This document shows positions 1-64,000 of a stretch of 64,000 nt of DNA, piece by piece. The notes beneath the pieces are model-generated. The model was not told where the DNA came from. It did not search any database and was given only the letters and a program-made list of their open reading frames with translations. The translations under genes and the position numbers were made by a program. Location: the NCBI RefSeq assembly GCF_000092245.1, contig NC_014166.1, forward strand, positions 1,488,001-1,552,000, in the 5' to 3' direction. The DNA is from Arcobacter nitrofigilis DSM 7299 (lineage in GTDB: Bacteria; Campylobacterota; Campylobacteria; Campylobacterales; Arcobacteraceae). Numbering within the stretch: position 1 is the first letter of the stretch; each line of letters opens with the position of its first letter.

Positions 1-3000
1 ATACAACAGATGGGACAACTTGGATAGATGGAACAGGGACAAGCTTCACTTTAGAAGATGGAACATATGCAGATGTACAAATAAAACAAATAGATATTGC
101 AGGGAATGAGAGTGAAGTAGTAAGTTTAGGAACAGTTGTTGTAGACACAACAGTACCAGATAAATTAGTAGCAGAATTAACAGCAGATACAGGGATTTCA
201 ACTAGTGATAAAATAACAAATAATGGAGAGATCCAAGTAACAAATTTAAAAGTAGGTTCAACTTGGAAATATAGTATAGATAATGGAACAACTTGGATAG
301 ATGGAGTTGATAGTAAGTTTACCTTAGAAGAAGGTGTTTATGCAGATGTGCAAGTAAAAGAAATAGATAAAGATGGAATTGAAAGTGAAGTAGTGAGTCT
401 AGGAGCAGTAACAGTAGATGCAACAGCACCAAATAAATTAGTAGCAAATTTAATAGCAGATACAGGGACTTCAACTAGTGATAAAATAACAAGTAATGGA
501 GAGATAGAAGTCACAGGAATAGAAGCAGGTTCGACTTGGCAATATACAACAGATGGGACAACTTGGATAGAAGGAACAGGAGAGAGTTTCACTTTAGAAG
601 AAGGTGAATACTCAAATGTACAAATAAGACAAACAGATGCAGCGGGAAATGAGAGTGAGATAGAGAACTTAGGAACAGTAATAGTAGATGCAACAGCACC
701 AAATAAATTAGTAGCAAATTTAACAGCAGATACAGGGATTTCAACTAGTGATAAAATAACAAGTAATGGAGAGATAGAAGTCACAGGAATAGAAGCAGGG
801 GCTGTTTGGCAATATACAACAGATGGGACAACTTGGATAGAAGGAACAGGAGAGAGTTTCACTTTAGAAGATGGAACATATGTAGATGTACAAATAAAAC
901 AAATAGATATTGCAGGGAATGAGAGTGAAGTAATAAGTCTAGGAGCAGTTGTTGTAGATACAACAGCACCAGATAAGTTAGTAGCAAACTTAACAGCAGA
1001 TACAGGGATTTCAACTAGTGATAAAATAACAAATAATGGAGAGATCCAAGTAACAGGAATAGAAGCAGGATCTATTTGGGAATATACAACAAATGGAGTA
1101 GATTGGATAGAAGGGACAGGAGAGAGCTTTACTTTAGAAGAAGGTGAATACTCAAATGTACAAATAAGACAAACAGATGCAGCGGGGAATGAGAGTGAGA
1201 TAGAGAACTTAGGGACAATAATTGTAGATAAAACAGTAGCCCAAAGTATTATAAAAACAGAAGGGACAATAGATACAACAAGTAACCTAGAGATGAAGTT
1301 TGATGAAGAGATAACTTTAGGAATTAGTGGAAGAATAACAATATATAATAAAGCAGATGATAGTGTATTTGAAGTACTAGATTTAGCAAATGTAAATGGT
1401 ACGATGGCAGTAAATAATAATACATTAATAATAAATCCAACAAATAATTTAATAGCAGGGAACGAATATTATATAAAAATAGAAAATGGAGTAGTGATAG
1501 ATAAAGCAGGGAATAAAAGTATAGGAATAGATGATAATATAAGTTGGATATTTAATGCAGGAGAGACAACAAGTAGTATTAACTTTAATGAAGGGTTGTA
1601 TGATAATAGCTATATGAACTCAGAATTAAAAGAGAATAATACATATGCAGTAAATGGAAAGATAACAACAACAAATAGTAATACAAATGTAGAAGATTTA
1701 GAAATAACAAGTATGAAATTTATAAGTTCTACAGGAGAAGAAATAACAGTAGAATTAACAGATATAGTATATGGGACAGATTCATCAGAATGGAGTTTGA
1801 ATTTAGAGTCAAATAAAGGGAACTTTGATGATAATGAGAAATATACAATAGAAGTAACAATTACAAATACAATAAGTGGAGAGAGTTCAATAAGTAAATT
1901 GAATTTCTTAACAGATTTTAGTGTAGGGAAATTAGAAGTAAGTTATGTAAATACAGGGATAGATACTGATAATATAACAAATAATGGAGTAATAAGTATA
2001 TCGAACCTAGAAGTAGGAGCAAGCTGGGAATATAGTATAGATGGAGGGGTTACTTGGGTTCAAGGGATAGGTAAAAGCTTTACCCTAGAAGAAGGAGTAT
2101 ATGAAGATAATGCTATACAAGTAAAACAAATAGATAAAGCAGGGAATGAGAGTGAAGTTGTAAATTTAGGAGCAATAGAGATAAATACAACAGCACCAGA
2201 TAAATTAGTAGCAGAATTAACAGCAGATACAGGAAATTCAGATAGTGATAAAATAACAAATAATGGAGAGATAGAAATCACAGGAATAGAAGCAGGTTCG
2301 ACTTGGCAATATACAACAGATGGGACAACTTGGATAGAAGGAACAGGGACAAGCTTCACTTTAGAAGAAGGTGAATACTCAAATGTACAAATAAGACAAA
2401 CAGATGCAGCGGGAAATGAGAGTGAGATAGAGAACTTAGGAACAGTAATAGTAGATAAAACAGTATTAAAAGTTTCAGCTACTAATCCAGTTAATGGAAA
2501 AGTAGAAGTCACAGGAATAGAAGTAGGTTCGACTTGGCAATATACAACAGATGGAACAACTTGGATAGATGGAACAGGAGAGAGCTTTACTTTAGAAGAT
2601 GGAACATATGCAGATGTACAAATAAGACAAATAGATATTGCAGGGAATGAAAGTGAAGTAATAAGTCTAGGAGCAGTAACAGTAGATACAACAGCACCAG
2701 ATAAATTAGTAGCAAACTTAACAGCAGATACAGGGATTTCAACTAGTGATAAAATAACAAATAATGGAGAGATCCAAGTAACAGGAATAGAAGCAGGATC
2801 TATTTGGGAATATACAACAAATGGAGTAGATTGGATAGAAGGGACAGGAGAGAGCTTTACTTTAGAAGAAGGTGAATACTCAAATGTACAAATAAGACAA
2901 ACAGATGCAGCGGGGAATGAGAGTGAGATAGAGAACTTAGGGACAGTAATTGTAGATAAAATAGCACCAGATAAATTAAGTGCAGAATTAAAAAATGGTG

Positions 3001-6000
3001 TGATAACATTATCTGACTTAGAAGTTGGTTCAACTTGGCAATATACAACAAATGGAGTAGATTGGATAGAGGGAACAGAAGAAAGCTTTACCTTAGAAGA
3101 AGGTGAATATTCAAATGTACAAATAAAAGAGATAGATAAGGCAGGAAATGAGAGTGAAATCTTAATTTTAGGAAAAATAGTAATAGATACTACTCCTCCT
3201 GCTGAATTAACTTTAGAACTTGAAGATACAGGTATTTCAAATACAGATAAGATAACACAAAATGGTGAGATAACAGTATCAAATATAGAAGAGGGGGCTA
3301 CTTGGGAATATAGCTTAGATGGAGGAAATACTTGGACTCAAGGGGAAGGAACAAGCTTTACTTTAGCAGAGGGTAAATACTTAGATGGAACAGTACAAGT
3401 AAAACAAATAGATAGTTCAGGTAATGAAAGTACAATAGTGAATTTAGGAGAAACCGTAATAGATACTATTTCTCCTAATGTTGAATCAAATAATATAATA
3501 GTTACAAATGACATAAAATCAATTAAAATTCCACTAAATCTTGGTGAAGATGTAGATAATATATCAACTGTAAACCTAATAATTGATGGAGTTAGTTATG
3601 AAGATTTAGAATTAGATGAAGAGGGGAATGTAGTATTAACAGGAGAAGATTCACAAACAATAAAAGAAACATTCTTATCAGGACAAACAACTTCAACTAT
3701 ACAAATAATTGTGATAGATAAAGCAGGAAATGAAACAACAACAATAGAAAAAGAGTTTATATTAGTTGAAAATACAAATTTATTGATTAAACTAGAAGCA
3801 AATGGAAGTACAAATGGGAATGATACTGCTTCACAAATTACAACATTAAGTGATGGTACTTATGTAATTACTTATATAGGTGGGGAAGTAGGTGGTGCAG
3901 ATAACTCAATCTATGTACAAAAATTTAATGCAGATGGAACAAGATTTGGAAGCCAAACAAAATTAGAAGCAACAGGAAGTACTGATGGATCTGATACAAC
4001 TCCTCAAGTTACAGCCTTGCTTGATGGTGGATATGTAGTTACATTCTCTGGACCTAATAATACTGGACAACCATCAGTTTTTGTGCAAAAATTTAATATA
4101 GATGGAACAATAGCTGGAAGTCAAGTGGAGTTAGAAGCAGAAGATACTATAAAACAACCTGATATTACACCAGAAATCACAACATTAAGTGATGGAGGGT
4201 ATGTAGTTACATATACAGGATATGATGGAGTAAATAACTCAATCTATATACAAAGATTTAGTTCAACAGGTGGAAAAATTGGAGAACAAGCAAAAATAGA
4301 AGTAATTGATATTGCAGAAGAAGAAGGTATAGAAATAAATCCACAAATTACAGGACTAAGTGATGGTGGATATACAGTAACATATCAAGGGAAAGATTCA
4401 GTAGATGGGGATTATTCAATATATGTACAAAAATATGATGTGTTTGGTGAAAAAGTTGGAGAACAAGTAAAACTAGAAGCAACAGGAGTAGAGAATAAAG
4501 CTGATATAAATCCACAAATCACAAGTTTAAGTGATGGAGGATATGCAGTTACTTTTAGTGCAGGAGATGCTGAAACAAATGGGGATTATTCAATATATGT
4601 ACAAAAGTTTGATGCAGATGGTAAAACAAGTACTCAATATCCAACAAAATTAGAAGCAACAGATGTTACAAATGCAGCAGATAAGAAACCACAAATCACA
4701 AGCTTAAATGATGGAAGTTATGTAGTTACATATGAAGGGGAAGATTCAGTATCTGGAGAGACATCAATCTATGTACAAAAATTTAATGTAGATGGAACAA
4801 AAGCAGGTGAGCAAGTAAAACTAGAAGGGAAAGATGATTCTGGAAATATAATTACAACAGGAAATGATACAGAAGCACAAATCACAGGATTAAGTGATGG
4901 AAGTTATGTAGTAGTATATACAGGAGAAGAGACAGAAGGTGGAGAGACATCAATTTATGTACAAAAATTTAATGAAGATGGAACAATAGATGGAGAACAA
5001 GTAAAATTAGAAGCGAAAGATGATGAAGGGAATATAATTACAAGTGGATCTGATAGTTCAGCACAAGTAACAGCCTTAGAAGATGGAGGATATGTAGTTA
5101 CCTTTACAGGAGAAGAGACAGCAGGAGGAGAGAGTTCAATCTATGTACAAAGATTTAGTGTAACAGGAGAACGAATAGATAATATCTCAACAATCCAAGG
5201 GACAGATATAGCTGATGATATTTATGGGGATGATAATGTAGAAGATAGAATAACAGCCGGAAGTGGAGATGATGTAATCACAGGAGGAGTTGGAATAGAT
5301 TACTTTGTATATAGTTCAGCAAATGATGGGAATGATGTAATAAAAGACTTTGAAGTAGGTACAGATAGATTAGACTTAAGAGAGTTTATAAGTAATTATA
5401 AACCAAGTAATGGATTAAGTAGTTATATAAGTTATGAGAATGAAAATGGAGATGTAGTTTTAAGCATAGATAAAGATGGAGATTCTTCAACAACAGATGA
5501 TCTTATTACAGTAAGGTTAGAAGGTGTAACAATTTCTAGCTTAGATGAATTAGCTGGAAGTATACTTATGCCAGAGTTAAAAGAAGTAATTGTAAGTTTC
5601 CAAGAGGATACAGGTAGTTCAGATACAGATAAGATAACAAGTGAAGGAATAATTCAAGTATCAAACTTAGAAGATGGGGCTACTTGGGAGTATAGCTTAG
5701 ATGGAGGAAATAGTTGGACTCAAGGAGAAGGAACAAGCTTTACTTTAGCAGAGGGTAAATATGAAGATGGAACAGTACAAGTAAAACAAATAGATGCTAT
5801 AGGGAATGAGAGTAAAGTTACTAGTTTAAAAGAAACAATAATAGATGCAGAAGCACCAATATTTGAAGCAAATAATATAGTAATAACAAGTAGTGTAGAG
5901 TCAATTACAATTCCATTAAATCTAGATGAAGATATAAATAATCTTTCAAGTGTAACAATAAATATAGATGGGATTGAATATACAGACTTGCCAATAGATG

Positions 6001-9000
6001 AAAATGGAAATGTAGTATTAACAGGAGAAGATTCTAAAACACTAAAAGACGCCTTTGCTTTAGATGATACTAGTAGTAAAACAATAGATATAACAGTAAT
6101 AGATAAAGCAGGAAATGAAGCAACTATTACAAAAGATATAGAGCTTGTAGAAAATGAATCTTTAGAAAGTAAATTAGAGGCTGATGGGAACTTTGGAGGA
6201 AATGATAAATATTCTCAAATTGTAGCTTTATCTAATGGAAGTTATGTTGTTACTTATGTTGGAACAGAGGTAGGTGGTTCAGAGAGTTCAATCTATGTAC
6301 AAAAATTTAATGCAGATGGAACAAGATTTGGAAGCCAAACAAAATTAGAAGCAACTGACTTTGCAGGAGGGAATGATACAACTCCTCAAATTACAGCATT
6401 AAGTGATGGAAGTTATGTTGTTACATTCTCTGGACTAGACAATAATGGAAATACTTCAATTTATGTGCAAAAATTTACTATAGATGGGGAAAAAGATGGT
6501 ACTCAAGTAAAATTAGATGCAACTGTTGTTGAAGGGGATGACTTCAATCCACAAATAACAAGTTTAAATGATGGAGGTTATATTGTTACATACTATGGAA
6601 CGGATACTTCAAATAACTCAATCTATATACAAAGATTTAGTTCAAAAGGCGAAAAATTTGGAGATCAAGTAATAGTTGAAGCAACTGATATTATAAAAGA
6701 GTCAGATATAAATCCACAAATTACAGGACTAAGTGATGGTGGATATACAGTAACATATCAAGGGAAAGATTCAGTAGATGGGGATTATTCAATATATGTG
6801 CAAAAATATGATTTAGTTGGTGAAAAAGTTGGAGAACAAGTAAAACTAGAAGCAACAGGAGTAGAGAATAAAGCTGATATAAATCCACAAATCACAAGTT
6901 TAAGTGATGGAGGATATGCAGTTACTTTTAGTGCAGAAGATGCTGAAACAAATGGGGATTATTCAATATATGTACAAAAGTTTGATGCAGATGGTAAAAC
7001 AAGTACTCAATATCCAACAAAATTAGAAGCAACAGATGTTACAAATGCAGCAGATAAGAAACCACAAATCACAAGCTTAAATGATGGAAGTTATGTAGTT
7101 ACATATGAAGGGGAAGATTCAGTATCTGGAGAGACGTCAATCTATGTACAAAAATTTAATGTAGATGGAACAAAAGCAGGAGAACAAGTAAAACTAGAAG
7201 GGAAAGATGATTCTGGAAATGTAATTACAACAGGAAATGATACAGAAGCACAAATCACAGGATTAAGTGATGGAAGTTATGTAGTAGTATATACAGGAGA
7301 AGAGACAGAAGGTGGAGAGACATCAATTTATGTACAAAAATTTAATGAAGATGGAACAATAGATGGAGAACAAGTAAAATTAGAAGCGAAAGATGATGAA
7401 GGGAATATAATTACAAGTGGATCTGATAGTTCAGCACAAGTAACAGCCTTAGAAGATGGAGGATATGTAGTTACCTTTACAGGAGAAGAGACAGCAGGAG
7501 GAGAGAGTTCAATCTATGTACAAAGATTCGATGCCACAGGAAAAAAAGTAGATAATATTTCAACAATCCAAGGGACAGAAGCGAAAGATTATATCTATGG
7601 AGATGATGGAGTAGAAGATTATATAACAGCAGGAAGTGGAGATGATGAAATCACAGGAGGAGTTGGAAGAGACTACTTTGTATATAGTTCAGTAAATGAT
7701 GGGAATGATGTAATAAAAGACTTTGAAGTAGGTACAGATAGATTAGACTTAAGAGAGTTTATAAGTAATTATAAACCAAGTAATGGATTAAGTAGTTATA
7801 TAAGTTATGAGAATGAAAATGGAGATGTAGTTTTAAGTATAGATAAAGATGGAGACTCTTCAACAACAGATGATCTTATTACAGTAAGGTTAGAAGGTGT
7901 AACAATTTCTAGCTTAGATGAATTAGCTGGAAGTATACTTATGCCAGATGTACTTGAAGTAATCGTAAGCTTTCAAGAAGATACAGGTACTTCAGATACA
8001 GATCAAATAACAAGTAAAGGAATAATTCAAGTATCAAACTTAGAAGATGGGGCTACTTGGGAGTATAGCTTAGATGGAGGAAATAGTTGGACTCAAGGAG
8101 AAGGAACAAGCTTTACTTTAGCAGAGGGTAAATATGAAGATGGAACAGTACAAGTAAAACAAATAGATGCTATAGGAAATGAGAGTAAAGTTACTAGTTT
8201 AAAAGAAACAATAATAGATGCAGAAGCACCAATATTTGAAGCAAATAATATAGTAATAACAAGTAGTGTAGAGTCAATTACAATTCCATTAAATCTAGAT
8301 GAAGATATAAATAATCTTTCAAGTGTAACAATAAATATAGGTGGGATTGAATATACAAACTTGCCAATAGATGAAAATGGGAATGTAGTATTAACAGGAG
8401 AAGATTCTAAAACACTAAAAGACGCCTTTGCTTTAGATGATACTAGTAATAAAACAATAGATATAACAGTAATAGATAAAGCAGGAAATGAAGCAACTAT
8501 TACAAAAGATATAGAGCTTGTAGAAAATGAATCTTTAGAAAGTAAATTAGAGGCAAATGGAAGTACGAATGGGAATGATACTGCTTCACAAATCACAACA
8601 TTAAGTGATGGTACTTATGTAATTACTTATGTAGGTAAAGAAGTAAGTGATGGAGATAGTTCAATATATCTACAAAGGTTTAATACAGATGGAACAAGAT
8701 TTGAAGATCAAATAAAACTAGAAGCAGTAGATAATCAATTTGGTAATGACGTATCTCCCCAAATTGCAGCATTAAGTGATGGAAGTTATGTTGTTGTATT
8801 CTCTGGAGCAGATGATAAGGGAGATACTTCAATATATGTACAAAAATTTAATGCAGATGGTTCAAAACTATTAATGCCAGTAAAACTAGAAGCAACTGGA
8901 TATATAGATGGAGAGGATATTACACCAGAAATCACAACATTAAGTGATGGAGGGTATGTAGTTACATATACAGGATATGATGGAGTAAATAATTCAATCT

Positions 9001-12000
9001 ATATACAAAGATTTAGTTCAACAGGTGGAAAAATTGGAGAACAAGCAAAAATAGAAGTAATTGATATTGCAGAAGAAGAAGGTATAGAAATAAATCCACA
9101 AATTACAGGACTAAGTGATGGTGGATATACAGTAACATATCAAGGGAAAGATTCAGTAGATGGGGATTATTCAATATATGTACAAAAATATGATGTGTTT
9201 GGTGAAAAAGTTGGAGAACAAGTAAAACTAGAAGCAACAGGAGTAGAGAATAAAGCTGATATAAATCCACAAATCACAAGTTTAAGTGATGGAGGATATG
9301 CAGTTACTTTTAGTGCAGAAGATGCTGAAACAAATGGGGATTATTCAATATATGTACAAAAGTTTGATGCAGATGGTAAAACAAGTACTCAATATCCAAC
9401 AAAATTAGAAGCAACAGATGTTACAAATGCAGCAGATAAGAAACCACAAATCACAAGCTTAAATGATGGAAGTTATGTAGTTACATATGAAGGGGAAGAT
9501 TCAGTATCTGGAGAGACGTCAATCTATGTACAAAAATTTAATGTAGATGGAACAATAGATGGAGAACAAGTAAAACTAGAAGGGAAAGATGATTCTGGAA
9601 ATGTAATTACAACAGGAAATGATACAGAAGCACAAATCACAGGATTAAGTGATGGAAGTTATGTAGTAGTATATACAGGAGAAGAGACAGAAGGTGGAGA
9701 GACATCAATTTATGTACAAAAATTTAATGAAGATGGAACAATAGATGGAGAACAAGTAAAATTAGAAGCGAAAGATGATGAAGGGAATATAATTACAAGT
9801 GGATCTGATAGTTCAGCACAAGTAACAGCCTTAGAAGATGGAGGATATGTAGTTACCTTTACAGGAGAAGAGACAGCAGGAGGAGAGAGTTCAATCTATG
9901 TACAAAGATTCGATGCCACAGGAAAAAAAGTAGATAATATTTCAACAATCCAAGGGACAGAAGCGAAAGATTATATCTATGGAGATGATGGAGTAGAAGA
10001 TTATATAACAGCAGGAAGTGGAGATGATGAAATCACAGGAGGAGTTGGAAGAGACTACTTTGTATATAGTTCAGTAAATGATGGGAATGATGTAATAAAA
10101 GACTTTGAAGTAGGTACAGATAGATTAGACTTAAGAGAGTTTATAAGTAATTATAAACCAAGTAATGGATTAAGTAGTTATATAAGTTATGAGAATGAAA
10201 ATGGAGATGTAGTTTTAACCATCGATAAAGATGGAGATTCTTCAACAACAGATGATCTTATTACAGTAAGGTTAGAAGGTGTAACAATTTCTAGCTTAGA
10301 TGAATTAGCTGGAAGTATACTTATGCCAGATGTACTTGAAGTAATCGTAAGCTTTCAAGAAGATACAGGTACTTCAGATACAGATCAAATAACAAGTAAA
10401 GGAATAATTCAAGTATCAAACTTAGAAGATGGGGCTACTTGGGAGTATAGCTTAGATGGAGGAAATAGTTGGACTCAAGGAGAAGGAACAAGCTTTACTT
10501 TAGCAGAGGGTAAATATGAAGATGGAACAGTACAAGTAAAACAAATAGATGCTATAGGAAATGAGAGTAAAGTTACTAGTTTAAAAGAAACAATAATAGA
10601 TGCAGAAGCACCAATATTTGAAGCAAATAATATAGTAATAACAAGTAGTGTAGAGTCAATTACAATTCCATTAAATCTAGATGAAGATATAAATAATCTT
10701 TCAAGTGTAACAATAAATATAGGTGGGATTGAATATACAAACTTGCCAATAGATGAAAATGGGAATGTAGTATTAACAGGAGAAGATTCTAAAACACTAA
10801 AAGACGCCTTTGCTTTAGATGATACTAGTAATAAAACAATAGATATAACAGTAATAGATAAAGCAGGAAATGAAGCAACTATTACAAAAGATATAGAGCT
10901 TGTAGAGAACGAAAATGTTATAACTAAAATAGAAGCACAAGAAAATGCGAGTGGAAGTGATAATTCTTCACAAATCACAACATTAAGTGATGGAAGTTAT
11001 GTAATTACATATTATGGAATAGATGGTAATGGAGATAATTCAGTTTATGTACAAAAATTCAATAAAAATGGAACAGTAGCAACAGAGGAACAATCAAAAT
11101 TAGAGGCAAATTATGCAGGGGGAGATGATAAAACTCCACAAATAACAGGTTTAAATAATGGTGGATATGTGGTTGCATATTATGGAGAAGAGTCGGAAGA
11201 TGGAGATACTTCAATATATGTACAAAAATTTAATGCAGATGGTTCAATAAATGGAGAACAGGTTAAACTAGAAGCTACTGGTGTTTTACTTGGAAGAGAT
11301 ATTAATCCTAAAATTACAAGTTTAAGTGATGGAGGATATGTAATTACATATGATGGAAAAACTGAAACTGATAACTATAATGTATATGTACAAAAATTTG
11401 ATGAAACTGGTCAAGTAATTGGAAATCAAGAAGTACTAGAAACTACTGTAGAAAAAGATAATAAATATTCTGAAGTTACAGCTTTAGATGATGGTAGATA
11501 TGTTGTCTCTTATGTGGGAAAAAATAGTAGTAATGTAAAATATGTCAATATTCAATTATTTAATGCTGATTCTACAAAATCAGGGGATTTAATATATTTA
11601 GATAATGTTATTACCTCTTCTCGTCCTCAAATTACAAATTTAGCTGATGGTTCATTTGTAGTTGTTTATGAAACAAGTAATGGTGTAGTTACACAGAAAT
11701 TTGATGGAGATGGAGTACAAATAGGTGATTCTTTATTAGAACTAGATGTAGAAACTACAAGTAATAAAGGTTCACAAATTATAGCTTTAAGTGATGGAGG
11801 ATATGTAGTTGTTTGGCAAGGTCGAGAAAATACTGGAGACTTTTCTATTTATGTACAAAAAGTTAATGTAGATGGAACAAAACAAGAGGAAATAAAATTA
11901 GAAGCAATAGATGATTCTGGAAATGTAATTACAAGTAAAAATGATGAAAACCCACAAGTAACAGCCTTAGAAGATGGAAGTTATGTAGTTACATATGAAG

Positions 12001-15000
12001 GGATAGATGAAAATGGAGATAGAACAATCTATGTACAAAAATTTAATGAAGATGGAACAATAGATGGAGAACAAGTAAAATTAGAAGCGAAAGATAATGA
12101 AGGGAATATAATTACAAGTGGATCTGATAGTTCAGCACAAGTAACAGCCTTAGAAGATGGAGGATATGTAGTTACCTTTACAGGAGAAGAGACAGCAGGA
12201 GGAGAGAGTTCAATCTATGTACAAAGATTCGATGCCACAGGAAAAAAAGTAGATAATATTTCAACAATCCAAGGGACAGAAGCGAAAGATTATATCTATG
12301 GAGATGATGGAGTAGAAGATTATATAACAGCAGGAAGTGGAGATGATGAAATCACAGGAGGAGTTGGAAGAGACTACTTTGTATATAGTTCAGTAAATGA
12401 TGGGAATGATGTAATAAAAGACTTTGAAGTAGGTACAGATAGATTAGACTTAAGAGAGTTTATAAGTAATTATAAACCAAGTAATGGATTAAGTAGTTAT
12501 ATAAGTTATGAGAATGAAAATGGAGATGTAGTTTTAACCATCGATAAAGATGGAGATTCTTCAACAACAGATGATCTTATTACAGTAAGGTTAGAAGGTG
12601 TAACAATTTCTAGCTTAGATGAATTAGCTGGAAGTATACTTATGCCAGAAGTGGAAGATGTATTATTAGGCTTGAAAGAAGATACAGGTGTTTCAAGTAT
12701 TGATAAGATAACAAATAATAGTGAAATAATAGTCTCAGGAATAATAGCTGGAAATACCTGGTCATATAGCTTAGATGGAGGGAATAGTTGGACTCAAGGA
12801 GAGGGAACAAGCTTTACCTTAGCAGAGGGTAAATATGAAGATGGAACAGTACAAGTAAAACAAATAGATGCTATAGGAAATGAGAGTAAAGTTACTAGTT
12901 TAAAAGAAATACTAGTAGATATAACAGCACCAACATTTGAAGCAAATAATATAGTAGTAACAAATAGTGTAGACTCAATTATAATTCCATTAAACATTGA
13001 GGAAGATATAAATAATCTTTCAAGTGTAACAATAAATATAGGTGGAATTGAATATACAAACTTGCCAATAGATGAAAATGGGAATGTAGTATTAACAGGA
13101 GAAGATTCTAAAACACTAAAAGAAGCTTTTGCTTTAGATGATATTAGTAATAAAACAATAGAAATAACAGTAATAGATAAAGCAGGGAATGAAACAGCTA
13201 TTACAAAAGATATAGTTTTAGTAGAGAATGAAAGCGTTGTAACTAAGTTAGAAGCAGAGGGGAATACAAGTGGAGATGATGAAAAACCACAAATCACAAG
13301 TTTAAGTGATGGAAGTTATGTCGTTATTTACCATGGGAATGAAGTAAATGGAGAGAATTCTGAGAAATCAATTTATTTACAAAGATTTAATATAGATGGA
13401 ACAAAAGCAGGTGAGCAAGTAAAACTAGAAGCAACTGAAAATCAAAATGGAAATGACCTTGAGCCACAAATCACAAGTTTAAGTGATGGAGGATATGCAG
13501 TTGTTTTTAAAGGAATTGAACTTGAAGAAGGTACATCTTCAGTATATGTACAAAAATTCAATGTAGCTGGAGATAAAATTGGAGAACAAGTAAAATTAGA
13601 AGGGGCTAAAGATTCGACAGGAGAAGAAAAAGAAGATAGTTATCCTGAAGTTGTAGCATTGGATGATGGAGGATATATAGTTGTTTATCAAGGAATTGAT
13701 TCAAAAGAGAATGATTATTCAATATATATACAAAGATTTAATGTAAATGGAACGATAGTTGGAGATCAAGTAAAATTAGAACCAGATGGACTTACAAGTT
13801 TCGATGATAATCGTCCACAAATTACAGTTTTAAGTGATGGGAAATATGTAGTAACTTATTTTGGAGAAGAAGAAGCTGGTGGGAATACTTCTGTTTATGT
13901 TCAAATGTATCAAGCAGATGGAACTCCATTTGGAGGACAACAAAAATTAGAAGGAATAGAAGGGGAAAATGGTTATGATGAAAATCCTCAAATTATATCT
14001 TTGACTGATGGAGGATATGTAGTTGTTTATGCTGGACAAGAAGCAGAGGCTGGAGAGTATTCGATATTTGTAGTAAGATATAATAATCTTAATGAAAAAG
14101 TTGGTACTCAAAAGTTAGAAAATAGTGATAACATTTTAGGAGATGCTTATTCTCCACAAATAACAGGTTTAAGTGATGGAAGTTATGTTGTTGCATATCA
14201 TGGACAAGATAGTGGTGATGATTATTCAATCTATGTACAAAAATTCAATGTAGATGGAACAATAGATGGAGAACAAGTAAAACTAGAAGGGAAAGATGAT
14301 TCTGGAAATGTAATTACGACAAGTAATGATACAGAAGCACAAATCACAGGATTAAGTGATGGAGGATATGTAGTTACATATGAAGGGATAGATGAAAATG
14401 GAGATGAATCAGTATATGTACAGAAATTTGATTCATCTGGAGCACAAGTTGGAGAACAAGTAAAACTAGAAGCAACAGATGATGAAGGAAATGTAATTAC
14501 AAGTGGGGCTGATAGTTCAGCACAAGTAGCAGCTTTAGAGAATGGAGAATATGTAGTTACCTTTACAGGAGAAGAGACAGCAGGAGGAGAGAGTTCAATC
14601 TATGTACAAAGATTCAATGCCCAAGGAAATAGAGTAGATAATATTTCAACAATCCAAGGGACAGAAGCAAAAGATTATATCTATGGAGATGATGGAGTAG
14701 AAGATAAAATTATAGCAGGAATTGGTGATGATGAAATAACAGGGGGAGTTGGAAGAGACTATTTTGTATACAGTTCAGTAAATGATGGAAGTGATGTAAT
14801 AAAAGACTTTGAAGTAGGATTGGATAGACTAGATTTAAGAGAGTTTATAAGTGAATATAAACCAAGTTATGGATTAAGTAAATATATAAATTATGAGAAT
14901 GTAGAAGTAAATGGTGTAAATAATGTAGTACTAACAATAGACCAAGATGGAGACGCTTCAACAACAACTGATAATATTATAGTAACATTAGAAAATGTGG

Positions 15001-18000
15001 CTAAAATCAACAATATAAATGATTTAGCTAATAGTATATTAATGCCAAATCCAAAATCAGTAATTTTAGGCTTCCAAGAAGATACAGGTACTTCAGACGC
15101 AGATCAAATAACAAATAAAGGAATAATTGAAGTATCAAACTTAGAAAATGGTGCTATTTGGGAGTATAGCCTAGATGGAGGGCTTACTTGGACTCAAGGA
15201 GTAGGAACAAGCTTTACCTTAGCAGAGGGTAAATATTTAGATGGAACAGTACAAGTAAAACAAATAGATGTTTTAGGGAATGAGAGTAAAGCTACAATTT
15301 TAGCAGAAACAATAGTAGATATAGATGCACCAACATTTGAAGCAAATAATATAGTAATAACAAGTAGTGTAGAGTCAATTACAATTCCATTAAACCTTGA
15401 AGAAGATATAAATAATCTTTCAAGTGTAACAATAGCAATAAATGGAAAAGTGTATAAAGATTTGCCAATAGATGAAAATGGGAATGTAGTCTTAACAGGA
15501 AAAAATTCTGAGACATTAAAAGAGGCTTTTACTTTAAATGATATTAGTAAACAAATAGAAATAACATTAATAGATAAAGCAGGAAATAAAACAACTATTA
15601 CAAAAGATATAGTTTTAGTTGAGAATGAGAATAATATTTCAACAATCCAAGGGACAGAAGCGAAAGATTATATCTATGGAGATGATGGAGTAGAAGATTA
15701 TATAACAGCAGGAAGTGGAGATGATGAAATCACAGGAGGAGTTGGAAGAGACTACTTTGTATATAGTTCAGTAAATGATGGGAATGATGTAATAAAAGAC
15801 TTTGAAGTAGGTACAGATAGATTAGACTTAAGAGAGTTTATAAGTAATTATAAACCAAGTAATGGATTAAGTAGTTATATAAGTTATGAGAATGAAAATG
15901 GAGATGTAGTTTTAACCATCGATAAAGATGGAGACTCTTCAACAACAGATGATCTTATTACAGTAAGGTTAGAAGGTGTAACAATTTCTAGCTTAGATGA
16001 ATTAGCTGGAAGTATACTTATGCCAGAGTTAGACGATGTAGTATTAGATTTCCAAGAAGATACAGGTAGTTCAGATACAGATAAGATAACAAGTAATGGA
16101 ATAATTGAAGTATCAGCTCTAGAAGATGGGGCTACTTGGGAGTATAGCTTAGATGGAGGAAATAGTTGGACTCAAGGAGAAGGAACAAGCTTTACCTTAG
16201 CAGAGGGTAAATACTTAGCTGGAACAGTACAAGTAAAACAAATAGATAGCTCAGGGAATGAGAGTAAAATTACTACTTTAGAAGAAACAATAATAGATGC
16301 AGAAGCACCAATATTTGAAGCAAATAATATAGTAATAACAAGTAGTGTAGAGTCAATTACAATTCCATTAAACCTTGAAGAAGATATAAATAATCTTTCA
16401 AGTGTAACAATAAATATAGATGGGATTGAATATACAAACTTGCCAATAGATGAAAATGGAAATGTAGTCTTAACAGGAGAAGATTCTAAAACACTAAAAG
16501 ACGCCTTTACTTTAGATGATACTAGTAATAAAACAATAGATATAACAGTAATAGATAAAGCAGGGAATGAAACAACTATTACAAAAGATATAGTTTTAGT
16601 TGAGAATGAGAATAATACTTCAACAATCCAAGGGACAGAAGCGAAAGATTATATCTATGGAGATGATGGAGTAGAAGATTCTATAACAGCAGAAAGTGGA
16701 GATGATGTAATCACAGGAGGAGTTGGAAAAGATTACTTTGTATATACATCAGTAAATGATGGTAATGATGTGATAAAAGACTTTGAAGTAGGTACAGATA
16801 GATTAGACTTAAGTAATTTTATTAGTAACTATAAACCAAGTAATGAATTAAGTAATGAATTAAGTAAATATATAAGTTATGAGAATGTAAATGGAGATGT
16901 AGTTTTAACCATCGATAAAGATGGAGACTCTTTAACAACAGATGATATTATTACAGTAAGGTTAGAAGGTGTAACAATTTCTAGCTTAGATGAATTAGCT
17001 GGAAGTATACTTATGCCAGAAGTAGATGATGTAGTATTAAATTTCCAAGAAGATACAGGTAGTTCAGATACAGATAAGATAACAAGTAATGGAATAATTG
17101 AAGTATCAGCTCTAGAAGATGGGGCTACTTGGGAGTATAGCTTAGATGGAGGAAATAGTTGGACTCAAGGAGTAGGAACAAGCTTTACTTTAGCAGAGGG
17201 TAAATACTTAGCTGGAACAGTACAAGTAAAACAAATAGATAGCTCAGGGAATGAGAGTACAGTTACTAGTTTAGAAGAAACAATAATAGATGCAGAAGCA
17301 CCAATATTTGAAGCAAATAATATAGTAATAACAAGTAGTGTAGAGTCAATTACAATTCCATTAAACCTTGAAGAAGATATAAATAATCTTTCAAGTGTAA
17401 CAATAAATATAGATGGGATTGAATATACAGACTTGCCAATAGATGAAAATGGGAATGTAGTATTAACAGGAGAAGATTCTAAAACACTAAAAGAAGCCTT
17501 TACTTTAGATGATATTAGTAATAAAACAATGGAAATAACAGTAATAGATAAAGCAGGGAATGAAACAACTATTACAAAAGATATAGTTTTAGTAGAGAAT
17601 GAAAATATTGTAACTAAGTTAGAAGCAAATGAGAGTACAACTGGAAATGATGCAGGAACAAAAATAACAACATTAAGTGATGGAAGTTATGTAATTACAT
17701 ATTATGGAAGAAGTGGAACAGTTGATTCTGGGGATAGATCAATTTATGTACAAAGATTTAATCCAGATGGAACAAAAGCTGGTGAGCAAGTAAAATTAGA
17801 AGCAACAGATGATTCTGGAAATGTAATTACAGGTAAAAATGATCAAACTCCAGAAATCACAAGTTTAAGTGATGGAGGATATGTAGTCACATATTATGGG
17901 GGCGATGAAGATGGAGATGAATCAATATATGTACAAAAATTTAATGCAGATGGAACAAAAGTTGGAGAACAGGTAAAACTAGAAGCAATTGGGAATACAA

Positions 18001-19442
18001 CTGGAAAAGATTATAGTGAGGGAATTACAAGTTTACTTAATGGAGAATATGTAGTTGCATATTCTGGGAAAGATGGAACAGGGAATTCTGGTGATTATTC
18101 AATCTATGTACAAAAGTTCAATGCAGATGGAACAAAAGATGGTGAGCAAGTAAAACTAGAAGCAACTGGGAATATAGATGGGGATGATTTCAATCCACGA
18201 ATTACAACACTAAGTAATGGAAGTTATATAGTTACATATTATGGAATAGATGAAAATGGAGATTATTCAATTTATGTGCAAAAATTCAATGCAGATGGAA
18301 CAACAGCAGGGGGACAAGTAAAACTAGAAGCAACAGGAGTAGAGAATAAAGCTGATATAAATCCACAAATCACAAGTTTAAGTGATGGAGGATATGTAGT
18401 TACATATGAGGGGATAGATGAAGATGGAGATTCTTCAATTTATGTACAAAAATTCAATGCAGATGGAACAACAGCAGGGAATCAAGTAAAACTAGAAGCA
18501 ATTGGGAATACAACTGGAGAAGATGAGAAAGCACAAATTACAAGCTTAAATGATGGAAGTTATATAGTTATATATTCTGGGCGAGATAGTGATAATGACT
18601 TTTCGATTTATATACAAAAGTTCAATGTAGATGGAACAAAAGCAGGTGAACAAGTAAAACTAGAAGCAACAGATGATTCTGGAAATGTAATTACAACAGA
18701 TAGTGATGTACGTCCACAAATCACAAGCTTAACTGATGGAGGATATGTAGTTACATATGAAGGAAATGATGAAAATGGAGATAGATCAATCTATGTACAA
18801 AAGTTCAATGCAGATGGAATAAAAGCTGGTGAGCAAGTAAAACTAGAAGCAATAGGTGTTACAGATGGAGTTGATGAAAGTCCGGAAGTAACAGCCTTAG
18901 AAGATGGAGGATATGTAGTTACCTTTACAGGAAAAGAGACAGCAGGAGGAGAGAGTTCAATCTATGTACAAAGATTCGATGCCACAGGAAAAAAAGTAGA
19001 TAATATTTCAACAATCCAAGGGACAGAAGCAAAAGATTATATCTATGGAGATGATGGACTAGAAGATTATATAACAGCTGGAAGTGGAGATGATGTAATC
19101 ACAGGAGGAGTTGGAATAGATATCTTTATATATACATCAATAAACGATGGGAATGATGTTATAAAAGATTTTGAAATAGGTACAGATAGACTAGATTTAA
19201 GAGAGTTTTTAGATTTTGAAGAAGGTGATGACTTATCTGAATATATAGTTATAGACAAGTTTATAAAACAAGAGGATGAGGAGGTGACAAACAATCTATT
19301 ATTGACCATAGATAAAGATGGAGACTCTTCAACAACAAATGATATCATAAATATAACTTTGGAAAATGTTGGTGAGATTAGTAATGAAGATAATAATGAT
19401 TTATTAAACTATCTTAATACTTCTTCTTTACAGGTGATATAA
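1..19442 (+). CDS. Giant repetitive type I-secreted adhesin (5'-partial)
   Basis: The reading frame is open from the first complete codon (position 3), so the true start lies upstream. About 6,480 codons are visible. In order they encode: ~90-residue Ig-like repeats (to ~1235), a Big_5-like Ig domain (~1240-1560) plus an unrelated segment (to ~1920), more Ig-like repeats (to ~3770), and then alternating blocks. The blocks are tandem 50-60-residue repeats with cores such as SDGGYVVTY and SIYVQKFNADGT (resembling beta-propeller blades), modules with a GSGDDxITGG glycine-rich motif plus YFVYSSxNDGNDVIKDFE, and paired Ig domains. The last module ends at the stop and should carry the type I secretion signal. 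The protein is very acidic and almost free of cysteine, as known for RTX/BapA/LapA-type surface adhesins. An outer-membrane export gene follows with no gap. An adhesion or biofilm role is inferred from family; the ligand is unknown. Confidence 0.93.
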   Translation, partial: TTDGTTWIDGTGTSFTLEDGTYADVQIKQIDIAGNESEVVSLGTVVVDTTVPDKLVAELTADTGISTSDKITNNGEIQVTNLKVGSTWKYSIDNGTTWIDGVDSKFTLEEGVYADVQVKEIDKDGIESEVVSLGAVTVDATAPNKLVANLIADTGTSTSDKITSNGEIEVTGIEAGSTWQYTTDGTTWIEGTGESFTLEEGEYSNVQIRQTDAAGNESEIENLGTVIVDATAPNKLVANLTADTGISTSDKITSNGEIEVTGIEAGAVWQYTTDGTTWIEGTGESFTLEDGTYVDVQIKQIDIAGNESEVISLGAVVVDTTAPDKLVANLTADTGISTSDKITNNGEIQVTGIEAGSIWEYTTNGVDWIEGTGESFTLEEGEYSNVQIRQTDAAGNESEIENLGTIIVDKTVAQSIIKTEGTIDTTSNLEMKFDEEITLGISGRITIYNKADDSVFEVLDLANVNGTMAVNNNTLIINPTNNLIAGNEYYIKIENGVVIDKAGNKSIGIDDNISWIFNAGETTSSINFNEGLYDNSYMNSELKENNTYAVNGKITTTNSNTNVEDLEITSMKFISSTGEEITVELTDIVYGTDSSEWSLNLESNKGNFDDNEKYTIEVTITNTISGESSISKLNFLTDFSVGKLEVSYVNTGIDTDNITNNGVISISNLEVGASWEYSIDGGVTWVQGIGKSFTLEEGVYEDNAIQVKQIDKAGNESEVVNLGAIEINTTAPDKLVAELTADTGNSDSDKITNNGEIEITGIEAGSTWQYTTDGTTWIEGTGTSFTLEEGEYSNVQIRQTDAAGNESEIENLGTVIVDKTVLKVSATNPVNGKVEVTGIEVGSTWQYTTDGTTWIDGTGESFTLEDGTYADVQIRQIDIAGNESEVISLGAVTVDTTAPDKLVANLTADTGISTSDKITNNGEIQVTGIEAGSIWEYTTNGVDWIEGTGESFTLEEGEYSNVQIRQTDAAGNESEIENLGTVIVDKIAPDKLSAELKNGVITLSDLEVGSTWQYTTNGVDWIEGTEESFTLEEGEYSNVQIKEIDKAGNESEILILGKIVIDTTPPAELTLELEDTGISNTDKITQNGEITVSNIEEGATWEYSLDGGNTWTQGEGTSFTLAEGKYLDGTVQVKQIDSSGNESTIVNLGETVIDTISPNVESNNIIVTNDIKSIKIPLNLGEDVDNISTVNLIIDGVSYEDLELDEEGNVVLTGEDSQTIKETFLSGQTTSTIQIIVIDKAGNETTTIEKEFILVENTNLLIKLEANGSTNGNDTASQITTLSDGTYVITYIGGEVGGADNSIYVQKFNADGTRFGSQTKLEATGSTDGSDTTPQVTALLDGGYVVTFSGPNNTGQPSVFVQKFNIDGTIAGSQVELEAEDTIKQPDITPEITTLSDGGYVVTYTGYDGVNNSIYIQRFSSTGGKIGEQAKIEVIDIAEEEGIEINPQITGLSDGGYTVTYQGKDSVDGDYSIYVQKYDVFGEKVGEQVKLEATGVENKADINPQITSLSDGGYAVTFSAGDAETNGDYSIYVQKFDADGKTSTQYPTKLEATDVTNAADKKPQITSLNDGSYVVTYEGEDSVSGETSIYVQKFNVDGTKAGEQVKLEGKDDSGNIITTGNDTEAQITGLSDGSYVVVYTGEETEGGETSIYVQKFNEDGTIDGEQVKLEAKDDEGNIITSGSDSSAQVTALEDGGYVVTFTGEETAGGESSIYVQRFSVTGERIDNISTIQGTDIADDIYGDDNVEDRITAGSGDDVITGGVGIDYFVYSSANDGNDVIKDFEVGTDRLDLREFISNYKPSNGLSSYISYENENGDVVLSIDKDGDSSTTDDLITVRLEGVTISSLDELAGSILMPELKEVIVSFQEDTGSSDTDKITSEGIIQVSNLEDGATWEYSLDGGNSWTQGEGTSFTLAEGKYEDGTVQVKQIDAIGNESKVTSLKETIIDAEAPIFEANNIVITSSVESITIPLNLDEDINNLSSVTINIDGIEYTDLPIDENGNVVLTGEDSKTLKDAFALDDTSSKTIDITVIDKAGNEATITKDIELVENESLESKLEADGNFGGNDKYSQIVALSNGSYVVTYVGTEVGGSESSIYVQKFNADGTRFGSQTKLEATDFAGGNDTTPQITALSDGSYVVTFSGLDNNGNTSIYVQKFTIDGEKDGTQVKLDATVVEGDDFNPQITSLNDGGYIVTYYGTDTSNNSIYIQRFSSKGEKFGDQVIVEATDIIKESDINPQITGLSDGGYTVTYQGKDSVDGDYSIYVQKYDLVGEKVGEQVKLEATGVENKADINPQITSLSDGGYAVTFSAEDAETNGDYSIYVQKFDADGKTSTQYPTKLEATDVTNAADKKPQITSLNDGSYVVTYEGEDSVSGETSIYVQKFNVDGTKAGEQVKLEGKDDSGNVITTGNDTEAQITGLSDGSYVVVYTGEETEGGETSIYVQKFNEDGTIDGEQVKLEAKDDEGNIITSGSDSSAQVTALEDGGYVVTFTGEETAGGESSIYVQRFDATGKKVDNISTIQGTEAKDYIYGDDGVEDYITAGSGDDEITGGVGRDYFVYSSVNDGNDVIKDFEVGTDRLDLREFISNYKPSNGLSSYISYENENGDVVLSIDKDGDSSTTDDLITVRLEGVTISSLDELAGSILMPDVLEVIVSFQEDTGTSDTDQITSKGIIQVSNLEDGATWEYSLDGGNSWTQGEGTSFTLAEGKYEDGTVQVKQIDAIGNESKVTSLKETIIDAEAPIFEANNIVITSSVESITIPLNLDEDINNLSSVTINIGGIEYTNLPIDENGNVVLTGEDSKTLKDAFALDDTSNKTIDITVIDKAGNEATITKDIELVENESLESKLEANGSTNGNDTASQITTLSDGTYVITYVGKEVSDGDSSIYLQRFNTDGTRFEDQIKLEAVDNQFGNDVSPQIAALSDGSYVVVFSGADDKGDTSIYVQKFNADGSKLLMPVKLEATGYIDGEDITPEITTLSDGGYVVTYTGYDGVNNSIYIQRFSSTGGKIGEQAKIEVIDIAEEEGIEINPQITGLSDGGYTVTYQGKDSVDGDYSIYVQKYDVFGEKVGEQVKLEATGVENKADINPQITSLSDGGYAVTFSAEDAETNGDYSIYVQKFDADGKTSTQYPTKLEATDVTNAADKKPQITSLNDGSYVVTYEGEDSVSGETSIYVQKFNVDGTIDGEQVKLEGKDDSGNVITTGNDTEAQITGLSDGSYVVVYTGEETEGGETSIYVQKFNEDGTIDGEQVKLEAKDDEGNIITSGSDSSAQVTALEDGGYVVTFTGEETAGGESSIYVQRFDATGKKVDNISTIQGTEAKDYIYGDDGVEDYITAGSGDDEITGGVGRDYFVYSSVNDGNDVIKDFEVGTDRLDLREFISNYKPSNGLSSYISYENENGDVVLTIDKDGDSSTTDDLITVRLEGVTISSLDELAGSILMPDVLEVIVSFQEDTGTSDTDQITSKGIIQVSNLEDGATWEYSLDGGNSWTQGEGTSFTLAEGKYEDGTVQVKQIDAIGNESKVTSLKETIIDAEAPIFEANNIVITSSVESITIPLNLDEDINNLSSVTINIGGIEYTNLPIDENGNVVLTGEDSKTLKDAFALDDTSNKTIDITVIDKAGNEATITKDIELVENENVITKIEAQENASGSDNSSQITTLSDGSYVITYYGIDGNGDNSVYVQKFNKNGTVATEEQSKLEANYAGGDDKTPQITGLNNGGYVVAYYGEESEDGDTSIYVQKFNADGSINGEQVKLEATGVLLGRDINPKITSLSDGGYVITYDGKTETDNYNVYVQKFDETGQVIGNQEVLETTVEKDNKYSEVTALDDGRYVVSYVGKNSSNVKYVNIQLFNADSTKSGDLIYLDNVITSSRPQITNLADGSFVVVYETSNGVVTQKFDGDGVQIGDSLLELDVETTSNKGSQIIALSDGGYVVVWQGRENTGDFSIYVQKVNVDGTKQEEIKLEAIDDSGNVITSKNDENPQVTALEDGSYVVTYEGIDENGDRTIYVQKFNEDGTIDGEQVKLEAKDNEGNIITSGSDSSAQVTALEDGGYVVTFTGEETAGGESSIYVQRFDATGKKVDNISTIQGTEAKDYIYGDDGVEDYITAGSGDDEITGGVGRDYFVYSSVNDGNDVIKDFEVGTDRLDLREFISNYKPSNGLSSYISYENENGDVVLTIDKDGDSSTTDDLITVRLEGVTISSLDELAGSILMPEVEDVLLGLKEDTGVSSIDKITNNSEIIVSGIIAGNTWSYSLDGGNSWTQGEGTSFTLAEGKYEDGTVQVKQIDAIGNESKVTSLKEILVDITAPTFEANNIVVTNSVDSIIIPLNIEEDINNLSSVTINIGGIEYTNLPIDENGNVVLTGEDSKTLKEAFALDDISNKTIEITVIDKAGNETAITKDIVLVENESVVTKLEAEGNTSGDDEKPQITSLSDGSYVVIYHGNEVNGENSEKSIYLQRFNIDGTKAGEQVKLEATENQNGNDLEPQITSLSDGGYAVVFKGIELEEGTSSVYVQKFNVAGDKIGEQVKLEGAKDSTGEEKEDSYPEVVALDDGGYIVVYQGIDSKENDYSIYIQRFNVNGTIVGDQVKLEPDGLTSFDDNRPQITVLSDGKYVVTYFGEEEAGGNTSVYVQMYQADGTPFGGQQKLEGIEGENGYDENPQIISLTDGGYVVVYAGQEAEAGEYSIFVVRYNNLNEKVGTQKLENSDNILGDAYSPQITGLSDGSYVVAYHGQDSGDDYSIYVQKFNVDGTIDGEQVKLEGKDDSGNVITTSNDTEAQITGLSDGGYVVTYEGIDENGDESVYVQKFDSSGAQVGEQVKLEATDDEGNVITSGADSSAQVAALENGEYVVTFTGEETAGGESSIYVQRFNAQGNRVDNISTIQGTEAKDYIYGDDGVEDKIIAGIGDDEITGGVGRDYFVYSSVNDGSDVIKDFEVGLDRLDLREFISEYKPSYGLSKYINYENVEVNGVNNVVLTIDQDGDASTTTDNIIVTLENVAKINNINDLANSILMPNPKSVILGFQEDTGTSDADQITNKGIIEVSNLENGAIWEYSLDGGLTWTQGVGTSFTLAEGKYLDGTVQVKQIDVLGNESKATILAETIVDIDAPTFEANNIVITSSVESITIPLNLEEDINNLSSVTIAINGKVYKDLPIDENGNVVLTGKNSETLKEAFTLNDISKQIEITLIDKAGNKTTITKDIVLVENENNISTIQGTEAKDYIYGDDGVEDYITAGSGDDEITGGVGRDYFVYSSVNDGNDVIKDFEVGTDRLDLREFISNYKPSNGLSSYISYENENGDVVLTIDKDGDSSTTDDLITVRLEGVTISSLDELAGSILMPELDDVVLDFQEDTGSSDTDKITSNGIIEVSALEDGATWEYSLDGGNSWTQGEGTSFTLAEGKYLAGTVQVKQIDSSGNESKITTLEETIIDAEAPIFEANNIVITSSVESITIPLNLEEDINNLSSVTINIDGIEYTNLPIDENGNVVLTGEDSKTLKDAFTLDDTSNKTIDITVIDKAGNETTITKDIVLVENENNTSTIQGTEAKDYIYGDDGVEDSITAESGDDVITGGVGKDYFVYTSVNDGNDVIKDFEVGTDRLDLSNFISNYKPSNELSNELSKYISYENVNGDVVLTIDKDGDSLTTDDIITVRLEGVTISSLDELAGSILMPEVDDVVLNFQEDTGSSDTDKITSNGIIEVSALEDGATWEYSLDGGNSWTQGVGTSFTLAEGKYLAGTVQVKQIDSSGNESTVTSLEETIIDAEAPIFEANNIVITSSVESITIPLNLEEDINNLSSVTINIDGIEYTDLPIDENGNVVLTGEDSKTLKEAFTLDDISNKTMEITVIDKAGNETTITKDIVLVENENIVTKLEANESTTGNDAGTKITTLSDGSYVITYYGRSGTVDSGDRSIYVQRFNPDGTKAGEQVKLEATDDSGNVITGKNDQTPEITSLSDGGYVVTYYGGDEDGDESIYVQKFNADGTKVGEQVKLEAIGNTTGKDYSEGITSLLNGEYVVAYSGKDGTGNSGDYSIYVQKFNADGTKDGEQVKLEATGNIDGDDFNPRITTLSNGSYIVTYYGIDENGDYSIYVQKFNADGTTAGGQVKLEATGVENKADINPQITSLSDGGYVVTYEGIDEDGDSSIYVQKFNADGTTAGNQVKLEAIGNTTGEDEKAQITSLNDGSYIVIYSGRDSDNDFSIYIQKFNVDGTKAGEQVKLEATDDSGNVITTDSDVRPQITSLTDGGYVVTYEGNDENGDRSIYVQKFNADGIKAGEQVKLEAIGVTDGVDESPEVTALEDGGYVVTFTGKETAGGESSIYVQRFDATGKKVDNISTIQGTEAKDYIYGDDGLEDYITAGSGDDVITGGVGIDIFIYTSINDGNDVIKDFEIGTDRLDLREFLDFEEGDDLSEYIVIDKFIKQEDEEVTNNLLLTIDKDGDSSTTNDIINITLENVGEISNEDNNDLLNYLNTSSLQVI
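5190..5575 (+). repeat. First of eight T1SS target-like modules in the adhesin
   Basis: This module carries one acidic glycine-rich nonapeptide-like motif (GSGDDVITGG), then YFVYSSANDGNDVIKDFE and a DRLDLREF segment. That order is typical of the C-terminal target domain of type I secretion substrates. Copies recur at about 7555-7945, 9945-10330, 12260-12650, 14640-15045, 15630-16025, 16615-17020 and 19000-19442. Only the last is at the C-terminus. The internal copies are probably Ca-binding structural spacers, but that is inference. Confidence 0.8.
5575..19442 (+). repeat. Supra-modular tandem repeats within the adhesin gene
   Basis: Module ends, marked by AGTATACTTATGCCAGA or close variants, fall near 5559, 7932, 10313, 12633, 15033, 16011 and 17003. 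Five units are therefore ~2.3-2.4 kb (the last runs to 19442) and two are ~0.98-0.99 kb. A full unit is Ig + Ig-like + propeller-like block + glycine-rich target-like module. The two short units (15.05-16.02 and 16.02-17.02 kb) lack the propeller-like block. Stretches such as ~7505-8540 and ~9890-10905 are almost identical at DNA level, which indicates recent duplication or gene conversion. Confidence 0.85.
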
Positions 19443-20654
19443 ATGAAGAAGGTATTAATATCTTTAGGACTAGCTATAAGTTTAAATGCAAGTGATAGTT
19501 GTGAGTACAATGTAAATAAAATCATTGAAGAATCATTTTTATCTCATCCGACTATGAAGATGTCAGAAGAATCAATTAAAGAGGCTGAATCCTCTTTAAA
19601 TGGAGCATTTTGGAATTATTTTCCAACTCCCTCTATTGAGTTGTCTCGAAGTAAAAAAGGTCTACAATCAGTTTATAAACTGACCCAACCTGTTTGGGCA
19701 GGTGGTAGGATAGATGCAAACTATAATAAAGCTAAATATAATAAAGAAGAAGCATATGTAACATTTGAAGAAAACAAATATAATCTTGTGGATAATATCT
19801 TAGAAGTGCTATATTCCTATGAAGCTTCTAAAGATCAAATAGAAGAATTAACTAAAGGCAAAAAAGAGTTAAATGGGTTTTTGAAAATGGTTGAAAGAAG
19901 AATAAAAGCTGGTGTTTCTTCTGATAATGATAGGGAATTAGTTATATCAAGGATATCAAAAATAAACTCAGATATAAATAGTGCAAAAAATAGTTTTAAA
20001 ACGGCAAAAATGCAATTAGAACTTCTTATGGGTAAGAAGTTAACTTGTGATATAAATATAGGAGTAAAAAAATTAGCTCATAAAGATAATATAGAGTTAA
20101 ATATAGAATCGACACTAAAGACAAATCCTAGTTTAAAAAAGTATGATAGTAAAATAAAATCAGCTAGGGAAGAAGTAAAAATAGCAAAAGCAAGTTTTTT
20201 CCCAACAGTATCAATAGTTGGAGAGCAAAGAGATGGATCAATATATAGTAATGATTCAAGTAAGAATAACTCTATTTATCTATCTTTGACAGCTAGTACT
20301 GGAGCTGGATTATCTGCATATTCAAACTATGAAAGTGCTAAAATAGAGATGAATAGAATGAAGTTCGAAAAACTTTCGAAAGAAAAAGAAGTAGAAAAAG
20401 ACTTTTTACAAAATTATAATAGTTTTATCTCTATTGAAAAAGAATTGAAGATTTTAGAATATACAGTTTCGACTACTGAGAATGTATTGGAGTCAAATAA
20501 AAGATTGTTTTTAATAGGAAAAAAACAATGGTTAAATTTAGTTGATAGTTCTAAAGAGTTGATGCAATTAAGAATTGAATATACAAACTTATTGGCTCAA
20601 TATAGAGTATTAAGTTACAAAGTTGCCCTAAAAACTGGAGAGTTGGTTAAGTAG
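19443..20654 (+). CDS. TolC-family outer membrane efflux protein (type I secretion)
   Basis: This 403-residue protein has a signal peptide (MKKVLISLGLAISLNAS) followed by long alpha-helical, heptad-rich segments and short beta-rich stretches such as FWNYFPTPSIELSRS and ASFFPTVSIVGEQRD. That is the duplicated hairpin pattern of TolC-type trimeric channels. Its ATG directly follows the adhesin stop codon, so the two are almost certainly co-transcribed and translationally coupled. It should form the outer-membrane exit duct for the adhesin, together with the HlyD-type and ABC proteins encoded on the opposite strand just downstream. At ~400 residues it is slightly shorter than E. coli TolC. The role is inferred from family and context. 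Confidence 0.9.
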   Translation: MKKVLISLGLAISLNASDSCEYNVNKIIEESFLSHPTMKMSEESIKEAESSLNGAFWNYFPTPSIELSRSKKGLQSVYKLTQPVWAGGRIDANYNKAKYNKEEAYVTFEENKYNLVDNILEVLYSYEASKDQIEELTKGKKELNGFLKMVERRIKAGVSSDNDRELVISRISKINSDINSAKNSFKTAKMQLELLMGKKLTCDINIGVKKLAHKDNIELNIESTLKTNPSLKKYDSKIKSAREEVKIAKASFFPTVSIVGEQRDGSIYSNDSSKNNSIYLSLTASTGAGLSAYSNYESAKIEMNRMKFEKLSKEKEVEKDFLQNYNSFISIEKELKILEYTVSTTENVLESNKRLFLIGKKQWLNLVDSSKELMQLRIEYTNLLAQYRVLSYKVALKTGELVK

Positions 20655-20664
20655 AAGTAATAAT

Positions 20665-20695
20665 AAGGGAATGTTAAAGATTATAGCATTCCCTT
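20665..20695 (+). terminator. Intrinsic terminator after the TolC-like gene
   Basis: A perfect 9-bp stem (AAGGGAATG / CATTCCCTT, 20665-20673 with 20687-20695) with a 13-nt loop starts 10 bp after the stop codon and is followed by TATTTTG. It sits between convergent genes and may serve both strands. Confidence 0.7.
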
Positions 20696-20706
20696 TATTT
20701 TGTAGC

Positions 20707-20865
20707 TTATTTTGGTTTAAGTACTTTTAATATTTTATTTTTATTATTTTTGTATTTATTTACTTGTGATAACATACTTTCATTTTTAAATTTAGAGCTT
20801 ATTTTGATAATGCAATAAATTAAAATCGTAATAATTAACATAATTATAAAGATTAAACTATTCAT
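20707..20865 (-). CDS. Small single-pass membrane protein (52 aa), unlisted gene
   Basis: This is a short minus-strand reading frame of 52 codons. It has an ATG at 20865 preceded by a textbook ribosome binding site (AAGGAGG, 20870-20876, 4-5 nt spacing). The protein begins MNSLIFIIMLIITILIYCII, a single hydrophobic membrane span, and continues with a Lys/Asn-rich basic tail ending in KVLKPK, probably cytoplasmic by the positive-inside rule. It lies between the convergent TolC-like and HlyD-like genes. About 95 bp upstream of its start is a box closely matching one in the promoter region of the secretion operon. A small accessory or regulator of the secretion machine is possible, but no homology was recognised. 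The Shine-Dalgarno sequence and hydrophobic profile make it a likely real gene. Confidence 0.65.
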   Translation of the reverse strand: MNSLIFIIMLIITILIYCIIKISSKFKNESMLSQVNKYKNNKNKILKVLKPK

Positions 20866-20957
20866 TTATCCCTCCTTTTTGCTTTTCTTAATTTCTTTCA
20901 ATCACTAAGTAAGTTTTAATTTATCAAGTAGTTTAAATAAAATATTATCTTTATTTT

Positions 20958-20976
20958 GTCTTAATATTGTCGTAAA
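20958..20976 (-). promoter_or_regulatory. Candidate OmpR-type operator upstream of the 52-aa gene
   Basis: GTCTTAATATTGTCGTAAA reads on the minus strand as TTTACGAC-N3-ATTAAGAC, two half-sites with starts 11 bp apart. It matches 16 of 19 positions with the sequence at 24870-24888 in the promoter region of the secretion operon. The 11-bp step is typical of sites bound by winged-helix regulators of the OmpR/PhoB family. Confidence 0.5.
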
Positions 20977-20984
20977 TAAAACTA

Positions 20985-22151
20985 TTATCTTTCTGTAAAT
21001 GATTGTGAAATTGTTTTGATTAATGGCTTAGTTAAATAAGTAATAACTTTTCTATTCCCTGTGACTATATCAACTTGTGCAGTCATACCAGGTGTTAATT
21101 CAATCTTTTTCCCATGTTTTGAAATTAACTCTTTTTGATCAACTGCAATTTGAACTCTAAAATAATATTTTTCCCCTTCATTTGTCTTTTCAACTAAAGT
21201 ATCAGGACTTATATAATTAACAACACCATCGAAAATACCATAAATACTATAGTCATAGGCATCTAATTTTACTGCAGCTTTCTGTCCAATCTTTACAAAT
21301 GAAATTTCAGAAGGTTCTAGTTTTGTCTCAATGATTAGTTTATCTTGCATAGGCACTAATTGCAATATTACATCACCTGGTCTTACCTTTGCACCTCTTG
21401 TCGTTATAATAATATTTTTTACAATGGCATCCATTGTAGCTTTAATTGTTGTTCTTTCAAGATTTATTTTTTTATCTTCTAATTCTTGTTCTTTTGAATA
21501 TAATTCTTCTTCTGATTTTGTCATTTCTGCTTGAGAGTCTTGAAAATATTTATTTTGTTTATTGATAATCTCTCCCTCTTTATCTGCAATTTGTCTTTTT
21601 ATTCTAATAATTTCAGAACTTCCCACATCACCTGTTTTTAGAAGAGGTTTAATTAGTCTTAATTCTTCTTTTGATAATAATAAGGATTCTGTTAAAGCTG
21701 ATTTTTCATCATTTTGAGCTTTTTGTCTTCTTCTAAATAACTCTTTTTGAGTTTGAATCAATTCTGGATACTTTTTAACCATCTCTGGGAAAACTAAATC
21801 TTGCCCATATACTTCAGCTTTCAACCTTGCAAGAGTAGCTTTTAACGCTGCAACTTTTGAGTAGCTTGATTCATATGCTGCTTTATATTGGGAATCTTCT
21901 AATTCAATTAAAATATCATTTTCTTTGACTTCTTTACCTTCTCTTACTTTAATATCCTTTACTATCCCATCTAGAGCAGATTGTATTTCTTGTGTTTTTG
22001 CAGTTGTAATTACATTTCCTCTTGCATGGGAGATTTGATCTATACTTGTAAGTGATGCCCAGACTAAAAAAGGGATAATCAATAAAAAAAATGACCCAAT
22101 AATAATTAAAATTGGTGCTTCAATAGGTTTTTTGGTATTAGTATTTTTCAT
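20985..22151 (-). CDS. HlyD-family periplasmic adaptor of type I secretion
   Basis: This 388-residue membrane fusion protein has one N-terminal transmembrane segment (about residues 12-33), a biotinyl-lipoyl-like half (DGIVKDIKVREGKEV, ~residues 53-67), a long coiled-coil hairpin (~85-230) and a C-terminal beta-barrel part that includes the second lipoyl half (TRGAKVRPGDVILQLVP). This is the HlyD/LapC layout linking the inner-membrane ABC exporter to TolC. The start ATG at 22151 has an AAGGAAAG site upstream and overlaps the 3' end of the ABC gene by 14 nt, which indicates coupled translation. It is the last gene of the regulator-ABC-HlyD operon and presumably serves the giant adhesin. Confidence 0.93.
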   Translation of the reverse strand: MKNTNTKKPIEAPILIIIGSFFLLIIPFLVWASLTSIDQISHARGNVITTAKTQEIQSALDGIVKDIKVREGKEVKENDILIELEDSQYKAAYESSYSKVAALKATLARLKAEVYGQDLVFPEMVKKYPELIQTQKELFRRRQKAQNDEKSALTESLLLSKEELRLIKPLLKTGDVGSSEIIRIKRQIADKEGEIINKQNKYFQDSQAEMTKSEEELYSKEQELEDKKINLERTTIKATMDAIVKNIIITTRGAKVRPGDVILQLVPMQDKLIIETKLEPSEISFVKIGQKAAVKLDAYDYSIYGIFDGVVNYISPDTLVEKTNEGEKYYFRVQIAVDQKELISKHGKKIELTPGMTAQVDIVTGNRKVITYLTKPLIKTISQSFTER

Positions 22152-24264
22152 TTTCTTTCCTTGTAGTTATTTGTGGTTGTTTGATTTTTTCAAGTACTTT
22201 TTCTTTTGTATCATCCATAACAATTCCATTTTGATTTAGAATTATAATTCTGTCAACAAGATTTAAAAGTAAGGGCTTGTGAGTGACTAAAATTAAAGTT
22301 TGTTCTTGTTTTATATTTTCTTTTAGCATTGCTAAAATATTTCTTTCTGTATTATCATCTAAATTTGCAGTTGGTTCATCTAACATCCAAATCTTTGAGT
22401 TTTGGATAATAGTTTTAGTTAATGCAATTATTTGTTTTTGACCACCTGAAAAATTATCTCCACCTTCTGGAATAATACTATCTAATCCTTGGGGAAGGTT
22501 ATTGATAATATTAATCAATCCTGTCTCTTTGGCTTTTTCTAAAATTATCTCATCACTTATACCAACCATTCCCATAAGTAAATTTTCTCTTAAAGTTCCA
22601 GATAATAATTTAGTCGATTGTGGAAGATAACTTATCTCTTTTGAAAGAAGATGTCTTGAGATATATTGCATTTGTATTCCATTTAGAAGAATTTGTCCTT
22701 CTTGTGCTTTATATAATCCTGCTAGTATTTTTAATAAAGTACTTTTACCTGAACCTATCCCTCCTAAAATTGCAACTTTTTCACCTTCTTTTATTTCTAG
22801 ATTATGAATTTTTAGATTAATAATCTCTTCTGTATAAGAAAACTTTATGTCTTTTAGCAGTATATCTACTGTATCTAAGTGGGGGTGAAGGACTTTATCT
22901 ATATTTTCATTATCTAATTCTAATTCAAATACCACTTCAATATCTTGAAGTGCAAATTTTGCTTTTCCAAATTGGACAAAAAGATTAGGAAGCATGGCAA
23001 TTGGACTTAACATTCTACCTGATAGGATAGATATGGCAATCAAAGAACCAGTAGTAATATTTGTAGAAGTTGAGACTAAATATGCTCCCAAAAATATAAG
23101 ACTAAGATAACTGAATTGTTGTAAAAAAGCTGCAATATATGATGAGATCTCACTATAGTGTTTGATTTTTATATCATCTTCTATATTGTCTAAGGTCAAA
23201 TTATTCCAATTGTTTAGTAATTTCCCCGATAAACCATTTGCTTTTACTGACTCAGCATTTTCAACTGTTTCAACTAACATACCAAGTTTTTTATGTGAGG
23301 CATTTGTAGATGATTTCGTTAGTGCAACTATTTTATCTTTGAATAAAATGCCTGATATAATAGATACAATCAAAAAGCAAATAGCGACTATCCCCATTTG
23401 CCAACCACCCAATAAAACAATCATTGATACAAATAATAGTGCAAAAGGAAAATCTATGAAAACATATAAAGTAACAGAAGATATAAATCCTCTTATAGAA
23501 GCATAACTTTGTAGTTTACTTGATACTGTTCCTATACTTTTAGGTAATTGATCGCATCTTACTTTTAAAAATCTATTAAATATATTATGGGAATAGCCAA
23601 TATCCATATTTTTGGCAGCATAATCAAGTAAAGATGACCTAGATATTTTTACAATTAATTCTAAAAATACTGCTATTGATACACCAATAGTCAAAGAAAT
23701 TAATGTTGAAATACTATTTGTAGGAATAACTCTATCATATACTTGCATACTATAAAATGATGTTGCAAGTGCAAAAATATTTATACTAAAAGAGGCAAAA
23801 AAAGCATAAAGAATAAATCTCTTTTGTTCTTTTGCAATCTTTACAAACATCTGTATTGCTGTAGTTTTTGATAAATCTCTTCTTTTAGTTTTTAAGCTTC
23901 TAAATTTTGTTCCCTCTGGGAAGTCTGAAATATATTCTAATCCATCAACTGATTCTGCTTTGAATTTATCATCAGCTGTTTTTTCAATAATTATTGATAT
24001 ACCTTTATTGGGTATAAATACTATCATTGGAAGTTTTTCTACTTCAATATTATCTTGCCAAAAAAGATTTTCTTGGGAAAATTCTTTTAAAACACTATTA
24101 TAAAATCCAGTTACATTTTTTTCAACTAATTCAGGGATTTTTTCTTTTAGTATATCAAGTTTATAATCAGAAGCAGGTCTATTTTTTGAAAAATTCTCAA
24201 TTGTACAATTCTTTGTTAACCAAATAAAATCATTAAGAAATTTATTAATATCAGTATAAATCAT
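22138..24264 (-). CDS. Type I secretion ABC transporter (LapB-type permease/ATPase)
   Basis: The 708-residue fused exporter has three parts. Residues ~1-150 form an N-terminal domain like the C39 peptidase-like domain of RTX exporters but without a recognisable catalytic Cys/His, so it is probably a substrate-docking module. A six-helix membrane domain follows (~150-430). The ATPase (~460-690) has Walker A GGIGSGKST (~residue 505), signature FSGGQKQ, Walker B IWMLDEPTANLDD and H-loop LVTHK. This matches LapB/HlyB-type exporters that move unprocessed giant adhesins. The gene overlaps the upstream regulator by 4 nt (ATGA) and hlyD by 14 nt. The substrate is most likely the adhesin encoded at the start of the window. 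Confidence 0.94.
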   Translation of the reverse strand: MIYTDINKFLNDFIWLTKNCTIENFSKNRPASDYKLDILKEKIPELVEKNVTGFYNSVLKEFSQENLFWQDNIEVEKLPMIVFIPNKGISIIIEKTADDKFKAESVDGLEYISDFPEGTKFRSLKTKRRDLSKTTAIQMFVKIAKEQKRFILYAFFASFSINIFALATSFYSMQVYDRVIPTNSISTLISLTIGVSIAVFLELIVKISRSSLLDYAAKNMDIGYSHNIFNRFLKVRCDQLPKSIGTVSSKLQSYASIRGFISSVTLYVFIDFPFALLFVSMIVLLGGWQMGIVAICFLIVSIISGILFKDKIVALTKSSTNASHKKLGMLVETVENAESVKANGLSGKLLNNWNNLTLDNIEDDIKIKHYSEISSYIAAFLQQFSYLSLIFLGAYLVSTSTNITTGSLIAISILSGRMLSPIAMLPNLFVQFGKAKFALQDIEVVFELELDNENIDKVLHPHLDTVDILLKDIKFSYTEEIINLKIHNLEIKEGEKVAILGGIGSGKSTLLKILAGLYKAQEGQILLNGIQMQYISRHLLSKEISYLPQSTKLLSGTLRENLLMGMVGISDEIILEKAKETGLINIINNLPQGLDSIIPEGGDNFSGGQKQIIALTKTIIQNSKIWMLDEPTANLDDNTERNILAMLKENIKQEQTLILVTHKPLLLNLVDRIIILNQNGIVMDDTKEKVLEKIKQPQITTRKENEKY

Positions 24265-24683
24265 TGATAAAATCCATACTCAGTATTTTTAGTCCCTATT
24301 TTATAGCCAACTCCTGATATATTTTTTATAATCCCATAATATGTTTTGTCCCTAATTTTTTTTATTAGGTTTCTCATTGCATAGATTGATTTATTTCTAT
24401 TTCTCCATACATTATTCTCTAGTTCCTCTTTTGATACTATTTTAGTAGAATTATGTATTAAAAAGTATAATAATTTATTTTCAAGTTTTGTTAAAAGAAT
24501 CTCATTATCATTTTTATATAGCTTTGCTGTTGCTAGACAATAATAGTAACCATTATTTAAGTTAAAAATATCAGTAACTTTAAAAGGTATATTTTTTTCT
24601 ATAATATAAGCCAATTCATAGTCAGATAAGTTCTTAAATTCCGCATGGGTGTAGTGTTTTAATAAAATGGTTAAATCTTCCAT
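24261..24683 (-). CDS. Stand-alone winged-helix (OmpR-type output) regulator
   Basis: The 140-residue protein carries a Trans_reg_C-like winged-helix domain (about residues 50-133, including LENKLLYFLIHNSTKIVSKE and the wing ISGVGYKIG). It has no receiver domain; residues 1-50 are short and not recognised. ATG at 24683 follows a good AAGGAG site. It is the first gene of an operon with the ABC and HlyD-type exporter genes (4-nt overlap). It is therefore probably the local regulator of the adhesin secretion system. Without a phospho-acceptor its activity must be set another way, for example by its own level or a partner protein. Candidate binding boxes lie in its own promoter region. Confidence 0.8.
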   Translation of the reverse strand: MEDLTILLKHYTHAEFKNLSDYELAYIIEKNIPFKVTDIFNLNNGYYYCLATAKLYKNDNEILLTKLENKLLYFLIHNSTKIVSKEELENNVWRNRNKSIYAMRNLIKKIRDKTYYGIIKNISGVGYKIGTKNTEYGFYQ

Positions 24684-24734
24684 TACTTCTCCTTAATTAA
24701 TAAATATGAAATAATATTATTTTTTTAGAGATAG

Positions 24735-24754
24735 TTTTACGATTATTTTACGAC
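24735..24754 (+). promoter_or_regulatory. Direct-repeat box 1 (11-bp spacing)
   Basis: TTTTACGA occurs at 24735-24742 and again at 24746-24753, an exact direct repeat with an 11-bp step. This is typical of OmpR/PhoB-family operators. It lies 52 bp upstream of the winged-helix gene start and in the divergent interval shared with the histidine kinase gene. Confidence 0.55.
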
Positions 24755-24813
24755 GCGGTGAAAATTTTAGTATAAAATTTTTTTCAAATAATCTTTACTT
24801 AAAAAAATATTAA

Positions 24814-24832
24814 TACAACGACAAACTTACGA
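24814..24832 (+). promoter_or_regulatory. Direct-repeat box 2 (11-bp spacing)
   Basis: TACAACGA (24814-24821) and ACTTACGA (24825-24832) are related half-sites 11 bp apart, in the same orientation as box 1. Confidence 0.45.
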
Positions 24833-24869
24833 TAGATATAAATAACATATCGATATTAAATAAGATAAA

Positions 24870-24888
24870 ATCTTAAAATTGTCGCAAA
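24870..24888 (-). promoter_or_regulatory. Operator-like box 3, paralogue of the 20.97-kb box
   Basis: ATCTTAAAATTGTCGCAAA reads on the minus strand as TTTGCGAC-N3-TTTAAGAT. It shares 16 of 19 bases with 20958-20976. It is the third two-half-site box in this 288-bp divergent promoter region. Confidence 0.5.
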
Positions 24889-24971
24889 TAGTGAATATAC
24901 AACTAAATATAATAACCATAAATATTACTTGTTTTAATTTTAATTATAAAATTGAAAAATAAAGGTATTCA

Positions 24972-26759
24972 ATGAATTTGTTCAAGCATATTATATTTAG
25001 GTTTTTTATTTTACTTACTATATTGGTTGTTTATTTATTTTTTAATTACTCTGAGCCTCTTAATAAAAAGTTTGAAGTCTATTATTTTAGTGACAAATTA
25101 TCAAATATGACATATAGTGATATAATAAAAGTAAAATTTGTTGATAAAACTACTAATAATTTTTCATTAGGGTATATAAAAAATAATGTATGGTTCAAGT
25201 TTAAAATTAATAAAGCTAAGAAAGAATTAATACTTGATTTAAATGAGTATAATTATGAGAGTGCAGTTCTTTATTATTATAATACAAAAGGTAAGTTAGT
25301 AGAAAATGAAAAAAAACTTACTAATAGTATTAAAAATAGAGATATCCCTTCAAGTAATATAATTTTTAAAATAAATAATCTTAAAGACAATGAATTTGTT
25401 TATCTAAAGTTAAGAAGTAATTATTCAATTGTTGCAAATATTCAAATATATGATAAATTTGAATATATTTTTATACATAATATGAATATTAATACATTGA
25501 TTATATTATTTATTTCTATTACTCTTATATTATTAATTATAAGTCTATTTTTATCGTTTATATTTAAAGATAAAGTTCTTTTATATTTTGCATTTTTATG
25601 TGGGACTTATATGCTTTATTTTATTAGTAGTAGTGGAGTATACATTTATTTAAATTTAGGATATTTGCATAATATATTTTGTTATTGTCCCTTAATCGTT
25701 ATTATTAGTTTATTATTATTTTCTTCTTCATATCTTAATATTAAAAAACATTTACCCTTTATGTATCTTATATTTAATATTTACATAAGCATAATACTTT
25801 TATTAATTGTATGTTCTATATTTCATATATATGATGCTTTTATAAGTGATATTAATGGAATTTTAGCTTTAATTACTTATGCATTAATTATTTATTCAAG
25901 TTTTTTAATCTCAAAAAAAATTGATGACAATAAATATATTAAATACTTTATGTGGGTAAATATCTTAGTTTTTATTAGTCTTTTATTTTTTGAATCTTTC
26001 TTATTTGGCCTTTTAGAATATACAATTTTCATCAGGTATGGTTTAATTTTTTCATTGACCATAAAAATTGTGGTTTTAGCTTTTTTATTGATTAAATATA
26101 TTATTGAAAAAGAAAATAAAATAAAAATGAAAGATATGGAAGATATAAATTTTTATAATAATTTAGTAATGAAAGAGATGAATCATCGAATAAAGAATAA
26201 TTTTCATTTTATTATGTCAGTTCTTCATTTAGAGAATAAAAAAAAGCAGTATTCAGAGACTGTATATTTAGAATTGATTTCTCGAATTAGTTCTTTTTCT
26301 TCAATGCATGAACAACTTTATTTAACAAATGATAAGAATGTGTCTATTTCAGAATATTTAAGTGCTATAACTAATGATATAAAAAATATATATGTTAATT
26401 TTCAAGGATTAAAAATATCACAAAATATAGATAGGAATATAAATTTACATTATGAATATTTTTTGTATTTAGGGGTAATTTTAAGTGAGCTAATTACAAA
26501 TAGTCTAAAACATAATAAGGGTGTAGATAAATTGAAAATCTCAATCAACTTAATAGAAGAAAAGAATGAAATGATAAAATTTATTGTAAGAGATAATGGA
26601 CGAGGCTTTAAAAAAGAAGAGAAAAGTAATTCTTTAGGATTAGAAATTATAAAAGACTTTTGTAATAGAATGGATAATTCTTCATATGATTTATTTTCAG
26701 ATAATGGAACAGTATTTTTGTTAAGTTTTAAAAACAAAGAGGATGTTTTATATTTTTAA
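24972..26759 (+). CDS. 7TMR-DISM-type sensor histidine kinase (HisKA_2)
   Basis: The 595-residue kinase has an N-terminal anchor, an extracytoplasmic beta-rich domain (~35-165, like 7TMR-DISMED2), seven closely spaced membrane helices (~173-375) and a cytoplasmic kinase. The kinase H-box is EMNHRIKNNF with phospho-acceptor His405, the HisKA_2 type. The ATPase has the N-box ELITNSLKHN, DNGRGF and a GLEIIKDF lid segment. Family members of the DISM group are thought to sense small ligands, often carbohydrates. A response regulator gene follows 203 bp downstream on the same strand, so the two form a probable two-component system. The adjacent tpsBA genes are its likely targets. ATG at 24972 is preceded by AAAGG. 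Confidence 0.88.
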   Translation: MNLFKHIIFRFFILLTILVVYLFFNYSEPLNKKFEVYYFSDKLSNMTYSDIIKVKFVDKTTNNFSLGYIKNNVWFKFKINKAKKELILDLNEYNYESAVLYYYNTKGKLVENEKKLTNSIKNRDIPSSNIIFKINNLKDNEFVYLKLRSNYSIVANIQIYDKFEYIFIHNMNINTLIILFISITLILLIISLFLSFIFKDKVLLYFAFLCGTYMLYFISSSGVYIYLNLGYLHNIFCYCPLIVIISLLLFSSSYLNIKKHLPFMYLIFNIYISIILLLIVCSIFHIYDAFISDINGILALITYALIIYSSFLISKKIDDNKYIKYFMWVNILVFISLLFFESFLFGLLEYTIFIRYGLIFSLTIKIVVLAFLLIKYIIEKENKIKMKDMEDINFYNNLVMKEMNHRIKNNFHFIMSVLHLENKKKQYSETVYLELISRISSFSSMHEQLYLTNDKNVSISEYLSAITNDIKNIYVNFQGLKISQNIDRNINLHYEYFLYLGVILSELITNSLKHNKGVDKLKISINLIEEKNEMIKFIVRDNGRGFKKEEKSNSLGLEIIKDFCNRMDNSSYDLFSDNGTVFLLSFKNKEDVLYF

Positions 26760-26833
26760 AAACTTTTAAATAATACGGCAGTATTAAGATAAAAAGGAGG
26801 TATTATTTTAAAATAAAACATTGATAACAATCT

Positions 26834-26870
26834 TGTTGATTTTGTGTTAATTCTATGTTAAGATTGTTAA
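26834..26870 (+). promoter_or_regulatory. TGTTAA repeat array upstream of the response regulator
   Basis: TGTTGA (26834), TGTTAA (26845) and TGTTAA (26856) are spaced exactly 11 bp apart, with a further TGTTAA at 26865 (9 bp on). Exact helical-repeat spacing is the signature of tandem OmpR/PhoB-type binding. The array is ~95-130 bp upstream of the regulator start and suggests autoregulation. Confidence 0.55.
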
Positions 26871-26962
26871 ATATGTTTTGTAAAATAGATAAGTTTATAA
26901 AATTTATCTTGTAATAAATAAATTATTTTTAAGTAATTTTAATAATATAATTAGGAACTAAA

Positions 26963-27670
26963 ATGAGTTATAACATGAATATTTTGATTGTAGAAGATGA
27001 CTTAATTGCTTCGATGTATTTAGAGTCAATACTTAATGAATTGAATTACAAAAATATTTTTAAAGCAGATTCTTCACAAAATGCATTGGAAATTGTATCA
27101 AACTATAAAATCGATTTAACGCTTATGGATTTGGATATTAAAGGTCCCTTAGATGGTATAAAAACTTCAAAATTGTTAAATGAGAAATATTCTATTCCTA
27201 TTATATTTGTTACAGGAGAAAAAGGTGTAGATGTTATAATTGATACTTTATGTACAAATATTTTTGGCTATATTACTAAGCCCTTTGAAAAATGTAGTTT
27301 TCTTGCTCCTTTTAAAATTGCTATAAAAAAAATTGAAGAAAGTAAGTTTCAAAATGCAAAAGATCTATTAAAAAGAGAAAAAAGTGGTATTTTAGATTTA
27401 TCTTACGGATATAAATTCAATATAAATAAAAACACATGTTATTTAAATGGTATTCCAATTAACCTGACAAAAAAAGAATTAGATTTATTAAAAATATTGG
27501 CTTTAAATATTAATTCAAACTTGTCATATGAGACAATAAAAGAAAATATATGGCAAAAACAAGATATCGCTGATTCTACATTAAGAGACCTAGTCTCTAG
27601 ATTAAAAAAGAAATTACCAGAATTAGCAATTGAAAATATATCTAGTATAGGCTATATTTTAAAAAATTAA
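26963..27670 (+). CDS. OmpR-family response regulator
   Basis: The 235-residue protein has a CheY-like receiver: an acidic pair in NILIVEDD, the likely phospho-acceptor Asp56 in LMDLD, Thr in VTGEK and the conserved Lys in TKPF. A winged-helix output domain follows (~135-233, with LTKKELDLLKILA and the wing SSIGYIL). It is paired with the kinase encoded immediately upstream. The long kinase-regulator gap contains a repeat array that fits this protein's own operator. A similar array in inverted orientation precedes tpsB, so control of two-partner secretion is likely. Its output domain resembles that of the stand-alone winged-helix protein at 24.3-24.7 kb. Confidence 0.9.
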   Translation: MSYNMNILIVEDDLIASMYLESILNELNYKNIFKADSSQNALEIVSNYKIDLTLMDLDIKGPLDGIKTSKLLNEKYSIPIIFVTGEKGVDVIIDTLCTNIFGYITKPFEKCSFLAPFKIAIKKIEESKFQNAKDLLKREKSGILDLSYGYKFNINKNTCYLNGIPINLTKKELDLLKILALNINSNLSYETIKENIWQKQDIADSTLRDLVSRLKKKLPELAIENISSIGYILKN

Positions 27671-28054
27671 ATTGGGAGCAGAATGTGTATCTGCCTCATT
27701 TTATTAATATACTCATTCTTATTTATAATCATTTTAAAATAATATAAATCTTAAGAGAAATATTATGCTTATTGGATTTTCTCCTGTAAATTCAAGTTCG
27801 AACCTTGATGGGGTTACTAACTTATATAAACAATAAGTTGACATTTATTCTAAATTTATTTATTTTATTATTCTTTCATTTTATTTATTTGCTTTTTTTC
27901 ATTAAATATCCTAATAATATTTATTTTATTCTAGATAAATATAAAAAATATATAAAAATTAACAATATATAACCAAAATTTAACAAAATTAACAATAAAT
28001 TAATTGATTATATGTATAATTCTGTCTTTTAAATATTAAATATAATGGATTTAT
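27671..28054 (+). promoter_or_regulatory. 384-bp gap with tpsB promoter and repeat array
   Basis: A weak hairpin (~27675-27695) sits just after the regulator stop. A 23-codon ORF with a purine-rich leader lies at 27765-27836 (begins MLIGFSPVN; doubtful). A possible stem AACTTAT/ATAAGTT is at 27819-27839, overlapping a TTGACA. Near the tpsB end, AAC-containing half-sites related to TTAACA are centred at about 27961, 27971, 27982 and 27991 (steps 10, 11 and 9). A -10 TATAAT lies at 28015-28020, ~20-25 bp after the last half-site, so the array overlaps the -35 position as expected for an activator. Confidence 0.55.
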
Positions 28055-29671
28055 ATGTACAAAATAATATTTATATCAATTTTAGTCTTTTCTTTTCTAC
28101 ATGCAAAGACAGTAGATGATGTAATCAAAAAACAAAACCTCTTTGAAAATCAAAAAAAAGTATATAAAGACAAAGAAAAACAAAAAGAAGAGAAAATCTT
28201 CCATTATGATATTAAAAAACCTAAAGTTGAAGAGAAAGACAAAGGTAAATGCTTTAATATTATAAAAATCAATGATCAAAATATCACTCTTTTATCTCAA
28301 AAAGCAAAAGCAAAAGTTTTTAATAAATATCTTAATAAATGTAATACTATTAATGATATAAAAAATCTAATAAATGATGTAACATCTTTATATATTGATA
28401 AGGGTTATATTACTTCAAGAGTATATATAAAAGGTCAGAATATTAAAGATGGTATCTTAACTTTACATGCGGTAGAAGGTAAAATTGAAGATATTAAATC
28501 AAAAAAACTTTACACAAAAAATTCTTTTTTTAGATTAAAAGGTGATTACTTAAACTTGAGAGATTTAGAAGTAGGTATCGAAAATTTAAATCGTCTTAAT
28601 TCTAATAATGCAAAATTAAATTTAAAGCCAGGTAGTAATACAGGATTAAGTATTGTTGAAATAGAAAATGAAACTTCATCTCCTATTAGTGGTTATATTA
28701 CTTATAATAATTTTGGTACAGATCCAACAGGGAAACATCAATTTGGCTTAAATGCTAATATTGATAATCCAATTGGATTTAGCGATCTTTTCTCTATAAA
28801 TTACAATACAACCAATAAACAAAACACACAAAATAATTCAATAGGAGATAGCTATAGCTACTCTTTTCCAATTGGTAGATTATTGTATACATTAAGTTAT
28901 TCAGAATCAAGCTATAAGCAAGTAATACCAGCAAATTTCAATAAATTTTATTCAAAAGGTAAAAATAAAAATTATACTCTTGATTTAAATTATAAACTCT
29001 TTCACAATCAAAATAATAAAATCAATCTTGGATATTTTATAAATTATTATGTCAGTAAAAATTATATAAATGAAGCCTTAGTAGAAACATCAACTTATAA
29101 CCTATCAAAAACAGGATTTAAACTAAACTACATTTATCAATCACAAACTTTTCAAATGTATACAACCCTGCAACATGTAAGAGGTGTACATTGGTTTAAT
29201 AATGAAAATCCAACAGCTCTTGATGATAAATTCAAAGTTTTTATCTTTGATAATTATATTTCAAAAAGTTTTGATAATTTTAGATATTCCTTAGACTTTC
29301 ATGCTCAAAGATCTTCTCAACAACTATTCTCTGTTAATCAAATAAGTATTGGTGGTCCATATAGTGTTAGGGGATATAAAGAAGATGGATTAAGTGGTAA
29401 TAGTGGATATTACTATAGAAATGAATTAGCCTACATAATTAATAATGAAACTTTAAAAAACTTAAGCTTGACTCCTTATATAGCCTTAGATGGTGGATGG
29501 GTTAGAAAACAAGAAGATACAGATGGTGGGAATCTTTTAGGGAAAGCTATCGGATTAAAAGCAAGTTATAAAAAGCTCTATTATGACATGTATTATTCTA
29601 AGGCTATAAAAACATATGATGTTACAGAAAATAAAAACTTTCTTGGATTTAATGTAAGTTATAGGTTCTAA
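28055..29671 (+). CDS. TpsB-type two-partner secretion transporter (ShlB/FhaC family)
   Basis: The 538-residue Omp85-superfamily protein has a signal peptide (MYKIIFISILVFSFLHA), a charged linker, a POTRA_2-like region with two cysteines (~residues 70-145, including GYITSRVYI), a second POTRA and a C-terminal 16-strand barrel. The barrel contains the family VRGY motif (IGGPYSVRGYKEDGL) and ends in the outer-membrane signature VSYRF. It exports TpsA proteins across the outer membrane. The TpsA gene lies 176 bp downstream and is the obvious substrate. The length matches the family norm of ~550 residues. Confidence 0.93.
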   Translation: MYKIIFISILVFSFLHAKTVDDVIKKQNLFENQKKVYKDKEKQKEEKIFHYDIKKPKVEEKDKGKCFNIIKINDQNITLLSQKAKAKVFNKYLNKCNTINDIKNLINDVTSLYIDKGYITSRVYIKGQNIKDGILTLHAVEGKIEDIKSKKLYTKNSFFRLKGDYLNLRDLEVGIENLNRLNSNNAKLNLKPGSNTGLSIVEIENETSSPISGYITYNNFGTDPTGKHQFGLNANIDNPIGFSDLFSINYNTTNKQNTQNNSIGDSYSYSFPIGRLLYTLSYSESSYKQVIPANFNKFYSKGKNKNYTLDLNYKLFHNQNNKINLGYFINYYVSKNYINEALVETSTYNLSKTGFKLNYIYQSQTFQMYTTLQHVRGVHWFNNENPTALDDKFKVFIFDNYISKSFDNFRYSLDFHAQRSSQQLFSVNQISIGGPYSVRGYKEDGLSGNSGYYYRNELAYIINNETLKNLSLTPYIALDGGWVRKQEDTDGGNLLGKAIGLKASYKKLYYDMYYSKAIKTYDVTENKNFLGFNVSYRF

Positions 29672-29672
29672 C

Positions 29673-29846
29673 TTGAAAGTAAAAGTATTAATTAGAACTT
29701 CTCTTATTAAATCTATAAAAAATAATACTACAAAAATGACTCAATCTAATCAATTAAAAAATTTTCATACTCTGAGGCAGAATTGCCACAATAAAATCAT
29801 AATAAATACCTGTACAAAAGAATCATTAAAAAAGGAAAATCAATAA
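29673..29846 (+). CDS. Doubtful 57-aa TTG-start ORF filling the tpsB-tpsA gap
   Basis: Beginning one base after the tpsB stop, a TTG-initiated frame of 57 codons runs to one base before the tpsA ATG. The product would be basic and hydrophilic (KVLIRTSLIKSIKNN at the start) and has two cysteines. There is no convincing ribosome binding site, and no family was recognised. The exact fit between the two genes is notable, but chance openness in AT-rich DNA is a fair alternative. Confidence 0.22.
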   Translation: MKVKVLIRTSLIKSIKNNTTKMTQSNQLKNFHTLRQNCHNKIIINTCTKESLKKENQ

Positions 29847-29847
29847 G

Positions 29848-32800
29848 ATGAAAATGTTAAAACAATCATTAAGTATAGTAGTTAGTTTTAGTTTAATTTT
29901 TAATCAATTTCTATATGCAGCAGATTTACCTATAGAAGTTGATAAAAATGCAGCAGCTAAACATCAAGCTTCTTTAGATAAAGCACCCAATGGTGTACAG
30001 ATTGTTAATATTGTAAATCCTAATTCAAATGGAATGTCTCACAATAAATTTAAAGAATATAATGTAAACCCAAGTGGACTTATTTTAAATAATTCAAAAA
30101 AAGTAGTCAATACTAAATTGGGTGGATATATTTCATATAATCCAAACCTTACTAATAATGCAAAGATGATTCTTAATGAAGTAACAGGAACAAATAAATC
30201 TTTATTAAGGGGTTATTCAGAAGTCGCTGGAGCAAAAGCAGATGTAATTGTAGCAAACCCTAATGGTATTACTGTAAATGGTGGAGGTTTTATAAACACA
30301 AATAAAGCAACACTAACAACAGGAAGACCTTATTTTTTGAATGGTTTTGTAAATGGCTTTGATATTAATAGTGGAAATATATTAATAGAAGGTGATGGCT
30401 TTAATACAACTAATATAGATAAAGTAGAACTTTATTCAAAAGCTCTTCAAATAAATGCAAAATTTTATGCTAATAATCTAAAAGCGGTAACAGGGAATAA
30501 CAAAATAGATTTAGCTGGAAATGTTACAAGTAATGGAACAGTTGAAAGCGGAGTATCTATTGATTCATCACTTTTAGGGGGAATTTATGCAAATAGAATA
30601 GAACTAGTAAGTACCAATAAAGGTGTTGGAGTAAATTTACCACCTGAAGTATATGCTCAAGATAGTTTGAGTTTGACTTCTGATGGATTGATTTCCTTAA
30701 AAATAGTAAATGCAAATAATAATATTGATATTACTTCAAATTCATCAAGTATTGAAACTAATAAACTTTTTGCTGATAGTATTAAACTTGATTCAAAAGA
30801 GAGCATAGTAAATAATGACATGATTGTTTCAACATCAAAATTAGATATTAAATCAAAAAATTTAATTAATAAGAATTTAATTATTACAGGAGTTGATAAG
30901 GATTTAAATTATATTAATGATAAAAAAGCAAATTTATTAATAGATAGTACAAATATAACAAATACAGATGCTTCTATTATTTCGCAAGGTAATATAGATA
31001 TCACAAGTGGAATTTTCACGAGTGATAATGGTAATGTAAATACAACTAACGGAAATATTAAGTTTAAAACAAATAGTTTACTTGTGGAGAATTCAAAAAT
31101 CACATCATCTAATGATTTAACAATAGATGTAATGAATGATCTTATATTAGATTCAACTAATACAATAGAAGCATTGAATGATTTAACTCTTAACGTTTCA
31201 TCTATGACTAATAATACTATATTAAAAGCTAATAATAATTTAAATATGACAGCAACCAATATTTTTACTAATAATGCAACAGGTGAACTAAGAGCAAAAA
31301 ATATAGATTTAACTATTGATGAACTTATAAATAAGGGCTTAATCTCTTCTTTACAGAATATGACACTAAAAACAACTTCTTTAACAAATACAGGAGGAAT
31401 CTCAAGTTTAAATAATGATAATAATGGTTCAGAACTTTCAATCTATTCTGATAATTTAACAAATTACAATACAATTTTTTCAAATGATAATATTAATTTA
31501 TATATTAAGAATGATTTAACTAATAAAACAGATTCAGCACAAGCCTCTGTTGATTATGCAAGAATAATGGCTAACAATTATTTAAATATTCAAGGTAATG
31601 ATTCTAAAACTTTAAGAACTCAAAATATTACTAATGACAAAGCTATCATTTCTACACTAAAAAATGACATAAATATATATTCTGATAATTTTACTAATAT
31701 TGGTACTATACCTGAGTTAGAAGATTTAGGAACAACTGTAGAATCAACGGGTGGAAGTGATATGATGGCTGGGAAAACTACTTGTTACAATGGAAATAGT
31801 CATTGTGAAAGTGCAACAACTTCTTGGTGGATGAGAGTTGTTGGATTTAGAGGAGTGGAAACATCTGTTTGGAATAATTTCATGAACAAATATCCAGTTT
31901 TAAAAACTCTTTCTGATGGGAGAGGAGGTACATGGGCAAATATGTACAATGATGGAGGGCATGAGAGTGAAGAAACTTGGACTATTGCACTTGTAGAAAA
32001 AACAGGTCAAAAGTTAAAAGAAAATCAAGATTTAGTAAAGGGACAAGTAATTTCAGCAAATAATCTTAATATAGATTCTACAAATATAACTAATGAATAT
32101 TCCCTATTAAAAGCTAATAATAATATTACTTTAGATGGTACTAATCTGTATAATATTGGAGCAAAACTTATAGAGAAACAGTTATTTAAACTAAGATATT
32201 ATAAATGTGGTGGAGATCGTTGTTCTGGGCAGGAATCATTAATGTCAATTCAAACTCATACAGAAAGTGTAGTAACAGGAACTGTACCTTCTGTAATAAG
32301 TGCAGGAAATGATGTTACAGGAAATTTAAGTAGTTTATTAAATGAATCAATTAAAGATACAACAACTACTGTATCTTTTTCAGATATTGATACAAAGCTC
32401 GTAGAAAAAAAAGATGAAGCAAAAAAACAAGAGTATACTTTGCCCACTAATGATTATGGATTATTTATTACTACTCAAAAAACAGCTACTCAAAAATATT
32501 TAATAGAATCTAATCCTTTATACGCAAGTTATAATAACTTTATTGGGTCTGATTATATGCTTGGAAAACTAAATTATAAGCCAGAAAATACTATCCGACG
32601 GTTAGGTGATGCGAGATATGAAAATCAATTAGTTAGAGAGGCTATATTAAAGAAAACAGGAGTAAGTAGAGGTATAAATATTGATGATAATTCAGAATAT
32701 TTAAGATTAATGAATAATGCTATTACTTTATCTAGCCAATTGAACTTAGAAGTTGGAACAGGACCAACAAAAGAGCAATTAGCAAATTTAAAGGAAGATA

Positions 32801-35730
32801 TTGTTTGGCTTGAAGAAAGAATTGTTAATAATGAACCTGTATTAGTACCTATAGTTTATTTGGCGAGTGATTATAACCAAGCAGCAGGAATTCAAGCTGG
32901 AGGTGAAATTAAGTTAAATATAAAAGATAAAGTTGTTAATTCAGGAGATATGAAATCAAAAGGTAATTTAACTATTACATCTAAAAGTATTACCAATGAT
33001 TCTGGAGATATAAAATCAGATGCTCTAGTAAATCTTACTTCTCAAAATGACTTAGTAAATAAAAATGGAGCTTCTATTGTTGGAGATAGTGTAAAACTTG
33101 TTTCCACTGAAGGATCAGTTATAAATGATAGATTTTATAAAAAAGTAAATGAAGGTTCATCAAATGATAGATTCACATATACCTTAGTTGGAAAAAGAAG
33201 TAATATTGAATCAAAAACTGGTGATGTTAATATTGAAGCAAAAAAAGATATTAAAAATTTAGCTTCAAATATAAAATCAGGAAAATCAGTTTATTTAAAA
33301 TCTACTGATGGAAATATTGACTTAAAAACAAAAGAGATAGAAGAGTCATATAATTTTGTTAGAAGTAGTGATAAATATTCAAAGGGTAAAAAAATAAGAC
33401 ATGAGCAATCAGGTATTGTTGCTGGTGAAAACATTGTTATAGATTCTGGTAAACAAGCAAATATTGAAGCGGCTAATTTAAATGCTAATAATCAAATTTC
33501 TATAAATGCAAAAGATGATGTAAATGTGACTGCTGTAAATGATCTAGATTATACTAATGTAAAAAATAAGATTAAAAAAAGTTGGGGAAGAAGTATTTCT
33601 AGTCAGGATATGAAATACAAAGAAAAAGTAGTTTCTTCAAATATAAATGCAAAAGATATATCTATTAAATCGGATAAGGATATAAACCTAGAAGCAGTAA
33701 ATATAAATGCAAAAGAGAATAAAATTGCTGATGCAGGAGGAACTCTAAATATTTATGCAAAAGAATATAAAGAAGGTGAACTTCATCAATCTTCTAAATC
33801 TTCTTTTGGTGGTTTGATTAAAAGTGAATATAAATATGAAAAAAATAATTTAAAAATAAAAGCTTCTGAAATTACAGCAAAAAATATGATTTTAGATGCA
33901 AAACAAATTAATATACAAGCATCAAAAATTAAAGCAGATGAAGCAAATATAACAACAAATATTTTAAATCTTATTTCTTCTAAAGAGAGCCTTTATGAAA
34001 ATGAATTTTCTAATAAAGGTGGAATCTTAACTGCAACAATAGAAAATAAAGGAAAAATAAAAGAGACAATAGTACCCGCAACAATTGAGGTAAATAATAA
34101 ATTAATATTTAATCAAAAAGATTTAACAGATCAATTAAGTTCAGATAACTTAATAAAAACTTTATCATCTCAAGGTAATCTAACAGCAGAGCAAATAAAT
34201 CTTGTAAAACAAGTAGTAAATGATAAACAATGGCATACAAAAACAACAACATTAAGTGGAGTTGGTTCATTAATAATTCAAGCAATTGTTACATATTTTA
34301 CTGCAGGTGCAGGAACTGGATTGTCAGCAAGTATAACGAAAGGAATATCAAATGTTGCACTAAAAGCGGCAACACAAGCAGCAATTAAAGCTGTAGTAGC
34401 ACAAGCAACAACACAACTAGTAAGCGGAGCAATAACAGGAAATGGTTTAAAATTAGATTTAAAAGCGATAACAAAAGGAGCTATTACGGCTGGAGTTTTA
34501 AGCTATGCTAATGGATTAGTAGATAGCTCAATGGGCTTACAAAATGTAAAAGTAGCAGATATGAGTACCGCTCAACAATTTGAAAAAGGTGTAGCAAATA
34601 CAGTAGTAAAAAGTGGAGTTAATTCTGCTTTATATGGAACTGATTTTAAAGATGGTTTAAAAACAGGATTAGTAACAGATATATCAAATGTAGGATTTAA
34701 ACTAGTAGGTGATACTTCTATGCAACAATACCTAGGGAAAGATAACCAACTCTTTAAAGATGGAGGCTTAGGAAAAGTAGCACTTCATAGTTTAGTAGGA
34801 GGAGCTACAGCTGCATTGCAAGGAAAAGATGTAACAGCAGGAATGGCAAGTGCAGGAGTAAATGAGTTAGCTTCGCCTCTACTTGAAGGAATGAATAATT
34901 CAACACAGCAAATCATTTCAGGTGTTATAGGAGGATTAACAGCTGGATTAGTAGGAGGTGAGAGTCAAATAAGTACTGGACAGACTATAGCTCAAAGTGG
35001 AACTGAATATAATAGACAACTTCATCAAGATGAGATTAAATTCATAAAAGGTACAATAAGTAAATTTAAATCAATTAATAAAGATAAAACACTAATAGGA
35101 AGAGAGATTGACTATAGTGATAGTAAAGCTCAAAGGTTACTAATGACAGCCGCTAAATATATGGTAGATGAAACTTCACAAAATCAATTTAATGATAATA
35201 CAAAATATGTAAATCAAAATGAGTTTTCAAAAGCTGAATTACAAACAGCAATTAATTATTTAAAAAGTAGTTCCAATGGATTAGCTTTTGTAGATACCTA
35301 TAAAGAAAGTATGCTAGGACAAAAGTTTTTTACATCAACACCTGAACAATTCAAAGATAGTAGTTGGACACCTGATAATATAACAGGGTTAGGAGACCAA
35401 GGAATAGGACCATTTGTTCCAGTAGGAAGAGTAGGACAAACTTTAGGAACTGGTATAAAAGAAATAAGTCCTAGTGTTTTTAAAAGTGGAAAAATACTTG
35501 TTGGAAAAACTGGACAAGTTTATGATGATATAGGACGAAAAGTATATATAAAACAGCAAGAAATTCCAGTTGTAAAACATTTTGGAGCTGATGAAATTAA
35601 TGATATATTTAATGAGAGTATGCCTGCTACTACCAAAATTGGTCAATTATATGGAACAGGTGTAGGAATTGGAAGTAAACTGTATCAAATGTACATAAAT
35701 AGTCAAAATGGTAATAATCCTAATGAATAA
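29848..35730 (+). CDS. TpsA exoprotein with CdiA/FhaB-like architecture
   Basis: The 1,960-residue protein starts with a signal peptide (MKMLKQSLSIVVSFSLIFNQ) and a TPS secretion domain carrying the hallmark NPNL (in YNPNLTNN) and NPNGI (in VANPNGITVNGGGF) motifs. Long beta-helical FHA-type repeats follow. An interrupted region (~630-810) contains two cysteine pairs (646/653 and 787/792). A second FHA-like repeat region leads to a hydrophobic Ala/Gly-rich DUF637-like pretoxin segment (~1465-1700). A variable C-terminal region of ~240 residues begins near YNRQLHQDEIKF (~1720). No VENN motif is seen. This is the plan of contact-dependent inhibition toxins. The C-terminal toxin class was not recognised. 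A small membrane protein gene overlaps the 3' end, as an immunity gene would. Confidence 0.88.
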   Translation: MKMLKQSLSIVVSFSLIFNQFLYAADLPIEVDKNAAAKHQASLDKAPNGVQIVNIVNPNSNGMSHNKFKEYNVNPSGLILNNSKKVVNTKLGGYISYNPNLTNNAKMILNEVTGTNKSLLRGYSEVAGAKADVIVANPNGITVNGGGFINTNKATLTTGRPYFLNGFVNGFDINSGNILIEGDGFNTTNIDKVELYSKALQINAKFYANNLKAVTGNNKIDLAGNVTSNGTVESGVSIDSSLLGGIYANRIELVSTNKGVGVNLPPEVYAQDSLSLTSDGLISLKIVNANNNIDITSNSSSIETNKLFADSIKLDSKESIVNNDMIVSTSKLDIKSKNLINKNLIITGVDKDLNYINDKKANLLIDSTNITNTDASIISQGNIDITSGIFTSDNGNVNTTNGNIKFKTNSLLVENSKITSSNDLTIDVMNDLILDSTNTIEALNDLTLNVSSMTNNTILKANNNLNMTATNIFTNNATGELRAKNIDLTIDELINKGLISSLQNMTLKTTSLTNTGGISSLNNDNNGSELSIYSDNLTNYNTIFSNDNINLYIKNDLTNKTDSAQASVDYARIMANNYLNIQGNDSKTLRTQNITNDKAIISTLKNDINIYSDNFTNIGTIPELEDLGTTVESTGGSDMMAGKTTCYNGNSHCESATTSWWMRVVGFRGVETSVWNNFMNKYPVLKTLSDGRGGTWANMYNDGGHESEETWTIALVEKTGQKLKENQDLVKGQVISANNLNIDSTNITNEYSLLKANNNITLDGTNLYNIGAKLIEKQLFKLRYYKCGGDRCSGQESLMSIQTHTESVVTGTVPSVISAGNDVTGNLSSLLNESIKDTTTTVSFSDIDTKLVEKKDEAKKQEYTLPTNDYGLFITTQKTATQKYLIESNPLYASYNNFIGSDYMLGKLNYKPENTIRRLGDARYENQLVREAILKKTGVSRGINIDDNSEYLRLMNNAITLSSQLNLEVGTGPTKEQLANLKEDIVWLEERIVNNEPVLVPIVYLASDYNQAAGIQAGGEIKLNIKDKVVNSGDMKSKGNLTITSKSITNDSGDIKSDALVNLTSQNDLVNKNGASIVGDSVKLVSTEGSVINDRFYKKVNEGSSNDRFTYTLVGKRSNIESKTGDVNIEAKKDIKNLASNIKSGKSVYLKSTDGNIDLKTKEIEESYNFVRSSDKYSKGKKIRHEQSGIVAGENIVIDSGKQANIEAANLNANNQISINAKDDVNVTAVNDLDYTNVKNKIKKSWGRSISSQDMKYKEKVVSSNINAKDISIKSDKDINLEAVNINAKENKIADAGGTLNIYAKEYKEGELHQSSKSSFGGLIKSEYKYEKNNLKIKASEITAKNMILDAKQINIQASKIKADEANITTNILNLISSKESLYENEFSNKGGILTATIENKGKIKETIVPATIEVNNKLIFNQKDLTDQLSSDNLIKTLSSQGNLTAEQINLVKQVVNDKQWHTKTTTLSGVGSLIIQAIVTYFTAGAGTGLSASITKGISNVALKAATQAAIKAVVAQATTQLVSGAITGNGLKLDLKAITKGAITAGVLSYANGLVDSSMGLQNVKVADMSTAQQFEKGVANTVVKSGVNSALYGTDFKDGLKTGLVTDISNVGFKLVGDTSMQQYLGKDNQLFKDGGLGKVALHSLVGGATAALQGKDVTAGMASAGVNELASPLLEGMNNSTQQIISGVIGGLTAGLVGGESQISTGQTIAQSGTEYNRQLHQDEIKFIKGTISKFKSINKDKTLIGREIDYSDSKAQRLLMTAAKYMVDETSQNQFNDNTKYVNQNEFSKAELQTAINYLKSSSNGLAFVDTYKESMLGQKFFTSTPEQFKDSSWTPDNITGLGDQGIGPFVPVGRVGQTLGTGIKEISPSVFKSGKILVGKTGQVYDDIGRKVYIKQQEIPVVKHFGADEINDIFNESMPATTKIGQLYGTGVGIGSKLYQMYINSQNGNNPNE

Positions 35731-35923
35731 AGAAATAATAATAGGTTTTTTTATAGTATTAATAATTGCTTCATCAGTTAAAATATTTTTTAATTATAAT
35801 ATAAATATTAATATAATACATTGGTCTATTGATTCTATTTTAATTAATATTTATATATTGACTGGTTCATTTTTAATGATATTAGGATTAGTATTTCTTT
35901 CAAAATATTTAAATAAAAAATGA
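35723..35923 (+). CDS. Small two-span membrane protein, candidate immunity protein
   Basis: The start ATG at 35723 lies inside the last codons of tpsA (ATGAATAA overlap), so translation is probably coupled; an in-frame ATG at 35708 is possible but less likely. The product has 66 residues and two hydrophobic spans (EIIIGFFIVLIIASSVKIFF and INIYILTGSFLMILGLVFLS), and it ends KYLNKK. Its position directly after a CdiA-like C-terminus is where immunity genes are found. Membrane localisation would fit a toxin acting at the inner membrane. No sequence family was recognised, so the role is inferred from position only. Confidence 0.6.
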   Translation: MNKEIIIGFFIVLIIASSVKIFFNYNININIIHWSIDSILINIYILTGSFLMILGLVFLSKYLNKK

Positions 35924-35940
35924 TGTCTTAGGAAATTAAG

Positions 35941-36161
35941 ATGTTAAAAGTAATATTAGATATTATTTTTAAGATATTAGTCGTATTAGGATTTATTTTA
36001 TTTTTGAAAGTATTTTTTCATTGTTAGGACTTCCTTTTTTTACAAGATGTGATGATTGGTCAAATCATTTTCATGAAAAATCTGTTCAAATGATTAAAGA
36101 TGGTATAGATAATAAATTTCAAGAATGGATAATGGATAATTGTAGTCAACTTCCTAAATAA
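35941..36161 (+). pseudogene. Frameshifted small membrane-anchored protein gene
   Basis: An ATG at 35941 with AGGAA upstream opens a frame starting MLKVILDIIFKILVVLGFIL, a membrane span, which stops at 36025-36027. Just before that stop is a run of six T (36012-36017). With seven T the frame would continue through LPFFTRCDDWSNHFHEK to the stop at 36159-36161, giving ~73 residues. The gene is thus either broken by a one-base loss or switched by slippage in the T run. It follows the candidate immunity gene and could be a second, orphan immunity gene. Function is unknown. Confidence 0.5.
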
Positions 36162-36292
36162 ATTCAAAAAAATAAAGATATAATATTAATATAACTGAAA
36201 TTTCAAATTTATATTTTTTGCTAATGTTATTATAATCTTGTTTTACTATATTGATGAAAATATTATATAGTATGATTGATATGGAGATAGAC

Positions 36293-37282
36293 ATGAATAA
36301 TAATAAAATACCCTTATCAGTATTGGATTTGATACCAATAGGAGAGGGGTTTAATATAACACAAGCTATTGAAAATAGTACAAGACTAGCTCAAAGGGTT
36401 GAGGAGTTTGGATTTACTCGTTATTGGGTGGCTGAACATCATAATTTCCCTGGAATCGCTAGTGCTGCTACTTCTGTAGTACTGAGTTATATTGGTGCAA
36501 AAACTCAAAAAATAAGAATAGGTTCGGGTGGGATAATGCTACCAAATCATTCTCCTTTGGTCATTGCAGAGCAATTTGGTACTTTAGAATCTTTATATCC
36601 AAATAGGGTGGATTTAGGGCTAGGAAGAGCACCTGGTACTGATAGACAGACGATGATGGCATTAAGACGAGATACGAATAATGAAGATTTTCCTTTGATG
36701 CTTCAATATTTACAATACTATTTATCTGATGAAGCGGGAAAAAAAGGAATAAAAGCAATACCAGGATATGGGTTAGATATTCCTATTTGGTTACTTGGTT
36801 CTAGTACCTTTAGTGCACAATTAGCTGCGCAAAAGGGCTTACCTTTTGTTTTTGCTTCGCACTTTGCTCCTGATTTGATGGATGATGCTATAAGAATATA
36901 TCAGGAAAACTTTAAACCATCTTCTCAACTAAAAGAGCCTTATGTAATGGTTTGTATCAATATTGTATGTGCCAATACAAATGAAGAAGCTCAATATTTA
37001 GCCACAACAGAACTTCAAAAGTTTCTTTATCTTCAAAGGGGTGATCAAGGACTATTACCAAAACCAACAGAAGATATGAATAGTTTGTGGGAAGAGTGGG
37101 AAGAACATGGTATAAGACATAAAACAAGAGAGTCTATTTGGGGTACACCAGAAGTTGTAAAAGAAAGACTTGAAAGCCTTATTGAAAGAACTGGTGCAGA
37201 TGAAATTATGGTAAATTCGATGATACATGACCCAGATAAAAGAATAAAATCCTATGAACTTATTTCAAAAGTTTGGTTATAA
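36293..37282 (+). CDS. LLM-class flavin-dependent oxidoreductase (luciferase-like)
   Basis: This is a bacterial-luciferase-fold protein of 329 residues, counted from ATG 36293, which has GGAG 6 nt upstream. A frame opening at TTG 36251 is longer but has no ribosome site. Family segments are clear: IPLSVLDLIPIGEG at the N-terminus, RYWVAEHHN, IRIGSGGIMLPNHSPL, LGLGRAPGTD and a C-terminal GTPEVVKERLESL followed by DEIMVNSMIHD. The closest type known to me is the YhbW/MsnO8-like group of FMN-dependent monooxygenase-like proteins; the substrate cannot be told. It is monocistronic, converging on the cytochrome gene across a hairpin. Confidence 0.88.
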   Translation: MNNNKIPLSVLDLIPIGEGFNITQAIENSTRLAQRVEEFGFTRYWVAEHHNFPGIASAATSVVLSYIGAKTQKIRIGSGGIMLPNHSPLVIAEQFGTLESLYPNRVDLGLGRAPGTDRQTMMALRRDTNNEDFPLMLQYLQYYLSDEAGKKGIKAIPGYGLDIPIWLLGSSTFSAQLAAQKGLPFVFASHFAPDLMDDAIRIYQENFKPSSQLKEPYVMVCINIVCANTNEEAQYLATTELQKFLYLQRGDQGLLPKPTEDMNSLWEEWEEHGIRHKTRESIWGTPEVVKERLESLIERTGADEIMVNSMIHDPDKRIKSYELISKVWL

Positions 37283-37299
37283 AACTCTTTTCTTATAAA

Positions 37300-37327
37300 T
37301 ACAAGCTCGTATTTTGACGAGCTTGTA
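37300..37327. terminator. Bidirectional hairpin terminator
   Basis: The perfect stem TACAAGCTCGT / ACGAGCTTGTA (11 bp) with a 6-nt loop lies between convergent genes, with AT-rich tails on both sides. Confidence 0.8.
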
Positions 37328-37345
37328 ATAAATTTAATATTACGA

Positions 37346-37924
37346 TTATTTTTTTATATCCACAAAAAAAGCACCTCTTAAATCATCTAATTTATAATCA
37401 ATTGCTTTATCATTTGGGTATTTAGCTTTTATAATTGAATAAGCTTTTTTATCTCTATTTTCGATACTTCCATGACAAGCTAAGCATTTTTTTCCTATAT
37501 AAAGTGGTTTATAAACTTGATAATGGTTTTCTGCTATTTTTTTAACTACCATTTTAGGTTTAATACCTTTTTTCATATCAGCTCTAATCTCATTTAATAC
37601 TTTTATTTGAGCTTCTGTTGCTTGGTTATTTGGATTTCTTGGTTTATCAGTTACTCTTTTTATAGAAATACCTTGAGGAAGATTTGCAGCACTATTTTTC
37701 ATAAGGTTTGATGCTTCTTCTGAACAAAAAGTTGCAGCTTGAACAACTCCTCCACTTTTGATTTCACTACCCAAGTGCTTTTTTAATGTACCACCCACTT
37801 GTTTTATTGCATTTATTGCCTCTTTTTTAGCTTCCTGTTCACTTAATGTATTGTTTGCAAATGCATAACTTGTTACTAATATAGAACAAATAAGTACTGC
37901 ATTTTTTATATTTTTCACTAGCAT
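37346..37924 (-). CDS. Periplasmic Tll0287-like (DUF3365) mono-heme c-type cytochrome
   Basis: The 192-residue protein has a Sec signal peptide (cleavage near SYAFA-N) and one heme c motif, CLACHG, near residue 153. The context KPLYIGKKCLACHG and the C-terminal DLRGAFFVDIKK are characteristic of DUF3365/Tll0287-like domains. These are known as heme-binding sensor or electron-transfer proteins; here there is no attached signalling domain, so a soluble periplasmic redox role is likely. ATG at 37924 follows AGGAG. It is a single gene converging with the LLM oxidoreductase gene. Confidence 0.85.
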   Translation of the reverse strand: MLVKNIKNAVLICSILVTSYAFANNTLSEQEAKKEAINAIKQVGGTLKKHLGSEIKSGGVVQAATFCSEEASNLMKNSAANLPQGISIKRVTDKPRNPNNQATEAQIKVLNEIRADMKKGIKPKMVVKKIAENHYQVYKPLYIGKKCLACHGSIENRDKKAYSIIKAKYPNDKAIDYKLDDLRGAFFVDIKK

Positions 37925-38329
37925 TTTTTCTCCTCTTATTATAATAAATTCTTATAAGTATAATGTAATAAATATAAAAATTCCATAAAGTACTATTTGA
38001 AATATAATCTATATAATGGTACTTTTGGAATATAATTGTATTTTTAAAAAAATAATTTATAATTTCTTAATATTGAAAAATACTAAAAAAATATTATTTA
38101 AATATTTTTTTAATTGTACTTTTGAGATTGATTTGCCCTATGGTTATCAAAAAATTAGTATAAGAATTTTTTGATAATAGAATCTATTTTTAAAATAAAG
38201 AATAAGAATGTGGTTTTGTACTTTTTATTTGACTGATAATTTTAATTACTATAAAATCTATCTTTGCCACTACTTTGCCACAAAAAATCGGTAGATTAGT
38301 TACATTATTAAATACAAAGGGTTAAGAGT
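37925..38329. other. 405-bp intergenic region with repeats and a long inverted repeat
   Basis: No credible gene was seen. It contains imperfect direct repeats GTACTATTTGAAATATAAT (37990-38008) and GTACTTTTGGAATATAAT (38019-38036), and a third partial copy at 38116. It also has a perfect 13-bp inverted repeat TTATCAAAAAATT / AATTTTTTGATAA (38144-38156 and 38165-38177, 8-nt loop). It carries the promoter side of both the cytochrome and lrgA genes. Confidence 0.6.
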
Positions 38330-38686
38330 ATGTTAAAAGGAATTATCACCTTATTGATATTTCAATTTATAGGTGAGTGTATAAGTAAACTATTTTCACT
38401 GCTTGTTCCAGGAGCTGTGATAGGAATGATTTTGTTGTTGGTATTTTTAATTATTAGAAAGAAAAGTTTTCATAGCTTGGATACAACTGTGTCATTTTTT
38501 CTTAAATACTTACCACTTCTTTTTATTCCTGCTGCGATGGGAATTATTACTCAAGTTGACACTATATCAAAAGAGTTTCTTGCTATTAGTATCTCTTTGT
38601 TTATTGGAACCGTCTTATCTTTAGCTATAAGTGCGAAGCTTTTAGATTATTTTGCAAATAAAGAAAGTGTTAAAAATGAATTTTGA
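38330..38686 (+). CDS. lrgA: LrgA/CidA-family holin-like membrane protein
   Basis: The 118-residue protein has four predicted membrane spans and the family N-terminus (LIFQFIGECISKLFSLLVPGAVIGMILL), followed by FLLKYLPLLFIPAAMGI-like sequence (here LKYLPLLFIPAAMGII). CidA/LrgA proteins were first described as holin-like. Later work on plant and bacterial LrgAB relates them to small carboxylate (glycolate, lactate or pyruvate) transport. It overlaps lrgB by 11 nt, so the pair is co-expressed. Confidence 0.9.
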   Translation: MLKGIITLLIFQFIGECISKLFSLLVPGAVIGMILLLVFLIIRKKSFHSLDTTVSFFLKYLPLLFIPAAMGIITQVDTISKEFLAISISLFIGTVLSLAISAKLLDYFANKESVKNEF

Positions 38687-39389
38687 ATCATTATTACAAT
38701 ATATACAAACTACACCTTTGACTTGGTTGATAGTTACTCTTAGTTCTTTTAAACTTGGAATTATTATTTATAATAAGTCCAATAAAAATACACTTTTGCA
38801 ACCTATCATCGTAGCTTATATTATTATTCTTACCCTTGTATATATTACAAATACTTCTTATGAAGAGTATTTCAAAGGTGTAGAAATTATTCATTTCTTT
38901 TTAGGTGCGGCTACTGTGGCTTTGGCACTGCCTTTATATAAAAATCTAGTCTATATCAAGTCTTTATTTTTTCCTATATTTATAACTTTATTTATTGGAA
39001 GTTTTTCTACTGTAATTATTACGATAACTATATTGTGGCTTTTTGATGCGAATATACTTACAATCTTATCTATGACTACCAAATCTATAACAGCGCCAAT
39101 TGCTATTATCACATCAAAAGAGATTGGAGCAATACCATCTTTGGCAATAGGTTTTGTAATTATCACAGGTATTATTGGAGCAGTATTTGGTACAACTATT
39201 TTCAAAATCATTAAAGTCAAAAATGATACTTCTCAAGGCTTTGCACTTGGTTTGATTTCCCATGGAATAGGTACAGCAAAAGCTGTAGAGATATCAGAAA
39301 AAGCAGCTGCCTTTTCAGCACTTGCAATGGGATTAAATGGGATATTTACGGCTATTCTTTTACCGATTATTTTGAGTTTTTTTAAATAA
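38676..39389 (+). CDS. lrgB: LrgB/CidB-family membrane protein
   Basis: The frame is also open from a TTG at 38652. The ATG at 38676 gives 237 residues (start MNFESLLQYIQTTPLTWL) and fits the family length, so it is preferred. Multiple membrane spans are present together with the family segments TKSITAPIAI and GFALGLISHGIGTAKA. It is the partner subunit of LrgA. Confidence 0.9.
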   Translation: MNFESLLQYIQTTPLTWLIVTLSSFKLGIIIYNKSNKNTLLQPIIVAYIIILTLVYITNTSYEEYFKGVEIIHFFLGAATVALALPLYKNLVYIKSLFFPIFITLFIGSFSTVIITITILWLFDANILTILSMTTKSITAPIAIITSKEIGAIPSLAIGFVIITGIIGAVFGTTIFKIIKVKNDTSQGFALGLISHGIGTAKAVEISEKAAAFSALAMGLNGIFTAILLPIILSFFK

Positions 39390-39415
39390 GAAGAGAAAAG
39401 ACCTCTTCTTATTTA
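39383..39415 (+). terminator. Terminator hairpin overlapping the lrgB stop
   Basis: The perfect stem TAAATAAGAAGAG / CTCTTCTTATTTA (13 bp) with a 7-nt loop includes the stop codon. Its T-tract is short. Downstream (39466-39475 and 39492-39501) is a further 10-bp inverted repeat in the sbcD leader. Confidence 0.65.
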
Positions 39416-39546
39416 CTTAAGTCTACTTCATTTAAAGTGCATATTTCTTTCTTTTGGACAGAGCTTTAATAATAGTATTTGATAAATAAAGCTATTATTA
39501 ATAATAAAAAAGTTTTATATAAAAATATTTTATTAGTAGGTTTTAT

Positions 39547-40668
39547 TTGAAAATAATACATTTTAGTGATACTCATTTAGGATATAACGACTTAGAGATA
39601 TTAAATGAAGAAAATATCAATCAAAGGGAAGCAGACTTTTACGATGCTTTTTCACAAATAGTTGATGATATAGAAAATATCAAACCAGATTTTATAATAC
39701 ATACAGGTGACCTTTTTCACAGAAGCTCTCCAAGCAATAGAGCTATAACCTTTGCTCTAAAAGAGTTCAAAAGACTTGATAAACTAAATATCCCTATCAT
39801 CATGATAGCTGGAAATCACTCAACACCTAGGACAAACCTTAGCAGTCCTATTTTAAAGATATTTGAAGAGTTTGAAAATGTACATGTATCATATGAACAA
39901 AACTACAAGAAAATAGAGTTTAATGATATAGTTTTCCATACCTTACCACATATGAATGATGAAACAAAAGCAGAAGATGAGATAAATTTATGTGAAAAAA
40001 ATATCAACCCTGATAAAAGAAATATCATGATGATGCACTGTTCTGTTGGAGCTTGGTATTTGATGCAAGAGTTTGGGGAGTGGGTTTATCCTACAGATAA
40101 AGAATATATCTTTGAAAAGATGGATTATGTAGCACTTGGACATTGGCATGGTTTTGGCTCTGTGGGCAAACATGAAAATGTATACTATAGTGGAAGTAGT
40201 GAGCGTACAAGTTTGAATGACAAAAGAAACTCAAAAGGTTATGCTCTTGTAAACTTAGGCGATAAATTAGAGGTAGAATATAAAGAGATAAAAATACGAC
40301 CTATCATATCTAAAACAATAGATTGTGAAAACTACCAAGATGCACTTGACACATTAGATACAAGCGATACAAAAGATGCCATCGTAGAAGTAAAACTTCA
40401 AAACCTAACAACCATGCAATCAATAGATATACAAAATCAAGAGATAAAAGCACTTTTCCCGCTTGCTATGAGTGTGAGTGTAAAAAGAGAGTTTAAAAAA
40501 GATACAAATGAGGGTAATACCTTAGATGATATTCAAGCTTTATCTTTAGAAGAGTACTTTTTAGACCATATCAAAGAACAAAGCGACAACAAAGAGTTTG
40601 ATAGACTAAAACCAAAAATCCAAGAACTATTTAGCAAGTACGAGGAGGCTTATGATGATACTTTGTAA
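39547..40668 (+). CDS. sbcD: SbcD/Mre11-family DNA repair nuclease
   Basis: The 373-residue metallophosphoesterase contains the Mre11 motifs in order: SDTHLG, HTGDLFHR, AGNHS, MMHCS and GHWHG. It uses a TTG start at 39547 with AGG 8 nt upstream; no better start precedes the first motif. SbcD pairs with SbcC to cut hairpins and process DNA ends. It overlaps sbcC by 17 nt. The length is near the family norm. Confidence 0.95.
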   Translation: MKIIHFSDTHLGYNDLEILNEENINQREADFYDAFSQIVDDIENIKPDFIIHTGDLFHRSSPSNRAITFALKEFKRLDKLNIPIIMIAGNHSTPRTNLSSPILKIFEEFENVHVSYEQNYKKIEFNDIVFHTLPHMNDETKAEDEINLCEKNINPDKRNIMMMHCSVGAWYLMQEFGEWVYPTDKEYIFEKMDYVALGHWHGFGSVGKHENVYYSGSSERTSLNDKRNSKGYALVNLGDKLEVEYKEIKIRPIISKTIDCENYQDALDTLDTSDTKDAIVEVKLQNLTTMQSIDIQNQEIKALFPLAMSVSVKREFKKDTNEGNTLDDIQALSLEEYFLDHIKEQSDNKEFDRLKPKIQELFSKYEEAYDDTL

Positions 40669-43024
40669 GCTAAAACTTGAAAACTTCAAACGATACAAAA
40701 CTTTCGAACTAGATTTTGATGAGGGATTAGTTGGAATCATAGGTAAAAATGGAAGTGGAAAATCCACTATCTTCGAAGCGATACTTTTTGCACTTTATGG
40801 GGAGTTTAAAGATAGAGGTTATAAAGAGATTGTGCGAAATGCCAATGCCACAGATAAAGATGCTGTAGTAGTAGAACTAGACTTTGAATTTGACTCAATA
40901 GAGTATAAAGTAGTGCGAGAATTCAGAGGAAAGGCACTAAGTGCCAATGCCAAACTTTATAAAAATGGTGAATTAATAACAAGTGGTGCCAAAGAAGTAA
41001 CTACAAGTATCATGAAGCTAACAAAGATGAGTAAAGAGGCTTTTTTACATACATTATTTGCTAGTCAAAAAGAGCTTACAAGTCTAAGTAATAGCAAACC
41101 AGAAGATAGAAAAAGAATGATAAGAAAGCTTTTAGACTTAGAAAAAATCGACTACATAGAAAAAGAACTTATAGAAAAAAGTAGAGAACTAAAAAGAGAG
41201 ATTTCAGCCTTTGCAGAAGTGCTTTTAAGTGCAGAAGATATCCAAACAAAAAAAGAGCAAATAAAATCAAATGAAGCCATCAAAAAAACTCTAAATGAAG
41301 AGTTACAAACTCAAACTAAACAAATAGATAGCCTAAAACTAAAAGAGCTAGATATAAAAAAAGAGCTAGAAAGTTTTGTTAAAACAAAAGAGGCAAAACA
41401 AAAAGCCCTAAGTGAACTAAATCTTCTAAAAAATAGTATCAACTCAAATATTGAAAACCAAAACAAACTCTCAACTGAACTAAAAGACCTAGAAGAAAAA
41501 CAACTCCAATATAAAGCCCTAGAACCCATAAAAAAAGAGTATGAAACACTACAATCTAATCTAAAAGAGCAAATACAACTAAAAGAGTACAGCCTAAAAA
41601 AAGAGGGTTTAATAAAAGAACAAGTTCAATTAAGAGAGCAATACAAAAAAGCTAAAAATGACATAGCCCTCTTACAAAAAGAGTGTGAAGGTTTTGAGGC
41701 ACTAAAACAAAAAGAGCAAGAAAGCAAAACCCAACAAGAGCAAATCAAACAAACCCTAACACAAATACAAGTAAAAGAAAAAGAGCTAAACTCAAATATC
41801 TTTGCAGAACAAAGAATCATAAACGACACCACAGCCAAAATACAACAAATGCAAGCCCTAGGCAAAGAGTCAAATTGTCCAACCTGTACAAGACCACTCT
41901 TAGAAGAGTATGACAATGTAATAGGCTCGTTAAACTCAACCATAAATGAAATACAAACAAACAAAATCACGAAGCTAAATAAAGAGCTACAAGAAGTAGA
42001 GACAAATAAAAAAACAATAGAAACCCAAAAAGAGCAAATAGACAAAACTTTAAGTGAATTAAACTCACAACTAGCTCTTATAAACAGTAAACAAAAAGAT
42101 TTACAAAACCTATCAAGCCATCTAAACAAGGTAGAGCAAAAAGGTAAAGAAAACAACGATGAAATAGCCAAACTAGATAAATACAGTTACGATGAAAACA
42201 AACACAAAACACTAGAAAATAGTTTCAATGAAATCCAACCAAAATATGAACAAATGAAATCATTAGAAACCATGTTAAAAAGATATGATAGTGTAAAACA
42301 AGACTTAGAAATCATCAGCAAAAAAATCACAGAGCAAAATAGCACTTACGATACAAAAGAGATAGACTACAAACAAATAGCTTACGATGAAACAGCCCAC
42401 ACATCCAAACAAAAAGAGTACGAAGAACACCATCAAACTTATGAGTTAAAAGTAAACCAAATAAATGAAATCAAAGTCAAAATAGCCCAATGTGAAGGTG
42501 AAATAAAAACCATACAATCAAGTCTAGATAACAACGAAATCCAACTAAAAAAAGTACAAACAAAAAAAGACGACCTAATCGACTACGACAAAATCAAGCT
42601 AAGTCTAAGTGAATTTAAAACAAAACTAAACTCAAAAGTAGCCCCAAGAATATCAGACATAGCCTCAAATATGTACGCCCAAATCACCAAAGGCAAATAC
42701 CAACACATAGAAGTATCAAATGACTTCGACTTTTATATCTACGATGAAGGTAAAAAGTACCCAATAGAGAGATTCTCAGGTGGAGAGATAGACCTAGCAA
42801 ACCTAGTATTGCGAATCGCCATATCAAAAACCCTAAGTGAACTAAGCGGAAGCTCACAAATAGGCTTCCTAGCCTTCGATGAAGTATTCGGAAGCCAAGA
42901 TGAAGCAAGAAGAATGGAGATACTAGAAGCCTTTCATATGATAAAAGAGCAGTATAGGCAGATATTTTTAATCAGTCATGAGATGGAGATTAAAGAGATG
43001 TTTGAAAAAGTTGTGGAGTTGTAA
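40652..43024 (+). CDS. sbcC: SbcC/Rad50-family ATPase
   Basis: The 790-residue SMC-like ATPase has an N-terminal Walker A (IGKNGSGKST), a long coiled coil interrupted by the zinc-hook motif CPTC (Cys409 and Cys412), a second coil arm, and a C-terminal lobe with signature FSGGE, Walker B LAFDEVFGSQD and LISHEMEI. The start ATG at 40652 is preceded by GAGGAGG inside sbcD. The coils are shorter than in E. coli SbcC (~1,050 residues), as is common in this phylum. With SbcD it forms the end-processing complex. Confidence 0.95.
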   Translation: MMILCKLKLENFKRYKTFELDFDEGLVGIIGKNGSGKSTIFEAILFALYGEFKDRGYKEIVRNANATDKDAVVVELDFEFDSIEYKVVREFRGKALSANAKLYKNGELITSGAKEVTTSIMKLTKMSKEAFLHTLFASQKELTSLSNSKPEDRKRMIRKLLDLEKIDYIEKELIEKSRELKREISAFAEVLLSAEDIQTKKEQIKSNEAIKKTLNEELQTQTKQIDSLKLKELDIKKELESFVKTKEAKQKALSELNLLKNSINSNIENQNKLSTELKDLEEKQLQYKALEPIKKEYETLQSNLKEQIQLKEYSLKKEGLIKEQVQLREQYKKAKNDIALLQKECEGFEALKQKEQESKTQQEQIKQTLTQIQVKEKELNSNIFAEQRIINDTTAKIQQMQALGKESNCPTCTRPLLEEYDNVIGSLNSTINEIQTNKITKLNKELQEVETNKKTIETQKEQIDKTLSELNSQLALINSKQKDLQNLSSHLNKVEQKGKENNDEIAKLDKYSYDENKHKTLENSFNEIQPKYEQMKSLETMLKRYDSVKQDLEIISKKITEQNSTYDTKEIDYKQIAYDETAHTSKQKEYEEHHQTYELKVNQINEIKVKIAQCEGEIKTIQSSLDNNEIQLKKVQTKKDDLIDYDKIKLSLSEFKTKLNSKVAPRISDIASNMYAQITKGKYQHIEVSNDFDFYIYDEGKKYPIERFSGGEIDLANLVLRIAISKTLSELSGSSQIGFLAFDEVFGSQDEARRMEILEAFHMIKEQYRQIFLISHEMEIKEMFEKVVEL

Positions 43025-43025
43025 G

Positions 43026-43079
43026 ATGAATGAATTAATAATTGATGAAAATATTAAAATAAATTTATCTCATTTATAA
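43026..43079 (+). pseudogene. ORF6N-type gene remnant (N-terminal 17 codons)
   Basis: Right after sbcC, a short frame reading MNELIIDENIKINLSHL starts like an ORF6N-domain protein, and it matches the start of the larger remnant at 44.69 kb (MDGLIIDEDIKNRIYTIR). The rest of the gene is missing. It marks a deletion point at the border of the accessory region. Confidence 0.5.
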
Positions 43080-43099
43080 AATGACAAAAGAATTGTGTC

Positions 43100-43804
43100 A
43101 TGAGTAATCAAATTAAAAATGAACAAATAGAATTGATACCTGATAAAGATGGTTTTTTATTTGAGATAGAAGATTATAATTATTTATTAAATAGGTTTTG
43201 TGGAGGGATTGCTGTCATTATTATAATTTCTTTTATTTTATTTTATTTTTTTGATGGAAACATATTGGCAATGAGAAATGAAGGACATAGAGGATATCTA
43301 CTTGTGACAGTAGGGGGAATATATATTATATTTGAAGCTATTAAAATGCTTATTTATTTAAACAAAGATAAAAAAGAAAAAATAAGATTTTATGTTGGTT
43401 ATATATATAGAACAAATAATAACCTAAAAGTTCCTCTTGAAAATATAGAGGAAGGCTATATCGGAAAATATAATATCTTCTCAAACAAAATTCCGTGGAG
43501 GATAAGTACTTTTTCTTTTATTCTGTCACTTCCCTTAGGTTTATCTATTGGTTTAATTCTTATACTTTTGGGAAGATTTATTTACTCAATATTTAAAGGA
43601 AAAAAATACACTTTCGAAACAAACAATCTAATACTTCTTCAAAATAATTATAATAAATATTGTATATCTGTTTCTTTAAATATTGCTACAAAAGAAGATA
43701 TAGAAAAATTAAATCAATATCTAAGTCAATATCTTCATACTGATATAAATAAGATGGAAAAAATTCTTTATAAAATACCTGAATTTAAAAGGAATAATTT
43801 ATGA
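43100..43804 (+). CDS. Unknown multi-span membrane protein
   Basis: The 234-residue protein has two hydrophobic spans near residues 35-55 and 70-90 and a longer hydrophobic stretch near 135-165 (FSFILSLPLGLSIGLILILLG). The N-terminal and C-terminal parts are hydrophilic. No family was recognised. The stop overlaps the next start (ATGA), so it heads a tightly coupled operon of two further genes and a truncated one. Very low GC relative to the upstream sbcDC genes suggests an accessory origin. Confidence 0.7.
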   Translation: MSNQIKNEQIELIPDKDGFLFEIEDYNYLLNRFCGGIAVIIIISFILFYFFDGNILAMRNEGHRGYLLVTVGGIYIIFEAIKMLIYLNKDKKEKIRFYVGYIYRTNNNLKVPLENIEEGYIGKYNIFSNKIPWRISTFSFILSLPLGLSIGLILILLGRFIYSIFKGKKYTFETNNLILLQNNYNKYCISVSLNIATKEDIEKLNQYLSQYLHTDINKMEKILYKIPEFKRNNL

Positions 43805-43935
43805 GTAGTGTACAAAACAATAATTCACTAGAAGTTTTAAAACTAAAATATAATTCAAAAAATATAATATATGAAATAAAAATTAATTTTAAAAGTAATA
43901 TTTTTAATCAAAATTGTAAAGGGAAAGTAGTATGA
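43801..43935 (+). CDS. Small 44-aa ORF in coupled operon
   Basis: The frame overlaps its upstream neighbour by 4 nt and its downstream neighbour by 4 nt (ATGA at both joints), which strongly suggests genuine translation. The product (start MSSVQNNNSLEVLKLKYN) is hydrophilic, basic and has one cysteine. No family was recognised. It may be a shortened relic of a larger gene that keeps the operon coupled. Confidence 0.5.
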   Translation: MSSVQNNNSLEVLKLKYNSKNIIYEIKINFKSNIFNQNCKGKVV

Positions 43936-44459
43936 AAAGAATATACAAATTTATAATAGGTTTAACATTATTGCTAAGTTTTTCAAGTAATGTTTTTGCA
44001 AAAAATATAGGATATGTTTGGTTATTATCAGGAAGTCGTTATTACGATAAGATTAATTATGGAAATTCAGATTATAACTATCTTTTAGGTATGAATTTTG
44101 GAAAAACATTACCAGATGTAAATAGTATAATAAAAATAGAACCTAAAAATAGAATATATTTTGGGTTTAGTTTCATTCAAGATATTACAACTAATTTTTT
44201 AGATTTAGTAGAGAATGGCAAATGTCCTAAGGAAGGAGGGGCATTTTCAAATTATATGTTGAATATAAAAAGTGATGAATGTTTAGTTGATAAAGTAGTA
44301 GGAAAAATAAAGCGTAAATATGGATATCATCATAAAAATTTTAACTCATACTATGAACTGCAAGACCCAATCAAAGCAAAAGTTTTAGGATATGTTATAT
44401 TCAAAGCGGGAATGTTTATGCTTGTAGAGCAAACTGAATTACTGGAAAAGGATAAATAA
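43932..44459 (+). CDS. Unknown secreted/periplasmic protein
   Basis: The 175-residue protein has a clear Sec signal peptide (KRIYKFIIGLTLLLSFSSNVFA, cleavage before KNIGY). The mature part is basic, has two cysteines (in GKCPKEGG and DECLVD) that may form a disulfide, and ends with a hydrophobic segment (VLGYVIFKAGMFMLVEQ). No family was recognised. It is the third gene of the coupled operon, together with an inner-membrane protein. Confidence 0.7.
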   Translation: MKRIYKFIIGLTLLLSFSSNVFAKNIGYVWLLSGSRYYDKINYGNSDYNYLLGMNFGKTLPDVNSIIKIEPKNRIYFGFSFIQDITTNFLDLVENGKCPKEGGAFSNYMLNIKSDECLVDKVVGKIKRKYGYHHKNFNSYYELQDPIKAKVLGYVIFKAGMFMLVEQTELLEKDK

Positions 44460-44524
44460 TGGCGGATAAAGGAACATGGCAAGATTTTGAGGGCTTAGAT
44501 TTATTAAGCGACACCTATCAATAA
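44459..44524 (+). pseudogene. 5' fragment of an unknown gene, cut off at a repeat
   Basis: An ATG overlapping the preceding stop (TAATG) opens a 21-codon frame starting MADKGTWQDFEGLDLL. It stops 8 bp before a dispersed repeat that begins GGGTCAGG. The operon's fourth gene therefore appears to have lost everything after its first ~20 codons. Confidence 0.5.
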
Positions 44525-44531
44525 AGAATAA

Positions 44532-44619
44532 GGGTCAGGTGATAACGATAATTCTTTTTTAAATTATATAGATTAAGATATTGCAAAGTGCAATACTTTT
44601 AAATAAAAATGTTTTTTAA
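44532..44619 (+). repeat. Dispersed repeat R1, copy 1
   Basis: About 85 bp starting GGGTCAGGTGATAACGATAA. It aligns over its whole length with 48188-48274 (~80% identity). It sits exactly at the end of a truncated gene. Confidence 0.7.
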
Positions 44620-44691
44620 TGTTATTATTATTTATCATTTTACCAATATTAGGAAAACGATGATATATTTATTTTAAATTAGGACTGTAAT

Positions 44692-44990
44692 ATGGATGGA
44701 TTAATAATTGATGAGGATATAAAAAATAGAATATATACCATCAGAAATATGCAAGTTATGTTTGATAGAGACTTAGCAAAACTTTATGACTTCATCTTTA
44801 AGGTCACAAAATGTGACCTTAGAAAGTCAAAGAGGAAAACATAGGAAATATTTACCTTATGTATTTACAGAGCAGGGTGTTTCAATGCTTTCAGTAGAGC
44901 TATTCAGACAAGTATTCATATTATAAATAGTTTTGTAAAGATGAGACAGTTTATGACTATAACACAAATTATAAACAAACAAAGGTAAAT
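44692..44990 (+). pseudogene. ORF6N-domain protein pseudogene
   Basis: The N-terminus reads MDGLIIDEDIKNRIYTIRNM then QVMFDRDLAKLY, the start of the ORF6N domain found in phage and accessory-region proteins. After that the frame shifts. The segments SLRSQNVT, YLPYVFTEQGVSMLS and IINSFVKMRQF, all expected later in this family, follow in different frames with the DNA between them missing. The gene has thus suffered an internal deletion plus at least two frameshifts. Confidence 0.8.
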
Positions 44991-44994
44991 TACA

Positions 44995-45300
44995 ATGAAC
45001 CTCTCTAAATCCCTCTACACAAAAGGTATCCAATGCCCCAAAGCACTTTGGCTTAAAAAGTACAAAAAAGAAGTACTAACACCACCAGATGAGCAAGCCC
45101 TTGCTATATTTGAAACAGGAAATATAGTAGGTGCCTTAGCTTGTCAGCTTTTCCCTGAGGGTAGGGAAGTGCCATACACTACAAATTAAGATGAGATGAT
45201 AAACATTACAAAAGAGTGGATAGAAGAGGGGTGAGCAGATGAAACTTATAGACTACTGTTAACTTGATATTTTGATGATGGTGAAGATATTAAATAAATT
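44995..45300 (+). pseudogene. Truncated, decayed DUF2779 paralogue
   Basis: The first 64 codons are nearly identical to the intact gene at 48.68 kb (shared KSLYTKGIQCPKALWLKKYK). A Tyr codon is then changed to TAA at 45187-45189. Homology continues through DEMI, two TGA stops and a shift to ILMMVKIL, and then ends at ~45300. It is an inactive partial duplicate, about the first 100 codons. Confidence 0.85.
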
Positions 45301-45312
45301 AAAGGAGATACA

Positions 45313-46251
45313 ATGGCAGGAGCATATGCACATTTGACAATAGTAAATAAGGCATTTACTGAAAGTGAATTAGAAGAATTAGGTCTTAGTAATGATGCGC
45401 TTATTTCATTGGCAGATTATTCAACTTTTATAGAACTAGGTTCAGTTAGTCCAGATTATCCATATCTAGCAATTACAGAAAGACATAAAAAATGGGCAGA
45501 TTTAATGCATTTAGCAATGAAAACAAAATCTTTTATTTTAAAAGGTATTGAAGAAGTTAAGGCAATTGCTGATGAAGAAGACAGAAGAAGAGCTTTTGCA
45601 TGGCTTTGTGGACTAGCTGGGCATATTGTTACTGATGTAGTTATTCATCCTGTAGTTGAATTAAAAGTTGGACCATATAAAGGAAATGAATCAGCTCACA
45701 GAAACTGTGAAATGCACCAAGATGTTTATATCTATAAAAAGATTACAGGCTATGGGGAGATTTCAGAAACAGAACAATTATTTTTGTTTGGCAAAGAGTG
45801 TAGTAACAATGGTAATACAAGTGAGCTAAATAAAATAGTTTCTTTAGTATGGGGAAAGATGTTAGAAGAATTAGATAATGAAGAGTACTTAACCAATAAA
45901 CCTGATTTTGATACTTGGCATAGTAGATTTCATGTCTTAGTTTCAACAATAGAAGAAACTCAAAATTTTCCTACTATTTCAAGACATGTAATAGGATTAG
46001 ATGGAGGAATTATATATCCAAAGTATGAAGAAGTAAATAAAGAGGAGTATATTGAAAATTTAAAAGTACCCGGTAATACAATTATGCATTATGATGATAT
46101 TTTTGATAAAGCAGTATCTCAAGTGCAACAAACTTGGAAGGTTTTAGATGAAGCAGTATATGGTAATGGAATTTCTCACTTAGAGTATTTTGCAGATTGG
46201 AACTTAGATAATGGTAGAACATCATCTGGTGAACTAGAGTATTGGGCATAA
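45313..46251 (+). CDS. Zinc-dependent phospholipase C-like protein
   Basis: The 312-residue protein has the features of the Zn-dependent PLC family (PF00882-like): AYAHLTIVNKA at the N-terminus, SPDYPYL, and a His/Asp-rich helical core AGHIVTDVVIHPVVE followed by HRNCEMHQDVYIY. These supply the metal ligands His and Asp. There is no signal peptide, so it is probably cytoplasmic, and the natural substrate is uncertain. An excellent AAAGGAG site precedes ATG 45313. The gene starts 12 bp after the end of the DUF2779 relic. A lipoprotein gene follows closely. Confidence 0.75.
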   Translation: MAGAYAHLTIVNKAFTESELEELGLSNDALISLADYSTFIELGSVSPDYPYLAITERHKKWADLMHLAMKTKSFILKGIEEVKAIADEEDRRRAFAWLCGLAGHIVTDVVIHPVVELKVGPYKGNESAHRNCEMHQDVYIYKKITGYGEISETEQLFLFGKECSNNGNTSELNKIVSLVWGKMLEELDNEEYLTNKPDFDTWHSRFHVLVSTIEETQNFPTISRHVIGLDGGIIYPKYEEVNKEEYIENLKVPGNTIMHYDDIFDKAVSQVQQTWKVLDEAVYGNGISHLEYFADWNLDNGRTSSGELEYWA

Positions 46252-46262
46252 GGAAAAATGAA

Positions 46263-46649
46263 ATGAAAAAAATATTGGTAAAAAGTTTACTAATTATTTT
46301 AGTATCTAATTTAATTATTGGATGTTCTTTAAAAAGTGATAATTTAATCGAATTAAAACCAAATCTAAATAAACTTACAAAAAGAGCTAATAGTGCTATT
46401 AAAAGAAGAGGTATTGCAGTAGAAGATGTAAAAGATTATTTAAATACGAATTCTCCTATTTTAATGGAAAATTTTAAAGATTATGATTTAAAGATAAAGT
46501 ATGATAATAAAGTTACTGTAGTTCTTGTATGCAAAGATAACAAAGCTATTTATGAAGATTTATCTTGTGATTTAAAAATTGATGAAGATTATACAAAAGA
46601 AGATAAAAAGTGTAGTTTTTATATTAAAAATCCTATTTGTAATAATTAA
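46263..46649 (+). CDS. Small lipoprotein of unknown function
   Basis: ATG 46263, with AAGGA upstream, gives 128 residues beginning MKKILVKSLLIILVSNLIIG and then Cys, a lipobox (LIIGC). The mature part is charged, with later cysteines at the C-terminal end (CKDNK, DLSCD, KKCSF, NPICNN) that could form disulfides. It lies 11 bp after the phospholipase-like gene and probably shares its transcript. No family was recognised. Confidence 0.7.
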   Translation: MKKILVKSLLIILVSNLIIGCSLKSDNLIELKPNLNKLTKRANSAIKRRGIAVEDVKDYLNTNSPILMENFKDYDLKIKYDNKVTVVLVCKDNKAIYEDLSCDLKIDEDYTKEDKKCSFYIKNPICNN

Positions 46650-46764
46650 AAATTATTTGATTTCTAAATGAAGAGTTCGAGGCTAATGCATTTTAATCCA
46701 GACTTTGTTGAAGCTGAGCACTTTGCTTTTTAAAGTGGAAAGAGTCGAAACTGTTTGACGAGAG

Positions 46765-46788
46765 AAAAGTGATAAATTCACTTTTTTT
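46765..46788 (+). terminator. Rho-independent terminator
   Basis: The stem AAAAGTGA / TCACTTTT with a 5-nt loop is followed by TTT, about 115 bp after the lipoprotein gene and inside the head of a dispersed repeat. Confidence 0.7.
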
Positions 46789-46807
46789 AGGAGTTTTACA
46801 GGCTAGC

Positions 46808-46919
46808 TTTAAAAAATGAAGTGGGAAGGAACTTTAGCTTCAACAACTCGTCTGGTTGCTTTTTGTCTTACTTTTTACAACTAAAAAGTGAGAAAGCGGA
46901 GAACTTTGTTCTTCAAGAG
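46808..46919 (+). repeat. Dispersed repeat R2, copy A
   Basis: It contains GAAGTGGGAAGGAACTTTAG and then CAACTCGTCTGGTTGCTTTT. It is about 90% identical over its first 50 bp to copy C (47300-47411). The 46650-47565 interval holds only such repeats; no gene is supported. Confidence 0.75.
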
Positions 46920-46996
46920 TTTTGCATACAGTTAAAACTATTTATAAAATATTATATTTAAAATAAGTTTTTACTCTACATCTTTACTTATTTCGA

Positions 46997-47068
46997 CTTT
47001 CTTTTGTGAAAAAGAAAGTAGCAAAGAAATCACCCACAACATTTCGAAGGTGAAACTTCCCTCGCTTA
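46997..47068 (-). repeat. Dispersed repeat R2, copy B (inverted, diverged)
   Basis: Read on the minus strand, this stretch (GAAAAAGAAAGTAGCAAAG on the plus strand) aligns loosely with copies A and C, roughly 60-65% by eye. The three copies make an A / inverted B / C arrangement. Confidence 0.45.
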
Positions 47069-47299
47069 TTATTTATAGTTTCTGTTTTGTAAAACTCACA
47101 CAAAAATATGCTCCCAGCATATTTCTTATGCTCAGACAGTTACAAAACTTTCCCGAAACAATAAATAAACACTCAGCTTCTCAAATGTGGGAACATGGGA
47201 TAAGGACATTTGCATTTTTTGATACCATTTTATTTGAATTGATGTAATCCTCAAATATTATTTTGTAACTTAAAGTTAGGTATCGCATTTTGTGATACC

Positions 47300-47411
47300 T
47301 TTAAAAAGTGAAGTGGGAGGGAACTTTAGCTTTAACAACTTGTCTGGTTGCTTCTTTGTTTCTTTCTTACAACTAAGAAAGAAAAAGGCGAAGAGATTTA
47401 TCTCTTCAAGA
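47300..47411 (+). repeat. Dispersed repeat R2, copy C
   Basis: It contains GAAGTGGGAGGGAACTTTAG and CAACTTGTCTGGTTGCTTCT, closely matching copy A. It ends ~155 bp before the toxin-antitoxin pair. Confidence 0.75.
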
Positions 47412-47530
47412 GAGCAACTATTCTTTAAACTATCTAATAATAAAAAATTACAAAATGTAATAAAATCTAAATCAATCAAAAAAACTTAATATAATTATAA
47501 ATATTATTTAAAAGGCTTATGATGATTATA

Positions 47531-47562
47531 TTGACAAAAGTTAACATATATGTTAACATAAA
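47531..47562 (+). promoter_or_regulatory. higBA promoter with palindromic operator
   Basis: The consensus -35 TTGACA (47531-47536) is followed by a perfect 18-bp palindrome GTTAACATATATGTTAAC (47540-47557) covering the spacer and -10 region, 8 bp before the toxin ATG. It fits autorepression by the HigA-type antitoxin. The transcript leader would be very short. Confidence 0.7.
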
Positions 47563-47565
47563 ACA

Positions 47566-47910
47566 ATGAAAGAGATAATATTCTATAAAACCAAATCAGG
47601 CAAATGCCCGATTGAGGATTTTTTGGATTCATTATCTAACAAAGAGGTTATGAAAATAACTTGGGTCTTACAGCTTATCGAAGAATCGGATAGTATCTCT
47701 ACTAAGTTTTATAAAAAACTTGTAAATACAGATGATATTATTGAAGTTAGAGTTCAGTATTCAAATAATAACTTTAGATTTTTAGGTTTTGAAAATAAAG
47801 GCTGTTTAGTTATTTTGACAAATGCTTTTAGAAAAAAAGACCAAAAAACTTCTAAAAAAGAGATTGCTTTAGCCCATAAGAGAAAAAAGGAGTATTTAGA
47901 AGATGAGTGA
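47566..47910 (+). CDS. higB: RelE/HigB-type toxin
   Basis: The 114-residue protein is of the phage Gp49/HigB type: [21 protein letters not shown] at the start, then [34 protein letters not shown] and [12 protein letters not shown]. This order is diagnostic. Such toxins cut mRNA at the ribosome. The toxin gene precedes the antitoxin gene and overlaps it by 8 nt, the HigBA order. The promoter has a strong palindrome for autoregulation. Confidence 0.92.
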
Positions 47911-48178
47911 TTTACAAAAATATATAGAAAAAAGAAAAAACTTAGATAAAAATTTTGCCGAAAATTTTGATAAGGGTTATGAAGAGTTTAAAATAGGAGA
48001 AATATTAAAACAAGCAAGGGTTGATACTGGAATGACTCAAGAAGATGTTGCATTAAAACTTCATACAAAAAAATCAGCAATATCAAGAATAGAAAACCAT
48101 GCCCAAGATATAAAATTATCCACTTTGCAAAACTTTGCAAATATACTTGGAAAAGAATTAAAGATACAAATAGTTTAA
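47903..48178 (+). CDS. higA: HigA-type antitoxin (XRE helix-turn-helix)
   Basis: The 91-residue protein has an XRE-family helix-turn-helix: [20 protein letters not shown], then KKSAISRIE and [15 protein letters not shown]. The N-terminal ~35 charged residues probably bind the toxin. Its gene overlaps higB. It should neutralise HigB and repress the operon through the palindrome ahead of higB. The repeat R1 copy 2 begins 10 bp after its stop. Confidence 0.9.
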
Positions 48179-48187
48179 AAAAACTTG

Positions 48188-48274
48188 GGGTCAGGAGATA
48201 ACGATAACTTTCTTTTAAATTACATAGATTGTAGTATTACAAAATTCAATATTTAAAAGTAAAAATATTTTTTA
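48188..48274 (+). repeat. Dispersed repeat R1, copy 2
   Basis: It starts GGGTCAGGAGATAACGATAA and aligns with 44532-44619. It abuts the 5' end of a truncated toxin gene, just as copy 1 abuts a truncated gene. Confidence 0.7.
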
Positions 48275-48275
48275 T

Positions 48276-48581
48276 ATGAATATGGGTAAGAATATTGGTT
48301 TTGAACAAGATGGCAAAGGTGATAACTTTGTTCGTCCTGTAGTTATAGTAAAAGGGTTTAATAAAAATATGTTTTTTGGTATTCCTTTATCTACAAAAAT
48401 AAAAGAGGGTAAATTTTATTATAGATTTTCATTTTATAAAAAAGATAAAGAAGTAGAAAATATTGCGTTACTATCTCAAATGAGACTTTTTAGTACAAAA
48501 AGACTTTTAAATAAAATAAGTATGATGAATATCGATGATTTTAAAAATATGAAAAATAAGTTTAAAGAATTGATAGATTAA
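48276..48581 (+). pseudogene. 5'-truncated MazF/PemK-like toxin
   Basis: The frame gives 101 residues (KNIGFEQDGKGDNFVRPVVI, then FFGIPLSTKIKEG and LLSQMRLFSTKRLLNKIS) that align with the later part of MazF/PemK-family toxins. The family's N-terminal ~35-40 residues, with the first strands and the W..LG segment, are absent. Sequence immediately upstream is repeat R1, and no ribosome site is seen. It is probably non-functional; no antitoxin gene is next to it. Confidence 0.7.
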
Positions 48582-48600
48582 CCCCATCAAAAAGATGGGT
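48580..48600 (+). other. Short hairpin after the toxin fragment
   Basis: ACCCCATC and GATGGGT form a stem around AAAAA, with no T-tract behind it (CGTCCCGTAGGAATTTAG follows). It may be a REP-like element rather than a terminator. Confidence 0.4.
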
Positions 48601-48675
48601 CGTCCCGTAGGAATTTAGAATATGATTATGACACAAATTATAAATAAATGCAACAACAAACAAAGGTAAAAGATA

Positions 48676-50154
48676 ATGAACCTCTCTAAATCCCTCTACA
48701 CAAAAGGCATCCAATGTCCCAAAGCACTTTGGCTTAAAAAATACAAGCCAAGTGTCTTAACACCACCAGATGATGCTGCCCTTGCCATATTTGAAACTGG
48801 AAATATAGTAGGGGACTTAGCTTGCGAGCTTTTTCCTGATGGTAGGGAAGTGCCATACACTACAAACTATGATGAGATGATATCCACTACAAGAAAATGG
48901 CTAGAAGAGGGTGTATCAAATATCTACGAAGCTACTTTTAACTATGAGGGCATACTTATCATGGTAGATATTTTAAAAATAGATAGTGATGGTGTATCTA
49001 TCTATGAGGTTAAAAGTTCAACTGAAGTAAAAGATATCTATCTTCATGATGTATCTATTCAGTATTATGTTTTAGAAAACTTAGGCTTTAGTATAAAAAG
49101 CGCAAGTGTAGTACACATAAACAATGAGTATGTAAGAGGTGATGAACTAGATATCAATGAGCTTTTTAAAATAGTCGATGTCACAAGTGAAGTTGAGACT
49201 TTACAGTCAAATATCCCAAACATTTTACAAGAGTTTGAAACTTATCTAGAAGATAAAGTAAATGAGCCAGATATAGATATAGGAAAACATTGTAACAAAC
49301 CTTATGAGTGTGATGCTAAAAACTATTGTTGGAAAATTCAAAGAAATATACCTGATTATTCTGTATTTAATATCTTCAATATAGGAAGTAAAAAGCAAGT
49401 TGAACTTTACACTCAAGGTATCATAGATATAAAAGATATCCCAGAAAATTTTGATATGACGGCAAATCAAAAACAAGCAGTAGAAAACTACAAATCAAAA
49501 GTAAGTTACATAGATAAAGAAAATATCAAAGCCTTTTTGGAAAACCTCACATACCCAATCTATCACTTAGACTTTGAAACTTACCAACAAGCCATACCAC
49601 AATACAAAGGAATAAAACCCTTTGAACAAATTCCTTTCCAATACTCACTTCATATAGAGTATGAAGATGGAACTTTAGAGCATAAAGAGTATTTAGCACA
49701 AGATAGTGTAGATAGTAGATATGAACTAGCCCAAAAGTTAGGTGAAGATATCCCATGTAATGTTACAATATTAGCTTATAACATGAGTTTTGAAAAAGGT
49801 GTGATAAAAAGACTTGCGAATTCATTTACTGAGTTTGAAGAGCAATTATTAGCTATAAATGAAAACATACAAGACCTAATGACACCTTTCCAAAAGAAAT
49901 GGTACGTAACCCCAAATATGCAAGGAAGCTACTCTATCAAGTATGTACTTCCAGCACTTGTGCCAGAGTTTGAAAAAGCTTATAAAGAATTAGAAGGTGT
50001 ACAAAATGGAAGCCAAGCTATGAATGCCTTTGCAAGTATGAGTAAGCTAGAAGAGGGCGATAAAAAGAAACTTAGAAGTGCACTTTTAGAGTATTGTAAA
50101 CTTGATACTTTGGCGATGGTTAAAGTGTTGGAGAGATTAAGAAACATAGAATAA
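48676..50154 (+). CDS. DUF2779 protein: Cas4-like Fe-S nuclease plus exonuclease-like domain
   Basis: The 492-residue protein has two apparent domains. Residues ~1-235 resemble Cas4/RecB-type PD-(D/E)XK nucleases: a first cysteine in KGIQCPKALWL, a DGVSIYEVKSST active-site core, QYYVLENLG, and a cysteine trio in CNKPYECDAKNYC for a probable 4Fe-4S cluster. Residues ~295-490 resemble a DEDD 3'-5' exonuclease fold, with YHLDFETYQ first, an AYNMSFEKGVI middle motif and a late YCKLDTLAMV motif (the DUF2779 region). A DNA-processing role is inferred. ATG 48676 has AAAGG upstream. A decayed partial copy lies at 44.995 kb. Confidence 0.82.
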   Translation: MNLSKSLYTKGIQCPKALWLKKYKPSVLTPPDDAALAIFETGNIVGDLACELFPDGREVPYTTNYDEMISTTRKWLEEGVSNIYEATFNYEGILIMVDILKIDSDGVSIYEVKSSTEVKDIYLHDVSIQYYVLENLGFSIKSASVVHINNEYVRGDELDINELFKIVDVTSEVETLQSNIPNILQEFETYLEDKVNEPDIDIGKHCNKPYECDAKNYCWKIQRNIPDYSVFNIFNIGSKKQVELYTQGIIDIKDIPENFDMTANQKQAVENYKSKVSYIDKENIKAFLENLTYPIYHLDFETYQQAIPQYKGIKPFEQIPFQYSLHIEYEDGTLEHKEYLAQDSVDSRYELAQKLGEDIPCNVTILAYNMSFEKGVIKRLANSFTEFEEQLLAINENIQDLMTPFQKKWYVTPNMQGSYSIKYVLPALVPEFEKAYKELEGVQNGSQAMNAFASMSKLEEGDKKKLRSALLEYCKLDTLAMVKVLERLRNIE

Positions 50155-50234
50155 AACCTTTATGAGTAGATAAAACTTGTTATTCTAAGAAGAAATAAGT
50201 ACAATACGGAAAATAAAATACTAAGATAAATATA

Positions 50235-51185
50235 ATGGCACATAAAGAACACAAAAAAGGCTTACATCCTCGTAATCCTCACAATAAAAGATATGATTTC
50301 CCACAACTTATAAAAAGTTTACCAAAACTTGCAGATTATGTTTTTAAAAATAAGTATGATGAAGTATCAATTGATTTTGCAGATGCAAAGGCTGTTATGG
50401 CTTTAAACAAAGCACTTCTCGCACATTTTTATAATATTAAAAAATGGTCGATACCTGAGGGCTATTTATGTCCTCCAATTCCTGGACGGGCTGATTATCT
50501 TCACTATATCGCTGATATCTTAGCTGAGTTTAATGGTGCAAAGGTACCAAAGGGTTCTGAGATAAAAGGACTTGATATTGGTATTGGTGCAAATTGTATC
50601 TATCCAATTATTGGAAATAGTGTTTATGGTTGGTCATTTGTAGGTAGTGATATCGAAAAAGAGTCCATTGAATCATCTCAAAAAATTATAGAATCAAATG
50701 ATTCTTTAAGAGGAAATGTTGAGTGTAGATTACAAACAAACCATGACAGTATCTTTACTGGTATCATAAAAGAAGATGATAGATTTGATTTTACTTTGTG
50801 TAATCCACCTTTTCATAAATCCCAAGAAGAAGCTCAAGCTGGAAGTAAAAGAAAGGTTCAAAATCTTACAAAACAAGTAGTAAATAAAGCTTCACTAAAC
50901 TTTGGTGGTAAGAGTAATGAACTTTGGTGCAAAGGTGGAGAAGTAGCTTTTGTAAAAGCTATGATAAAACAGAGTAAAAAGTATGCTAAAAACTGCTTTT
51001 GGTTTAGTACAATCGTATCAAAAAAAGACAATCTACAATTTATATATGACACTATAGATTACGTTAAACCTACGGAATATGATACTATAGAGATGCAACA
51101 TGGACAAAAGATAAGTAGAATAGTTATTTGGACATTTCTTACAAAAGAAGAGCAAAAACAGTGGGCTTCAAAGTGGAAGGATTAG
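50235..51185 (+). CDS. rlmF: 23S rRNA adenine(1618)-N6-methyltransferase
   Basis: The 316-residue protein carries the RlmF/YbiN signature: HPRNPHNKRYDFPQLIKS at the N-terminus, LDIGIGANCIYPIIG for AdoMet binding, and the N6-methyltransferase motif NPPFH in FTLCNPPFHKS. The C-terminal YDTIEMQHGQKISRIVIWTF is also typical. It methylates A1618 of 23S rRNA. It converges with the MocA-like gene, and the stops overlap by 4 nt. Confidence 0.95.
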   Translation: MAHKEHKKGLHPRNPHNKRYDFPQLIKSLPKLADYVFKNKYDEVSIDFADAKAVMALNKALLAHFYNIKKWSIPEGYLCPPIPGRADYLHYIADILAEFNGAKVPKGSEIKGLDIGIGANCIYPIIGNSVYGWSFVGSDIEKESIESSQKIIESNDSLRGNVECRLQTNHDSIFTGIIKEDDRFDFTLCNPPFHKSQEEAQAGSKRKVQNLTKQVVNKASLNFGGKSNELWCKGGEVAFVKAMIKQSKKYAKNCFWFSTIVSKKDNLQFIYDTIDYVKPTEYDTIEMQHGQKISRIVIWTFLTKEEQKQWASKWKD

Positions 51186-51763
51186 GAGTTTTTAAGTAAC
51201 TCTTGCCAATCCTCTTTTGTATCCACATCTATAGAGTAGTTATCAGCTAAGACAATACTTATAGGTTCATATTTTAAAAAAAGTTGCTTTGCTCCTTTAT
51301 TTCCTTTTAGTTTTTTTAATTCTTCAAAATATTTTTTAGGAAATATTGTAGGTACTGCATGTTGATTTTTATATTGTGAGCAGATTATTTTATCTTTATT
51401 TTCATTTGATAGCTTTATTAGGTTTTCATAATGTTCTATTGGTATCAAAGGTTGGTCACAAAGCATTATTAAAACTTTTTCCTCTTTTATATTTGATACT
51501 CCAAAGGCTATAGTATTTCCCATACCATCTTCATAGTTTGGGTTTATTATTATATTTATATTCTTATTTTCAATCTCTTTTTTTACCTCATCATTTTTAT
51601 GACCTAAGACAACAGTCACATTTGAAGTTAATTCTAGGGCTTTTTCAATTGCAATATTTATTAAAGATTTACCTTTTAGGTTTAATAATTGTTTTGGCTC
51701 TCCCAGACGACTTGAAGTACCAGCTGCTAGTATTAGGACAGCTAGATTAATGGATTTTCCCAT
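51182..51763 (-). CDS. MocA-like molybdopterin nucleotidyltransferase
   Basis: The 193-residue protein begins with the nucleotidyltransferase signature LILAAGTSSRLGEPKQLL and has the metal-binding MLCDQPLI and the family NQHAVPTIFPKKYFEEL region. MocA/MobA-type enzymes attach CMP or GMP to molybdopterin. In front of a xanthine-dehydrogenase-family operon, a cytidylyltransferase (MocA-like) is most likely. It overlaps xdhC by 17 nt. Confidence 0.85.
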   Translation of the reverse strand: MGKSINLAVLILAAGTSSRLGEPKQLLNLKGKSLINIAIEKALELTSNVTVVLGHKNDEVKKEIENKNINIIINPNYEDGMGNTIAFGVSNIKEEKVLIMLCDQPLIPIEHYENLIKLSNENKDKIICSQYKNQHAVPTIFPKKYFEELKKLKGNKGAKQLFLKYEPISIVLADNYSIDVDTKEDWQELLKNS

Positions 51764-52640
51764 TTTTTCTAGCTTCTATTTGTGCACATATTGATAGGGC
51801 TACTGATTGGTGAGTATGTCCACCTATTTCAAAACCAACAGGAGCGAAAAATCTTTTATCTTCTTCAAGTTTAAATTTCTCTTTTTTATCTCGCATACTT
51901 ATTTTATTTCCCATAACACCGATGTATTCAACTTTTGAATTAAGTAGTGCTTTTAGGTAGGTATCATCTGTTTTTGGACTATGACTTAATATAACTGAAG
52001 CATTATATGAACTTAAATCCATAGTTAAAATATCTTCAAAATTTTCTAACTCTATGATTTCATCTACTTCACTCACATAATCTTTATTGATGTTTATATC
52101 CATAATTGTAGTTTTCCAACCCATTAGGTTTGCCATACTTATAAAAGATGTAACATGGGCACCTGATCCAAATATTAAAATAGAGTAGGGCATTTTAATC
52201 TCTTGGTAGAATTTATCATCTTCAAATTTTGTTACTGTATTTCTATTTGTAAATACAAAATCATCATTTTTTATATTTCTAATTAGTGTTTTATCAAAAT
52301 TTTTTAAAGCAAGACCAAGTACTCCGTAATCATCTTTTTTTAAAAATACTTGTAGAAAATATTTACTTGTACCATGTCCAGAGGATTCATCTTTTGGGAT
52401 ATTTTCAAAGTATTTTGATTTTTGATTTTTAAAGGCAGTTTTTGCATACTCTAAGATTTGTTTATGTAAGTGCTTACTTCCAAAAACACCTACAAACTCA
52501 AAGTTAGAGTTTATAAGCATAAGATTTCCAGCCTTTGCATAAGTAGAACCTAGTGTTTCTATAACACTAACTCCTACTAAGTCAAGACCTTGTTTTTTAC
52601 TTTTTTGAATAAATTTTAAATACTGTTTATTCTCAAACAT
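51747..52640 (-). CDS. XdhC/CoxI-family molybdenum cofactor maturation protein
   Basis: The 297-residue protein has the XdhC plan. The N-terminal part has a GSTYAKAGNLMLI segment. The C-terminal Rossmann-like half has ILIFGSGAHVTSFISMANLMG, VILSHSPKTDDTYL, VEYIGVMGNKISMRDK and PVGFEIGGHTHQSVALSICA. Such proteins bind Moco, help its sulfuration and load it into hydroxylases of the xanthine dehydrogenase family. It lies 6 bp behind the large subunit gene. Confidence 0.88.
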   Translation of the reverse strand: MFENKQYLKFIQKSKKQGLDLVGVSVIETLGSTYAKAGNLMLINSNFEFVGVFGSKHLHKQILEYAKTAFKNQKSKYFENIPKDESSGHGTSKYFLQVFLKKDDYGVLGLALKNFDKTLIRNIKNDDFVFTNRNTVTKFEDDKFYQEIKMPYSILIFGSGAHVTSFISMANLMGWKTTIMDININKDYVSEVDEIIELENFEDILTMDLSSYNASVILSHSPKTDDTYLKALLNSKVEYIGVMGNKISMRDKKEKFKLEEDKRFFAPVGFEIGGHTHQSVALSICAQIEARKNGKIH

Positions 52641-52646
52641 AATTTA

Positions 52647-54782
52647 TTAACCTATTTTTATTGGCATAGAATGGTATCTTTTACCAGTTGCATCAAATAG
52701 TGCATTTGGAACTGCTGCTAAGATTGGAGGAACACCAGGTTCTCCTATACCACCTATTTTTTCTCCTGAATTTATGATATTTACTTCTATTTCTGGAGCA
52801 TCTGAGATTCTACTTACTGTATAATCGTAGAAGTTGTTTTGTAAGGCTTCACCATTATTGATAGTTATTTCGCTATATTTTAATGCAGCAATACCAAAGT
52901 TGATTGCCCCAGTTATTTGGTTTTCTACATTTTGAGGATTGAATGCAAATCCACAATCAACAGTTGCCCATACTTTTTCTACTTTGAAATCATTTTTTGT
53001 AACTCTCACTTTTGCAATTTGAGCACAGATTGTTCCAAAAGATTCGTGAATAGCAACCCCATAACCAACATTTTTCTCTTTTTTTCTATTTTCCCAATTT
53101 GCTTTTTTAGCCACATCTTTTAGTATAGTTATAAATCTATGGTCTTTTAACATATTTATTCTATATTCAATAGGATCAACACCAGCAGCAAATGCTGCTT
53201 CATCAACTATACCTTCAACTGTTGGTGAACTTTGTGTATGACCAACTGATCTCCACCATAATACTGGTATTGGAGAATCCATCGTAAATGCTTGCATATC
53301 ATTGCTGTTTATATCATAAGGATGATTTGCCAACCCCTCTTTTTGTGCTCCATCTACTCCATTTTTAAAACCAAAGGCTTCAAAAAGAGAGCCTTTAAAA
53401 ATTGATTGTGAAGCTACTTTTGCATCAAAGGCTGTTATATCTCCATGTTTATCTAAGGCAACTTTTACTTTGTTTTTATATTTTGGTCTATAGTTACCCA
53501 TTTTGATATCATCTTCTCTTGTCCATAAAGTCATAACTGGGAATTTTTCATCTTTTGAAACAAAAGCTCCATCTAAAACGAAGTCTCCGTTAATAGCTCC
53601 TCTTCTTCCAAAACCTCCACCTAAATATGGAGTATGGTATGTAACATTTTCACCTTTTACACCTAATACATTTGTAATAGCCCCCAAAGCCATAGTTTGT
53701 GATTGAGATGATGACCAAACTGTTGCTTTATCTTTTTCATGATGAACTACTATTCCTAATGGTTCCATTGGAGCATGGGCTAAAAATGGGAAATTATATT
53801 CAGCTTCAATTGTTTTATCTGCACTTGCAAAAGCTTTTTTAGAATCCCCATCTTTTCTCATAGATGCCCCATCTTTTTCCATTGCTTTTGAGTATTGATC
53901 ATTTAGCTGTTTTTCACTTGTATTTTTGAACTCATCTTTATCCCAAACAACATCAATATCTAATAATGCTTCTTTTGCTATCCACCAATGCTCAGCTATA
54001 ACTGCGATTCCTGAAGGGATTTGTTTTACCTTTATAACACCATCTTTTTTTAAAGCTTTACTTGCGTCATAACTTTTAACCTTTGCTCCAAAAATAGTAG
54101 GGTGGTAAACTGCTGCATATTTCATATTTGGAACTCTTACATCTATACCAAACTCTGCTTTTCCTGTAACTTTTGCCCACATCTCTTTTGGATGTCTTGA
54201 GTGTGGTTTCCCTACAAATTTACAATCTTTTAGTTCTTTTATTTTAGGATTAGTAGGAACTTTCATCGATGATAAATCACTTACTAAATCACCAAATTTA
54301 AAACTCTCTTTTGTCTTTTTATTAAATACTTTTGAGTCTTTTGTATAAACATCATAAGCTCTTACTTTCCATTTTTTAGCAGCTGCTTTGATTATCATCT
54401 CATTAACTGCTGCTCCTATTTTTCTCATCTCCAATTGTTTACTGTATACAGATGATGAACCACCTGTAATCATCAATGGTCCAAAAATACTATTATATAC
54501 TGGTGCTATTTTTGCAGGTACAATATTGATATCTTTCCAATCTACATTTAACTCTTCTGCTATACACATAGCCAATGTTGTATATGTACCTTGTCCCATC
54601 TCAACTTGTCCAACAATAAAATTGATATTATTATCTGGTGTTATTTCAACAAAAGCATTTGGTTCTAATGCTTTTTCATCTTTTTTAGTTTCACTAGCTC
54701 TTGATTTAGTTGGAATATAAAATCCAATAACATATGCTGCACTTACAGCTGTAGTTGTTTTTAAAAAATCTCTTCTTTTCAT
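52647..54782 (-). CDS. Mo-hydroxylase large subunit (IorB-like), Tat-exported
   Basis: The 711-residue molybdopterin-binding subunit begins with a twin-arginine signal (MKRRDFLKTTTAVSAAYVIG), so the folded enzyme should be exported to the periplasm. Family segments include QVEMGQGTYTTLAMCIAEEL, GGSSSVYS, the molybdenum-site loop LGGGFGRRG and the C-terminal GGIGEPGVPP with the likely catalytic Glu. This arrangement (fused two-part large subunit with Tat signal) is that of isoquinoline 1-oxidoreductase/aldehyde-dehydrogenase-type enzymes; the substrate is unknown. The Fe-S subunit gene is 1 bp upstream. No FAD subunit gene is present. Confidence 0.9.
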   Translation of the reverse strand: MKRRDFLKTTTAVSAAYVIGFYIPTKSRASETKKDEKALEPNAFVEITPDNNINFIVGQVEMGQGTYTTLAMCIAEELNVDWKDINIVPAKIAPVYNSIFGPLMITGGSSSVYSKQLEMRKIGAAVNEMIIKAAAKKWKVRAYDVYTKDSKVFNKKTKESFKFGDLVSDLSSMKVPTNPKIKELKDCKFVGKPHSRHPKEMWAKVTGKAEFGIDVRVPNMKYAAVYHPTIFGAKVKSYDASKALKKDGVIKVKQIPSGIAVIAEHWWIAKEALLDIDVVWDKDEFKNTSEKQLNDQYSKAMEKDGASMRKDGDSKKAFASADKTIEAEYNFPFLAHAPMEPLGIVVHHEKDKATVWSSSQSQTMALGAITNVLGVKGENVTYHTPYLGGGFGRRGAINGDFVLDGAFVSKDEKFPVMTLWTREDDIKMGNYRPKYKNKVKVALDKHGDITAFDAKVASQSIFKGSLFEAFGFKNGVDGAQKEGLANHPYDINSNDMQAFTMDSPIPVLWWRSVGHTQSSPTVEGIVDEAAFAAGVDPIEYRINMLKDHRFITILKDVAKKANWENRKKEKNVGYGVAIHESFGTICAQIAKVRVTKNDFKVEKVWATVDCGFAFNPQNVENQITGAINFGIAALKYSEITINNGEALQNNFYDYTVSRISDAPEIEVNIINSGEKIGGIGEPGVPPILAAVPNALFDATGKRYHSMPIKIG

Positions 54783-54783
54783 C

Positions 54784-55239
54784 TTACACCTCCGCTGTTG
54801 CAGCTTTTATAGCTGTTTTTATTTTGTTGTATGTCCCACATCTACAGATATTACCATCCATAGCTTTTAGTATATCATCTTCACTTGGTTTTGGATTTGT
54901 TTTTACAAGACTTGCTGCATTCATGATTTGTCCTGATTGACAATATCCACATTGTACAACATCTTCTTGTACCCAAAATTTTTGTAGTTTTTGTACAGTT
55001 TTATCTGTTTGTGTTTCTATAGTAGTTACTTTTTTGTTTCCTATTGTATTAATAGGAGTTTGACAGGCTCGTACTGCTTTGTCATCCAAAAGCACGGTAC
55101 AGGCTCCACATTGTCCCACTCCACATCCAAACTTTGTACCTGTAAGATTTAAGTGATCTCTTAACACCCAAAGTAATGGTGTTTCAGGATTTATATCTAA
55201 GTCATAATTTTTTTCATCTACTGTTATTTTGAAAGACAT
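54784..55239 (-). CDS. (2Fe-2S)-binding small subunit (IorA-like)
   Basis: The 151-residue protein has a plant-ferredoxin-type cluster site (KFGCGVGQCGACTVLL then VRAC) and a second C-terminal cluster site (VQCGYCQSGQ then NICRCGTY). All eight cysteines expected for the electron-transfer subunit of molybdenum hydroxylases are present. It is the first gene of a four-gene operon reading to the MocA-like gene. It has no signal peptide and probably travels with the Tat-tagged large subunit. Confidence 0.93.
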   Translation of the reverse strand: MSFKITVDEKNYDLDINPETPLLWVLRDHLNLTGTKFGCGVGQCGACTVLLDDKAVRACQTPINTIGNKKVTTIETQTDKTVQKLQKFWVQEDVVQCGYCQSGQIMNAASLVKTNPKPSEDDILKAMDGNICRCGTYNKIKTAIKAATAEV

Positions 55240-55295
55240 CTTTTTTCCTTGTTTTAAACTATAAGAAGAATTTTAATATAAAAATCTTAATTCTA

Positions 55296-55320
55296 AATAA
55301 ACTATACAGTTTAGTTTATT
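55296..55320. promoter_or_regulatory. Palindromic operator between the TetR gene and the Mo-hydroxylase operon
   Basis: There are nested perfect inverted repeats: AATAAACT (55296-55303) with AGTTTATT (55313-55320), and TAAACT-ATAC-AGTTTA (55298-55313). The site overlaps the -35 position for a TATAAT at 55334-55339 that would serve the regulator gene. It is a likely TetR binding site controlling both directions. Confidence 0.6.
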
Positions 55321-55357
55321 TTATATTTATTTATATAATTTTAGATACAATTTATTT

Positions 55358-55966
55358 ATGAAAAAAAATAGACCATTAAATGAAGAAAAAAGAAAAGCAA
55401 TACTAAAAGCTGCTATAACTGAATTCTATGAAAAAGGATTTGAAGGCTCTAGCATGGATACAATATCTAATGAAGCAAATGTATCTAAAGCTACTGTTTA
55501 TAATCACTTTAAAAATAAAGAAGAGTTGTTTATGGCAATTTCTAAAATCTTAAGAGATAGACTTTTTGAAAGTTTCAAATATACTTATAAAAAAGATAAA
55601 CCAATTGAAGAACAACTATATGAAATAGGAAAACAAGAGTTAGACTTCTTAAGTGACGAAGAAAACATTACTTTGATAAAAATTGCAACAATTGTAATGA
55701 TCCAAAAAAATCAAATCGGACTAAAGGTTTTAGACACAGTAAAAGATGATTGTATGCTAATGGTTGTTCAATGGTTTGAAGATGCTAAAAAAGATGGAAA
55801 ACTAGAGTTTGAAAGTAGTGCTTTTGTTTCAAAACAGTTTATAGGTATGATAAAATCTTTTGTTTTATACCAACAATTTTATGGTGCACCAGTTCTTCCA
55901 AAAGAAGAGCATGAAAATCTCCTTAATCAGGCAGTTGAGATGATAAGAGTGATGTATAAAAAATAA
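55358..55966 (+). CDS. TetR/AcrR-family transcriptional regulator
   Basis: The 202-residue protein has the TetR helix-turn-helix: KRKAILKAAITEFYEKGFEG, then MDTISNEANVSKATVYNHFKNKEELF. A variable all-helical ligand domain follows. It is divergent from the molybdenum hydroxylase operon and shares a promoter interval with a strong palindrome, so it probably represses that operon in the absence of an inducer, perhaps the enzyme's substrate. No Shine-Dalgarno sequence is evident before ATG 55358. Confidence 0.9.
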   Translation: MKKNRPLNEEKRKAILKAAITEFYEKGFEGSSMDTISNEANVSKATVYNHFKNKEELFMAISKILRDRLFESFKYTYKKDKPIEEQLYEIGKQELDFLSDEENITLIKIATIVMIQKNQIGLKVLDTVKDDCMLMVVQWFEDAKKDGKLEFESSAFVSKQFIGMIKSFVLYQQFYGAPVLPKEEHENLLNQAVEMIRVMYKK

Positions 55967-56029
55967 ATATATAATTTTGCTTCAAAATCAAAAATCCGTT
56001 GTATAATTCGTTTTTTCAAAGGCGAACAC

Positions 56030-56683
56030 ATGGCATTTAAAAATTATGCCCTTATATTTAAAGAGATAAAAAGTAGTAACTTCTTAAAAGTACAATCTCT
56101 AACACTGTTTTTAACCACTTACATTGATTGGACATTGATTCCATTTGTCACAAAATTAGAAGGAACATATCTTCCTGTTTTTATGATAAGTTTTTATATG
56201 CTTGTTGGTGCCCTAGATGGGTTTATTCAACCTTTATTTAAAAATATAAAGATTTATCATATCTATATGTTTGCAATTATTTTAGATGTTATACAGATAT
56301 TTTCTTATATGGTATTTTCTTCTTCTATATTGATATTTACCTATGTTATTTTAACTATATTTACTATTCAAGGTATTACTTTTGAGATAGCAAGGATACA
56401 TACTGTAGATTTTATGCAAGAAGAAAAAGTACATTTAAAAGATTATTTGATGATAAGATCTTTTATGATTTCTGGTGCAATTGTTGCTGGAAGCTTAAGT
56501 GCTATGCTTTTTGATTATTTTTCATCTGATTTGAAAATATTATTAGGTTATTTATCAGTATTGGGAATCTTGGGAATTATGTTACAAATTAAACTATATA
56601 ATAAGTTTAAAAGAAGAATTTATGGGGCAAAGATAAAGATAAAAAAAGATAAAAAAGAGCTATTTGAGAAATTTAGATTATAA
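56030..56683 (+). CDS. Unknown polytopic membrane protein (half-MFS-like)
   Basis: The 217-residue protein has about six membrane spans (for example LPVFMISFYMLVGALDGF, FSYMVFSSSILIFTYVILTI and LLGYLSVLGILGIMLQIKL) and ends in a lysine-rich cytoplasmic tail (KIKIKKDKKELFEKF). The distribution resembles half of a major-facilitator protein, but no diagnostic motif was seen. AAAGG precedes ATG 56030, and a TATAAT lies ~30 bp further up. An MscS gene follows after 52 bp. Function is unknown. Confidence 0.7.
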   Translation: MAFKNYALIFKEIKSSNFLKVQSLTLFLTTYIDWTLIPFVTKLEGTYLPVFMISFYMLVGALDGFIQPLFKNIKIYHIYMFAIILDVIQIFSYMVFSSSILIFTYVILTIFTIQGITFEIARIHTVDFMQEEKVHLKDYLMIRSFMISGAIVAGSLSAMLFDYFSSDLKILLGYLSVLGILGIMLQIKLYNKFKRRIYGAKIKIKKDKKELFEKFRL

Positions 56684-56735
56684 AGTAAAAAGAGGATTAT
56701 GATAATATACATTTATAAAAAATAGTGGGGATATT

Positions 56736-58169
56736 GTGAAAAGATTATTAAGTATTATATTTGTATTTTGTATATTAGCAAAGGCCATTTTTGCAGAAGA
56801 TTTAGATATTATAGATAAAGATAACAACAGTTGGCTTCAAGTTTATAATAATCTTCAAAAATCACAAGCTCTTGATGAAAATATTAGACAATTAGAAAGA
56901 GATATAAGAAAAGCTAGTCCACAAAAGAAAGTAGAATTAAGACAATTATTGAGTCTTCAAGAGAGTAAAAAAGCAATACTTGATGAACTACCAAAAAGTT
57001 TTAATAGCATGTTAGACAAAGTAACAATAAATACAAATGTCAAAGATATAAATCTAATAGAATATCTTTTCGCAAGTAAAAAGATAAAATTTGCTGCTCA
57101 AACTCAAAAGTTGAATTTTTTGAAAAGTCAGTATGATGAAGCGGTTGAATATTTAGAAAATGAACTTAAACTTACTATTTCACAAGATAGCAAAAATCTT
57201 CAAAAAGAAGAACAATTACAAAAAGAAATAGCATATTTTGCAAATGCCAAAGGATTATTAGAAGGCAAAGAAGAAGTTTTAAATCGTACAAAAGATTTAT
57301 ATTTTAACTCTTTAAAGGAGTATGGAGAGACTCAATTTGTAACTCATCTTTTAAACTTATCAATTATAATTTTACTTTTTATAGCATTTTATATAATAAA
57401 ATATTTTATCATCAAAAAAATTGATAATGAAGAAAAACTATTTAAAGTGAAAAAAATTTTAAATATTACTTTTTTTATAATAATATTTTTAGTAGCAATT
57501 GCCTTTAATATTAATAATATAATTTATGCCGCAACTCTTATTGGTGTTATTGCAGCTGCAATGACTATTGCTATGAAAGAGTATTTACAAAGTATTGCTT
57601 CTTGGCTTCAACTAATACTTGGTAACCAAATTCAAATAGGTGATAGAATTTTAGTCAATATTGAGGGAAATCCTGTTATTGGTGAAGTCATTGAAATATC
57701 ATTGTTTAAAGTAAGTTTGTATGAAAGTATAAATAATACTACTTCCTCAAAAATAAAAATTGCTGGACGAATAATTTTTATAGCAAACAATGTTTTTGTA
57801 AATAATTATGTTTATAACTATACCCATGACAAGATGAAAAATATCTATGACATGATAGAGTTAAGTATTCCTTTTGGAGAAGATACTCACAAAGTAGAAA
57901 CCATATCTTTTGAAGTTGCTTATGAAATGACTGAAAAATATATGGAAGTAGCCAATAAACAGTTCCAAAGTATGAAAAGACGATATGACATGCGTTCAAG
58001 GGAGTTTAGACCAAGAATTCATCTTATTCCTGATTCTAAAGAACCTTTTTTTACTCTTCGTATTTGGTATGTGGCACCTTATCATCAAATAATGGAATTA
58101 AAATCTCAACTAAGCCAAAAAGTAGTAAAGAGATTACTTGATGAAGGAATCTCTTTTTATTCTAAATAG
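56736..58169 (+). CDS. MscS-family mechanosensitive ion channel
   Basis: The 477-residue protein (GTG start, GGGG upstream) has a signal peptide (KRLLSIIFVFCILAKAIFA), an N-terminal coiled-coil periplasmic domain (~30-200), and membrane spans from ~205. The MscS pore-helix/beta region is AATLIGVIAAAMTIAMKEYL followed by IQIGDRILVNIEGNPVIGEV and FKVSLYES. The C-terminal alpha/beta part ends near the stop. It is a conductance channel for osmotic downshock by family; it is a paralogue of the partial gene at the window end. Its stop overlaps that of the convergent 12-TM gene by 8 nt. Confidence 0.9.
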   Translation: MKRLLSIIFVFCILAKAIFAEDLDIIDKDNNSWLQVYNNLQKSQALDENIRQLERDIRKASPQKKVELRQLLSLQESKKAILDELPKSFNSMLDKVTINTNVKDINLIEYLFASKKIKFAAQTQKLNFLKSQYDEAVEYLENELKLTISQDSKNLQKEEQLQKEIAYFANAKGLLEGKEEVLNRTKDLYFNSLKEYGETQFVTHLLNLSIIILLFIAFYIIKYFIIKKIDNEEKLFKVKKILNITFFIIIFLVAIAFNINNIIYAATLIGVIAAAMTIAMKEYLQSIASWLQLILGNQIQIGDRILVNIEGNPVIGEVIEISLFKVSLYESINNTTSSKIKIAGRIIFIANNVFVNNYVYNYTHDKMKNIYDMIELSIPFGEDTHKVETISFEVAYEMTEKYMEVANKQFQSMKRRYDMRSREFRPRIHLIPDSKEPFFTLRIWYVAPYHQIMELKSQLSQKVVKRLLDEGISFYSK

Positions 58170-59403
58170 TTTTGTCTAGTCTTTTGTAGTATTTATATGC
58201 ACTTATGATGTTATAACTTAAGATTAATGATGAGATAAAAAATAAAACTATTGCTAAATAAATTAGCGATTTAAATAAAAGTGATAATAAAAACATAAAA
58301 TAACTAACAATAAAAATATTGTATTGAAGTTTCATATATTTATTTTGAATCACTTGGGACATCTCTGCATCAAATATCATTTTTGAACTAAGATGAAACC
58401 ATGTGAGAAATGGAACTATTTTATATAACATTCCATTTATTATTGAGTATGCAAAACCAAGACCAAAAACAATTGCAAGTATAAAATCTAAATCAATCTT
58501 TGTGTAAATATTAATTATCCATAAAATTGATGCAAAAGATAAGTTTATCATAGAGAAATACCAAAGTTCTATTGTAGTATCTCTTCTTGGTCTTTTTCTT
58601 CCTATTAGCAAATATATTGTTGTAAGTGAAAATGTTAGTGTTAATATAGCTAGTAGTGTTTTAAATATTGGAATAAGTGTTGAATCTGCAAATATAAATG
58701 ATGATAATAAAACTAAAATCAATGAAACTATCCAGTAGAAATGATTTTTTATAAAAAGTGGATACTCTTTTGTTACATAAAACATAGGAACCACTTTGTA
58801 TGAAACTCCACTTATTAGCATGATTAGCCAACCAAAAAAGATAGTACTAATATGTATATCTGCAAAGTTTTTAGAAGTAAAACCACTACCATGATTTACT
58901 AATGTGATTATTCCAAATATTACTCCTAAAAATAAAAAAGACAATGCTAATAAAAATGTTTTAACTGTAGGATTTTTATCTTCAGTTTTTAAAATAGTAA
59001 AAAAAGTATTTACTGCAAAAAATATAAGTGCTATCATCAAAAATAAAGAAGCAATATGCATAAAGATTTTGATATAAAATAAAAAGCCTATGATAAAACA
59101 AATAATTCCAACATTTAAAAACAGAAGGACAAATATTGCTTGAAAATTCACTTTTTTATATGCAACACCAATAATTACAGGAATCATTTGAAATAGTGAA
59201 CCAATCATTACATGGGTAAAGAAGCCTAAAGTAAATATATGTGTTATTGCAATAGCTTCATAATAGTATCTATTTTCAATACCACTTGCATAAATAAACA
59301 TACAAAGACAAAAACCCAATAAATAGAAACTAGCAATGATATAATAAATCATAGGTATTTTGTAAGGTGGAGCTTGATCTAATGATAAACCTTGCATTTT
59401 CAT
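58162..59403 (-). CDS. 12-span membrane protein, NnrS/heme-copper-oxidase-like
   Basis: The 413-residue protein has about twelve membrane spans with conserved-looking histidines in or near them: ITHIFTLGFFTHVMIGSLFQ, ADIHISTIFFGWLIML, GVSYKVVPMFY and MLYKIVPFLTWFHLSS. This pattern recalls heme-containing membrane proteins such as NnrS or distant oxidase subunit I relatives, but I cannot assign it firmly. It is the third gene of an operon with hemerythrin and DUF2249 genes (4-nt overlap), whose promoter carries a perfect FNR-type box. A role in nitric oxide or low-oxygen physiology is inferred. Confidence 0.7.
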   Translation of the reverse strand: MKMQGLSLDQAPPYKIPMIYYIIASFYLLGFCLCMFIYASGIENRYYYEAIAITHIFTLGFFTHVMIGSLFQMIPVIIGVAYKKVNFQAIFVLLFLNVGIICFIIGFLFYIKIFMHIASLFLMIALIFFAVNTFFTILKTEDKNPTVKTFLLALSFLFLGVIFGIITLVNHGSGFTSKNFADIHISTIFFGWLIMLISGVSYKVVPMFYVTKEYPLFIKNHFYWIVSLILVLLSSFIFADSTLIPIFKTLLAILTLTFSLTTIYLLIGRKRPRRDTTIELWYFSMINLSFASILWIINIYTKIDLDFILAIVFGLGFAYSIINGMLYKIVPFLTWFHLSSKMIFDAEMSQVIQNKYMKLQYNIFIVSYFMFLLSLLFKSLIYLAIVLFFISSLILSYNIISAYKYYKRLDKTI

Positions 59404-59633
59404 TTCTTGCCTTTGTAAATTTTCATCTCAAAATAGTTCTCTTCATCTTTTATAATTTCATATTTTAAACTATTTTTTTCTATTACTTCAAAAAGCTTAC
59501 AAGGACTCATTCTATGTATGAAGATAAGTGTTTCATCACTTTTTAGTTCATGTATAGCCTCTAAAGCTTTTAAAAGAGGATAAGGAGCTTCAAGTTCACT
59601 TACATCTAAGATAATAGTTTTATTAGAATTCAT
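59400..59633 (-). CDS. DUF2249 (TusA-like fold) small protein
   Basis: The 77-residue protein matches DUF2249: ILDVSELEAPYPLLKALEAI, then LKSDETLIFIHRMSPCKLFE and a short C-terminal strand. These proteins have a TusA-like fold and often accompany hemerythrins and nitrogen-oxide or oxygen-stress genes. It overlaps the hemerythrin gene by 11 nt and the 12-span gene by 4 nt. The precise function is unknown. Confidence 0.85.
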   Translation of the reverse strand: MNSNKTIILDVSELEAPYPLLKALEAIHELKSDETLIFIHRMSPCKLFEVIEKNSLKYEIIKDEENYFEMKIYKGKK

Positions 59634-60063
59634 AAGATTGTAGTTTTTCTACTATAGTATCATTGTCACTATTGAAGATATTTTGTATCATTGTATATAA
59701 CATTTGTTCTTCTTTTGAATTGTGTTGTTGAATAAGTATCATTAATGATTCACTAAGTCCAAAAAATCTATCACTATCTTTATCTTTTATGGCTTCTTCT
59801 ATTTTTGGGAATATACTTCTTGCTTGATCATGCTCCATTTTCATAACTTTTGTTGGACCACAACCACCATTTGCAGATTTTTCATCAAACATAGGAAACA
59901 AATAACTCTCTTCTATATCAAAATGTTTTAAGGTCTCATGTTTAAACTCTTCATTTAACTTTGATACTTCATCCCAATTTTCATTTTCTACTTCATTTTC
60001 AAGTTGTGCTAGTAGTTCATCACACTCTTTATGATTGTGTGCCATATACTCTTTTATTGTCAT
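59623..60063 (-). CDS. Hemerythrin HHE domain protein
   Basis: The 146-residue four-helix protein has the di-iron ligand pattern HNHKECDELL, KHETLKHFDIEESYLFP, MEHDQARSIF and QHNSKEEQML. This is the HHE cation-binding/hemerythrin type, which binds O2 or NO or repairs iron clusters. ATG 60063 follows GGAG. It leads a three-gene operon under a promoter with an FNR-type palindrome ~60 bp upstream of the start. Confidence 0.92.
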   Translation of the reverse strand: MTIKEYMAHNHKECDELLAQLENEVENENWDEVSKLNEEFKHETLKHFDIEESYLFPMFDEKSANGGCGPTKVMKMEHDQARSIFPKIEEAIKDKDSDRFFGLSESLMILIQQHNSKEEQMLYTMIQNIFNSDNDTIVEKLQSYEF

Positions 60064-60121
60064 TTTTTTCTCCGATTAATTTTAATTTTTGTAATCTTTG
60101 CATAAAATCAGAGAAATTAAA

Positions 60122-60135
60122 TTGATACCAATCAA
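60122..60135. promoter_or_regulatory. Perfect FNR/CRP-type box
   Basis: TTGATACCAATCAA is an exact TTGAT-N4-ATCAA palindrome. Its centre is ~65 bp upstream of the hemerythrin start, compatible with activation of that operon. It is only 14 bp upstream of the regulator ATG, where binding would repress the regulator gene itself. Confidence 0.8.
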
Positions 60136-60149
60136 TACAAAGACAAATA

Positions 60150-60788
60150 ATGAATATACATGAGTATTATTTCTTTGATTCTTTAGATGAAAAAGAGAAA
60201 AAAGAGTTAGAAAAAATAAGTAGGAAAAAAAGTTATAAAAAAGATGAAATACTTTTTTATAAAGGTGATGAAGCAAAATATTTATATCTTTTAGTAAGTG
60301 GAATAGTAAAAGTGTACAAGCATGATTATAAAGATAATGAAGTGATAATTCATAATCTAAGAGCGCCAACTTTTATAGCTGAAATTGCAAATTATGAAGA
60401 GATACCTTATCCTGCAAATTGTTCTTTTGAAGTGGATTCAGAAGTTTATGTAATAGAGTATAATAAATTTAAAGAGAACTTTTTATATAAGCCAGAAATC
60501 TCAATGATGCTAATTAAATCACTTACAAAGAAAATAAAAGCTTTAGAAAACTTTATTAATTTTAGCATAACAGCAGATAGTAATATAAAGATAGCACAAT
60601 TTTTATATGAAAATGAAGATATTCTTTTAAGTTTAAGACAAGTAAAAATTGCTTCAATTTTAAACATAACACCAGAGACTTTATCAAGAAAAATATCAAA
60701 ACTAAAAAAAGATAAAATTCTTGAAAATGATAAGGGCTATATTAAAATATTAGATCATAAAAAGTTAAAAGAGTTGTCTCAATTTTAA
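60150..60788 (+). CDS. Crp/Fnr-family transcriptional regulator
   Basis: The 212-residue protein has a cyclic-nucleotide-type effector domain (YKKDEILFYKGDEAKYLYLL, SGIVKVYKHD) and a C-terminal helix-turn-helix (LRQVKIASILNITPETLSRK). It lacks the N-terminal cysteine cluster of true FNR (the only cysteine seen is in ANCSFEV), so it is not an Fe-S oxygen sensor; a DNR/NO-type or other effector is more likely. It is divergent from the hemerythrin operon with a perfect FNR-type box between them. Confidence 0.88.
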   Translation: MNIHEYYFFDSLDEKEKKELEKISRKKSYKKDEILFYKGDEAKYLYLLVSGIVKVYKHDYKDNEVIIHNLRAPTFIAEIANYEEIPYPANCSFEVDSEVYVIEYNKFKENFLYKPEISMMLIKSLTKKIKALENFINFSITADSNIKIAQFLYENEDILLSLRQVKIASILNITPETLSRKISKLKKDKILENDKGYIKILDHKKLKELSQF

Positions 60789-60796
60789 AGTAAAAC

Positions 60797-61018
60797 TTAT
60801 TTTCTAACTTCAGTATATGGGTATTTTTGTATAGCTAAATAGAGTGTATTTATAATATCTGTTATATTAAATATTTGAGTACTATATTCTTTTATTTTTT
60901 CATTTATCTCTTCATGGGTTAAACTCTCTTTAAAAACTTCTTTTTTTTCATTATTTTCTATAAATTCTTTATATAAGTCAAATTTTCCAGTATCTGAATT
61001 GAATTTTACTTTTAACAT
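60797..61018 (-). CDS. Small hypothetical protein (73 aa)
   Basis: ATG 61018 has AGGAAA upstream. The product is acidic and probably helical (start MLKVKFNSDTGKFDLY, end YPYTEVRK), with no membrane span or cysteine. It converges with the Crp/Fnr-type gene with only 8 bp between the stops. No family was recognised. The ribosome site and compact fit make it likely real. Confidence 0.6.
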   Translation of the reverse strand: MLKVKFNSDTGKFDLYKEFIENNEKKEVFKESLTHEEINEKIKEYSTQIFNITDIINTLYLAIQKYPYTEVRK

Positions 61019-61132
61019 TTAATTTCCTAAAGTACACATTTAAAATAATAATTATTTTATAAATTTTTATTTGATTAATAAACGATTTTTCGGTATTCTT
61101 ATAAGTTATAACATATAAATAAATACAGACAT

Positions 61133-61170
61133 AACATTATAATGTTCATATTATCACAATATAATGTTCA
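61133..61170. promoter_or_regulatory. Palindrome and direct repeats ahead of the CI-like repressor
   Basis: AACATTATAATGTT (61133-61146) is a perfect 14-bp palindrome. TATAATGTTCA occurs at 61138-61148 and 61160-61170, 22 bp (two helical turns) apart. This is a probable autoregulatory operator. It argues that the repressor starts further downstream than the ATG at 61142, which lies inside it. Confidence 0.55.
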
Positions 61171-61216
61171 ATGTCAAGCAAAAAATACATTAAATTGTCA
61201 CATAGGAAATATAATA

Positions 61217-61585
61217 TTGATTTATAAGAGAATTAAACATGTTAGAGAAGCTTTGAATTTCTCTTCACAAAAAGATTTTTCAGAAGCTTTGAGTATGCCA
61301 AGTAGAACTTATCAAAGTTACGAGCAAGCGAAAGTAAAAGATATCCCTCATACCTTTCTTGAAAAGTTAAATTTGAGATATAACATTTCAATTGAATGGC
61401 TAATAACAGGAGAGGGAGAAATGTTTCTAAAAAAGAATAGAAATAATGAAGAAAAAGATTATATAGAGTTAACAAAACAATATTTAGAACTTTTGCCATA
61501 CAAACAACAGGAATATTATTATCATAAAATAAAATCAGATGTTTTGGAAATTGAAATAAAAGAAAATACTATTATAAATACATAA
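61217..61585 (+). CDS. Phage CI-like helix-turn-helix repressor
   Basis: The preferred start is TTG 61217, with AGGAA 8-9 nt upstream (122 residues). The longer frame from ATG 61142 would begin inside the operator palindrome and adds a cysteine-rich, non-family leader. The protein shows RIKHVREALNFSSQKDFSEA and MPSRTYQSYEQAK, then YNISIEWLITGEGEMFLK, which is the end of the DNA-binding domain in CI-type repressors. The C-terminal tail is short, with no LexA-like protease domain. It could be a remnant or regulator of mobile DNA; no phage genes are next to it. Confidence 0.75.
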   Translation: MIYKRIKHVREALNFSSQKDFSEALSMPSRTYQSYEQAKVKDIPHTFLEKLNLRYNISIEWLITGEGEMFLKKNRNNEEKDYIELTKQYLELLPYKQQEYYYHKIKSDVLEIEIKENTIINT

Positions 61586-61666
61586 AAAGCTTGTAATAAA
61601 AACATTATCTTTTCTTAAATCTTTTTAGATATAATCTATCCACTTTATAAAGCTGGAAATTAATAA

Positions 61667-62701
61667 ATGATTGTAAATATAAAACTACCAAATAATATTT
61701 CATATGACATAACAATTGATGAATTAAAAGAGTTAACTTTTGATAGAAAAGTTGTAGTTGTAACAAACCCAACTGTTAGTGGATACCATTTAGAATATTT
61801 AAAAAATAAAATAAAATGTGGCAACTTAAGTATAGTAACTATACCCGATGGTGAAGAGTATAAAAACATGGAAACCATTGATATGATTTTAAATCATTGT
61901 TTTGAAAATAGACTAAATCGAAAGTCTTTGCTAATTGCATTTGGTGGGGGTGTAATTGGAGATATGACTGGATTTTGTGCAGCAATTTACCAAAGAGGTA
62001 TTGATTTTATACAAGTACCCACAACACTATTATCACAAGTTGATGCAAGTGTTGGAGGTAAAACTGGTGTAAATAATAAGTTTGGGAAAAACTTAATTGG
62101 TGCTTTTCATCAGCCAAGAGCAGTCTACATTGATCCGTATTTTTTGACTACTTTACCCCCAAGAGAATTCTCAGCTGGAATTGCAGAAATAGTAAAAATG
62201 GCAGTAACTTTTAATAAAGAATTTTTTGAGTGGATTGAACAAAATGATTTAACAGATGTTGAAAATATAAAAGTAGCCATTAAAAAATCTGTTGAAACAA
62301 AAGCTTGGGTTGTATCTCAAGATGAAAAAGAAAATGGAATAAGAGCTGCTTTAAATTATGGACACACCTTTGGACATGTAGTCGAAAATGAGACAAATTA
62401 TTCAAAATATCTTCATGGTGAAGCTGTAGGTATTGGTATGATTATGGCAAATGAAGTTGCAAAAAAAATTGGACTTATGAGCGAAGAAGATACTTTAAGA
62501 GTAAAAAATGTTTTAGAAAAATATGATATTCCAACAACTTATAAAATTTCTGATGTTGAAGATTTTTATGAGCATTTCTTCTTGGACAAAAAAAGTCTTG
62601 ATGATAAAATAAAGTTTATTTTGCCCGTTGGTATTGGTGATTGTAAAATTACTGATGAAGTATCTAAAACTGATGTTATTGAAGTTTTAAAAGGATTTTA
62701 A
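61667..62701 (+). CDS. aroB: 3-dehydroquinate synthase
   Basis: The 344-residue enzyme of the shikimate pathway converts DAHP to 3-dehydroquinate. Diagnostic segments are GGGVIGDMTGFCAAIYQRGI, QVPTTLLSQVDASVGGKTGV, NLIGAFHQPRAVYIDP and the metal-ligand regions RAALNYGHTFGHVVE and LHGEAVGIGM. A TATAAT-like -10 (61629-61634) lies ~35 bp upstream. An MscS-type gene follows with no gap beyond the stop codon. Confidence 0.97.
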   Translation: MIVNIKLPNNISYDITIDELKELTFDRKVVVVTNPTVSGYHLEYLKNKIKCGNLSIVTIPDGEEYKNMETIDMILNHCFENRLNRKSLLIAFGGGVIGDMTGFCAAIYQRGIDFIQVPTTLLSQVDASVGGKTGVNNKFGKNLIGAFHQPRAVYIDPYFLTTLPPREFSAGIAEIVKMAVTFNKEFFEWIEQNDLTDVENIKVAIKKSVETKAWVVSQDEKENGIRAALNYGHTFGHVVENETNYSKYLHGEAVGIGMIMANEVAKKIGLMSEEDTLRVKNVLEKYDIPTTYKISDVEDFYEHFFLDKKSLDDKIKFILPVGIGDCKITDEVSKTDVIEVLKGF

Positions 62702-64000
62702 TTGAGAAAAATATTTTTTCTGATTTTTACTATTGTATTTACAATAAATTTAAGTGCTGCAAAAATCGAAAATCCAACTGACTCTGCTGTTACAAATGAA
62801 AATGTAAACACTCAAGAAGAGTCTAAATTAGTTATGTTAGAACCAACGCCTGAAGTAAAAGCTAAGATTGATAATTATCTTTTAGAAATCGGGAAAATAA
62901 ATGATTTATTAGAAGATGATATTTTATTAAAAAGATATTCTAATTATATAGCATATAGAAGTATTTCTAAAGAGTTACATTCTTTAAAAGATGAACTAAC
63001 TGATGTTAATAAAAAAAATAGAGATTTATTATATAAAGTAGAAAATAAAATTAGAATCAAAAAAAATGAGTTAGAACTTATCTCTGAATATAAAGATTCA
63101 CCTATTGGAAAACTAATTGATCCTCCTGAAATAGAAAAATATGAGCCTATAACAAATCCTTTTGGTATTATAAATGCTCTATCATATAAAAAGAAAATGA
63201 AAGATCATAAAAAAGAGTTTAATAGAATCATTGATGATGTTTCAAGGTTAATTACTCTTTTAGATGAAAAGATGCTTTTATATCTTGATTTATATAATTT
63301 AGATCCAAAAGATGAGTATGAAAAGAAAATAAACTTTTTAGATAGTGAGAAAAAAGATTTTAATATGGTTTTAGAGATTTTGTCTACTACTAGTGAAGTT
63401 TATACAAGAAAAATAGAACAAGTTGTTTTAGAAACTGATAATCAAATTTCAGAGCAAATTTCAAAATCATTTATTATTTTTTCTATAATTGCTGTTGTAT
63501 TTATATTTTCATTTTTAGTAAAACTTGCTCTTAAAAAGTATTTTTCTCAAAATGAAAACTTTTATATGGCAAATAAGGTTATTAACTTTATTTTAGTTCT
63601 TTTGATTGTATTGATTGTACTTTTTTCATATATTGATAATGTTTCTTATGTTATTACTATCCTAGGATTTGCATCAGCTGGTATTGCTATTGCTTTAAAA
63701 GACTGGTTTATGTCTATTTTTGGTTGGATGGTAATAGTTACTTCTGGTTCTATTCAAGTGGGAGATAGAATAAAAGTTACAAGAGGTGGCGTTGAAGCAG
63801 TTGGTGATGTACTTGATATTTCATTATTTAAAATAACTATTAGAGAAGATATTACTTTAACTTCTTACAAAGTAAATAGAAGAACAGGAAGAATATTTTT
63901 TATACCAAATAACTATGTTTTTTCTGAGATGATTGCTAACTATACCCACTCAGGACTAAGAACAGTTTGGGATGGAATTGATATTACAATTACTTTTGAT
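62702..64000 (+). CDS. MscS-family channel, 3'-partial
   Basis: TTG 62702, directly after the aroB stop with AAAGGA 6 nt upstream, opens a frame that is still open at the window end (433 codons visible). It encodes a signal peptide (RKIFFLIFTIVFTINLSAA), a coiled-coil periplasmic part (~40-250) and membrane spans from ~258. The MscS core is ITILGFASAGIAIALKDWF, then IQVGDRIKVTRGGVEAVGDV and IFFIPNNYVFSEMIANYTHS. The same aroB-MscS order is known in other Campylobacterota. Confidence 0.9.
   Translation, partial: MRKIFFLIFTIVFTINLSAAKIENPTDSAVTNENVNTQEESKLVMLEPTPEVKAKIDNYLLEIGKINDLLEDDILLKRYSNYIAYRSISKELHSLKDELTDVNKKNRDLLYKVENKIRIKKNELELISEYKDSPIGKLIDPPEIEKYEPITNPFGIINALSYKKKMKDHKKEFNRIIDDVSRLITLLDEKMLLYLDLYNLDPKDEYEKKINFLDSEKKDFNMVLEILSTTSEVYTRKIEQVVLETDNQISEQISKSFIIFSIIAVVFIFSFLVKLALKKYFSQNENFYMANKVINFILVLLIVLIVLFSYIDNVSYVITILGFASAGIAIALKDWFMSIFGWMVIVTSGSIQVGDRIKVTRGGVEAVGDVLDISLFKITIREDITLTSYKVNRRTGRIFFIPNNYVFSEMIANYTHSGLRTVWDGIDITITFD

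Follow-up and report, generated by a model that had tools for sequence, protein, structure and literature searches.

The window, a 64,000-nucleotide stretch of Arcobacter nitrofigilis DSM 7299 (contig NC_014166.1), raises the question of whether the end of a large TpsA protein and the small membrane-protein gene that overlaps it form a toxin/immunity pair and, if they do, where the toxin would act. The explanation that we favor, and consider probable as a whole, is a CDI-type locus, tpsB-tpsA-immunity, with the inner membrane as the site of toxin action. The features of the locus are listed below.

28055–29671, plus strand: tpsB, outer-membrane transporter of the ShlB/FhaC type with two POTRA domains, 538 aa (Pfam ShlB, E 3e-88; POTRA_2, 9e-22; POTRA_3, 1.5e-16).
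29848–35730, plus strand: tpsA, CdiA-like effector of 1960 aa in a single open frame (Pfam TPS domain at residues 32–283, E 7e-45).
34369–34854, plus strand: DUF637 pretoxin region, residues 1508–1669 (Pfam E 2.6e-12).
35008–35049, plus strand: boundary motif YNRQLHQDEIKFIK, in place of VENN (13 of 14 residues kept in genome G072).
35008–35358, plus strand: entry-type helical domain, residues 1721–1837 (common to cassettes with different toxins by partial matches; helical in the AlphaFold model).
35359–35727, plus strand: putative toxin domain, residues 1838–1960 (found again beside small membrane genes in other genomes).
35593–35643, plus strand: conserved tail motif EINDIFNESMPATTKIG (alignment A3).
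35723–35923, plus strand: candidate immunity gene, 66 aa, two membrane spans, 8-nt overlap with tpsA (same position in every relative).

The TpsB transporter gene adjoins the gene for an effector with a TPS domain, a hallmark of CDI loci; the hemagglutinin repeats of TpsA are weak in Pfam. The first-pass annotation had described a DUF637-like pretoxin region lacking a VENN marker, and Pfam and a motif search confirm both points. The Burkholderia-type motif ELYN is absent from TpsA together with the E. coli-type VENN, which is not decisive because Pseudomonas CDI systems have different motifs (PMC4725963). The DUF637 systems of Pseudomonas resemble this locus in having DUF637 before a variable C-terminus and a small immunity gene directly downstream, but their boundary motifs are WVHN, VENN, LYVT, DAMV, and NEALV (also printed NEVLA), compared to YNRQLHxxEIxFI here (PMC4725963). 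Directly upstream of tpsB, a 7TMR-DISM histidine kinase and a response regulator (window 24972–27670) may regulate the locus. Five further TPS-domain matches are found in the source genome (G000:C1 near 3160187, 2063780, 2072357, 96052, and 1227633).

Comparison with relatives located the boundary of the exchanged segment. The TpsA backbone before the C-terminus is 61% identical in genome G102 and 63% identical over 340 residues in G072, up to YNRQLHQDEIKFI. Almost all of this motif is kept in G072, and beyond it the identity is 21% in a gapped alignment. Such abrupt C-terminal divergence past a conserved peptide motif, on a conserved backbone, is characteristic of CDI effectors. After YNRQLH, the G072 protein ends in an Endonuclea_NS_2 nuclease (E 1e-26), and its downstream gene encodes a soluble 140-aa protein that weakly resembles the YezG immunity family (E 0.003, below the cut-off). 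Toxin and downstream gene are both exchanged after YNRQLH in G072, as expected for CDI, and YNRQLH stands for VENN. A C-terminus conserved in all relatives and a small gene not linked to it was the pattern named beforehand as evidence against the pair; G072 replaces both. The two other genomes of the genus have neither the C-terminus nor the pretoxin region, so the tpsA locus is accessory. We did not detect a relative of the C-terminus in the plasmid records searched.

The small open reading frame starts with an ATG at 35723 and ends at 35923; an alternative start at 35708 would give 71 aa. The two hydrophobic spans, the length of 66 residues, and the overlap of exactly 8 nt with the tpsA stop (ATGAATAA) agree with the original description of the gene, as judged by the coordinates and hydrophobicity. 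The protein has no Pfam family match. It is predicted to be an N-in/C-in hairpin, a topology read by us from the charge distribution rather than by a prediction program, and the span counts given throughout rest on a hydrophobicity cut-off and are crude. A frame of this kind could also have arisen by chance or encode an unrelated membrane peptide, behind a TpsA that is an adhesin: adhesins are numerous among TpsA proteins, and the extreme AT-richness of the DNA (13.9% GC in this frame) favors hydrophobic frames. However, a full-length open frame arose at this composition in 10 of 20,000 shuffles and 17 of 20,000 Markov sequences, roughly 1 in 1000–2000 trials, and third positions have the lowest GC (6%), which is the pattern of a coding frame. 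The rarity of chance open frames and the coding-like third positions indicate that the frame is not a by-product of AT-rich DNA. We also surveyed 51 ORFs of at least 150 aa, taken from the window and from two further regions of its genome. A small gene with at least two spans lies directly downstream of two of them, the TpsA described here and another toxin end from its family, and downstream of none of the 49 controls. The arrangement is identical in every relative, and the second copy in the source genome has the same 8-nt overlap. These data make it highly improbable that the small frame has no immunity function. Behind the immunity gene, a 28-aa hydrophobic frame runs into a 46-aa frame that is shifted by one base (window 35941–36161), possibly a broken second small gene; the piece at 36024–36158 has no relative among 104 genomes of the family.

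Profiles A2 and A3 were used to find other copies of the toxin end. The window type occurs in at least 10 Campylobacterales genomes from at least four families, often as orphan cassettes, and the copies are in G102, G089, G316, G109, G508, G462, G561, G327, and G452, with the second copy in the source genome. A small membrane-protein gene directly follows every window-type copy; the partner in G452 has four spans, and the immunity frames of G561 and G327 look broken. The hallmark of the family is a tail near the C-terminus, E-I/V-x-N-D-I-F-N-x-S-x-P-x-x-T-x-x-G in alignment A3. The second source-genome copy (G000:C1:2449190-2449363, minus strand; L071 6179–6655 and 5992–6186) is a short fragment without DUF637 that overlaps the gene of a 64-aa two-span partner, and it looks like an orphan cassette. 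In G102, orphan toxin/immunity cassettes form long arrays (L016 9329–13126 and L017 2318–7566) in which every toxin end has a membrane-protein gene directly behind it and these genes differ in size. The hairpins of many relatives continue into a zinc-ribbon-like tail (CxxC...CxxC), which the 66-aa protein of the window does not have. Partners with this putatively cytoplasmic tail occur in L016, L017, L018, L019, L045, L073, and L075, where the tail is near-identical within a genome and the membrane half varies; the tail may serve as recombination homology. Marginal search matches in G123 (flagellin), G035 (integrase-like), G349, G369, G444, G280, and others were judged by their context to be chance.

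The similarities of toxin tails and of membrane halves were compared across 12 pairs. They correlate with a Pearson coefficient of 0.55 (Mantel p 0.0006) and a Spearman coefficient of 0.38 (p 0.013), both uncorrected for genome relatedness. Three G102 cassettes are ~93–100% identical in DNA before the tail, ~20–65% across the tail and membrane half, and ~75–97% in the zinc tail, and the G508 and G462 partners have zinc tails that are 95% identical and membrane halves that are 22% identical. By these patterns, toxin tail and hairpin are exchanged together, as a single unit of specificity with recombinable flanks on either side. The G102 cassettes are a natural experiment: between near-identical flanks, toxin and immunity vary jointly over a short stretch, so that specificity could be narrowed down to about 55 residues of the toxin and a single membrane hairpin. 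The directly downstream gene changes together with the C-terminus, as in CDI, and the joint variation of segment and small gene that had been proposed as a check is seen between genomes, in the G072 swap, the 12-pair correlation, and the G102 cassettes. On these sequence comparisons, the conserved backbone with its swappable cassette, the linkage in relatives, and the co-variation support the candidate contact-dependent pair, and the TpsA C-terminus and the 66-aa protein are very probably toxin and immunity protein.

The C-terminus itself has two parts. Searches with it showed that its first 120–150 residues are joined to several different ends across the order: ends with a soluble downstream gene (L042, one copy in L043, and L046) and larger ends with three- or four-span genes (another L043 copy, L047, and L048). 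AlphaFold models this part as helical, with pLDDT mostly 83–98 in the first 120 residues. An analogy with CdiA C-termini and their entry domains (PMC11630599) suggests that residues 1721–1837 are the domain that takes the toxin to the inner membrane of the target, and the remainder is also assigned as toxin domain by analogy. The first-pass annotation had placed the last ~240 residues outside any toxin class that it recognized. That stands as far as family matches go, since Pfam has no match beyond residue 1669, NCBIfam has no significant one in the last 240 residues, and neither the C-terminus nor its tail has one in Pfam, NCBIfam, PHROG, or PDB; the length does not stand, because the first ~120 of these residues are the shared entry-type domain, which leaves about 120 residues at the end for the toxin. 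The toxin domain is modeled with pLDDT mostly under 50, a second run led by a G102 member likewise left it unmodeled, and the best match in a fold comparison of the C-terminal model with the PDB had an E of about 1, which is meaningless. We found no strongly hydrophobic segment or helix in it with a 19-residue Kyte-Doolittle window: its best mean is 0.69, compared to 0.56 for a nuclease control and 1.76 for EC93. The larger ends of L047 and L048 (G412 and G452) are glycine-rich, share the entry-type domain, have three- to four-span partners, and are nearer to classical ionophores in hydrophobicity, with a best 19-residue mean of 1.34 in L047.

We infer from this organization how delivery, toxicity, and neutralization would proceed. 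TpsB would export TpsA, and the entry-type helical domain would carry the toxin as far as, or through, the inner membrane of the target. The ~120-residue toxin domain would have the cytoplasmic membrane as its site of action, and collapse of the membrane potential would be the simplest mechanism. The inner-membrane hairpin, probably with both ends cytoplasmic, would recognize the toxin tail inside the membrane and protect siblings. The immunity protein of the window is only a membrane hairpin, and neutralization would therefore have to take place in the membrane. The partner of the window-type toxin end is a membrane protein everywhere; the nuclease on the same backbone in G072 has a soluble partner. 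These observations make the membrane the likely target, and for depolarization as the action the balance is about even.

The main rival to depolarization is an attack on an inner-membrane protein. The toxin of a CDI-type pair could be an enzyme or binder directed at a particular inner-membrane protein or at a periplasmic or lipid substrate, with the two-span protein shielding the target or trapping the toxin and no ion path formed. The hydrophilicity of the toxin domain, about as hydrophobic as a soluble nuclease, fits this reading, as do the glycine zipper that is not kept among relatives and the strand-rich look, by eye, of some relatives' sequences upstream of the tail. It is made rather unlikely by a tail alignment without a standout catalytic motif, by the absence of enzyme-family matches in Pfam, NCBIfam, PHROG, and PDB, and by the partners, since ionophores are the best-known setting for immunity proteins so small and wholly membrane-embedded (PMC11630599). 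A closer relationship to those ionophores, with the toxin as a distant CDI type 10 alpha-helical ionophore of the EC93 kind, is less probable still. EC93 CdiA-CT/CdiI is the closest working parallel: it shares TPS delivery, a C-terminus of entry-type and toxin parts, a two-span immunity protein, an overlap of a few nucleotides between the genes, and highly polymorphic co-varying pairs. The CdiI proteins of CDI ionophores are hairpins of 72–100 residues with both ends in the cytoplasm (PMC11630599), that of EC93 has 79 aa as read from plasmid pCP127, and the immunity protein of the window, with its two spans, falls slightly under this range at 66 residues. A glycine-rich stretch, IGQLYGTGVGIG, lies near the C-terminus of the window's toxin, and type 10 groups share merely about 20–39% identity (PMC11630599). 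However, we did not detect profile similarity to the EC93 C-terminus (hhalign probability 0.1%, one type 10 sequence compared), the ~120 residues do not contain hydrophobic helices, the GxxxGxxxG spacing is not conserved among relatives, and the low-confidence models do not contain a five-helix bundle. Given the missing profile similarity, the low hydrophobicity, and the unconserved glycine zipper, we do not place the toxin in the EC93 family, from which it also differs in lacking VENN, in its shorter toxin domain, in the NDIFNxSxPxxTxxG tail, and in the zinc-ribbon tail often carried by the immunity proteins of relatives.

The depolarizing toxin that we favor also has a counterpart in the CDI type 14 / Ntox25 beta-barrel ionophores, which share CDI delivery and depolarization as the candidate action (PMC11630599); Ntox25 is not among the Pfam matches of the window's C-terminus. 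Its immunity protein resembles Imm-CdiI of the polymorphic-toxin catalogue, a two-helix membrane protein beside a CdiA toxin, but Imm-CdiI is listed for gammaproteobacteria (PMC3482391) and the window's protein does not match any Pfam family.

The toxin belongs to a new family within a known kind of system, CDI. The toxin family, the entry-type domain, and the boundary motif could not be matched to anything described in the databases and papers compared. CDI is little described in Campylobacterota, and our literature search found no paper joining Epsilonproteobacteria, CdiA, and CDI. The nearest named match is an Epsilonproteobacteria MAG contig (QMKX01000040.1), in agreement with the placement in Campylobacterota made at the outset. 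The family has no database entry, and YNRQLH is usable for spotting such cassettes. More tentatively, and with less than even confidence, the family may represent a separate class of CDI toxins that are membrane-directed but distinct from type 10 and Ntox25. The NDIFNxSxPxxTxxG tail and hairpin immunity proteins, often with a zinc-ribbon tail, would define this class, which Campylobacterota would carry on TPS effectors and, in a single genome, on an Hcp protein of type VI secretion. This Hcp protein, in L086 (G359:C1:96475-96777), is recognized by Pfam at E 1e-20, and its C-terminal extension ends in a similar tail, ALNDILNPSMPASNP (profile E 0.0085). Its end is overlapped by a 64-aa two-span frame followed by part of a second copy, and the extension is possibly the same kind of toxin on another delivery system.
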